Source: Bacteroidales bacterium (lineage in GTDB: Bacteria; Bacteroidota; Bacteroidia; Bacteroidales; Muribaculaceae). Taken from it: a stretch of DNA of 39,531 bases. Positions 1-39,531 of this stretch are shown in pieces (the stretch's first letter is position 1; each line of letters starts with the position of its first letter). The position numbers and the translations under genes are program-made. Under the pieces are notes generated by a model, which saw only the letters and a list, made by a program, of their open reading frames with translations, searched no databases and was not told the origin of the DNA. The DNA lies in assembly GCA_014800815.1 (NCBI GenBank), contig JAAVFI010000014.1, forward strand, positions 1 to 39,531, in the 5' to 3' direction.

Positions 1-410
1 AATCGGCGGCCTGCGGGCGCCTTAACGTTGCGTGAATCCGTACCCCCGGCATCCCTCCGCTTCGCTACGGTATGGCGGGGGCTACTAAGTGAATCGGTAC
101 CCTGAGCGGGTACCTGCGTTGATGCTGCCATAAATCGGCGCCCTCTGGACGCCAACGTAGTGGGGCGGAGTGTGGGATGTGTGCGGGTAGATGTCGCGGA
201 GTGGGGAAATGGGCTTGGGAGTGGTGGGAGATGTGGGAGGTGTGGGCGTAGTCTCAGCCATGAATCGGCGTCCTGAGCCAAGGTAGGGGGATGACTAACC
301 CCGCACATCCCTTCGCCTGGCGCCTGCGGTATGTACGGTTATGGAGTAATCGATGTCCTCCGGACATCACGTAGAGAATCAGGGTAAATGATTGGTACGA
401 AGGTATGAGT
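1..410. repeat. Intergenic family of variable-stem hairpin repeats
   Basis: No gene is supported in the first 572 bases. Five units begin with AATCG followed by a short inverted repeat, at about 1-21, 92-114, 133-153, 263-280 and 348-368. The stem bases differ between units while pairing is largely kept: GGTACCC pairs with GGGTACC in unit 2, and GATGTCC with GGACATC in unit 5. Unit 4 is the weakest. Several units run on into a sequence like AACGTAG. Two longer imperfect hairpins with related cores (CATCCCTCCGC and CATCCCTTCGC) lie at about 42-79 and 299-340. A possible sixth, degraded unit starts near 542. This pattern suits a dispersed intergenic repeat family or a structured RNA. It does not look like CRISPR, because units are short, unevenly spaced and not identical. 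Confidence 0.6.
203..249 (+). repeat. G-rich 9-bp imperfect tandem repeat, possible G-quadruplex
   Basis: G-runs begin at 203, 211, 217, 226, 235 and 244. The last four are exactly 9 bp apart, in units like GGGAGTGGT, GGGAGATGT and GGGAGGTGT. Runs of three or more G separated by 3-6 bases meet the usual pattern for a G-quadruplex on the plus strand. No function is visible. Confidence 0.55.
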
Positions 411-475
411 AACTTAAAGATCAATCCAAAATTTCCTAAGAAATAAGGGTAGCTTCGTACGACTCTTTCATACCA

Positions 476-529
476 ACGATAGTAAGAGACCGACTATCGT
501 ACATCCCGTGGTGTGGAGAGCATGCTCTC
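476..529. other. Inverted repeat and perfect palindrome downstream of the permease gene
   Basis: ACGATAGT (476-483) pairs with ACTATCGT (493-500), and GAGAGCATGCTCTC (516-529) is a perfect 14-bp palindrome. Both lie 44-97 bp beyond the stop codon of the minus-strand permease. They could shape the 3' end of that transcript, but no U-tract follows, so I do not call a terminator. Confidence 0.35.
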
Positions 530-572
530 GAAAGCGTCATGAATCGACGGAGAGGACGACGCCAAACCGCAC

Positions 573-1952
573 TCAGAACAAATATATGGATTGGTAAATG
601 GCGAAAAGTGAGCCTGCTGAAAGCAGTGCTATGCCCCACTTTTCATTTTTAGTAAATATCACTTGGCTGCGACTCTCTTTTCTTACTTTGATAAAAAATA
701 TGATGCCGACCAAATAGAAGGGAGAGGTCATGATGAAGTCTATAAGGCCTCCGGCATAGGCCATCCACAGACAGAATAATGTTGCTAAGAGTGCAACTAT
801 CTTGATTTTTGGTTTGCATGGCTGCTTCAACAGGAAAAGTCCTGTAAAGAAGTAACACGGTATAATCATAAGACCGGTGATGCGAAGAGCTGCAAGGTAT
901 ATGTCGTCGGCCATTACAACCATAAGCAGGAAGAGTTCCATTACTATGCTTGAGGCTATGAGCCCATAGGCGGGCATTGAGCGGTGGTTGAGACGAGCAA
1001 AATTCTTGGGCAAAATTCCCACCAAGGAGGCTTCGTAAGGGACCTGAGCGACAATGAGCGTCCATGCAACCCACCCCCCTATCAATGAAATGATAACTGC
1101 AAAAATCACAAACCAGTATGCCCACTCTCCTACTGCGTCTTTCATGATGTAAGCTATCGAAGGGTTGTTCAGGTCGGCAAGTTGGCTTGCAGTCATCAAG
1201 CCAAAGCACAAAAGTGATACAGCCATATAAAGCAGTAAGGCAATGAAGAAACCAGCGAATCCGGCTTTTCCTACGTCAGACTTATTGCGAGCTCTGGCCG
1301 ACATCATGACGGCCCCCTCTACTCCGAAGAAGCAGAAAAGGGTAATCATCATTGTGCTTCGTACTTGCTGCCACACTCCTCCACAGGCAGTGAGCTCACC
1401 CCACTGGTCTATCTCAAAGAGGTCTAATCTGAAGTAAAGTATAAATACGCCAATGATAAGGAGCAGCATCAACACCTTGATGAGTGCCAGAAGATTGTTT
1501 ATAAACTTAGCTATACTTATTCCCCGAGATACAATCCAATACATCAACCATATCAAGGCTGAACAAAAAAGCACCATCTCCCAACTATGATTAAGCAGGC
1601 TTGGGAAGAAAGCTCCGAAGGCATCGTTGAGCATCACTCCATAGGCAACGTTAGAGAAGGCAGTACACAGCCAATAACCCCACGCGATATTGAAGCCCGC
1701 ATAATTGCCGAATCCTGCCTGAGCATACTGGTAAAGTCCGGCATTGTACTGTGGATATTTATCGCTAAGATATTTGAACAAGACTACCAAGGGCAGTATA
1801 CCTGCTCCAGTAATTATCCATGAAATAAATATAGCTCCCTGCCTTGCAGAAGCCGACATATTCTGAGGTAAGTTGTAGATACCAACTCCTACCATTAACC
1901 CGAACACAAGTGCCGTGAGTCCCCAAAAGCCAAGTTTCCCGGATGTCAACAT
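573..1952 (-). CDS. APC-family amino-acid permease (ArcD-like antiporter)
   Basis: Inner-membrane transporter of the amino acid-polyamine-organocation superfamily, probably exchanging a basic amino acid for its breakdown product. The 459-aa protein is almost wholly hydrophobic, with about 12 membrane spans, the family's usual size. Near the N-terminus is GLMVGVGIYNLPQNMS, the substrate-binding loop of the ArcD/arginine:ornithine type. It is followed by GFNIAWGYWL and, later, FFGVEGAVMMSARARNKSDVGKA, both typical of that subgroup. The gene stands alone, with its own promoter (1995-2026) inside an inverted repeat, and no arginine deiminase or decarboxylase gene is adjacent, so the substrate stays open. 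Its sequence is visibly more A+T-rich than the rnf genes next door, which hints at separate origin. The family is secure; the substrate is inference. Confidence 0.88.
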   Translation of the reverse strand: MLTSGKLGFWGLTALVFGLMVGVGIYNLPQNMSASARQGAIFISWIITGAGILPLVVLFKYLSDKYPQYNAGLYQYAQAGFGNYAGFNIAWGYWLCTAFSNVAYGVMLNDAFGAFFPSLLNHSWEMVLFCSALIWLMYWIVSRGISIAKFINNLLALIKVLMLLLIIGVFILYFRLDLFEIDQWGELTACGGVWQQVRSTMMITLFCFFGVEGAVMMSARARNKSDVGKAGFAGFFIALLLYMAVSLLCFGLMTASQLADLNNPSIAYIMKDAVGEWAYWFVIFAVIISLIGGWVAWTLIVAQVPYEASLVGILPKNFARLNHRSMPAYGLIASSIVMELFLLMVVMADDIYLAALRITGLMIIPCYFFTGLFLLKQPCKPKIKIVALLATLFCLWMAYAGGLIDFIMTSPFYLVGIIFFIKVRKESRSQVIFTKNEKWGIALLSAGSLFAIYQSIYLF

Positions 1953-1994
1953 TTTACCTATTAAGATATGAATGTACCTGAATTATTCACAGTA

Positions 1995-2026
1995 CAAATT
2001 TAGCACTAATTTTCAATTTTTGCAAA
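1995..2026 (-). promoter_or_regulatory. Bacteroidetes-type promoter of the permease gene
   Basis: Read on the minus strand, TTTG (2023-2026) is followed after 20 bp by TAAATTTG (1995-2002), an exact match to the TTTG / TAnnTTTG consensus. The start codon lies about 40 bp further on. Confidence 0.7.
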
Positions 2027-2038
2027 TAAAAATTAGTG
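2004..2038. promoter_or_regulatory. 10-bp inverted repeat spanning the -33 element
   Basis: CACTAATTTT (2004-2013) and AAAATTAGTG (2029-2038) are perfect inverted repeats 15 bp apart. They enclose the -33 box of the permease promoter and nearly abut the -7 box. An operator for a dimeric regulator fits. The same repeat also lies just downstream of rnfA and could instead form an A+T-rich 3'-end hairpin for the rnf transcript. Confidence 0.45.
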
Positions 2039-2059
2039 AATCGTGGAGGTCTGCTATAA

Positions 2060-2638
2060 TCAGAAAGAGATGCCGGCGAAGCCCATGAAGGCCATGGCGA
2101 GGATGCCGGCTGTGATGAGGGCGATGGGTACTCCACGCATTGCGCGGGGGACGTCGGCGAGTTCGAGTTGGGTACGGATGCCTGCGAAGAGCATCATGGC
2201 GAGGCCGAAGCCGAGTGCGGTGGCTGTGGCGTAGACTACGGAGTAGAGGAAGTCGAAATTTTTCTGTGCCACGATAATGGCTACGCCGAGTACGGCGCAG
2301 TTTGTGGTAATCAGGGGGAGGTAGACGCCGAGAGCTGCGTAGAGTCCCGGGGCGGATTTTTTGATAATAATCTCGAGCATCTGGACCAGTACGGCGATGA
2401 CGAGGATGAAGGCTATGGTCTGGACGAACTCAAGGCCAAAGGGTACGAGGATGTAGTGCTGGAGCAACCATGTGACGGCTGTGGCCACGGCCATTACGAA
2501 GGTGACTGCCATGCTCATTCCGAAGGCTGAGTCGATGTTTTTGGAGACTCCGATGAAGGGACATATGCCCAGGAACTGGGCGAAGACTATATTGTTGACC
2601 AGTATGGCGGAGAACATTATGGCGAGATATGTGAGCAC
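2060..2638 (-). CDS. rnfA: Rnf electron-transport complex subunit A
   Basis: Membrane subunit of the Rnf complex, which couples electron flow between ferredoxin and NAD to Na+ or H+ movement. The 192-aa protein has the usual length and about six hydrophobic spans. It opens with a segment around NIVFAQFLGICPFIGVS, the conserved RnfA/NqrE motif holding one of the cysteines that bind the intramembrane iron-sulfur cluster, and has a second such region around TNCAVLG. It is the last gene of the rnf operon, 3 bp after rnfE. RnfA and RnfE are homologous and inserted in opposite orientations in the membrane; this one is RnfA by its N-terminal sequence and position. Confidence 0.95.
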   Translation of the reverse strand: MLTYLAIMFSAILVNNIVFAQFLGICPFIGVSKNIDSAFGMSMAVTFVMAVATAVTWLLQHYILVPFGLEFVQTIAFILVIAVLVQMLEIIIKKSAPGLYAALGVYLPLITTNCAVLGVAIIVAQKNFDFLYSVVYATATALGFGLAMMLFAGIRTQLELADVPRAMRGVPIALITAGILAMAFMGFAGISF

Positions 2639-2641
2639 GGC

Positions 2642-3232
2642 TTATTTCTTTTGAGTATTAAGGCGATTGAAGATTGCGATGAGCAGGCCGAGGACTATGA
2701 AAGCTCCGGGTGCAAGGACGAACAGCAGGGCTCCAAAATCGGAACTGTAGACCTGTGCTCCGAATATGGCTCCTGTGCCAAGGAGCTCGCGCACTGAGCC
2801 TATGAGGGTGAGGGCGAGCGTGAATCCGAGTCCGCAGCCGAGACCGTCGAACACGGAGAGGGCTACGGTATTTTTCGAGGCGAAGGCTTCGGCACGCCCG
2901 AGCAGGATGCAGTTGACCACTATTAGGGGAATGAATATGCCGAGTGCCGAATAGAGTGCCGGGAACCACGCTTGCATAATCATCTGGAGGACTGTGACAA
3001 ACGATGCTATCACGACGATAAATACGGGGATGCGCACTTTGTCGGGGACGATATTCTTTATCGACGAGATGACTGCGTTTGAGCATATGAGCACAAACAT
3101 GGTGGCAAGACCCATTGAGAGGGCTGTAAGTGCCGATGATGTGGTGCCGAGTGTGGGACACATGCCGAGAATCAGCACAAAGGTGGGATTGCGCCTGACA
3201 ATACCGTCAAGCAAAACTTTCAGCGCATTCAT
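2642..3232 (-). CDS. rnfE: Rnf electron-transport complex subunit E
   Basis: Second of the paired intramembrane iron-sulfur subunits of Rnf, 196 aa with about six spans. The N-terminal region holds NPTFVLILGMCPTLGTTSSA and a later segment holds VNCILLGRAEAFA; these are the matching cysteine motifs of RnfE/NqrD. The start codon overlaps the rnfG stop by one base (TGATG), a sign of coupled translation. Gene order G-E-A is the usual one in Bacteroidales. Confidence 0.95.
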   Translation of the reverse strand: MNALKVLLDGIVRRNPTFVLILGMCPTLGTTSSALTALSMGLATMFVLICSNAVISSIKNIVPDKVRIPVFIVVIASFVTVLQMIMQAWFPALYSALGIFIPLIVVNCILLGRAEAFASKNTVALSVFDGLGCGLGFTLALTLIGSVRELLGTGAIFGAQVYSSDFGALLFVLAPGAFIVLGLLIAIFNRLNTQKK

Positions 3233-3786
3233 CAGTCTTCTGTTTTAGGTGATACAAGGGCGGTGCGTGCGGAATTGAGGGCTTCGAGGAATGCCCTTGA
3301 GGTGATAGTTGCTCCTGTAATGGCGTCGATATCGCCTCCGTCGGCTCTGACGCGTTGGGGTGCCGAGGAGCAGATGATATTGTGGGTCGAACCGGGAGCT
3401 GAGAACCATGTGTCGGCTTTTGCGCCGAGTCCGGGAGTCTCTGCGTGGGAGAGCATGCGATAGCCTGTAACGCAGCCGTTTCGGTCGAAGCCGAAGAGCA
3501 CGCTTATACGGCCACCGAAGCCGTTGTCGCTGAAGCTCTCGACGGCCGTGCCCGATGCAAAGCCCGCGAGAGTGGCGTCGTAGCGTACGAGGCCCGAGGG
3601 AAGGGTGTCGGGTGAGATATCGTTGTCGAACGGCGGGAGGACTTCCTGAAGGGCGCTGCGAAGAGTCTCTGCCTTGGCCTGAGCTATGGGTTCCTCAGTG
3701 AGCAGATTCACTCCTGCGAGAATGGCTCCTGCGAGAATGGTTATGCCGCCGAGGGAGAGCATCATATTGGTGAGCGATGATTTCAT
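3232..3786 (-). CDS. rnfG: Rnf complex flavoprotein subunit G
   Basis: Membrane-anchored subunit carrying covalent FMN, which passes electrons within Rnf. I chose the ATG at 3786 (184 aa): the protein then starts MKSSLTNMM followed by one membrane span, and the codon overlaps the rnfD stop by 4 bp (ATGA). An ideal Shine-Dalgarno sequence, AAAGGAGGTG, lies 7 nt upstream. A longer open frame reaches 4110 but its extension is arginine-rich shadow of rnfD. The flavin attachment motif DAITGAT is at residues 154-160, with Thr160 the expected FMN-threonine. A small FMN_bind domain fills most of the rest. Confidence 0.94.
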   Translation of the reverse strand: MKSSLTNMMLSLGGITILAGAILAGVNLLTEEPIAQAKAETLRSALQEVLPPFDNDISPDTLPSGLVRYDATLAGFASGTAVESFSDNGFGGRISVLFGFDRNGCVTGYRMLSHAETPGLGAKADTWFSAPGSTHNIICSSAPQRVRADGGDIDAITGATITSRAFLEALNSARTALVSPKTED

Positions 3787-4778
3787 GCGAACACCTCCTT
3801 TCTTGCAGGCGAGAATCGGCGCGGGCGTATATATCTGTTGATGAGCGGAGTGGCACCGTTCATAATGAGAATGGCGAACGAAACACCCTCCGGGTAGGCT
3901 CCCCAGCGACGTATCGAGGCGGCAATGATGCCTATGAGGAGGCCGTAGAGCCACATTCCGCGACGCGTCATTGGCGACGTAACGTAGTCGGTAGCCATGA
4001 AGACGGCTCCGAGAAGGAGGCCGCCCGACATCACGTCGGTAAGCACGGGATAACCGGCGAGGAGATCGACTCCAACGAGTCCGAGGACTACGGCAACGGG
4101 GATATCCCATTTGATGATTCCGAATGCCACGAGGTAGATGAAGCCGAGGATAATGGCTAACGCTCCGGTCTCGCCCATCGAACCTCCCATATTTCCAAGC
4201 AGCATGTCGACATTATCGGGAAGGACGGGAGCGGCCATTGCGGGAGTTGAGGCACCTGTTGAGGTTTCGACGGCCTCGGCGAGTTTGGTTATCGAGAGTA
4301 TTGTAGCTCCCGTAGCACCGTCAGCATCACCGAAGCCGGGGTCGGGAAGGGGCCACGACGTCATGGCAACGGGGAAGGAGATGAGGAGGAATACTCGACC
4401 GACGAGGGCCGGGTTGAAGATGTTGCAACCGAGTCCGCCGAATGCCATTTTGGCAATGCCTATTGCTATGACGGCACCGAAAATAACCATCCATAGCGGG
4501 AGGTTGGAAGGCAGATTGAGGGCGAGAAGTATGCCTGTGAGGGCTGCCGAGCCGTCGAGGACAGTGGAGGGACGGCGGAGCAAGAATCGGGTAACGGCCC
4601 ACTCTACCACCACGCACGAGGCTATCGACACGAGGAGGACGGAAAGAGCGGGCAAGCCGAAGTAATAGAGCGAGCAAGCTATTGCGGGGATAAGTGCTAT
4701 GATGACGTGCCGCATGGCTCCTGAGGTGGTTCGGGAGGTGTGGAGGTGCGGCGACGGCGAGAATACGAGATTTTTCAT
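3783..4778 (-). CDS. rnfD: Rnf complex membrane flavoprotein subunit D
   Basis: Multi-span membrane subunit (331 aa) with covalent FMN, likely part of the ion path. The segment DGSAALTGILLALNLP (75-90) and FGGLGCNIFNPALVGRVF (113-130) are hallmarks of RnfD/NqrB. The flavinylation motif DGATGAT is at 153-159, so Thr159 is the likely FMN site. It overlaps rnfC upstream and rnfG downstream by 4 bp each (ATGA). Its last codons also encode the strong ribosome-binding site of rnfG. Confidence 0.95.
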   Translation of the reverse strand: MKNLVFSPSPHLHTSRTTSGAMRHVIIALIPAIACSLYYFGLPALSVLLVSIASCVVVEWAVTRFLLRRPSTVLDGSAALTGILLALNLPSNLPLWMVIFGAVIAIGIAKMAFGGLGCNIFNPALVGRVFLLISFPVAMTSWPLPDPGFGDADGATGATILSITKLAEAVETSTGASTPAMAAPVLPDNVDMLLGNMGGSMGETGALAIILGFIYLVAFGIIKWDIPVAVVLGLVGVDLLAGYPVLTDVMSGGLLLGAVFMATDYVTSPMTRRGMWLYGLLIGIIAASIRRWGAYPEGVSFAILIMNGATPLINRYIRPRRFSPARKEVFA

Positions 4779-6088
4779 TTTCTGGAGCGTTGTTTAGCAA
4801 TACGGATATAGTCGAGAAGCGGTCGTGCCGAGGGGCAGTTGTAGCTGCATGCACCACATTCAAGACAGTCGGCAACGTCGGCTTCGCGTGCATCGTCGAA
4901 CATTCGCAGGCGGCCGTAGGCAGAGAGCAGATATGGTTCGAGACCCATAGGGCAGGCGTCGACACACGCACCGCAGCGGATGCATGCCTGAACGGGGCGG
5001 CGACGGGTCTCGCGGAGTATTACGAGCCCCGATGTGCCTTTCGTGACGGGAGCGTCGAGGTTGACAGCGGTGCGTCCCATCATGGGTCCGCCGACTATCA
5101 CTTTGGCTTCGTCGGGCAGCGTGAAGGGGAACTCTGAGAAGGGAGTGCCGACGGCGGCGAGATAGTTGGTGCGCTCTTCGGCCGGGATGTCGCCGGTTAC
5201 AGTCACTACCCTCTCTATCAGGGGCTGACCAGTGGCTATCGCCTGCCATACGGCAAAGGCTGTGGCGACATTATGCACCACCGCACCGACCGATATAGGG
5301 AGAGCTCCCGATGCAATTCTGCGGCCTGTGACGGCTTCTATCAATTGCTTTTCGCCTCCCTGCGGATATTTGGTGCGCAGAATCTGCAGGGTGATATCGT
5401 TGCGCGAACCCAGAGCCGAAGCTATGGCAGCGGCGGCTTCGGGCTTATTGTCTTCGAGGGAAATCACGGCACGCGGAATGCCTCCGGCTTGCATCATGAG
5501 AGCGACGCCTTCGACTATCATCCGCGGCCATTTGCACATAAGAGCATCGTCGCACATGAGGTAGGGCTCACATTCGCAGCCGTTAATTATCAGTATCTCA
5601 GGCTTCTGCTCAGGCTTGAGCGAGAGCTTGACGTGCGAGGGGAAGGTTGCACCGCCGAGACCGACGATGCCTGCCTCGGATATCATGCGGCGGATTTCGT
5701 CGGCGGGGAGGTGGGAGGGAATCTTCGCGACTGGAAGTTCTGCCCAATATTTTTCGCGGCTTATGGTGTCGGCTTCGTGCTCCTCGTCGGTAGCCTTTAT
5801 GATAATTGCTTGCGAGGGTTTCCCGTTGGGCATCAACACATTGTCCACGCCCTGTACGGTACCGCTGATGGGCGCATGGAGAGGAGCCGAAACAAAGGAG
5901 GCCGCGCGGGCTATCTGTTCGCCACGCGTCACTTTGTCGCCCTTGCAGACTATGGCAATCGCCGGAGCTCCGATGTGCTGGGCGAGGGGGACGCATGCGA
6001 GCGTGGGGAGCGGTTGGAGCAGTATATCTCGAGAGGCAATCTTATTTGCGGCGGGATGTACGCCGCCTTTGCTGAAAGTCTTTTTCAT
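4775..6088 (-). CDS. rnfC: Rnf complex NADH/ferredoxin-binding subunit C
   Basis: Peripheral subunit related to the 51-kDa subunit of complex I; it binds NADH and FMN and links to the [4Fe-4S] clusters. I chose ATG at 6088 (437 aa, MKKTFSKGG), the usual RnfC start, which overlaps the rnfB stop by 4 bp. The frame stays open to 6601, but that part is antisense-phase shadow of rnfB. Visible features are GLGGATFPSHVKL and INGCECEPYL in the middle, typical of RnfC, and two C-terminal cysteine clusters, CIRCGACVDACP and CLECGACSYNCP, for two [4Fe-4S] centres. Confidence 0.95.
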   Translation of the reverse strand: MKKTFSKGGVHPAANKIASRDILLQPLPTLACVPLAQHIGAPAIAIVCKGDKVTRGEQIARAASFVSAPLHAPISGTVQGVDNVLMPNGKPSQAIIIKATDEEHEADTISREKYWAELPVAKIPSHLPADEIRRMISEAGIVGLGGATFPSHVKLSLKPEQKPEILIINGCECEPYLMCDDALMCKWPRMIVEGVALMMQAGGIPRAVISLEDNKPEAAAAIASALGSRNDITLQILRTKYPQGGEKQLIEAVTGRRIASGALPISVGAVVHNVATAFAVWQAIATGQPLIERVVTVTGDIPAEERTNYLAAVGTPFSEFPFTLPDEAKVIVGGPMMGRTAVNLDAPVTKGTSGLVILRETRRRPVQACIRCGACVDACPMGLEPYLLSAYGRLRMFDDAREADVADCLECGACSYNCPSARPLLDYIRIAKQRSRK

Positions 6089-6927
6089 GCGTTGGATTGT
6101 TCGGATGGTTTGGTTACGGGGAAGGTAGCGAGAATAGCTCCTGTAGGACATACTCCCACGCACTTGCCACACGCCTTGCAGAGAAGCGGGTCTATATAGG
6201 AAAGATTGTCGTTGACGGTTACGGCACCGAAGGGGCAGGCCTTGACGCATTTGGAGCAGCCGATACATGCGGCTGAGCAGGTCTTGCGGGCTATTCCTCC
6301 GCGCTCGCGATTGGCGCAGGCAACCCACACACGACGGTCGCGTCGACCGGCAGGACGGAGTTCGAGCAAGTGCCTGGGACACTCTTTGACGCAGGCTCCG
6401 CAGGCCGTACATTTTTCGGCATCGACTTCGGGGAGAAGTGTGTCGGGATTGATTGCGATAGCGCCGAAGCTGCACACCTCGGTGCAATCGCCACAGCCGA
6501 GACAACCGAAAGAGCAACCGCGAGTACCGACAGCAACGGCATCCATGACAGCGCAAGAAGAGGCGCCGTCGTAGGTAAAGCGCTCGGGGCGTGCCGAGCA
6601 AGAGCCGTTACAGCGGAGCACCGCCACATTTTTTTCGGCGGCCGATGCTTCGACTCCGAGTACGGAGGCTATTTTCGCAATCGTTTCCGAGCCTGAAACC
6701 GGGCAATGGAATCCTTTGAGAGAACCTTCGGCAACACAGCGTGTGGCGAAGTCGCGGCAACCTTTCAAGCCACATCCACCGCAGTTGGCACCGGGTAGCA
6801 GAGAGGCAATCTCATCAATGCGCGGGTCTTCCTCCACATGGAATTTGCGGGCAGTCGCATATAGAACGACAGCCCCGAGGAGGCCGAGCAATCCTAATAA
6901 CAGAATGGTAGTAAACAACAAGGACAT
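6085..6927 (-). CDS. rnfB: Rnf complex ferredoxin-type iron-sulfur subunit B
   Basis: Iron-sulfur subunit (280 aa) that accepts electrons from reduced ferredoxin. A single N-terminal membrane helix is followed by the four-cysteine Fe-S domain (NCGGCGLKGC, then C further on). After it come ferredoxin-like clusters: CLGCGDCTEVC, CTACGACVKECP, CIGCSKCVKACP and CKACGKCVGVCP. So about five [4Fe-4S] clusters are predicted. The start follows the RseC-like stop by 3 bp. PFOR at 29725 is a likely source of its ferredoxin electrons; that link is inference. Confidence 0.95.
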   Translation of the reverse strand: MSLLFTTILLLGLLGLLGAVVLYATARKFHVEEDPRIDEIASLLPGANCGGCGLKGCRDFATRCVAEGSLKGFHCPVSGSETIAKIASVLGVEASAAEKNVAVLRCNGSCSARPERFTYDGASSCAVMDAVAVGTRGCSFGCLGCGDCTEVCSFGAIAINPDTLLPEVDAEKCTACGACVKECPRHLLELRPAGRRDRRVWVACANRERGGIARKTCSAACIGCSKCVKACPFGAVTVNDNLSYIDPLLCKACGKCVGVCPTGAILATFPVTKPSEQSNA

Positions 6928-6930
6928 CAG

Positions 6931-7386
6931 TTAGTCAGTCAGATTAGTTTTCAAAGTTAGAACGATACGCCACTGCGGCTGCGGGCGTAATTTCACATAA
7001 AAGTGAAGTGCCGGAAAAGTCAAAGCAGATGAGAGAAGAGATAATAAAGCCACGAGGCCTTGATCCATATCGGACAAGGTGGCGGCACACGCTACAGCGA
7101 TGAACACTGCCAGCGGAATGACAAGCAGCATGAAAACGGCTTTTCTTTTTGCTCCGGGAATCGGCTCGACAGTGACTTTGCTGCCGGGTGTCAGCTGTAA
7201 GTCAGAGTCACCTTCGGGAAGACCGGCATCGACTATCAATCGCTCTCCGGAGACATTGGAGCAAGCAAAAGCGAGCGCACATCCAGCACAATTTGCGGAG
7301 TTTTTCGGCTCCGAAAGGCATACAGAAACATGATTTTTATAGACTCCGGCGACTATCGCCTCACGCTGTGACTCGCACTTTTTCAT
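6931..7386 (-). CDS. RseC/MucC-like integral membrane protein, first gene of the rnf operon
   Basis: Small membrane protein (151 aa from MKKCESQ) of the SoxR-reducing RseC/MucC family. I prefer ATG at 7386 over the upstream one at 7425 because the family begins near this point and the promoter -7 box (7405-7412) would lie inside the longer version. A soluble N-terminal part holds the cysteine cluster CAGCALAFAC with an earlier cysteine. Two hydrophobic spans follow, around VFMLLVIPLAVFIAVAC and LVALLSLLSSALTF. Position directly before rnfB is the common arrangement in Bacteroidales. A role in assembly or redox tuning of Rnf is inferred from context. Confidence 0.85.
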   Translation of the reverse strand: MKKCESQREAIVAGVYKNHVSVCLSEPKNSANCAGCALAFACSNVSGERLIVDAGLPEGDSDLQLTPGSKVTVEPIPGAKRKAVFMLLVIPLAVFIAVACAATLSDMDQGLVALLSLLSSALTFPALHFYVKLRPQPQWRIVLTLKTNLTD

Positions 7387-7404
7387 GACGCTTGAAATTG
7401 AGTA

Positions 7405-7412
7405 CAAAAGTA
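7405..7412 (-). promoter_or_regulatory. Candidate -7 box of the rnf operon promoter
   Basis: On the minus strand TACTTTTG matches TAnnTTTG and lies about 20 bp before the chosen rseC start. No good TTTG box is seen 19-21 bp upstream. A perfect palindrome ATTACGTAAT sits further upstream at 7486-7495 and could be an operator. Confidence 0.4.
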
Positions 7413-7563
7413 CTAAATTCCGCACTTTTTTTCATTAACGAAAGGAGCCACAATTTTATTAAAAATGTTTAAAAAGCAACATGCGATTACGTAATAATGA
7501 GATATAGCGACGCAAGTGTTAAAACCTCGAGACGTCATAGATGCGTTAAGATATTTTCACACG

Positions 7564-8982
7564 TCACGACCAACACTCGGTGTCGTCGGCTATCTCGGGG
7601 AGTGTCGAACTATGATATACGGGGTCGAGGCCGCGGCGCTTCTGCTCCTTATAGTCCTTGAGGAGGGCGAAGGCGTATTTTCCGAGAAGAATTATTGCCG
7701 CGAGATTGCAGAGGGTCATCAGAGCCATGGTGATGTCGGCGAATCCCCATACGAAGTCGAGCGATGTGAGCGCACCTATATACACTATAGCGCCCACACA
7801 GAGTCTGTAGATGCCTACACTCACCGAGCCGGCGCCGAGGAAACGGATATTGGCTTCGCCATAGTAATAGTTGGCGATGATACTGGTAAAGGCAAAGAAG
7901 AATATGGCCATGCACACGAAGGTTGAGCCGTAGTTGCTGCCTCCGAGGCTGGTGTCGATAGCTTTCTGTGTGAGGATGATACCGCCGTCGTAGTCGGAGG
8001 GTACGACTCCGCTGCAGAGGATGATAAAGGCTGTGGCGGAGCATACGATAAGGGTGTCGGTGTACACGCCGAAGGCCTGGATGAGTCCTTGCTTTACGGG
8101 ATGACTTACCGTGGCCGTAGCGGCGGCATTGGGAGTGGAGCCCTCCCCTGCCTCATTGCTGAAGAGGCCGCGTTTGATGCCCATTATCATTGCTGAACCG
8201 ACCGTACCGCCAAGTACTTCGCCGTAGCCGAAGGCATTCTCGAAAATCATACGCAGTACGTCGGGGAAGCGGTGGATGTTGAGCACGATGATGACCATAG
8301 CTAGGATGATGTAGGCCACGGCCATTATGGGGACGACAATCTCGCTGAAGCGGGATACTCTGGTGACGCCGCCGAATACTATAATGAGTGTGAGGAGTGC
8401 GAGGACGATGCCTGTAATCTGGCGGGAGAGGCCGAAGGAGAGGTGAAGAGCGTCGGCAATGGTATTGCTCTGCACCGAGTTGAAAGCGAAGCCGAAGGTG
8501 AGTGTGATAAGAACTGCGAATGTCGCCGCCCACCACTTCTTATGCAGACCTTTGGAGATATAGTAGGCGGGGCCGCCTATGAAGGATTTCTCGCCTTTGA
8601 CTTTGAAAAGCTGGCCGAGGGTTGACTCAACGAAGGATGTGGCGGCTCCGAGAATGGCGATAACCCACATCCAGAACACGGCGCCGGGGCCGCCGATGGT
8701 GATAGCCGTTGCCACTCCGGCAAGGTTGCCGGTGCCTACGCGTGAGGCTATCGAGAGTGCGAAGGCCTGAAAAGAGCTTACCGAACCGTGGGTGTGGGCT
8801 GACGACGCATCGGTATGGCGACGGCCTGAACGGACAAGGAGACGGAGCATCTCGCCTATCATGGTAAACTGCAGGCCTCGCCCTCTTAGGGTGAAATATA
8901 CGGCGATGACGAGCAGCAGGGACACGAGGACGTAGTCGGAGAGAACGGCACCAATTGATGTAACGAGTTCGGAAAGATTCAT
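7564..8982 (-). CDS. Alanine/glycine:cation symporter (AGCS family)
   Basis: Inner-membrane transporter that imports alanine or glycine together with Na+ or H+. The 472-aa length and about 11 spans match the family. Typical AGCS segments are visible: SIASRVGTGNLAGVATAITIGGPGAVFWMW near residues 80-110, GPAYYISKGL, and GLFSNEAGEGSTPNAAATATVSHPVKQGL in the middle. It follows the DPP III gene on the same strand with a hairpin in between, so it may have its own promoter. A transporter of small amino acids beside a peptidase suits peptide use, but that link is inference. Confidence 0.93.
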   Translation of the reverse strand: MNLSELVTSIGAVLSDYVLVSLLLVIAVYFTLRGRGLQFTMIGEMLRLLVRSGRRHTDASSAHTHGSVSSFQAFALSIASRVGTGNLAGVATAITIGGPGAVFWMWVIAILGAATSFVESTLGQLFKVKGEKSFIGGPAYYISKGLHKKWWAATFAVLITLTFGFAFNSVQSNTIADALHLSFGLSRQITGIVLALLTLIIVFGGVTRVSRFSEIVVPIMAVAYIILAMVIIVLNIHRFPDVLRMIFENAFGYGEVLGGTVGSAMIMGIKRGLFSNEAGEGSTPNAAATATVSHPVKQGLIQAFGVYTDTLIVCSATAFIILCSGVVPSDYDGGIILTQKAIDTSLGGSNYGSTFVCMAIFFFAFTSIIANYYYGEANIRFLGAGSVSVGIYRLCVGAIVYIGALTSLDFVWGFADITMALMTLCNLAAIILLGKYAFALLKDYKEQKRRGLDPVYHSSTLPEIADDTECWS

Positions 8983-9002
8983 GGCAAGGTGTATTTACAA
9001 AT

Positions 9003-9030
9003 CGGGGATGCACATTTCTGCACATCCCCG
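9003..9030 (-). terminator. Hairpin between the DPP III and symporter genes
   Basis: CGGGGATG (9003-9010) pairs with CATCCCCG (9023-9030) around a 12-base loop, starting 16 bp after the DPP III stop. The following U-tract is poor (ATTTGT), so termination may be partial. Confidence 0.5.
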
Positions 9031-9045
9031 AGTCTATTCTTAATA

Positions 9046-11070
9046 TTAATGTTTGCGGAGTCCGCTGTAGTCGCGGCTGTATCGGAGCATCTGCTCGGGA
9101 TAAGTCTCGGTGTAGGAAACGGTGACGTCGGTAATATTGCCTTCGGCGTCGCGAACGGCAGTGTAAACCGGGTTGACGAATCCCTTGTAGGGAGCGATGT
9201 CGAGTTTTGCGTATCGGTCGAGCACCTGGCGGTGGAGTTCGGGGTCAACCTTTACGGCATATGTTTCGACAAGGTCCTGAGCGGCAGCGTAGTCGCCGGT
9301 AGAGCGGATGCGCTGGATTTCGGCGAGGAGTTCGCCAAAGAGGCCGCGGAGCGCTTTGTAGTCGTTGATTTTCACGAAAGTTTTTCCGTCGCGTTCAACG
9401 AGTTCGATTACGTTATTGTCCTTGCCCTTTTCGTAGCACCACTCGGCAATGAGTTTGCGGTTGCGCATGTGAGCTTCTTCCACGTCCTTGCCGGGCTCGA
9501 TACGCATGAGCTGAGTCATGAGGCCGTTGAGGATGTACTTGTAGTACTCTGCCTTGTATGCGTCGGGGTTGTCGAGGAGACCGATTTCGAGGAGTTTGGG
9601 GTCGGCGAGATAGTAGAGGGCGAAGAGGTCGGCGCGTGCTTCTTCGATAGTCGAGCCGTGAGCCTTGAGGGCGTCGGGGTCAACACCGGGGAGGAGCTTG
9701 CCCGAACCGTGGCCAAGACACTCGTGGAGGTCGGTGTGGAGGTTGTCGGTTATGAAGAGGTACTTGTCGAGGAGGTCGGAAGTTGCCTGATCGATTACGA
9801 ATTCTTCGTTGAAACCGTCGCCGTGAGCGGCTTCGTCGTAAGCCTGGGTGATGTTTTCAAGAGTTACCGACTTAGAGCCGTGAGCAGCACGAATCCAGTT
9901 GGCGTTGGGGAGGTTGATGCCGATAGGAGTTGCGGGATAGGAGTCGCCGGCGAGGATTGCTGCGGTGATAACCTTTGCAGAAACGCCTTTTACCTTATCT
10001 TTCTTGAACTTGGCGTCGACGGGCGAATTGTCTTCGAACCACTGAGCGTTAGACGAAAGAATTTCGGTGCGTTCGCTGGCGGGGATGTTCTTGAAGTTTA
10101 CGATAGACTCCCAGCTGCCGGTCATTCCGAGGGGGTCGCCGTAGCTTTCGATGAAGCCGTTGATGAAGTCGACCTGCGATGCGGTGTCTTCGGCCCATTC
10201 GATAGAGTATTTGTCGAATGTAGCGAGGTCGCCGGTGGTGTAGAAGTCGATGAGGCTTTCGATAATCTGCTTCTGAGCAGGATTTTCGGCATAATTCTTG
10301 GCGCTGTCGAGGTTTGCCACGATGTGCTCTATTGCACTGCCGTAGAGGCCGCCGAGGCGGTAGGGCTCTTCGACAATCTTGCCGTCGACCTTGCGGAGAC
10401 GGGTGTTGAGGCCGTAGGAAATGGGGGTAAGGTCGTTGGGTTTCTTGATGCTTTCGAAGTAAGCCTCAACTTCTTTCTGTGTAAGGCCCTTCTCGTACAT
10501 ATTGTTGGCGCTGGTGGCGATGAGGTCGGCGCCTTCTGCCTGGTTGACACGCTTGGCTTCGAGTGCGGGATTGAAGATAATCTCCACGAGTTCAGCGGTA
10601 TTGTCGGGAGCGGTACCCTCGGGGAGAGCCATGATACGCTCTTCGAGGAATGCGCGAGAGAAGCCGGGGGTAAACTTGTCGGTGCTGTAGTGGTGGTGGA
10701 TACCATTACCGAACCACACCTGCTTTACGTAGGTTTCAAAAGCTTTGAAATCGGCGGTGTTGCGGTCGCCGTCGTAGTTTGTGTAGATATTTTCGAGGAG
10801 GTTTCGGATATCGAGGTTAGCGGCATTATTCTGGTCCCAGAGGATGTCGCGGCCCCAGAGAGCTGCCTCGGTCAGGTAGTAGACAAGAATTTTCTGGTTG
10901 AGAGTCAGGCTGTCGAAGTCGGGCACCTTGTAGCGGAGTACCTCGATATCGGCGAATCTGTCGACATGGTAGTCGAATTCGGCATCAGGAGCAGCTTTTT
11001 GAGCTGTCCGTGAGCAGGAAGGAGCCATCAACATTGTAGCCATTGCTGCTGCGATAATCAGTTTTTTCAT
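9046..11070 (-). CDS. Dipeptidyl peptidase III, lipoprotein-like (peptidase family M49)
   Basis: Zinc metallopeptidase that removes dipeptides from the N-terminus of short peptides. The zinc motif HECLGH is at residues 449-454 of the 674-aa protein, and the third zinc ligand and its partners lie in EEARADLFALYYL about 50 residues on. The cysteine inside HECLGH is a feature of the characterised Bacteroides enzyme. I chose ATG at 11070: it begins MKKLIIAAAMATMLMAPSC, a signal peptide ending at a cysteine like a lipoprotein, so the enzyme probably sits on an envelope membrane. An upstream ATG (11103) would add 11 polar residues before the signal. A promoter lies just upstream. The opposite strand is also open for about 2 kb, which I read as a codon-bias shadow. 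Confidence 0.93.
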   Translation of the reverse strand: MKKLIIAAAMATMLMAPSCSRTAQKAAPDAEFDYHVDRFADIEVLRYKVPDFDSLTLNQKILVYYLTEAALWGRDILWDQNNAANLDIRNLLENIYTNYDGDRNTADFKAFETYVKQVWFGNGIHHHYSTDKFTPGFSRAFLEERIMALPEGTAPDNTAELVEIIFNPALEAKRVNQAEGADLIATSANNMYEKGLTQKEVEAYFESIKKPNDLTPISYGLNTRLRKVDGKIVEEPYRLGGLYGSAIEHIVANLDSAKNYAENPAQKQIIESLIDFYTTGDLATFDKYSIEWAEDTASQVDFINGFIESYGDPLGMTGSWESIVNFKNIPASERTEILSSNAQWFEDNSPVDAKFKKDKVKGVSAKVITAAILAGDSYPATPIGINLPNANWIRAAHGSKSVTLENITQAYDEAAHGDGFNEEFVIDQATSDLLDKYLFITDNLHTDLHECLGHGSGKLLPGVDPDALKAHGSTIEEARADLFALYYLADPKLLEIGLLDNPDAYKAEYYKYILNGLMTQLMRIEPGKDVEEAHMRNRKLIAEWCYEKGKDNNVIELVERDGKTFVKINDYKALRGLFGELLAEIQRIRSTGDYAAAQDLVETYAVKVDPELHRQVLDRYAKLDIAPYKGFVNPVYTAVRDAEGNITDVTVSYTETYPEQMLRYSRDYSGLRKH

Positions 11071-11100
11071 TTTATATTGATGAATAATTATTTCGTCTTG

Positions 11101-11132
11101 CAAAGGTAGTGTTTTTGTGGCAAACTTACAAA
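11101..11132 (-). promoter_or_regulatory. Promoter of the DPP III gene
   Basis: On the minus strand TTTG (11129-11132) lies 20 bp before TACCTTTG (11101-11108), matching the Bacteroidetes consensus. The chosen start codon is about 30 bp downstream, which supports the ATG at 11070. Confidence 0.6.
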
Positions 11133-11142
11133 AAAGTCTGCA

Positions 11143-12273
11143 CTACCCTATTTCCACGACAAAGGAAAAGTAGCTTCCGGGCTGCGCCATGTCGAGTTTT
11201 CCGGATTTTATCCGTTGATTCTGCACGTCGACGTCGACAAATCCTGCGGGGAGGTCGGAACTTGCGGGACGGATATAGAAATTTCCTCGAGAGCCGGGCT
11301 CTACGAAGCGGTTGTAGAATCGGTGGCATACGTGCCCCATAGTCATGCGAAAATTGATTTCGACCACTGGTACGAAGGAAAATTCGTCGCCCTCGACGCT
11401 CATCATGTCTACTCCGAGAGGGCCTGAGTAGTTCGGGGCGACACTCTCGAGAATGGGGATGAGGGCATTCCTGACGGCATCGAGCTGACCCTCGGGGAGT
11501 AGCGCGGCAATCTCGTCGTGAAGGGTTTCGGGCGAGGCGAGTACGTTGCCTGAATACGAACCGATACGCTCGGTATTGAAGAGGGAGTAGCCGTCGAAGG
11601 TGCATTTTCCTTCCTTTATAGTATAGAGGAGCGCGAAGTCGGCCTTCTTGGTATAGCGAGGCTCTGCCATAATTGAGCCCTGTCGGCCAATCATTCCTTC
11701 TATCATGGATTGCTGTTTGTCCACACCGGCGGCGTCTACGGCCACGAGTCCGCGGCCTGAGGAAGACCAGGGCAATTTGAGGATAACGCCTTGCGGGTGA
11801 GCGAGAACGAAATCTTTAACTGCGGAGAATGCAGTACGTTCGACGGCGGCGGGGGCTACTGAAAAGGGGAGTGATGCGGCGAGTTTCTTGGCAACGTCAG
11901 CAGCGGTGCGACGATGCGAGAGCTGCCGAACGTAGTCGAGATACGCATCGTCGGGAAGCGCCGACTGCGGGAATCCGGCATCTATAAAAGCCTGCCGTGA
12001 AGCGAGCGACCAGCCCCAGGGAGCGGGAACGGTATCGGCGGGATTATGGTCGTAAGGGAAGGGAATTTCGCCAAAAAGGGCTGTAATCTTTCTGTACCAG
12101 TCCGCATTAACACCCGTCGAGAGAAAGCAGTCGTGGACGTCGGCGAACCATATCGGGAGCGTTTCGCCGGATTTGCGCAGACGCACGGCGTTGTCGGGCG
12201 CAGTATATCGGCTCTTCCATGACGCGAGAGCGAGGTCGTTCTCCGGGAAGAAGAAGTGCAGAAGTCGTTGCAT
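11143..12273 (-). CDS. ATP-grasp-like protein of unknown function
   Basis: A 376-aa conserved Bacteroidetes protein that I recognise only as ATP-grasp-like. The fold is suggested by VILKLPWSSSGRGLV (163-177), where Lys166 and the SSSGRG loop look like the nucleotide-binding strand and loop; by GPLGVDMM (285-292), and by PVVEINFRMTMGH (302-314), where Asp289, Glu305 and Asn307 would bind the metals. The N-terminus holds FFPENDLALA, a motif shared by related hypothetical proteins. No signal peptide is present, so it is cytoplasmic. Its start overlaps the stop of the preceding gene by one base (TGATG), so it is translated with the barrel-like protein and prmA. ATP-grasp enzymes join a carboxylate to an amine or thiol; the substrate here is unknown. 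Confidence 0.65.
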   Translation of the reverse strand: MQRLLHFFFPENDLALASWKSRYTAPDNAVRLRKSGETLPIWFADVHDCFLSTGVNADWYRKITALFGEIPFPYDHNPADTVPAPWGWSLASRQAFIDAGFPQSALPDDAYLDYVRQLSHRRTAADVAKKLAASLPFSVAPAAVERTAFSAVKDFVLAHPQGVILKLPWSSSGRGLVAVDAAGVDKQQSMIEGMIGRQGSIMAEPRYTKKADFALLYTIKEGKCTFDGYSLFNTERIGSYSGNVLASPETLHDEIAALLPEGQLDAVRNALIPILESVAPNYSGPLGVDMMSVEGDEFSFVPVVEINFRMTMGHVCHRFYNRFVEPGSRGNFYIRPASSDLPAGFVDVDVQNQRIKSGKLDMAQPGSYFSFVVEIG

Positions 12274-13082
12274 CAGAATACTATACCGAGGCGCACGGAA
12301 GCGCAGTGCAGGTCCGTGAAGTCGTGAGTCATCTCCGGCCCTATAATCTTGCGACGCTGCAGAAAGGTATATGCGAGAACAAGATAGGAGGAGAAGCTGC
12401 GGCCCGAGGCAAGGCGCATGCCTACGCCGGTAGAACCGAAAATTCCTGTCTGATGATGATTGTGCTCAAGGTAATTAAGCGACATACCGCCCTTTACCTC
12501 CCAGAATACACGGGTGTCGCGCTCTACGAAGTTGGTGCGGAGTAGCGCATAAATGGGGTAAGAGCGGCAGGAGTTTGACACGTAGATATCGGCCTGCGCA
12601 CCAACTCCAAGGAACTTTATCCAGCCTCGGCGGATACCGAATGCCAGGTTGAAGTCGATAGAGCTCATATCGTTGCCGCTCATATCTATCGACGCTCCGA
12701 CGTCGCCGCCCCACGCAAAGACAATTTTCGGGGCCGGTTTCTTAACCTTGACTTCCTCAAAATCGCTGAAAGCCTCCGGGCCTGTCATACCGGGCTCGGG
12801 ACACACCTGTATGCCGAGCGAGTCGCCGAAGTCAATGACATTTTCCGTAGCGAACTTGAAATTGCCGAGCAGGAGTCGCTGAACCAAGGTGTCGGAGCTT
12901 GCGTAGGGGGTCGTGACATTGTAGGTGCGTACGGGCACTGAATTATTTCCGTTCTTTATGGAGACAATAACGGTAGCCTCATACGTAATTGAATCGGCCT
13001 GAGCGGGAGTCTCTGCAGCGTTTTGAGCAGATGCGGCGAGTCCGAGAGAGAGGAAAAGGGGTAAAAAGAAACGCCGAATCAT
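12273..13082 (-). CDS. Exported beta-barrel-like protein of unknown function
   Basis: The 269-aa protein starts with a clear signal peptide, MIRRFFLPLFLSLGLAASAQ, so it is exported. The second half alternates hydrophobic and polar residues in short strands (for example FNLAFGIRRGWIKFLGVGAQ and LRLGIVF-like ending VRLGIVF). The last residue is phenylalanine, as is common for outer-membrane barrels. I do not recognise the family. The gene overlaps prmA by 4 bp (ATGA) and the ATP-grasp-like gene by 1 bp. A minimum reading is a small outer-membrane or periplasmic protein. Confidence 0.6.
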   Translation of the reverse strand: MIRRFFLPLFLSLGLAASAQNAAETPAQADSITYEATVIVSIKNGNNSVPVRTYNVTTPYASSDTLVQRLLLGNFKFATENVIDFGDSLGIQVCPEPGMTGPEAFSDFEEVKVKKPAPKIVFAWGGDVGASIDMSGNDMSSIDFNLAFGIRRGWIKFLGVGAQADIYVSNSCRSYPIYALLRTNFVERDTRVFWEVKGGMSLNYLEHNHHQTGIFGSTGVGMRLASGRSFSSYLVLAYTFLQRRKIIGPEMTHDFTDLHCASVRLGIVF

Positions 13083-13948
13083 AGTGAGGCAGGTTTTTCA
13101 AATACTATCGAGGCCCAGTTGTCGATGCTTGCAATGCGTCGGTATGAAAGTCCGGCTGCAGCGGCAGCTTCCTTGACAATCCCGGCATCTTCGGTATAAA
13201 AACCGCTCACGGCAATTTTTGCTCCCGGTTTCATGGCATCGGCGTAGCGGGCGATATCGGCAGTGATGATGTTGCGGTTGATGTTCGCGAGGAAAAGGTC
13301 GGCAAAACCGAGGTACTTCTCGAGAGCTGAGGCGTCGCCGTCGATAATGGTGAGGCGTGCTTCCGGCGGGAGATTGAGGCCGACATTGTCGCGTGCGTTT
13401 GTGGCAGCAAAGGGGTCAATCTCGATACCTACTGCTTCTCCCGCGCCTGCCATGAGAGCGAGGATTGCAAGGATGCCGGTACCCGTACCCATATCTATCA
13501 CGGTGCAGCCGGGGGTGACGAATTCGAGCACGGCCTGCATCATAAGTGTTGTGGTGGCATGGTGGCCAGTGCCGAAGGCCATGCGTGGGTCTATGACGAT
13601 ATCATATTCAGCCTCAGGCACATCGGTGTGGAAACTGCTGTGCACAGCTACCTTGCCGGCAACGACTATAGGCTTGAAGTAGTTTTTCTCCCACTCGCTG
13701 TTCCAGTCGCGTCCTTCGACAAATTCTTCCGAGAAAGTGATATCTGCTTCGAGAGGCAGAGCGTGAGCGGCCTCGGCTGTCGCTTCGACCGAATAGAGGG
13801 CCGCAGGGACATAGGCAGTGAGTGAAGCGCCGTCGTCGGCAGGTTCAAAAGATTCATAACCGGCATCGGCAAGAGAGTCGGCCAGGAGGTCGCAAACATC
13901 ACCGGAGGGCGGATTTACCGCGAAAACTACTTTATAATAATCGTTCAT
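13079..13948 (-). CDS. prmA: Ribosomal protein L11 methyltransferase
   Basis: Cytoplasmic SAM-dependent enzyme that trimethylates amino groups of ribosomal protein L11. The 289 aa are the usual size. The N-terminal substrate-recognition part is followed by MAFGTGHHATT, then the SAM-binding loop VIDMGTGTGILAI, the acidic tip VGIEIDP, and FLANINRNI, the PrmA form of the NPPY-like catalytic motif. It is first in a minus-strand operon with the barrel-like and ATP-grasp-like genes, overlapping the next by 4 bp. A -7 box at 13979-13986 could start the transcript, divergent from fur. Confidence 0.94.
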   Translation of the reverse strand: MNDYYKVVFAVNPPSGDVCDLLADSLADAGYESFEPADDGASLTAYVPAALYSVEATAEAAHALPLEADITFSEEFVEGRDWNSEWEKNYFKPIVVAGKVAVHSSFHTDVPEAEYDIVIDPRMAFGTGHHATTTLMMQAVLEFVTPGCTVIDMGTGTGILAILALMAGAGEAVGIEIDPFAATNARDNVGLNLPPEARLTIIDGDASALEKYLGFADLFLANINRNIITADIARYADAMKPGAKIAVSGFYTEDAGIVKEAAAAAGLSYRRIASIDNWASIVFEKPASL

Positions 13949-13978
13949 CGCTGAAGCGTGTTTTTTCTATTTCTCGCA

Positions 13979-13986
13979 CAAAGTTA
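13979..13986 (-). promoter_or_regulatory. Candidate -7 box of the prmA operon
   Basis: TAACTTTG on the minus strand, about 30 bp before the prmA start. No clear TTTG box is seen upstream, so this is tentative. Confidence 0.4.
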
Positions 13987-13992
13987 AGCATT

Positions 13993-14026
13993 TTTGCCCG
14001 AGCTAAGAAAAAAATTCGTAAATTTG
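13993..14026 (+). promoter_or_regulatory. Promoter of fur-purA
   Basis: TTTG (13993-13996) and TAAATTTG (14019-14026) are 22 bp apart, slightly wide for the consensus. The -7 box has the extended form CGTAAATTTGCG seen at other starts in this window. The fur start codon is 25 bp downstream. Confidence 0.55.
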
Positions 14027-14051
14027 CGAGCATAAAAACCAGACCGCAACA

Positions 14052-14564
14052 ATGACACAGTCAGTCGCACCCGCCTCCAGCTCGCCACAGATACTCCGAG
14101 AGTACCTGCGCAGCCATGGCAAACGTTGTACGCCTGAGCGCTTCATGATTCTTGAGGCCGCCGAGCGCATGCAACGCCATTTCACGGTTGACAGCCTCTG
14201 CAACGAGCTCATCGAAGAAGGGCGACATGTGGCTACAGCCACGGTCTACAGCACTCTGCAACTGCTCGTGGAGTGCGGACTGGTGAAGCGCTTGCGCATC
14301 GAAGAAAACCAATCTACCTACTACGAAGCCGACCCGGGAAATCACCTGCACCTCATCTGCACCACGTGCGGAAAGATAAAAGATGTACGCGACCCGGCAC
14401 TCGACGACCTCATAAGAGCGCGACGGTTCACCGCTTTCTCTCCCTCGACTTTTTCACTTTCTGTATACGGTGTGTGCTCATCGTGCACGCGCAAACGCAG
14501 AAAAAGCAACACCTTAAAAACGAATCAGAGTAATAAAAACTCCATATCCAAAAACAAAAAATGA
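14052..14564 (+). CDS. Fur-family metal- or peroxide-responsive repressor
   Basis: DNA-binding regulator of the Fur/Zur/PerR group, 170 aa. The N-terminal winged helix is shown by RCTPERFMILEAA and by the recognition region VATATVYSTLQLLVECGLVKRL. The C-terminal dimer and metal domain has HLHLICTTCGKIKDV, with CTTC and a second pair CSSC near residue 150, the structural zinc cysteines. After CSSC there is a lysine-, serine- and asparagine-rich tail of about 20 residues. The stop overlaps the purA start by 4 bp (ATGA), an arrangement common in Bacteroidales. Which metal or oxidant it senses cannot be told from the sequence alone. Confidence 0.88.
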   Translation: MTQSVAPASSSPQILREYLRSHGKRCTPERFMILEAAERMQRHFTVDSLCNELIEEGRHVATATVYSTLQLLVECGLVKRLRIEENQSTYYEADPGNHLHLICTTCGKIKDVRDPALDDLIRARRFTAFSPSTFSLSVYGVCSSCTRKRRKSNTLKTNQSNKNSISKNKK

Positions 14565-15865
14565 AAGCCGATATTCTCTTAGGCCTCCAATGGGGCGATG
14601 AAGGCAAGGGCAAAATAGTTGACGTCCTTGCTCCGGATTATGATATTGTAGCCCGCTTTCAGGGCGGACCCAACGCCGGTCACACTCTTGAATTCGACGG
14701 CCACAAACATGTGCTCCGTTCGATTCCTTCGGGTGTTTTCGCCAAAGGCTCAATCACAAATATCATAGGCAACGGCGTGGTGCTCGACCCCGTACTCTTC
14801 CGCAAGGAAGCTGCAGAACTCGAAGCCGACGGCGTAGACCTCCACTCAATCCTCAAGATTGCCAAGAAAGCTCACCTCATCCTGCCCACCCACCGTCTGC
14901 TCGACGCTGCCGGTGAGGCTGCCATGGGTTCGGGCAAAATCGGAACTACCGGCAAAGGTATCGGCCCGACATACACCGACAAAATTTCGCGCCACGGCGT
15001 GCGTGTAGGCGACATCCTCGCTGATAACTTCGAGGATATCTACCACGCTACCCGCGACGCTCACCTCCGCACTCTCGCCAGCCTCGGCGCCGAGGTAGAC
15101 CGCAACGCTTTCGAAGCTGCCGAAGCTGAATGGCTCGACGCACTCGACTACCTCCGCTCGTTCGAACTGACAGACACCGAGCACTTTGTAAACCGTGCGC
15201 TCAACGAGGACATGAGCATACTCTGCGAAGGCGCTCAGGGCACTATGCTCGACATCGACTTCGGTTCGTATCCTTTCGTAACATCAAGCAATACCGTATC
15301 AGCAGGTGCCTGCACAGGCCTCGGCCTCGCTCCCAACCGCATCGGCAAGGTGTACGGTATCTTCAAGGCATACTGCACACGCGTAGGCAGCGGCCCCTTC
15401 CCCTCGGAACTTTTCGACGCAACCGGCGCTGAAATCCGCTCTATCGGTCATGAATACGGTGCTGTGACAGGTCGCGAACGCCGCTGCGGCTGGCTCGACC
15501 TCGTGGCTCTCCGCTATGCAGTGATGATCAACGGCGCAACACATCTTATAATGATGAAGAGCGACGTGCTCGACACTTTCGACCAAATCAAGGTGTGCAC
15601 CGCATATCGTCTTCCCGACGGCACTGTTACTTCCGACTTCCCCTTCTGCGTGGGACGCAACGCTGCCGGTGTGGCCGATGTAGAACCTATCTACGAAACC
15701 CTCCCCGGCTGGCTCACCGATATCTCGGCAGCCCGCAAGGAAGAAGAACTCCCCCAGAAGTTCCGCGACTACATTTCTTATATAGAAGAAAAGGTAGGCG
15801 TGCCTGTGGCTATAATCTCTGTCGGCCCTGACCGCGAGGAGACTATCATCCGCAAGGTGGACTGA
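14561..15865 (+). CDS. purA: Adenylosuccinate synthetase
   Basis: Cytoplasmic enzyme that joins aspartate to IMP using GTP, the first step from IMP to AMP. The 434 aa are full length. The signature GLQWGDEGKGKIVD is at residues 7-20, with the catalytic aspartate and P-loop-like glycines; AGHTL and GTTGKGIGPTY follow, and the GTP-binding end holds ISVGPDREETI. It is translated together with fur through a 4-bp overlap. Confidence 0.97.
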   Translation: MKADILLGLQWGDEGKGKIVDVLAPDYDIVARFQGGPNAGHTLEFDGHKHVLRSIPSGVFAKGSITNIIGNGVVLDPVLFRKEAAELEADGVDLHSILKIAKKAHLILPTHRLLDAAGEAAMGSGKIGTTGKGIGPTYTDKISRHGVRVGDILADNFEDIYHATRDAHLRTLASLGAEVDRNAFEAAEAEWLDALDYLRSFELTDTEHFVNRALNEDMSILCEGAQGTMLDIDFGSYPFVTSSNTVSAGACTGLGLAPNRIGKVYGIFKAYCTRVGSGPFPSELFDATGAEIRSIGHEYGAVTGRERRCGWLDLVALRYAVMINGATHLIMMKSDVLDTFDQIKVCTAYRLPDGTVTSDFPFCVGRNAAGVADVEPIYETLPGWLTDISAARKEEELPQKFRDYISYIEEKVGVPVAIISVGPDREETIIRKVD

Positions 15866-15914
15866 TTTACATACTGTAATCACACTAACCTCAAATAACC
15901 TTAAATCTTATACC

Positions 15915-17159
15915 ATGGCCAAAATTAAACCCTTCAAGGGCATCAGGCCCCCGCGCGACCTCGTGACAGACGTGGCATCGCGCCCGTACGACGTACTCAA
16001 CAGTGAGGAAGCCCGCGCAGAAGCCGAGGGCAATCTCCGCTCGCTCTATCACATCATAAAGCCGGAGATAGATTTTGCTCCGGGCACCGACGAGCACTCG
16101 CAGGAGGTGTACGACAAAGCGGTAGAAAACTTCGCCGCGTTCCGCCACAACGGCTGGCTCGTGCAGGACGATAAGGAACACTACTATATCTACGCCCAGA
16201 CCATGGACGGCCGCACCCAGTACGGCATAGTAGTGGCCGCCAACGTGGCCGACTATATGGAAGGCCGCATCAAGAAGCACGAACTGACCCGCCGCGACAA
16301 GGAAGAAGACCGCATGAAGCACGTGCGCATCAACAATGCCAACATCGAGCCTGTATTCTTCGCGTTCCCCGACAACGAAGCTCTCGAAAAGATAATAAAG
16401 GATGTGACAGCGGGCGAACCCGAATACGATTTCACCGCGCCCGACGGCTTCGGCCACCACTTCTGGGTAATTGAAAACGAGGCTACGATAGCCGCTATCA
16501 CCGAAGAATTTGCAAAGATTCCTCACCTATATATAGCGGATGGACATCACCGCTCTGCCGCAGCGGCTCTCGTGGGCAACGAAAAGGCGATGATGAACCC
16601 CGACCACAAAGGCGACGAGGAGTACAACTACTTCCTTGCCGTAGCTTTCCCGGCCTCGCATCTCAAAATCATCGACTACAACCGTGTGGTGCGAGACCTC
16701 AACGGACTTTCGCCCGCCGAGTTCCTTGAGCGTATCGAAAAGAACTTTATAATCGTCGACAAGGGTGAGGAAGTGTACACGCCCCAGGCTCTCCACAACT
16801 TCTCTCTCTACCTCGCAGGCCGCTGGTACTCTCTGACCGCCCGCGAAGGCACCTACAACGACAACGACCCTATCGGCGTGCTCGACGTGACCATATCTTC
16901 CGACCTTATCCTGCGGGATATAATAGGCATAACCGACCTCCGCTCCGACAAACGCATCGACTTTGTGGGCGGCATCCGCGGCCTCGAGGAGCTCAAGCGA
17001 CGCGTCGATTCGGGTGAAATGGCATTTGCCCTCGCGCTCTACCCTGTGAGCATGAAACAGCTTATGGATATAGCAGATACGGGCAACATCATGCCTCCGA
17101 AAACTACCTGGTTCGAGCCCAAACTCCGCTCCGGCCTGGTGATTCATTCGCTCGAATAA
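15915..17159 (+). CDS. DUF1015-family protein
   Basis: A 414-aa cytoplasmic protein of the widespread DUF1015 family, whose biochemical role is not settled. The signature IADGHHRSAAA lies at about residues 207-217; the start FKGIRPPRDL and SRPYDVLNSEEARAEA is typical too. In many Bacteroidetes this gene neighbours serA-serC, but here it follows purA by 49 bp with no visible terminator between them, so read-through from purA is likely. Confidence 0.88.
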   Translation: MAKIKPFKGIRPPRDLVTDVASRPYDVLNSEEARAEAEGNLRSLYHIIKPEIDFAPGTDEHSQEVYDKAVENFAAFRHNGWLVQDDKEHYYIYAQTMDGRTQYGIVVAANVADYMEGRIKKHELTRRDKEEDRMKHVRINNANIEPVFFAFPDNEALEKIIKDVTAGEPEYDFTAPDGFGHHFWVIENEATIAAITEEFAKIPHLYIADGHHRSAAAALVGNEKAMMNPDHKGDEEYNYFLAVAFPASHLKIIDYNRVVRDLNGLSPAEFLERIEKNFIIVDKGEEVYTPQALHNFSLYLAGRWYSLTAREGTYNDNDPIGVLDVTISSDLILRDIIGITDLRSDKRIDFVGGIRGLEELKRRVDSGEMAFALALYPVSMKQLMDIADTGNIMPPKTTWFEPKLRSGLVIHSLE

Positions 17160-17188
17160 GAAAGAAGTTGGTAAAAATTTCACAAAAG

Positions 17189-17220
17189 TTTGGCTAATAG
17201 CTTTATATTTGCTATTTTTG
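17189..17220 (+). promoter_or_regulatory. Promoter of mutA-mutB
   Basis: TTTG (17189-17192) is followed after 20 bp by TATTTTTG (17213-17220), a full consensus match. A second -7-like box, TATATTTG, is at 17204-17211 but is too close to the -33 box. Transcription should start near 17227. Confidence 0.65.
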
Positions 17221-17225
17221 CCACA

Positions 17226-17266
17226 CGATGCGGCGTTGAGCGCCGACACCTTAGCGGCACTCATCG
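17226..17266 (+). promoter_or_regulatory. Structured 5' leader of mutA
   Basis: CGATG (17226-17230) can pair with CATCG (17262-17266), enclosing a hairpin CGGCG (17231-17235) with CGCCG (17241-17245). The leader is about 100 nt, too short for a full cobalamin riboswitch, and I see no B12-box-like motif. Confidence 0.35.
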
Positions 17267-17325
17267 CTCGAACTTTAACTATAGCTTTGAAACACAATTA
17301 AATACACATATCGACAGATATATTT

Positions 17326-19173
17326 ATGGCAGAAAATAAAGAAAAACTGTTCGACCAGTTTCCCGAGACAAGCTACGAAGAGTGGCGTGCGAAGGTAGAA
17401 GCCGACCTCAAAGGAGCCGACTTCGATAAAAAACTGGTATGGCGCACCAACGAGGGCTTCAATGTGCAGCCCGTATACCGCGCAGAAGATATCGCCGGCT
17501 TCAAGACCACAGAGTCACTCCCCGGTCAGTTCCCCTTCGTTCGCGGAACACGCACCGACAACGACTGGCTTACCCGCCAGAACATTGTTGCCGCCACAGC
17601 CGCTGAAGCCAACGAGAAAGCTCTCGACGTTCTCACCAAGGGCGTTACCTCACTCGGCTTCAAAGTAAGCGACGCTGCCGATGTAGATACCCTCCTCAAA
17701 GGAATCGACCTCTCTAAAGTAGAAATAAACCTCACCTGCTGCCCCGGCAAAGCTCTTGCCGTAGCAGAGGCTCTTGTCAAGGCCGTAAAGGCTGCCGGTG
17801 CAGAAGAAAGCTTCCACGGTTCGGTGGGCTACAACCCCCTCCGCCGTCAACTCCTCCACGGTGTGGAAGGCTTCGACACCAAAGAAGCCGTAGAGGAAGC
17901 ATGCAAGCTCCTCGATGTAGTAGCCGACGTACGCGGCATCCGCTGCCTCGCCGTAGACTCCGACATCCTCGCCAACGGCGGTGCATTTATCTATCAGGAA
18001 CTCGGCTACGCTCTCGCCTGGGGTGCCGCATGGCTCACCGCCCTTACCGACGCGGGCCGCAGCGCTACTGAAGTTGCCTGCCGAATCAAATTCAACATGT
18101 GCGTATCGTCGAATTTCTTCATGGAAATCGCCAAATTCCGCGCAGCACGCATGCTCTGGGCTCAGATTGTAGAGCAGTACAAGCCCGAATGCGAATGTGC
18201 AGAAAAGATGCTGGTATGCGCTTCAACCTCGCGCTTCAACCAGACTATCTACGACGCACACGTAAACCTTCTCCGCAGCCAGACCGAAACATTCTCTGCC
18301 TGCGTAGCCGGTGTAGACTCTATCGTCACCACTCCCTTCGACGTACCTTACAAGACTCCCGACGCATTCTCGGAGCGCATCGCCCGCAACCAGCAGTTCC
18401 TTCTCAAAGAAGAGAGCCACATGGACAAGGTTGTAGACCCCGCAGGCGGTTCTTACTACGTTGAAACTCTCACCGTATCTATCGCCAACGAAGGCTGGAA
18501 GCTCTTCCTCGCAACAGAAGAAGAGGAAGGCGGATTCTTCGGCGCAGTTGCCCGCGGTGAAGTACAGAAAGCCGTAAACGCTTCTTGCGAAAAACGTCAT
18601 ACCGACGTTGCCCGTCGCAAAGAAATCCTCCTCGGTACCAACCAGTACCCCAATATCAACGAGAAGGCTGCCGACAAGATCGAAACAACAGGCTGCAAGT
18701 GCTGCTGCGGTACCGAAAAGGGCCCCAACGCACTCTCTATGAAGCGCGCAGCTACCGACTTCGAAGCACTCCGCCTCGAAACAGAAGCCGCTACCAAGCG
18801 TCCGAAAGTATTCATGCTCACTATCGGCAACCTTGCAATGCGTCTTGCCCGCGCTCAGTTCTCGACCAACTTCTTCGGTTGCGCAGGCTACGAAATCGTG
18901 GACAATCTCGGCTTCAACACCGTTGAAGAAGGCGTAGACGCAGCTCTCGCCCAGGGTGCCGACGTGGTAGTGCTCTGCTCTTCCGACGACGAATATGCAG
19001 AACTCGCTCCCGCAGCATTCAAGTATCTCGACGGCCGTGCAGAATTTGTCGTTGCCGGTGCTCCCGCTTGCACAGAAGAACTCAAGGCAGCCGGCATCAA
19101 GGACTTCGTTCATGTTCGCTGCAACGTGCTCGATACTCTCCGCGACTTCAACAACCGTCTTCTCAATAAATAA
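17326..19173 (+). CDS. mutA: Methylmalonyl-CoA mutase small (beta) subunit
   Basis: Non-catalytic partner of MutB in the heterodimeric, B12-dependent mutase that interconverts succinyl-CoA and methylmalonyl-CoA. The 615 aa have the expected length: a TIM-barrel half with the mutase-type segment [15 protein letters not shown] near residue 370, then a C-terminal flavodoxin-like cobalamin-type domain. That domain lacks the DGHDRG cobalt-ligand motif seen in MutB, as expected for this subunit. A cysteine-rich linker, CKCCCG, lies just before it. mutB follows after 20 bp. No epimerase or meaB gene is in the window. Confidence 0.95.
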
Positions 19174-19193
19174 TCTTCCAGCCAGAACAAACT

Positions 19194-21326
19194 ATGAAAC
19201 CCGATTTTAAAAATATCGACATCACGGCCGGAACCTGTGGCCCCAAGCCTTCGGCTGCCACCAATGCAGAAGACTGGACCACTCCCGAGCTTATCCCCGT
19301 AAAACCCATATACACCAAGAATGACCTCGAAGGCCTCGAACACCTGAACTATATGTCGGGTATTCCTCCCTTCCTTCGCGGCCCGTACAGCGCCATGTAC
19401 CCCCTGCGCCCCTGGACTATCCGCCAGTATGCAGGCTTCTCTACCGCTGCCGAATCGAACGCTTTCTACCGCCGCAACCTCGCGTCGGGTCAGAAGGGTC
19501 TCTCTGTGGCGTTCGACCTCGCCACACACCGCGGCTACGACGCCGACCACGAACGTGTAGTAGGCGACGTGGGTAAGGCAGGTGTATCTATCTGTACCCT
19601 CGACGACATGAAGGTGCTCTTCGACGGTATACCCCTCAACAAGATGTCGGTGTCAATGACGATGAACGGCGCTGTGCTCCCCGTGCTCGCCTTCTATATC
19701 AACGCCGGCCTCGAGCAGGGTGCCAAACTCGAAGAAATGGCAGGTACTATCCAGAACGACATCCTCAAGGAATTCATGGTGCGCAACACTTACATCTACC
19801 CGCCTGAATTCTCGATGCGTATCATCGCCGACATCTTCGAGTACACCTCTCAGAACATGCCCAAGTTCAACTCGATATCTATCTCCGGCTACCACATGCA
19901 GGAGGCAGGCGCAACCTGCGACATCGAGCTCGCTTATACTCTTGCCGACGGTCTCGAATACCTCCGTGCCGGTGTAAACGCAGGTATGGACATCGACTCC
20001 TTCGCACCCCGCCTCTCGTTCTTCTGGGCTATCGGTATGAACTACTTCATGGAAGTTGCCAAGATGCGTGCCGCACGTATGCTCTGGGCAAAGATCGTAA
20101 AGCAGTTCAACCCCAAGAACCCCAAATCGCTCGCGCTCCGCACTCACTCGCAGACATCGGGTTGGTCGCTCACCGAGCAGGACCCCTTCAACAACGTAGG
20201 CCGTACCTGTATCGAGGCTATGGGCGCCGCTCTGGGTCACACTCAGAGTCTCCACACCAACGCTCTCGACGAGGCTATCGCACTTCCTACCGACTTCTCG
20301 GCACGTATTGCCCGCAATACCCAGATTTACATCCAGGAAGAAACTCAGGTGACCCGTGCTATCGACCCCTGGGGCGGTTCGTACTACGTTGAGGCTCTCA
20401 CCAACGAGATCGCTCACCGTGCATGGGAGCACATCCAGGAAATCGAGAAGCTCGGCGGTATGGCCAAGGCTATCGAGACCGGTCTTCCCAAGCTCCGCAT
20501 CGAAGAAGCATCGGCCCGCACACAGGCCCGCATCGACTCCGGCCGTCAGACTATCGTGGGTATCAACAAGTACCGTCTCGACCACGAAGATCCTATCGAC
20601 ATCCTCGAAATCGACAATACCGAGGTGCGCCGCGAGCAGATCGAACGCCTCAACGACGTGAAGGCTCACCGCGACGAAGCCAAGGTGAAAGAGGCTCTTG
20701 CAGCTATCACCGAATGTGTACGCACCAAGCAGGGCAACCTCCTCGACCTCGCTGTCAAGGCTGCCGGCCTCCGTGCCACCCTCGGCGAAATCTCCGATGC
20801 CTGCGAAGAAGTAGTAGGCCGCTATAAAGCAGTAATCAGAACTATATCAGGCGTGTACTCAAACGAAACCAAACAGGATCCCGACTTCCTCCGCGCGCAG
20901 CAGATGTGCGAGGAATTCGCAAAACGCGAGGGCCGTCAGCCCCGTATCATGATTGCCAAAATGGGTCAGGACGGCCACGACCGTGGCGCAAAGGTTGTTG
21001 CCACCGGTTATGCCGACTGCGGTTTCGACGTCGACATGGGTCCCCTCTTCCAGACTCCTGCCGAAGCAGCCCGCCAGGCCGTTGAAAACGACGTGCACAT
21101 CCTCGGTGTATCTTCGCTCGCAGCAGGCCACAAGACCCTTATACCTCAGGTAATTGAAGAGCTGAAGAAGCTCGGTCGCGAAGATATCCTCGTGACTGCC
21201 GGCGGTGTAATCCCCGCTCAGGACTACGACTTCCTCTACAAGGCAGGCGTAGCAGCAATCTTCGGCCCCGGTACCCGTATCCCCGTATCGGCTATCAAGA
21301 TGCTTGAGATACTTGCAGAAGACTAA
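19194..21326 (+). CDS. mutB: Methylmalonyl-CoA mutase large (alpha) subunit
   Basis: Catalytic subunit, 710 aa, of the adenosylcobalamin-dependent mutase in the succinate-propionate route. The barrel domain starts with [21 protein letters not shown] and holds the substrate-channel segments [16 protein letters not shown] and [16 protein letters not shown]. The C-terminal B12 domain has DGHDRGAKV, with the cobalt-ligating histidine at about residue 595, and [12 protein letters not shown] and [15 protein letters not shown] after it. Codon use is like neighbouring highly expressed genes. Two hairpins follow, the second a strong terminator. Confidence 0.97.
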
Positions 21327-21385
21327 TAGTCGTTTGAATTCAATCCAAACGCTATAAGCAGTATTGAATTTTTTACTTCCCCCCC

Positions 21386-21422
21386 GGGCTCTCCCTCTCA
21401 TCCCTATAGCACGGGAGAGCCC
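21386..21422 (+). terminator. First hairpin after mutB
   Basis: GGGCTCTCCC (21386-21395) pairs perfectly with GGGAGAGCCC (21413-21422). No U-tract follows, so this may act as a 3'-end stabiliser, or assist the terminator just behind it. Confidence 0.5.
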
Positions 21423-21430
21423 ACCCGCCC

Positions 21431-21469
21431 GATCGGAGATTGTCGTGAGACAAGCTCCGATCTTTTTTT
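21431..21469 (+). terminator. Rho-independent terminator of mutA-mutB
   Basis: GATCGGAG (21431-21438) pairs with CTCCGATC (21455-21462); the inner TTGTC and GACAA extend the stem to a GTGA tetraloop. Seven Ts follow. From here to 21635 there is no gene; the only structure seen is a small hairpin at 21580-21599 (CTATCATT, ACTA loop, AATGATAG). Confidence 0.85.
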
Positions 21470-21635
21470 CGGGTATGTTGAACAACGGAAGTCGAAAACC
21501 ATAATCACGCCCACAATACCATCTGAGGCGGATTTCTGTAATTTCAACACGCCATAATCCTACAATTTTCTATCACCTACTATCATTACTAAATGATAGG
21601 TATTAACATAAATGAAAAACTTTTTCTACAAAATA

Positions 21636-21667
21636 TTTGCATATCCCAACAAAAGGACGTAAATTTG
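21636..21667 (+). promoter_or_regulatory. Promoter of the 1144-aa secreted protein gene
   Basis: TTTG (21636-21639) then TAAATTTG (21660-21667), 20 bp apart, an exact consensus match. The leader to the start codon at 21744 is about 70 nt and A+T-rich. An 8-bp-stem inverted repeat at 21580-21599 lies about 35 bp upstream of the -33 box. Confidence 0.7.
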
Positions 21668-21743
21668 CAGCGTATCATTATCCAAACACAAACCATCAAC
21701 ACCAATCCAATCCATTATAAATTTTTAAACCGGATTTATTTTT

Positions 21744-24700
21744 ATGAAAAAACTTTATTCACTTCTGCTTGCCGCTGTATTGGGCGCAAGCATCTCCCAG
21801 CCGACATTCGCTACGGATGTAACGGTAAAGTGGGAGACTCCGGGAGCTGTCCGTATTGCACAGGACAGTAACAGGGGCACGCAACTCCCCATTCCCGCAG
21901 ATGCAACCGAGTATGTTCTCACGAACATCGAAGACGAATGGTACTACATTCAGGCCGGAGACGGTTTCAAACTCGTCGGAGCGTCAAGCCCCGGCGGCGA
22001 CTGGAAGGGTAATCTAATTACGTGGACTACACCCAACTACATCCAGGTTCTCAAAGACCCCACTTACCTCGGTCGTGACAAGGTAATCTTTGTAGACTGT
22101 CAGGGCGGAGCGCGCAACGAGACTTTCACTATCACCGTCGACGGCGAAGCCTCGAAAGTCGACTGCCGATTCACCTCAACTGAAAACTGGAAGGTAGAGC
22201 TTAAAGACGGCGAAAATACTGTAAAGTTCTCATCGGCAATCGACAAGACTTTCTACATTTTCCCGACGACAGGCAACGACCTTGCATCGTGCACGCTCAA
22301 TGGCACTCCGCTTGAAAAGACGGGCGCGGGCTTCAATCCCCTCACCCCTAAAGCAGGCGATGTATATGTAGTGACAACACCCAAGGCCGACGAGACATAT
22401 CCTCTGACTATCGACGCGCCCGAAGGCTGCATAGCAAGCATCTACTGCGGAAAATTCTACTGGCCTCCCTTCGAAGGCCTCGAATTCCCCAAGGGCGTTA
22501 CTCTGAAAGTAAACCTCGACACCAAGGAATGGACATACTCCTCTGTAAAGGTTGGCAGCGACGACTATACTTCGGCAGCTGCAAACTTCGGTTCGGTCAG
22601 CATTCCTTTCGAAGGAGCTACAACGCTTACTATCAAGGCTTCAGCCAAGTCCTACAGCACCACCAACTTCACCGTATATGCGGAGAATATGGAAGGTGTA
22701 GTGCTCAAGGCTGCCATCCTTATGAACGACGAGGGTGAGATAGTCAATCCCGGCACCGGCGCGACTGTCACCACCACCCTTCCCTCGAATCTCTCGGGCG
22801 GATATAAGATGGATGCTGCCGCAACCAAGAAATACACCGTGCCCGTCAGCGACAAGTACGGCAAACTCTGGGTAAGTCCTGCCGAAGGCTGGTACATACA
22901 GACCGTTCAGGTACGCGACGAAGGTCAGTACGGCACAGCGGGTACTATCCTCAAGGATTATGCGTCGGCATCTTATATCATTGCTAAAAAATTTGAGTAC
23001 GACGGCGAAATCACCGTGAATGTTATCGGTGACAAGTCCTGCTCACTTACTCCGTCCAATCCCGACTACGATGCATGGCAGAATCCCCGCCAGAATCTCG
23101 CTATCAAGACCGGCACTCAGACCCTCAAGATTGTCAAGGGACTCGATACCTACAGCGGCAATATTGAATTCAATGCCAAGATACTCGGTGCTACCGAAAC
23201 CGACCAGATATATCTCAACGGTCAGCCCTGCGAGCAGGTGTACAACAGCGACGCAGGCCAGTACATCGCCGGCAGCTACACCTTCAAATACACCGACTCG
23301 GATTACACTCCTATCGTAACAATTTACAGCGCGGCAGGTGCACCTCAGATCGGCTACCTCACTATCGAAGGCGACGACGCAGCCAAGATTCTCTCTACAC
23401 CTCTGGCACCCACCGGCACCTACAGCACCGCATTCTTCACGGCCGGCGCGGTAGAAGTACAGCTCTCAAATGCCAAGGCAAGCGCTACCCTCAACGGCAC
23501 CCCCGTTACTCCCGACGCCGACGGCAAGCTCACTCTTACACTTGGAGCAGGTAGCAATACGCTCAAGATTGAAGTTGCTGTAGACTACGCTCAGTACACC
23601 GGAATAGAACCCGAAGCAGGTTCGACTATCAAGTCGCTCACCTCTTTCAAGCTCTTCTTACTCTATGACGAAGAATCGGGTTTCAACCCCATGATAGATG
23701 AAGACCTCCTCGGTAAAATCACACTTACCAAGGGCGCGACAACTATCACCGGCGCAACTACCGAGTATATTGACATTGATTACGATAAAACCACGTGGCA
23801 GCCTAAGAGCTTCTACGCAACTTTCACCCTTTCGGAAGCCGCAACAGAAGCCGGCGAATGGACTCTCTCGATCCCGGCAGGTCTTATCTACACAGGCAGT
23901 TACGATGAAGAAGCCGAAACAACTCTCCACAACGGCGAGACTTACGGCCCCCTCTCTGTAAAGTATACTATCGACCCCAATGCCAAGACAAAGCTCGACT
24001 ACTATACTTTCGATCCTGCTGCGGGCAGCGAAGTTGAAGAACTCGAAATCATCCACCTTGCCTTCACCAAGTACTCGCAGATGCAGGCTATGCAGTATCC
24101 CCGCACAGTAACTCTTACCAACGGCGACACTACCGTAGAGGCAGAAGTATATAATGACTACGACAACGACCAGTACTGCGGTTTCATATTCGAACTCCCG
24201 AGCATTATCACCGAAGCCGGCGAATGGACTCTCTCTATCCCCGAAGGCGCATTCGCTGCCGAGGATCTTACAAGCCAGGCTATCACAGCCTCGTGGACTA
24301 TCGCCCCTGCAACTCCGCCGACTCCCTATCACCTCGACCCTGCAAATGGTGTAGTTACACGCTCTGCAACAGGAACCAAGCCCAATGTTGTGTTTACAAT
24401 CTACTTCGATGTAACAGGCACTATGACGACTCCCGACTACACCAAAATCACAATGATCTGCGATGGTGAGGTTGTGCCCAAAGCATTATCCGGAAATTTG
24501 TATTATGCAGCATCCTTTAATGCCGGTTCTAAATTCATCAAGTTTACGGTCAATAATACAGAGCTCAAGTCTGGTCAGATTATTGAGGTAGCATTCGATG
24601 AAGGAGCATTTACTTACGGCGGCGAACCCAACACAAAGTTATCTTTCCAGTACACTGTAAATGCTTATGAGCCCGTTACCGAATTTGACGGTCAGGAAAC

Positions 24701-25178
24701 CGTAGATTGGTTAGGTTCTATCTCGGTGTACTATCCTACTGCCAAGACTATTGCTGCCGGCTCTGTAGCCAACGTCAAACTACGCTACAGCACAATGTCG
24801 GAATATAACATGAGCCCCAGCTCGTTCGAATACTTCAATGCCGACGACGAAGTACAATCTGACGTAATGCTCATGGCCGAACCCGTAAGCGACCTCGGCG
24901 GAGCAGGTGTAAAACTCACATTCGACCCGGCACCCACCGCCAAGGGCGAATACACCCTCGCCCTCCCCGCCAACGCATTCACTCTTGACGGATCATACAA
25001 AACGCCACTGGCAAACCTCAAGTTTGCGCTTGACGTTCCTACCGGCGTAGAAGGTATCTCGACAGAAGCTGCTGAAGGCGCTATCTTCAATCTCCAGGGC
25101 ATCCGCATCGACAGTGAGTGGAGCGAACTTGCCCCCGGCATCTACATCCGCGGCGGTAAGAAAGTACTCAAGAAGTAA
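21744..25178 (+). CDS. Large secreted repeat protein with a type IX-like C-terminal sorting tail
   Basis: A 1144-aa protein of unknown function. It starts with a signal peptide, MKKLYSLLLAAVLGASISQPTFA. The first 600 residues are rich in beta strands, with no enzyme motif. From about residue 614 there are four degenerate modules of about 115 residues. Their starts resemble FDPAAGSEV, and each holds a line like GEWTLSIPAGLIY, GEWTLSIPEGAFA, GQIIEVAFDEGAF or GEYTLALPANAF, so I read them as Ig-like domains. The last 40 residues hold IFNLQGIRI, then LAPGIYIRGGKKVLKK, as in Bacteroidales proteins sent out through a type IX-like route. A surface adhesin or glycan-related scaffold is possible, but nothing proves it. 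It stands alone between a promoter and a terminator. Confidence 0.8.
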   Translation: MKKLYSLLLAAVLGASISQPTFATDVTVKWETPGAVRIAQDSNRGTQLPIPADATEYVLTNIEDEWYYIQAGDGFKLVGASSPGGDWKGNLITWTTPNYIQVLKDPTYLGRDKVIFVDCQGGARNETFTITVDGEASKVDCRFTSTENWKVELKDGENTVKFSSAIDKTFYIFPTTGNDLASCTLNGTPLEKTGAGFNPLTPKAGDVYVVTTPKADETYPLTIDAPEGCIASIYCGKFYWPPFEGLEFPKGVTLKVNLDTKEWTYSSVKVGSDDYTSAAANFGSVSIPFEGATTLTIKASAKSYSTTNFTVYAENMEGVVLKAAILMNDEGEIVNPGTGATVTTTLPSNLSGGYKMDAAATKKYTVPVSDKYGKLWVSPAEGWYIQTVQVRDEGQYGTAGTILKDYASASYIIAKKFEYDGEITVNVIGDKSCSLTPSNPDYDAWQNPRQNLAIKTGTQTLKIVKGLDTYSGNIEFNAKILGATETDQIYLNGQPCEQVYNSDAGQYIAGSYTFKYTDSDYTPIVTIYSAAGAPQIGYLTIEGDDAAKILSTPLAPTGTYSTAFFTAGAVEVQLSNAKASATLNGTPVTPDADGKLTLTLGAGSNTLKIEVAVDYAQYTGIEPEAGSTIKSLTSFKLFLLYDEESGFNPMIDEDLLGKITLTKGATTITGATTEYIDIDYDKTTWQPKSFYATFTLSEAATEAGEWTLSIPAGLIYTGSYDEEAETTLHNGETYGPLSVKYTIDPNAKTKLDYYTFDPAAGSEVEELEIIHLAFTKYSQMQAMQYPRTVTLTNGDTTVEAEVYNDYDNDQYCGFIFELPSIITEAGEWTLSIPEGAFAAEDLTSQAITASWTIAPATPPTPYHLDPANGVVTRSATGTKPNVVFTIYFDVTGTMTTPDYTKITMICDGEVVPKALSGNLYYAASFNAGSKFIKFTVNNTELKSGQIIEVAFDEGAFTYGGEPNTKLSFQYTVNAYEPVTEFDGQETVDWLGSISVYYPTAKTIAAGSVANVKLRYSTMSEYNMSPSSFEYFNADDEVQSDVMLMAEPVSDLGGAGVKLTFDPAPTAKGEYTLALPANAFTLDGSYKTPLANLKFALDVPTGVEGISTEAAEGAIFNLQGIRIDSEWSELAPGIYIRGGKKVLKK

Positions 25179-25206
25179 AAATCCGGTTCCCCTTATATCC
25201 CTGCCG

Positions 25207-25242
25207 TCACCCCGCTATAGCCGAGTAGCGGGGTGATTTTTT
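25207..25242 (+). terminator. Rho-independent terminator after the secreted protein gene
   Basis: CACCCCGCTA (25208-25217) pairs with TAGCGGGGTG (25226-25235), with one more T-A pair outside, followed by six Ts. Confidence 0.88.
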
Positions 25243-25262
25243 CCACAAAAACCATGATTTTT

Positions 25263-25293
25263 TTTGTCGGAAAGCAAAATATTCGTAACTTTG
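25263..25293 (+). promoter_or_regulatory. Promoter of glnN
   Basis: TTTG (25263-25266) then TAACTTTG (25286-25293), 19 bp apart. Transcription should begin near 25300, which leaves a long leader of about 200 nt before the glnN start codon. Confidence 0.7.
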
Positions 25294-25323
25294 CGGTATC
25301 AAAAAAACAGAAGGTAAAAAAAG

Positions 25324-25473
25324 ATGAGAGCGCATAAGAGTCTTCACTCGCGTATACGATTTTCACGAATTACAGCTCCTGCAGCATGCGAGAGTCGCTC
25401 CGCGCACCACTCATCCCAGGCCCCATATCATACACCCGACCACGCCCGCACGCGTGGTCGGGTGCTTTACTAA
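25324..25473 (+). CDS. Possible small leader ORF upstream of glnN (49 aa)
   Basis: An ATG at 25324, about 25 nt after the predicted transcription start, opens a 49-codon frame ending TAA at 25471-25473. The product starts MRAHKSLHSRIRFSR and is rich in arginine, histidine and serine, with no glutamine run. The frame runs through the whole 13-bp hairpin at 25433-25464 and stops 9 bp after it, so translating ribosomes would open that hairpin. That position makes a regulatory leader peptide plausible. It could equally be a chance frame, since its amino-acid content shows no known leader pattern. Confidence 0.35.
   Translation: MRAHKSLHSRIRFSRITAPAACESRSAHHSSQAPYHTPDHARTRGRVLY
25433..25464 (+). 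promoter_or_regulatory. 13-bp perfect hairpin in the glnN leader, attenuator-like
   Basis: CACCCGACCACGC (25433-25445) pairs perfectly with GCGTGGTCGGGTG (25452-25464) around a 6-base loop. It ends 33 bp before the glnN start and after the promoter, so it lies in the leader RNA. The following sequence, CTTTACTAAT, is only weakly T-rich, so this could be an attenuator, a processing site or a stabiliser. Confidence 0.6.
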
Positions 25474-25497
25474 TAAGCGCATTACAAACATACATAT

Positions 25498-27687
25498 ATG
25501 TCTACTACATTACGTTTCAAAATGGTAGAAGAGGCCTTCGACCGCAAGGCAATGCCCGTCGAGACTCCTGCCACCCGCCCCGAACAGTATTACGGCGAGC
25601 TCGTATTCAACCGTCAGCAGATGTTCAAGTATCTGCCCAAAAAGATATACGATGCTCTGATCGATGCAATCGAGAACAAGAAACCTATCGACAGACAGCT
25701 TGCCGACAGCATCGCCGACGGCATGAAGCGCTGGGCTATCGACAACGGAGCACGCCACTATACTCACTGGTTCGCCCCCCTTACAGGCGGTACGGCAGAG
25801 AAGCACGAAGCCTTCGTAGAGCACGACGGCAAGGGCGGTATGGTAGAGGAATTCTCAGGCAAGCTCCTCGTGCAGCAGGAACCCGACGCATCGAGCTTCC
25901 CCAACGGCGGTATACGCAATACCTTCGAGGCCCGCGGCTATTCGGCATGGGATATCTCGTCGCCCGCATTCATCCTCGACCAGACACTGTGTATTCCCAC
26001 TATCTTCATATCATATACAGGTGAATCGCTCGACTACAAGACTCCCCTCCTCCGCTCTATCAATGCAGTAGACAAGGCTGCCACAGCCGTTGCGCGCTAT
26101 TTCGACCCCGAAGTAAAGCACACTATCTCTTATCTCGGCTGGGAGCAGGAATACTTCCTTGTAGACGAATCGCTCTACAGCGCGCGCCCCGACCTCGTGA
26201 TGACTGGTCGCACCCTTATGGGTCATGAGAGTGCCAAGAACCAGCAGCTCGAAGACCACTATTTCGGAGCTATCCCCTCGCGCGTCGAGGCTTTCATGCT
26301 CGACCTCGAAATCCGCTGCCACCGCCTCGGAATCCCCGTGAAGACCCGCCACAATGAGGTGGCACCCAATCAGTTCGAGCTCGCTCCTATCTACGAGGAG
26401 GCTAACCTTGCCAATGACCACAACCTCCTGCTGATGTCGGTGATGAACGAAGTGGCACGCCGTCACAACTTCCGCGTACTCCTCCATGAGAAGCCTTTCG
26501 CGGGTGTAAACGGCTCAGGCAAGCACTGCAACTGGAGCCTCGGCACCGACCGCGGCGCACAGCTCTTTGCCCCCGGCCGCACACCGATGGACAATCTCCG
26601 CTTCCTCACATTCTTTGTGAATACCATGGCTGCCGTATACCGCCACAATGCTCTGCTGAAGGCATCTATCATGTCGGCGACCAACGCACACCGCCTCGGC
26701 GCCAACGAAGCACCACCTGCAATCATCTCGGTATTCACCGGCAGCCACCTCGCAGAAGTGCTCAAGCACCTCGAAGAAAGCGATGCGGCCGACCTGACCG
26801 ACCTCAAGAAGCAGTCGGGCTACTCTCTGGGCCTCTCGCAGATTCCCGAACTTCTGCTCGACAATACCGACCGCAACCGTACATCGCCCTTCGCATTCAC
26901 CGGCAACCGCTTTGAGTTCCGCGCCGTGGGCTCGTCGGCCAACTGTGCATCGGCAATGCTCGTAATCAACACCGCCGTAGCCGAACAGCTCTGCGAATTC
27001 AAGAAGAAGGTTGACGCCCGTGTGGAAGGCGGCGAAAACCTCACAGACGCTATACTCAACGAAGTACGCGAGCTCGTGAAGGCAACCAAGGCTATTCACT
27101 TCGACGGCAACGGCTACAGCGATGAATGGAAGGAAGAAGCCAAGCGCCGCGGCCTCGACTGCGAGACATCGGCTCCGCTTATCTTCGACGCTTATCTTAA
27201 GCCCGAGTCGGTGAAGATGTTCGAAAGCATGGGTGTGCTCTCTGAAGCCGAGCTCATTGCCCGCAACGACGTGAAGTGGGAAATGTACACCAAGAAGATT
27301 CAGATCGAGGCCCGCGTACTGGGCGACCTCGCTCTCAACCATATCATCCCCGTGGCTACCCGCTACCAGTCGCTGCTCGTGGATAACGTAATCAAGCTCC
27401 GCAGTATCTTCGGCGACCGCGCCGACGAAATGGCCCGCTGCGACCTCGAGACTATCGAAAACATCGCCCAGCGCATGAGCAATATCAAGACTACCGTGGC
27501 TTCGATGGTATCGGCCCGCAAGCGCGCCAACGCTCTCACCGACGAACGCGAGAAGGCTATCGCATACCACGACAATGTTGTGCCCGCAATGGAGATGATC
27601 CGCTATAACATCGACAAGCTCGAACTTATGGTGGACAACGAAATGTGGCCTCTCCCCAAATATCGCGAGCTCCTCTTCATCCGCTGA
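25498..27687 (+). CDS. glnN: Glutamine synthetase type III
   Basis: Makes glutamine from glutamate, ammonia and ATP in the cytoplasm. The 729-aa length marks the type III (GSIII/GlnN) enzyme, first known in Bacteroides, instead of the 450-aa type I. Visible motifs are HYTHWFAPLTGGTAEKHEAF near the N-terminus, LGWEQEYFLVDE, NQFELAPIYEEANLANDHN, NGSGKHCNWSLGT and NRTSPFAFTGNRFEFRAVGSSAN, the metal and substrate sites of GSIII. It is the first gene after a long structured leader. The PurF-like gene begins one base after its stop, so the two are co-transcribed. Confidence 0.96.
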   Translation: MSTTLRFKMVEEAFDRKAMPVETPATRPEQYYGELVFNRQQMFKYLPKKIYDALIDAIENKKPIDRQLADSIADGMKRWAIDNGARHYTHWFAPLTGGTAEKHEAFVEHDGKGGMVEEFSGKLLVQQEPDASSFPNGGIRNTFEARGYSAWDISSPAFILDQTLCIPTIFISYTGESLDYKTPLLRSINAVDKAATAVARYFDPEVKHTISYLGWEQEYFLVDESLYSARPDLVMTGRTLMGHESAKNQQLEDHYFGAIPSRVEAFMLDLEIRCHRLGIPVKTRHNEVAPNQFELAPIYEEANLANDHNLLLMSVMNEVARRHNFRVLLHEKPFAGVNGSGKHCNWSLGTDRGAQLFAPGRTPMDNLRFLTFFVNTMAAVYRHNALLKASIMSATNAHRLGANEAPPAIISVFTGSHLAEVLKHLEESDAADLTDLKKQSGYSLGLSQIPELLLDNTDRNRTSPFAFTGNRFEFRAVGSSANCASAMLVINTAVAEQLCEFKKKVDARVEGGENLTDAILNEVRELVKATKAIHFDGNGYSDEWKEEAKRRGLDCETSAPLIFDAYLKPESVKMFESMGVLSEAELIARNDVKWEMYTKKIQIEARVLGDLALNHIIPVATRYQSLLVDNVIKLRSIFGDRADEMARCDLETIENIAQRMSNIKTTVASMVSARKRANALTDEREKAIAYHDNVVPAMEMIRYNIDKLELMVDNEMWPLPKYRELLFIR

Positions 27688-27688
27688 T

Positions 27689-29587
27689 ATGGAACCTTTG
27701 AAACATGAGTGCGGAGTAGCCATGATACGGCTACTCAAGCCTCTTTCGCACTTCAAGCAGCGCTACGGCACTTACTCCTATGCCCTCGACCGCCTGTACC
27801 TCCTTATGGAGAAGCAGCACAACCGCGGGCAGGAAGCAGCAGGCGTGGGTGTGGTCAAACTCCACGCGCCTGCGGGCTCGGAGTATGTATTCCGTGAACG
27901 CGCTCTGGGCACGGGTGCCATAGACGAGATTTTCCAGACTATAGGCAAGGGCATGCCCGACAACCTGAGCAGGATGACTCCCGTCGAGGCCGAGGCCTAT
28001 GCACCGTTTATCGGTGAAATATATATGGGTCACCTCCGCTACAGCACTACGGGCCGCAGCGGCATTGAATACACGCACCCCTTCCTGCGCCGCAACAACT
28101 GGCGCTCGCGTGCGCTGATGCTCTGCGGAAACTTCAATATGACGAATGTCGACGATATTTTCGCAGACATCGTGGCTTCGGGCCAGCATCCGCGCATTTT
28201 CAGCGATACGGTAATGCTTCTCGACCAGATAGGCAACTCTCTGGATAAGGAGAATCACCGCCTCTACCGACAGTACCGCGACACGCTCTTTGACCCCGAA
28301 CTCGCTTCGAGAATCGAGGATGAGCTTGACCTGACGAAGGTGCTTGAGTCGACGGCTCCGCTGTGGGACGGCGGATATACGATCTGCGGCGTGACGGGCT
28401 CTGGTTCGTCGTTCGTACTCCGCGACCCTCACGGCATTCGTCCGGCATTCTACTATGTCAACGATGAGGTTGCCGTGGTTGCGTCGGAACGCCCCGTGAT
28501 TCAGACCGTATTCGACGTTGCCGAATCGGACGTGCATGAACTCGAACCGGGCTGCGCCATGCTGATAAACCGCAATGCCAAGGTCGAAATCAAAAGGATA
28601 CTTCCGGAAGGCGACAACCGCCGCTGCTCTTTCGAGCGTGTGTATTTTTCGCGAGGCAGCGACAGCGATATCTACCGCGAGCGCAAGAAGTTGGGCGAGA
28701 ACATCGTGCCCGAGTTGTGCCGAATGATAGACAATAAGTTCGATACCACGGTATTCTCTTTCATACCGAATACTGCCGAAGTGGCATTTATGGGTATGAC
28801 TCAGGGGCTGAGCGAACATCTTGACAGAGACCGCAAGGATGAGATTGCCGGCCTCGCCGCCGAGGGCCGACTCACCGACGAAGCTCTCACGGAGATACTC
28901 AGCCGCAAGGTAAGGGTCGAGAAGATAGCTATCAAGGACATCAAGTTGCGCACATTCATAGCCGAAGGCAGCTCGCGCAACGACCTTGCCACGCACGTTT
29001 ATGATGTGACTTACGGCTCGATACACCCCGGCGAAGACACACTTGTGGTGATTGACGACAGTATTGTACGCGGCACCACTCTGCGTCAGTCTATACTCCG
29101 CATACTCGACCGCCTTCATCCGAAGCGCATCATCGTGGTATCGTCGTCGCCTCAGGTACGCTATCCCGACTACTACGGTATCGACATGCCTCACCTTGAG
29201 GAACTTGCCGCTTTCAGAGCCGCCATTTCGCTCCTCGAAAGCACGGGACGCTCGCACATAATCGACCGCACCTATCAGGAGGCAGTGGCCAATGTGGCGC
29301 TTCCGGCTGCCGAGCAGATAAATGCCGTAAAGAACATCTATGCGCCTTTCAGCGACACCGATATTGCAGAGCGCATGGCCGAGATGCTCACTCCCGGCGG
29401 CATACATGCAAGCGTCGACCTGCTCTTCCAGACTCTTGAAGGCCTGCACGATGCCGTACCCGGCTGCCCCGGCGACTGGTATTTCTCCGGCGACTACCCC
29501 ACTCCGGGCGGCAACAACATGGTGAACCGTGCATTTATAAGCTACTACGAACGCGCCCGCGCTGTAAAGTACGGCCACGAGCACTAA
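27689..29587 (+). CDS. Long PurF-like glutamine amidotransferase (amidophosphoribosyltransferase family)
   Basis: The N-terminal half is a class II glutamine amidotransferase. After a short leader, MEPLKHECGVAMI supplies Cys8 as the likely nucleophile, exposed by removal of seven residues; later come QHNRGQEAAGVGVV and GHLRYSTTGRSGIEYTHPF. The C-terminal half is a phosphoribosyltransferase with LVVIDDSIVRGTTLRQSI, the PRPP-binding loop. So it should make phosphoribosylamine from PRPP and glutamine, step one of purine synthesis. At 632 aa it is about 130 longer than usual PurF (470-505 aa). The added length seems spread through the middle and the C-terminus. Because the family has long Bacteroidetes forms, I call it PurF-like without assigning purF. 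Confidence 0.85.
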   Translation: MEPLKHECGVAMIRLLKPLSHFKQRYGTYSYALDRLYLLMEKQHNRGQEAAGVGVVKLHAPAGSEYVFRERALGTGAIDEIFQTIGKGMPDNLSRMTPVEAEAYAPFIGEIYMGHLRYSTTGRSGIEYTHPFLRRNNWRSRALMLCGNFNMTNVDDIFADIVASGQHPRIFSDTVMLLDQIGNSLDKENHRLYRQYRDTLFDPELASRIEDELDLTKVLESTAPLWDGGYTICGVTGSGSSFVLRDPHGIRPAFYYVNDEVAVVASERPVIQTVFDVAESDVHELEPGCAMLINRNAKVEIKRILPEGDNRRCSFERVYFSRGSDSDIYRERKKLGENIVPELCRMIDNKFDTTVFSFIPNTAEVAFMGMTQGLSEHLDRDRKDEIAGLAAEGRLTDEALTEILSRKVRVEKIAIKDIKLRTFIAEGSSRNDLATHVYDVTYGSIHPGEDTLVVIDDSIVRGTTLRQSILRILDRLHPKRIIVVSSSPQVRYPDYYGIDMPHLEELAAFRAAISLLESTGRSHIIDRTYQEAVANVALPAAEQINAVKNIYAPFSDTDIAERMAEMLTPGGIHASVDLLFQTLEGLHDAVPGCPGDWYFSGDYPTPGGNNMVNRAFISYYERARAVKYGHEH

Positions 29588-29609
29588 ATATTATAACCCT
29601 CACTATCAA

Positions 29610-29649
29610 AAACCTCCCGTAAAGAGCGGGAGGTTTCGGTTATTTTTTG
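29610..29649 (+). terminator. Terminator of the glnN operon
   Basis: AAACCTCCCG (29610-29619) pairs perfectly with CGGGAGGTTT (29627-29636); a T-rich stretch, TTATTTTTTG, follows after CGG. Confidence 0.8.
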
Positions 29650-29657
29650 TAATTTTG
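29650..29657 (+). promoter_or_regulatory. -7 box of the PFOR gene
   Basis: TAATTTTG matches TAnnTTTG, 67 bp before the chosen start. No TTTG lies 19-21 bp upstream because the glnN terminator occupies that place, so the promoter is incomplete by consensus. Confidence 0.45.
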
Positions 29658-29724
29658 CATGCGGAAAAATTCCGCTAAAGTTGAAAATAAACAATTCTGT
29701 ATAAACCACATCGATTACACGATT

Positions 29725-32700
29725 ATGAGTAAAGAAAAAAAATTCTTGACCTGCGACGGTAATCAGGCAGCAGCACATGTGAGCTACATGTTCTCGGAAG
29801 TAGCTGCTATCTATCCTATTACCCCCTCGTCGACGATGGCTGAATACGTTGACGAATGGTCTGCTGCAGGCCGCAAGAACATATTCGGCGAAACAGTACT
29901 GGTACAGGAAATGCAGTCGGAAGGCGGTGCCGCAGGTGCCGTTCACGGTTCGCTCCAGGCCGGTGCTCTCACCACCACCTATACCGCATCGCAGGGTCTC
30001 CTGCTGATGATCCCCAACATGTACAAAATCGCCGGCGAACTTCTTCCGTCGGTATTCCATGTTTCGGCCCGTACACTGGCATCACACGCACTTTCGATCT
30101 TCGGTGACCACCAGGACGTAATGTCGGTACGTCAGACCGGCTTCGCCATGCTCGCAGAAGGATCGGTACAGGAAGTAATGGACCTCGCCGGTGTAGCACA
30201 CCTCGCTACTATCAAGTCGAGCGTTCCCTTCGTAAACTTCTTCGACGGCTTCCGTACCTCACACGAGATTCAGAAAATCGAGATGCTCGACCAGGACGAT
30301 CTTGCTCCGCTTCTCGACCGCGACGCACTCGCAGCATTCCGCTCGCGTGCGCTCACTCCCGAGGCTCCCGTAGCCCGCGGTATGGCTGAGAACGGCGACG
30401 TATTCTTCCAGCACCGCGAAGCTTGCAACAAGCACTACGAAGCAGTTCCTGAAATCGTAGAGAACTACATGGCCGAAATCAGCAAAATCACAGGCCGTGA
30501 ATACCACCTTTTCAACTACTACGGCGCAGCCGACGCAGAGCGCGTAATCATCGCTATGGGTTCTGTAACTCAGGCCGCTCAGGAAGCTATCGACAGCCTC
30601 GTAGCCAAGGGCGAAAAGGTAGGTCTCGTGTCAGTTCACCTCTACCGTCCCTTCTCGGCAAAGCACTTCCTCGCAGCAGTTCCCGCTACAGCAAAGCGCA
30701 TTGCAGTGCTCGACCGCACCAAAGAACCCGGTGCTAACGGCGAACCCCTCTACCTCGACGTTAAGGAATGCTTCTACGGCAAGGAAAATGCTCCTCTCGT
30801 AGTAGGCGGCCGCTACGGTCTTGCATCTAAGGACACCACTCCCGCACAGATCATCAGCGTATTCGACAACCTCGCCCTCCCCGAACCCAAGGACCACTTC
30901 ACCCTCGGTATCGTGGACGACGTAACCTTCACTTCTCTTCCCCTCGTACCCGAGGTTGCTCTCGGCGACGCAAGCACTTACGAAGCGAAATTCTTCGGTC
31001 TCGGTGCTGACGGTACTGTAGGTGCCAACAAGAACTCAGTGAAGATTATCGGTGAGAACACCAACAAATATTGCCAGGCTTACTTCGCATACGACTCGAA
31101 GAAATCAGGCGGTTTCACTTGCTCGCACCTCCGTTTCGGCGACAAGCCCATCCGCTCTACCTATCTGGTAAATACTCCCAACTTCGTAGCTTGCCACGTA
31201 CAGGCATATCTCAATATGTATGACGTGACACGCGGTCTGCGCGACGGCGGTACATTCCTGCTCAACACTATCTGGGACGGCGAAGAACTCGCAAAGAATC
31301 TTCCCAACCACATCAAGCGCTACTTCGCTGAGCACAACATCACCGTTTACTACATCAACGCTACCAAGATCGCTCAGGAAATCGGCCTCGGCAACCGTAC
31401 CAACACCATTCTCCAGAGCGCATTCTTCCGTATCACCGAGGTTATCCCCGTTGACCTCGCTATCGAGCAGATGAAGAAATTCATCGTGAAGAGCTACGGC
31501 AAGAAGGGTCAGGACGTAGTTGACAAGAACAACCAGGCTGTAGATCGCGGCGGTGAATACCACAAACTCACTATCGACCCCGCTTGGGCTACTCTCGAAG
31601 ACGACGCTAAGGCAGCTAACGACGATCCCGCTTTCATCAACGATATCGTACGTCCTATCAACGCTCAGAACGGCGACCTCCTCAAGGTATCTGACTTCGA
31701 AGCTATCGCCGACGGTACATGGCACCAGGGCACCGCAGCTTACGAAAAGCGTGGTGTGGCAGCTTTCGTTCCCGAATGGCTCGAAGAAAACTGTATCCAG
31801 TGTAACAAATGTGCATTTGTCTGCCCTCACGCAGCTATTCGTCCCTTCGTCCTCACCGACGCCGAGACAGAAGCAGCTCCCTTCGGCGCAGCCGGCACCA
31901 TCCCCGCACTCGGTCCTCAATTCAAGGGTATGCACTTCATCCAGGCTGTCGACGTTCTCGACTGTCTCGGCTGCGGCAACTGCGTTGACGTATGTCCCGG
32001 CAAGAAGGGCGTGAAGGCTCTCCAGATGAAGCCCCTCGAAACTCAGCTCGACGTTCAGAAAGACTGGGATTACTGCACTAAGAAGGTGACCAGCAAGCAG
32101 AACCTCCTCGACGTTAAGTCCAACGTCAAGAACAGCCAGTTCGCTACTCCCCTCTTCGAATTCTCCGGCGCTTGCTCGGGTTGCGGTGAAACACCCTACG
32201 TGAAGCTCATCAGCCAGCTCTACGGCGACCACGAACTCATTGCCAACGCAACCGGTTGCTCGTCGATCTACTCAGGCTCAGTTCCCTCGACACCCTACAC
32301 CACCAACGCTGCCGGTCACGGTCCTGCTTGGGCTAACTCACTCTTCGAAGACTTCGCAGAATTCGGTCTCGGCATGAAGATTGCCACCAAGAAGATCCGC
32401 CAGCGTCTCGCCGGCCTCTTCACCGACATGCTCGGCTGCAGCAAGTGCACCGAAGAAATGAAGGCTCTCGCTCAGCAGTGGCTCGACAACGCTGAAAACG
32501 CTGCCGTAACACGCGAAGTGGCAGACAAGCTCCTTCCCCTCTGTGAAGCTTGCGGTTGCGATATCTGCAAGGCTATTGTCGACCTCAAGGGCTATATCGT
32601 AGCTCGTTCGCAGTGGATCATCGCCGGCGACGGTGCTGCATACGATATCGGCTTCGGCGGTCTTGACCACGTGCTCGCTTCGGGCGAAAACGTAAACGTA

Positions 32701-33309
32701 ATCGTACTCGACACCGAGGTTTACTCCAACACCGGTGGCCAGTCGTCCAAGTCTACTCCTATGGGTGCTATCGCCAAGTTTGCATCTGCCGGCAAGCGCA
32801 TCCGTAAGAAAGACCTCGGTCTCATCGCTTCTACCTATGGCTATGTATATGTAGCACAGGTTGCTATGGGTGCCGACCAGGCTCAGACCCTCAAGGCTAT
32901 CCGCGAGGCTGAAGCTTACGACGGTCCTTCGCTCATCATCGCTTACTCGCCCTGTATCAACCACGGTATCCGCAGCGGTATGGGTCACGCACAGGCTGAA
33001 GAAGAGCGCGCAGTGAAGTGCGGTTACTGGCACCTCTGGCGCTACAACCCCGCAGCAGAGCTCGAAGGCAACAACCCCTTCACACTCGACAGCAAAGAAC
33101 CCGACTGGGATCTCTTCGAAGACTTCCTCAAGGGCGAAGTTCGCTACGCTTCCGTACTCAAGCAGTACCCTGCAGAAGCAGCCGAACTCTTCGCAGCTGC
33201 CAAGTCGAACGCTCAGTGGCGCTACAACAACTATCGCCGTCTCGCTCAGCAGCAGTGGGGCGTAGATCCTGAAGTAGCTCCTATCGAAAAGGCTAACGAA
33301 AAACTCTGA
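29725..33309 (+). CDS. nifJ: Pyruvate:ferredoxin (flavodoxin) oxidoreductase, one-chain form
   Basis: Oxidises pyruvate with CoA to acetyl-CoA and CO2, passing electrons to ferredoxin or flavodoxin; the main pyruvate exit in anaerobes. The 1194-aa protein has the fused domain order. The N-terminal pyrimidine-binding domain has IYPITPSSTMAEYVDEW. Two [4Fe-4S] motifs, CIQCNKCAFVCP near 690 and CLGCGNCVDVCP near 745, follow. The thiamine-diphosphate domain has CSGCGETPY near 817, then GDGAAYDIGFGG near 968 and DTEVYSNTGGQSSKSTP. I chose ATG at 29725 (MSKEKKFLTCDGNQAAA), the usual start; an earlier ATG at 29659 would add 22 residues unlike the family. Reduced ferredoxin from it can feed the Rnf complex. 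Confidence 0.96.
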   Translation: MSKEKKFLTCDGNQAAAHVSYMFSEVAAIYPITPSSTMAEYVDEWSAAGRKNIFGETVLVQEMQSEGGAAGAVHGSLQAGALTTTYTASQGLLLMIPNMYKIAGELLPSVFHVSARTLASHALSIFGDHQDVMSVRQTGFAMLAEGSVQEVMDLAGVAHLATIKSSVPFVNFFDGFRTSHEIQKIEMLDQDDLAPLLDRDALAAFRSRALTPEAPVARGMAENGDVFFQHREACNKHYEAVPEIVENYMAEISKITGREYHLFNYYGAADAERVIIAMGSVTQAAQEAIDSLVAKGEKVGLVSVHLYRPFSAKHFLAAVPATAKRIAVLDRTKEPGANGEPLYLDVKECFYGKENAPLVVGGRYGLASKDTTPAQIISVFDNLALPEPKDHFTLGIVDDVTFTSLPLVPEVALGDASTYEAKFFGLGADGTVGANKNSVKIIGENTNKYCQAYFAYDSKKSGGFTCSHLRFGDKPIRSTYLVNTPNFVACHVQAYLNMYDVTRGLRDGGTFLLNTIWDGEELAKNLPNHIKRYFAEHNITVYYINATKIAQEIGLGNRTNTILQSAFFRITEVIPVDLAIEQMKKFIVKSYGKKGQDVVDKNNQAVDRGGEYHKLTIDPAWATLEDDAKAANDDPAFINDIVRPINAQNGDLLKVSDFEAIADGTWHQGTAAYEKRGVAAFVPEWLEENCIQCNKCAFVCPHAAIRPFVLTDAETEAAPFGAAGTIPALGPQFKGMHFIQAVDVLDCLGCGNCVDVCPGKKGVKALQMKPLETQLDVQKDWDYCTKKVTSKQNLLDVKSNVKNSQFATPLFEFSGACSGCGETPYVKLISQLYGDHELIANATGCSSIYSGSVPSTPYTTNAAGHGPAWANSLFEDFAEFGLGMKIATKKIRQRLAGLFTDMLGCSKCTEEMKALAQQWLDNAENAAVTREVADKLLPLCEACGCDICKAIVDLKGYIVARSQWIIAGDGAAYDIGFGGLDHVLASGENVNVIVLDTEVYSNTGGQSSKSTPMGAIAKFASAGKRIRKKDLGLIASTYGYVYVAQVAMGADQAQTLKAIREAEAYDGPSLIIAYSPCINHGIRSGMGHAQAEEERAVKCGYWHLWRYNPAAELEGNNPFTLDSKEPDWDLFEDFLKGEVRYASVLKQYPAEAAELFAAAKSNAQWRYNNYRRLAQQQWGVDPEVAPIEKANEKL

Positions 33310-33335
33310 TAGACCTACGGTCTGACAACTGACAT

Positions 33336-33372
33336 ATCGGCGCGACCCCGCACAGGGCCGCGCCGATACTTT
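33336..33372 (+). terminator. Terminator of the PFOR gene
   Basis: ATCGGCGCG (33336-33344) pairs with CGCGCCGAT (33359-33367) around a 14-base loop; ACTTTTATTAT follows. Confidence 0.75.
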
Positions 33373-33386
33373 TATTATACACCTTA

Positions 33387-33414
33387 TTTATATATACGGG
33401 TTTATATATACGGG
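33387..33414 (+). repeat. Perfect 14-bp tandem duplication upstream of dnaK
   Basis: TTTATATATACGGG occurs twice head-to-tail, at 33387-33400 and 33401-33414, in the 247-bp gap between PFOR and dnaK. Confidence 0.8.
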
Positions 33415-33461
33415 ATGTGACAATCATGGCGGGGAATATGTCAGGGCAGTATTTCTGCCAC

Positions 33462-33495
33462 TTTGGCATACAAAACTTTTTGGCATAAGTTTTGT
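33462..33495 (+). promoter_or_regulatory. dnaK promoter region with overlapping direct and inverted repeats
   Basis: TTTGGCATA occurs at 33462-33470 and again at 33479-33487. ACAAAACTT (33470-33478) and AAGTTTTGT (33487-33495) are a perfect inverted repeat 8 bp apart. TTTG at 33462 and AAGTTTTG at 33487-33494 are 21 bp apart and resemble the -33 and -7 boxes. So a promoter and a dyad operator may overlap here. It is not the CIRCE element. Confidence 0.5.
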
Positions 33496-33556
33496 TTTAT
33501 ATGTATCAGAACAATAAAAATAAGTAACAACATAAAAAACAAAAACACATACAGTC

Positions 33557-35467
33557 ATGGGAAAAATTATTGGTATTGACTTAGGAACCACCAATTCCTG
33601 CGTTGCCGTTCTCGAAGGCAACAATCCCGTCGTAATCCCTAATAGCGAAGGTCGCAACACTACACCTTCCGTAGTCGCATTTGTCGACGGCGGCGAGCGT
33701 AAAGTCGGTGACCCCGCAAAACGTCAGGCAATTACGAACCCTGAGCGCACTATCTACTCTATCAAGCGTTTCATGGGTGAAACATACGATAAAGTAAAAC
33801 ACGAAGCAGAACGTGTACCTTACAAGGTGGTACGCGGCGAAAACGATACCCCCCGTATCGATATCGACGGTCGCCAGTACACTCCTCAGGAAATCTCCGC
33901 AATGATTCTCCAGAAGATGAAGAAGACTGCCGAAGATTACCTCGGACAGGAAGTGACCGAAGCTGTCATCACCGTACCTGCATACTTCGACGACTCTCAG
34001 CGTAAGGCTACCAAGGAAGCAGGCGAAATCGCCGGCCTCACCGTACGCCGTATCGTCAACGAGCCTACTGCAGCCGCTCTTGCTTACGGTCTCGACAAAG
34101 CTAACAAAGACCAGAAGATTGCCGTATTCGACCTCGGTGGCGGTACATTCGATATCTCTATCCTCGAACTCGGCGACGGCGTGACCGAAGTTAAATCTAC
34201 CAACGGTGATACCCACCTCGGCGGTGACGACTTCGACCAGGTAATCATCGACTGGCTTGCCGACGAATTCCAGAAGCAGGAAGGCGTTGATATCCGCAAG
34301 GATCCTATGGCCCTCCAGCGTCTTAAGGAAGCAGCAGAGAAAGCAAAAATCGAACTTTCGAGCGCTACTTCTACCGAAATCAACCTCCCCTACATCATGC
34401 CTGTAAACGGTGTGCCCAAGCACCTCGTAACTACACTTACACGTGCTAAGTTCGAGCAGCTCGCCGACCACCTCATCAAGGCTACTATCAAACCTTGCGA
34501 GGCCGCTCTCCGCGATGCAGGTCTTACCGCCAAGGATATCGACGAAGTAATTCTCGTGGGTGGTTCAACCCGTATCCCCGCTATCCAGCAGGAAGTTGAG
34601 AAGTTCTTCGGCAAAGCTCCCTCCAAGGGCGTCAACCCCGACGAAGTAGTTGCCGTTGGTGCAGCAATCCAGGGTGGCGTACTTTCAGGTGACGTTAAGG
34701 ACGTGCTCCTTCTCGACGTTGTACCTCTGTCGGTAGGTATCGAAACTCTCGGTGGCGTGATGACCAAACTTATCGAGGCCAACACTACCATTCCTACCCG
34801 CAAGAGCGAAACATTCTCTACCGCAGCCGACAACCAGCCTTCAGTAGAAATCAATGTACTCCAGGGCGAACGTCCTATGGCTAAGGACGATAAGCTCCTC
34901 GGCAAGTTCCACCTCGACGGCATCGCTCCCGCTCCCCGCGGTATTCCTCAGATTGAGGTAACCTTCGAAATCAACGCCGATGGTATTCTCAACGTTACCG
35001 CCAAGGATAAGGCTACCGGCAAGGAACAGAGCATCCGTATCGAAGCATCAAGCGGTCTTACCGACGCTGAAATCAAGCGTATGAAAGACGAGGCAGCAGC
35101 TAACGCCGACGCAGACGCTCGCGAAAAGGAACGCGCCGACAAGCTCAACCAGGCCGACGCCGTAGCATTCCAGACCGAAAAGCAGCTCAGCGAATTCGGC
35201 GACAAGATTCCCGCCGACAAGCGTGCAGAAATCGAAGCCGCTGTAGCTAAGCTGAAAGAGGCTCACAAGAATGCCGACATCGCCGCTATCGACTCTACTA
35301 TCAAGGAAATCGAAACTCTCTTCGGAGCAGTTCAGCAGGATATCCTCAACGCTCAGCAGCAGGCACAGCAGAATGCAGGCGCAGGCGCAGGATATCAGAA
35401 CCCCGGCAACGGCGGTGCAAACCCCGATGACCACGTAACTGATGTAGACTTCGAGGAAGTGAAGTAA
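33557..35467 (+). CDS. dnaK: Chaperone DnaK (Hsp70)
   Basis: Cytoplasmic ATP-driven chaperone that binds exposed hydrophobic stretches and works with DnaJ and GrpE. The 636-aa protein is full length. The nucleotide-binding domain carries [13 protein letters not shown] at residues 4-16, then [26 protein letters not shown] and [14 protein letters not shown]. The substrate domain follows, and the C-terminal tail is rich in Q, A and G and ends with FEEVK, close to the usual EEVK/EEVD ending. It is alone: no dnaJ or grpE adjoins. A 20-bp inverted repeat terminates it. Confidence 0.98.
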
Positions 35468-35480
35468 TACTTCGGTCTCA

Positions 35481-35531
35481 ACAATAAAAAATGGAGTGCA
35501 GCCCGCAAGGTTGCACTCCATTTTTTATTGT
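35481..35531. terminator. 20-bp perfect inverted-repeat terminator after dnaK
   Basis: Bases 35481-35500 pair perfectly with 35512-35531 around an 11-base loop. The core is ATGGAGTGCA against TGCACTCCAT, flanked by A and T runs on both strands, so it can stop transcription from either side. Confidence 0.92.
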
Positions 35532-35533
35532 CA

Positions 35534-35585
35534 CATTTCGGTCTGACTCAAGGTTTAGTCAGACCTTTTTCGTAACTTTGGCGTT
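35534..35585 (+). promoter_or_regulatory. Promoter module copy 1 (before the small ORF and zeta-like gene)
   Basis: This 52-bp segment contains GGTCTGACT (35540-35548) pairing with AGTCAGACC (35557-35565), then TTTTT, then the -7 box TAACTTTG (35573-35580). It is about 85 percent identical to 36449-36499. The hairpin plus Ts sits directly upstream of the -7 box, so it could end transcripts arriving from the left, or act as an operator. The small ORF starts at 35608. Confidence 0.65.
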
Positions 35586-35607
35586 GGATTCTAAATGATT
35601 ATATATT

Positions 35608-35823
35608 ATGTCAGAAGCAGAGATGAACAATTATCGACTTACCTCGCTTGAGGAGCCAGGCGATGAACGCATGGCACAGATCATGCGCGAGGTCGCTGAG
35701 GATGCCCGTGAAAGCACTCGCAGGGCTGCTGAACGTGTGGCTGCCGGAATTGAGGCTGCCTCGCAAGCGGCACAGGAGAAATGGGGGGATGCCATAAATA
35801 GAATAAAGCATGGCAAATTCTGA
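35608..35823 (+). CDS. Small helical protein, putative antitoxin partner of the zeta-like kinase
   Basis: A 71-aa protein predicted to be mostly helix: YRLTSLEEPGDERMAQIMREV, then an Ala-, Arg- and Glu-rich amphipathic stretch ending DAINRIKHGKF. I recognise no named family, though small proteins of this kind often precede COG4185-type kinases in Bacteroides relatives. It overlaps the next gene by 14 bp, so translation is coupled. Its place before and tied to a zeta-like kinase makes it the likely antitoxin; that is inference from context. Confidence 0.6.
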   Translation: MSEAEMNNYRLTSLEEPGDERMAQIMREVAEDARESTRRAAERVAAGIEAASQAAQEKWGDAINRIKHGKF

Positions 35824-36415
35824 ACATCGCCCCGTGCTGATTGTGATTGCCGGGCCCAACGGGTCCGGGAAAACTTCTGTGACCTCTAAAATTCTACATC
35901 ACGAGTGGCTCGAAGATTCGGAATATATCAATCCCGACAATGTGGCACGTGATGTCTTCGGAGACTGGAACGATCGTGAGGCAGTCCTAAAAGCTGCCAA
36001 CTATTGTAACGACTGGCGAGAAAAATGCCTTGGAGAGCGAAAAAGCCATATATTTGAGACTGTAATGTCGGCAGGAGATAAAGTGGACTATATAATGCGG
36101 GCAAAAATGGCAGGATTCTTTATTCGATTGTTTTTTGTTTCAACCACATCTCCTACGATAAATGCTAAGCGCGTTGCAAACCGGGTGCTTAATGGCGGTC
36201 ACGATGTACCAATCCCCAAGATTATTTCTCGCTACGACAAGTCTATTGCCAATTGTCAACTTATCGCTCAAATCGTCGACCGTCTCTACGTATACGATAA
36301 CTCTATAGAAGATGCGGATGCACGGATTTTATTCCGTATGAGCAATGGCGAAGTGGTAAAATCTTATACTGACGATATGCCGGCATGGGCTAAAATCATT
36401 CTGCCTAAGAAATAA
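35810..36415 (+). CDS. Zeta-toxin-like P-loop kinase (COG4185-type)
   Basis: A 201-aa P-loop protein. Walker A is GPNGSGKT at residues 15-22. Then come YINPDNVARDVFG, where the aspartate lies at the place of the zeta-toxin substrate base, FETVMSAGDKVDYI, and RVANRVLNGGHDVPIPKIISRYDKSIANC, a lid-like arginine-rich segment shared by COG4185 proteins. Zeta toxins phosphorylate UDP-N-acetylglucosamine and so block wall synthesis; COG4185 members are shorter and mostly untested, so the substrate is open. The small gene upstream overlaps it. The DNA is visibly more A+T-rich than dnaK. Confidence 0.78.
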   Translation: MANSEHRPVLIVIAGPNGSGKTSVTSKILHHEWLEDSEYINPDNVARDVFGDWNDREAVLKAANYCNDWREKCLGERKSHIFETVMSAGDKVDYIMRAKMAGFFIRLFFVSTTSPTINAKRVANRVLNGGHDVPIPKIISRYDKSIANCQLIAQIVDRLYVYDNSIEDADARILFRMSNGEVVKSYTDDMPAWAKIILPKK

Positions 36416-36448
36416 TAAGTAAGGTAAAAGGATCATTTTTCAATGTAT

Positions 36449-36499
36449 CATTTCGGCATAATTCAAGGTTTAGTCATACCTTTTTCGTAACTTTGCGTT
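36449..36499 (+). promoter_or_regulatory. Promoter module copy 2 (before the AAA ATPase gene)
   Basis: Nearly the same segment as 35534-35585: CATTTCGG, six different bases, then TCAAGGTTTAGTCA, one change, and ACCTTTTTCGTAACTTTG. The -7 box TAACTTTG is at 36488-36495, 26 bp before the start codon. The left arm of the hairpin has changed, so the pairing seen in copy 1 is broken here, while the right part is kept. Confidence 0.65.
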
Positions 36500-36521
36500 A
36501 TAATCAGAAATTCTGCACTAA

Positions 36522-37562
36522 ATGTTTGACAATCTGAAAATAGAAGGCTACCGTGGAATAGCGAAAACCGAATTGCTACAATTCGGGCGCATCAATCTTT
36601 TCTTCGGCAAGAATAATTGTGGCAAGTCGTCGATACTCGAAGCATTATTTTTGTTGACCGGACCTGCAAATCCGGCTTTGCCTATTTTGATGAACCAAAT
36701 TCGTGGTATTTCGAAACACACAGAGCAGACCATGGCGTTGGAATTTCACCAACCCACTCCTAGAAACCGCATATTTATTCAGTCTGAAGGCAGTGAAGCC
36801 CGAGAATTGACTATTCAGCTTGTCAAGCGTGAAAATCCTAATATCAACCTTAAAGATATTGTCCCTGGAGAGACCTCGTCTGTAACGTATTCTTATGGTT
36901 TTTCCACAACTTTCAGAAGTAAGGGTGATGATAGGGAATACACCTCGGAAATCCTCATAGATCCTGAAAACGATACCCAGGGGTCTCAAAATATTGCTGC
37001 AGACTACAAAGAGCACATCGTGGCACGTTTTTTATCTTCAAGACTTAGCTTGAACATCGACTCCTCAGACTACGGACAAATCGTTCAAAATAAGGATGAA
37101 GAAAAAATATTCGATCTTATGCGGATTATCGAGCCGCGTCTGATTGATATTCAACTTGTCGGCAATGAATTCCTGGTGAATTTAGGAGGAGAGACACGCT
37201 TGCCTATTAATGTTATGGGTGACGGCTTCCTTAAAATTTTCAATTTGATTCTTGATATCCATTACAGCAGAAACGGTATTCTTATTGTCGACGAACTCGA
37301 CAATGGAATACATTATTCCGTTATGCCCCTGCTTTGGAAGGCTATTGATGAGGCATGTACACGACTGAATGTTCAACTTTTCGCGTCAACGCACAGTCTT
37401 GATTTAATCAAAGGACTTGTGGCTGCATTTAAGGACGACAGTGAGCACGACAGTATAGCTGCATATAAACTCATTCGCAGGCCCAACGATGAGATTGCTT
37501 CGGTGAGATATACAATTGGAGAACTTTCCTACAGTGTGAATCAAAATATCGAAATGAGATGA
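36522..37562 (+). CDS. AAA ATPase of the OLD/AbiLi/AriA type (candidate defence ATPase)
   Basis: A 346-aa ATPase of the ABC-like AAA_15/AAA_21 group. It begins MFDNLKIEGYRGI, the usual opening, with Walker A GKNNCGKSS at 29-37. Walker B is ILIVDELD at 253-260, with Glu258 as the catalytic base, and the H-loop STH ends at His291. The segment MGDGFLKIFNLIL before Walker B fits the signature-helix place. No nuclease domain is fused, unlike full OLD proteins; a TOPRIM-like protein comes from the overlapping next gene instead. Such split pairs include PARIS (AriA-AriB) and AbiL. Whether it defends against phage is inference. Confidence 0.82.
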   Translation: MFDNLKIEGYRGIAKTELLQFGRINLFFGKNNCGKSSILEALFLLTGPANPALPILMNQIRGISKHTEQTMALEFHQPTPRNRIFIQSEGSEARELTIQLVKRENPNINLKDIVPGETSSVTYSYGFSTTFRSKGDDREYTSEILIDPENDTQGSQNIAADYKEHIVARFLSSRLSLNIDSSDYGQIVQNKDEEKIFDLMRIIEPRLIDIQLVGNEFLVNLGGETRLPINVMGDGFLKIFNLILDIHYSRNGILIVDELDNGIHYSVMPLLWKAIDEACTRLNVQLFASTHSLDLIKGLVAAFKDDSEHDSIAAYKLIRRPNDEIASVRYTIGELSYSVNQNIEMR

Positions 37563-38152
37563 TAGCCATATTGTTAGAGACAGGAAAGGAATCCACGCCG
37601 GAATATAATTTTATATCGACGTTGCTGCGACATCTTGGCATAGCATCGGAAAAATATCAAATTATCACTGTTGGCGGCAAAGATAATCTACCCAACGCTT
37701 CAAATAAAATGCGTGACATTGAATTGGAAGGCGGGAAGAATATCATAATATTTGATGCCGATTCTGCAAATAATGGAGGAGGCTTCTCAAAACGCCTTTC
37801 GGAAATCAACGCTACTCTCGCTTCCAAAGATGTGCATGCCGAGATTTTCCTTTTCCCGAACAACCACGATGACGGAGACTTTGAAACAATGCTTGACAGA
37901 ATAGCAAATCGCTCTTCACACAAACTGTTTTTCGATTGTTTCAACGACTTTGAAAGTTGTGTGGCGCAACAATATATTGCTCCAAATCTTAAAGGGAAGC
38001 TGCATACCTATGTATCGTCGCAGACATGGCTTAATAAAAAGCAACGTGACAATATCGGAAAAGGTGAGTGGCTGTTCGATAAGGAACAATTATGGGATCT
38101 TAACTCACCTGAATTGCAGTCTCTTAAAGATTTTCTGCTCCAAAATATTTAA
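37559..38152 (+). CDS. TOPRIM-like protein paired with the AAA ATPase (DUF3226-like)
   Basis: A 197-aa protein translated through a 4-bp overlap (ATGA) with the ATPase. The N-terminus AILLETGKESTPEYNF looks like the TOPRIM first strand with its glutamate (Glu7), and NIIIFDADSANNGGGF (61-76) gives the D-x-D pair (Asp66, Asp68) and glycine-rich turn. FLFPNNHDDGDFETML (97-112) resembles DUF3226-like proteins. So a metal-dependent nuclease or related RNA-acting effector is plausible, as with AriB and AbiLii. The sequence does not match DUF4435 in any way I can see, so this would be a different effector from the known PARIS one. Family assignment rests on motifs only. Confidence 0.65.
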   Translation: MIAILLETGKESTPEYNFISTLLRHLGIASEKYQIITVGGKDNLPNASNKMRDIELEGGKNIIIFDADSANNGGGFSKRLSEINATLASKDVHAEIFLFPNNHDDGDFETMLDRIANRSSHKLFFDCFNDFESCVAQQYIAPNLKGKLHTYVSSQTWLNKKQRDNIGKGEWLFDKEQLWDLNSPELQSLKDFLLQNI

Positions 38153-38166
38153 ATAGCGGAAAATCA

Positions 38167-38526
38167 ATGATAGAGGCAATCCGTGAGTACTGTTTGTCGT
38201 TGCCGCTGGCGACTGAGGATATGGGATTGGGCGAGGACTATCTGCTGTTCAGAGTGTGCGGAAAAATCTTTGCCTGCTACGGTTTTGTACGCGAAGATTA
38301 TTTTGTGGTGAAAGCCAATCCGGAGTATGCGATGGAGTTGCGCGACAGATATTCCGAGATACAGCCGGCGTGGCATTGGAATAAGAAATATTGGAATCAG
38401 ATAAGTCTTGCCGGCAGTCTTTCGAGTGAATTTATAAAGTCGCTGATTCGTCATAGTTATAGCGAAGTGGTTGGTAAACTGCCTAAGAAAATCAGGAGTC
38501 AGTATCCTGAGCTTAACGTGATATGA
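38167..38526 (+). CDS. MmcQ/YjbR-family protein
   Basis: A 119-aa protein of the MmcQ/YjbR family, small cytoplasmic proteins with a cyanobacterial-Hsp33-like or CyaY-like fold and no settled function. It shows the usual form: MIEAIREYCLSLPLATED near the N-terminus, LLFRVCGKIFACY, then KANPEYAMELRDRY and AWHWNKKYWNQI in the middle, and IKSLIRHSYSEVVGKLPKK near the end. It follows the TOPRIM-like gene by 14 bp and overlaps the AraC gene by 4 bp (ATGA), so all may be on one transcript. Confidence 0.88.
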   Translation: MIEAIREYCLSLPLATEDMGLGEDYLLFRVCGKIFACYGFVREDYFVVKANPEYAMELRDRYSEIQPAWHWNKKYWNQISLAGSLSSEFIKSLIRHSYSEVVGKLPKKIRSQYPELNVI

Positions 38527-39347
38527 GCAAAGCATCTATGATACCCACTTTGTCGCTTTCGGCGCTATCGGCGGGGAAATTTATGTTTCGGGCCGCCGGT
38601 CCGAGAGACGCTGCGCGTTACCAACGGCACCGCGATGACTACTACTTGTTCGGGGTAATGCTGTCGGGAGAGCAGGAGCTCTCGGTCGACTTCCGCGATA
38701 TCACGGTGAAAGAGCATCAGGCTATAATTATATCGCCGGGGCAGTTGCACCGCCCTCTCGGGAAGATTTCTACCGAGGGGTTTGGGATAGCTTTCGCGCC
38801 TGAGTCGCTGTCGGATAGCGATATAGCGCTTATCGACGAGTATTCGCTCAATCCTCATCCGCTGTCACTTGGCACGGAGGACTTCGGCTCGGTAAATGCG
38901 CTCTACGAGATTTTGCTTTCGAGAGGCGACAAGGACACCGATGTGGAATTTTCGATTGCTTCAGCAATTAAAGGCATTATACTTCAGCAGATTGGCATAA
39001 GCGAGAAAACTTGTCCGGGACGCTATCTCCGTCTCGTTCTTGACTTCAGAAAGTTGCTCAAAGATAATATTTCCAAAATCAAAAGTCCTTCAGAATTCGC
39101 ATCTTTGCTCAATGTTTCGGGAGTGTATCTCAATGAGGCTGTCAAAGCCGTTACAGGGCTGAGTGTCAGCGCCTACATCATTTCATATGTGATACTGTGC
39201 GCCAAGCGCAAACTTGCGTTTACCGACCTTCCCGCTCAGGAAATTGCTTTTACTCTGGGTTATGATGACTACAGCTACTTCTCGCGCCTTTTCCGCAAGC
39301 AGACGGGGATAAGCCCGAGGGCTTTCCGACAGAGATACCTTGAATAG
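38523..39347 (+). CDS. AraC-family transcriptional regulator
   Basis: A 274-aa regulator with an N-terminal cupin-like sensor (FGVMLSGEQELSVDFRD, then IIISPGQLHRP) and a C-terminal pair of helix-turn-helix motifs. The second is clear in FTLGYDDYSYFSRLFRKQTGISPRAFRQRYLE, the AraC family signature. The first is around EFASLLNVSGVYLNEAVKAVTG. The ligand is unknown. Overlap with the YjbR-like gene suggests a pair under one control. Confidence 0.92.
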   Translation: MSKASMIPTLSLSALSAGKFMFRAAGPRDAARYQRHRDDYYLFGVMLSGEQELSVDFRDITVKEHQAIIISPGQLHRPLGKISTEGFGIAFAPESLSDSDIALIDEYSLNPHPLSLGTEDFGSVNALYEILLSRGDKDTDVEFSIASAIKGIILQQIGISEKTCPGRYLRLVLDFRKLLKDNISKIKSPSEFASLLNVSGVYLNEAVKAVTGLSVSAYIISYVILCAKRKLAFTDLPAQEIAFTLGYDDYSYFSRLFRKQTGISPRAFRQRYLE

Positions 39348-39423
39348 TCCAAGTATCGCCTCGAATCGGTCTTGTTCCGCAGAGTTTATATTCGTTACTT
39401 TGCAATCAAAAACTAAGTAAGTC

Positions 39424-39531
39424 ATGAAAATTAGTTTATATCACTCTTTGAGTAGTTATGGCAATCTTCGTGCTTACTCATCAGTCATTATGGAGCCCCA
39501 TAACTCCTTCTTCGCAAGGACGAATCTTGCT
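39424..39531 (+). CDS. Unidentified ORF cut by the right edge
   Basis: An ATG at 39424 opens a frame that stays open to the last base, 36 codons (MKISLYHSLSSYGNLRAYSS and on). A near-consensus -7 box, TTACTTTG at 39395-39402, lies 22 bp upstream. No family is recognised and the frame may be chance. Confidence 0.3.
   Translation, partial: MKISLYHSLSSYGNLRAYSSVIMEPHNSFFARTNLA

Follow-up and report, generated by a model that had tools for sequence, protein, structure and literature searches.

A conserved ATPase-DUF3226 gene pair from a Muribaculaceae genome as a candidate split OLD-family anti-phage module

The ATPase gene and the small gene that follows it are, on the balance of the evidence, probably a two-gene split anti-phage module of the OLD family, of AbiL/PDC-M38 type, presumably acting by abortive infection. 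Gene pairing, co-divergence, a predicted fold, conserved residues, the defence neighbours of relatives and a patchy distribution were computed. The pair is already catalogued in PADLOC-DB as PDC-M38 and is widespread, apparently without an experiment on the family that we could find.

The locus and its neighbours

The window, i.e., the whole analysed stretch of 39,531 nt, is one contig (G000:C14) of a 2.77-Mb genome assembled into 79 contigs. The genes at its end all lie on the plus strand: dnaK (33557-35467, so identified by eye) is followed by a 71-aa ORF and a Zeta-toxin-like gene, then by the ATPase gene and the small gene, and finally by yjbR and an AraC regulator gene. The features are:

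35608..35823, plus strand: 71-aa ORF overlapping the Zeta gene, presumed antitoxin
35810..36415, plus strand: Zeta-toxin-like kinase, 201 aa, judged a module separate from the pair
36416..36521, plus strand: A+T-rich leader, GC 0.30, holding TAACTTTG, likely promoter of the pair
36434..36495, plus strand: 62-nt copy (85 %) of the dnaK-terminator/orf71-leader stretch 35519-35580
36522..37562, plus strand: ATPase of AbiLi/PDC-M38A type, presumed sensor/regulator; 346 aa, ATG start, conserved E-x-R end
37559..38152, plus strand: DUF3226 effector, predicted stand-alone OLD-type Toprim nuclease; 197 aa, ATG start; E7, E15, D66, D68, E109, K145

Both ORFs of the pair are open, and the 4-bp overlap described before reads ATGA. 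The ATPase gene begins at 36522, the first start codon past an in-frame stop; in the preliminary description the feature began at 36449. The patch is A+T-rich as had been stated, with a GC content of 0.41 (ATPase) and 0.40 (small gene) and of 0.40-0.45 in the genes from Zeta to the small gene, against 0.53 for the window. TAACTTTG in the leader fits a Bacteroidetes -7 box (consensus TAnnTTTG). Together with a dnaK terminator-like stem, this box lies within a 62-nt direct repeat (35519-35580 and 36434-36495, 85 % identical), and judged by this repeat, a duplication of the site may have stacked the two units. A third copy was not found in the window genome at E ≤ 0.001; one relative (G726) had a 27-bp match.

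The Zeta-toxin-like neighbour matched PF06414 with 36.7 bits (cut-off 22.3), and homologues up to 93 % identical were present in 28 of 49 genomes of the genus. A composite system of the pair and this module would account for their adjacency on the same strand, for the repeat preceding both units and for a Prevotella MAG (L061) in which a Zeta gene, by eye preceded by a small ORF, lies downstream from the pair. However, when 19 further Zeta loci from the genus were read over up to 1.5 kb, 13 had the 71-aa partner and none the ATPase, and only one of the 112 other ATPase loci, which vary in length, had a Zeta match (E 1e-4), which makes a composite highly improbable. The Zeta loci without ATPase and the wide presence in the genus thus let module and pair appear separate; the toxin-antitoxin neighbour noticed earlier was recovered as a Zeta-toxin-like gene with a 71-aa ORF, but says little on the pair. 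In 29 other genus genomes (up to 1.5 kb read) the pair was never found 3' of dnaK and a Zeta gene once. The largest protein cluster at this position covered at most three of 30 genomes (L222-L251, up to 1.5 kb); lacking a widespread cluster, the site is thus variable in the genus. By eye, the genes 3' of dnaK include a Zeta toxin, a RhuM-like protein, an ATPase and HTH/recombinase-like genes.

The two proteins and a proposed mode of action

Walker A (G29-S37, GKNNCGKSS), Walker B (253-260, ILIVDELD) and the H-loop (H291) were located in the ATPase at the places claimed before, and G29, N31, K35, D257, E258 and H291 were invariant (77/77 each) in an alignment (A3) shortened by leaving out 11 of 87 ATPases. 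The C-terminal end was exactly [ED]-x-R in 66 of the 77 sequences, with E344 kept in 74 and R346 in 75. Pfam classifies the protein as AAA_21/AAA_15. A nuclease domain, already noted as absent in the preliminary description, was not found in profile searches including Pfam, PADLOC and NCBIfam, and NCBIfam gave nothing over its cut-offs for either protein. Among the PADLOC models, AbiLi matched the whole ATPase (PDLC02336, 181 bits, 8.4e-54, residues 1-346 versus positions 1-340 of 340) and PDC-M38A residues 1-346 (176 bits, 3.5e-52); by profile the protein scores equally well as both. On several viral contigs (L149, L153-L156, L161, L163-L165) a version of 730-750 aa with about 385 extra N-terminal residues was observed, in most cases with a gene for a protein of about 290 aa after it. 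Such ATPases were set aside; in two that were scanned Pfam found no domain in the extension, and PADLOC includes a PDC-M38A model of 715 positions.

The preliminary description had seen a short DUF3226-like tail in the small protein. This was an understatement, as the Pfam match covers residues 11-195 and nearly the whole family (positions 7-205 of 208; 43.9 bits, cut-off 27). PADLOC gave a PDC-M38B match of 33 bits (1.1e-8, best stretch 96-193), and by profile the effector is a divergent PDC-M38B member. Its AlphaFold model (pLDDT 97) resembles the Toprim and helical region of OLD nucleases; a Toprim fold, suspected earlier, is thus predicted. Foldseek alone gave no match under E 0.001, and the OLD assignment is due to structural realignment, the family profile and the active-site residues. 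Six of seven active-site residues of Class 2 OLD proteins (E400, E404, D455, D457, E508, K562) were matched by E7, E15, D66, D68, E109 and K145 in alignment and conservation. Effectors outside 175-260 aa and duplicates had been dropped (82 kept of 89). E7, D66, E109 and K145 were each kept in 82-83 of 83 relatives, and Glu7 and the D-x-D at 66-68 pointed out before proved conserved (E7 82/83, D66 83/83, D68 as 64 D and 13 E, i.e., D/E in 77); position 15 was D/E in 76. The seventh residue, T506, was unmatched: the effector has D107, and the relatives M in 46 and T in 10 of 83. Sequence and model together predict a stand-alone OLD-type Toprim nuclease. AriB, the Toprim protein of PARIS, was not among the listed structural matches, but this does not argue against a relationship; the family profile aligned E7 with AriB E26 without significance (E 0.34-0.37). 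Among open-licence PubMed Central papers none on DUF3226 by name was found, and the family may be named differently elsewhere.

For a mode of action, we infer oligomer, sensing, release, toxicity and cleavage from related systems. The ABC-type ATPase would oligomerise, bind ATP and keep the small Toprim protein inactive; sensing of a phage signal by the ATPase would free or activate the Toprim protein, which would then cleave nucleic acid with two metal ions and halt growth of the infected cell. Metal A may be held by E7, D66 and D68 and metal B by E15 and E109, with K145 on the phosphate. The role of the ATPase as a sensor restraining the nuclease is modelled on AriA, which according to the excerpt of PMC12409363 holds AriB until a phage trigger releases it to cut tRNA. 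By analogy with AriB, host RNA/tRNA has about an even chance of being the substrate, and the Toprim tRNase mode of PARIS would then be more general; DNA, by analogy with OLD/GajA, is a possible substrate that we propose with some reserve, and the split systems would then comprise two chemistries.

Pairing, spread and defence context

A profile of 13 ATPases was scanned against one genome per species and the best 80 loci were taken, spanning Bacteroidota, Cyanobacteria, Planctomycetota, Chloroflexota, Nitrospirota, several Proteobacteria, a spirochaete, archaea and others. In this ATPase-only search, 73 of the best 80 genome loci had an ORF with the DUF3226 profile directly downstream, 66 of the 73 at a spacing of -16 to +5 bp, and in three of the seven without it the contig stops no more than about 0.5 kb from the ATPase. 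The conserved pair, for which a survey had been suggested, was also seen in the reverse direction, with the ATPase present at 25 of 27 loci found via the DUF3226 family in 395 phylum genomes. In the order scan a DUF3226-profile ORF lay beside the ATPase in 26 of 29 loci first fetched, and on viral contigs directly after it in 16 of 32. This gene order recurs across phyla, hence the pairing is not a matter of chance. ATPase and effector co-diverge: their identity matrices correlated with r 0.788 over 73 pairs (highest of 2000 permutations 0.097), a value to which shared descent contributes.

The distribution is patchy. The effector was present in two of 61 genomes of a set of relatives, the window genome included, and DUF3226 in at least 16 of 395 phylum and at least 29 of 295 order genomes; these tallies are lower bounds, as the PF11536 scans of genomes failed to detect the window's own gene. 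Such a pattern disagrees with a housekeeping or DNA-repair OLD-like pair, a very doubtful explanation whose model would be archaeal Cran1, which reportedly turned out to serve the cell cycle. The second carrier among the 61 genomes (G021) has the effector at another site and with its frame split in two. In the nearest relative, of the same genus, the effector frame (L060:11032-11627) is split in two, a copy either broken or misassembled. Three close Bacteroidales relatives carry, immediately after the pair, a third gene of about 306 aa (L066:11680-12600, L067:11676-12596, L068:6703-7617); it is absent at the window locus and was rejected as a core part.

Around the relatives, neighbours were sampled for 20 pairs in 17 genomes, chosen for long contigs from the DUF3226 phylum and order scans. 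The near set held the six nearest genes per pair, the far set six genes at least 22 kb away on the same contig (at least 40 kb in 14 of 20), and genes above 1300 aa were excluded from near, far and adjacent sets. Among 120 near genes 68 PADLOC families were matched at E ≤ 1e-20, including HmaB, HmaC, type I REase and specificity, PDC-S01, PDC-S58 and Cas13-ApeA, and among 120 far genes four families (three RtcR models and TPR) with one gene each; family counts do not equal gene counts, since a single gene may match many families. Ten near genes were checked singly, three with a match (HmaB, HmaC, REase_I) and seven without. Near and far genes were called mechanically; one or more of the near genes are probably false calls, as with L302:8597-9403, which overlaps the true effector. 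At L302, HmaB, ATPase, DUF3226 gene and, after about 1 kb, HmaC lie on one strand; at L315, ATPase, DUF3226 gene and REase_I are separated by 2 and 12 bp. Relatives of the pair show a defence context, with known defence genes as neighbours, and a stable core context was not seen. Among 124 genes adjoining pairs in named genomes (set A6; 9 of 133 left out for size), considered without a matched control set, 110 PADLOC families were matched, including HmaB and HmaC (two genes each), DpdF, HEC-01A/B and methyltransferases. The commonest match was mad3 (8 of 124 genes). MADS was rejected as a partner; these matches are probably ABC transporters, presumably identical with the largest cluster of related neighbours (seven members), of which five were read and are by eye ABC-transporter ATPases.

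The pair is carried by a 4.7-kb ColRNAI-type E. coli plasmid and an Acinetobacter plasmid; on a Plesiomonas plasmid it comes after phage tail genes. ATPase relatives were found on 150 plasmid records (E 1e-5), 134 of these from Klebsiella; in the one Klebsiella record inspected the ATPase is annotated and the partner is not. The effector had no match against plasmids at E 1e-3, nor the ATPase against phage records at E 1e-8. As cargo of the E. coli and Acinetobacter plasmids the pair might be a toxin-antitoxin system stabilising plasmid or genome, with the Toprim protein as toxin, the ATPase as antitoxin and no specific anti-phage role. In E. coli, two AAA:TOPRIM_OLD pairs (D44, D60) were confirmed to behave as toxin and antitoxin, and the excerpt of that report tells of a phage screen solely for a different AAA pair, AarT:AAA, which gave no hits (PMC10440598). 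Relatives inside an Hma operon and beside a type I restriction gene fit defence better, although the two roles are not exclusive. As far as the excerpt of PMC3985639 goes, AbiLii of F. nucleatum inhibits growth of E. coli and its own AbiLi did not neutralise it, which speaks against an antitoxin, and AbiLi and AbiLii of Lactococcus caused no growth inhibition. These negative AbiL results slightly lower our confidence in the anti-phage module and slightly raise that in a plain toxin-antitoxin role, which we nevertheless regard as rather unlikely.

Comparison with known systems

The anti-phage module proposed here agrees best with PDC-M38, a putative candidate of PADLOC-DB 2.0 defined by matches to models A and B in adjacent genes: both window genes match and overlap, and relatives matched the A model in 77 of 77 and the B model in 77 of 83 cases. 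PDCs are candidates from a guilt-by-embedding approach, mostly unvalidated according to the excerpt of PMC12988326, and a search of open-licence PubMed Central papers for PDC-M38 by name found none. With AbiL, a Lactococcus abortive infection system, the ATPase shares the end-to-end AbiLi match; the window effector had no AbiLii match at E ≤ 1, and 13 of 83 effector relatives had one at 1e-3. With PDC-M38A/B listed in PADLOC-DB and these AbiL matches, the earlier reading of the effector as an unlisted third kind is not supported. AbiLii is described as RloB-like (PMC10440598, excerpt); in a Pfam search the window effector gave no RloB match. Literature joining AbiL with Bacteroides and Toprim was not found in open-licence PubMed Central.

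PARIS (AriA/AriB, OLD class 4) resembles the pair in its split into ABC ATPase and Toprim protein. Its rule, as excerpted, asks for a DUF4435 partner of more than 27 bits beside an AAA_15/AAA_21 ATPase (PMC9122126); the window ATPase is of this class, but its effector had no DUF4435 match at E ≤ 1, and only 4 of 83 relatives had weak ones (best 0.0015). Of the split OLD/PARIS-like pair first proposed, the split OLD-like ATPase/Toprim arrangement stands and the PARIS affiliation falls. The claimed distinctness from DUF4435 and RloB pairs held in the sample: of 45 such loci 31 had an ATPase-profile match, at most 61 bits, versus 166-354 bits for independent DUF3226-paired ATPases (300-410 aa) on the same profile, which was built from DUF3226 partners and favours them. 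ABC ATPase and predicted Toprim domain, the marks of the OLD family, lie in two proteins as in class 4. The likeness to OLD class 2/GajA consists in the Toprim and helical region and the six aligned active-site residues, but there both parts are fused in a single protein, and a gene for a UvrD-like helicase (GajB) lies downstream, whereas the window pair is followed by YjbR and AraC genes. Septu differs by its HNH nuclease PtuB, in place of which the window has DUF3226. The pair fits PDC-M38, half fits AbiL and fails PARIS, Gabija and Septu. Among the closest known proteins is PH0156 (2p62) of Pyrococcus horikoshii, an uncharacterised archaeal protein.

PDC-M38, AbiL and OLD nucleases, filed apart so far, are thereby linked, and an unnamed database candidate becomes a testable system, whose effector has a predicted fold and a proposed catalytic set and whose partner has a conserved tail. 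Tentatively, DUF3226 pairs might constitute a distinct class among split OLD systems beside class 4, with a separate ATPase lineage whose C-terminal E-x-R tail would latch a free-standing Class-2-like OLD nuclease, and which would spread in bacteria and archaea alike by insertion into Hma and restriction operons, plasmids and prophages. The window genome additionally contains one RloB match and two DUF4435 matches, the latter within ORFs about 530 aa long (G000:C25, G000:C79, G000:C68).
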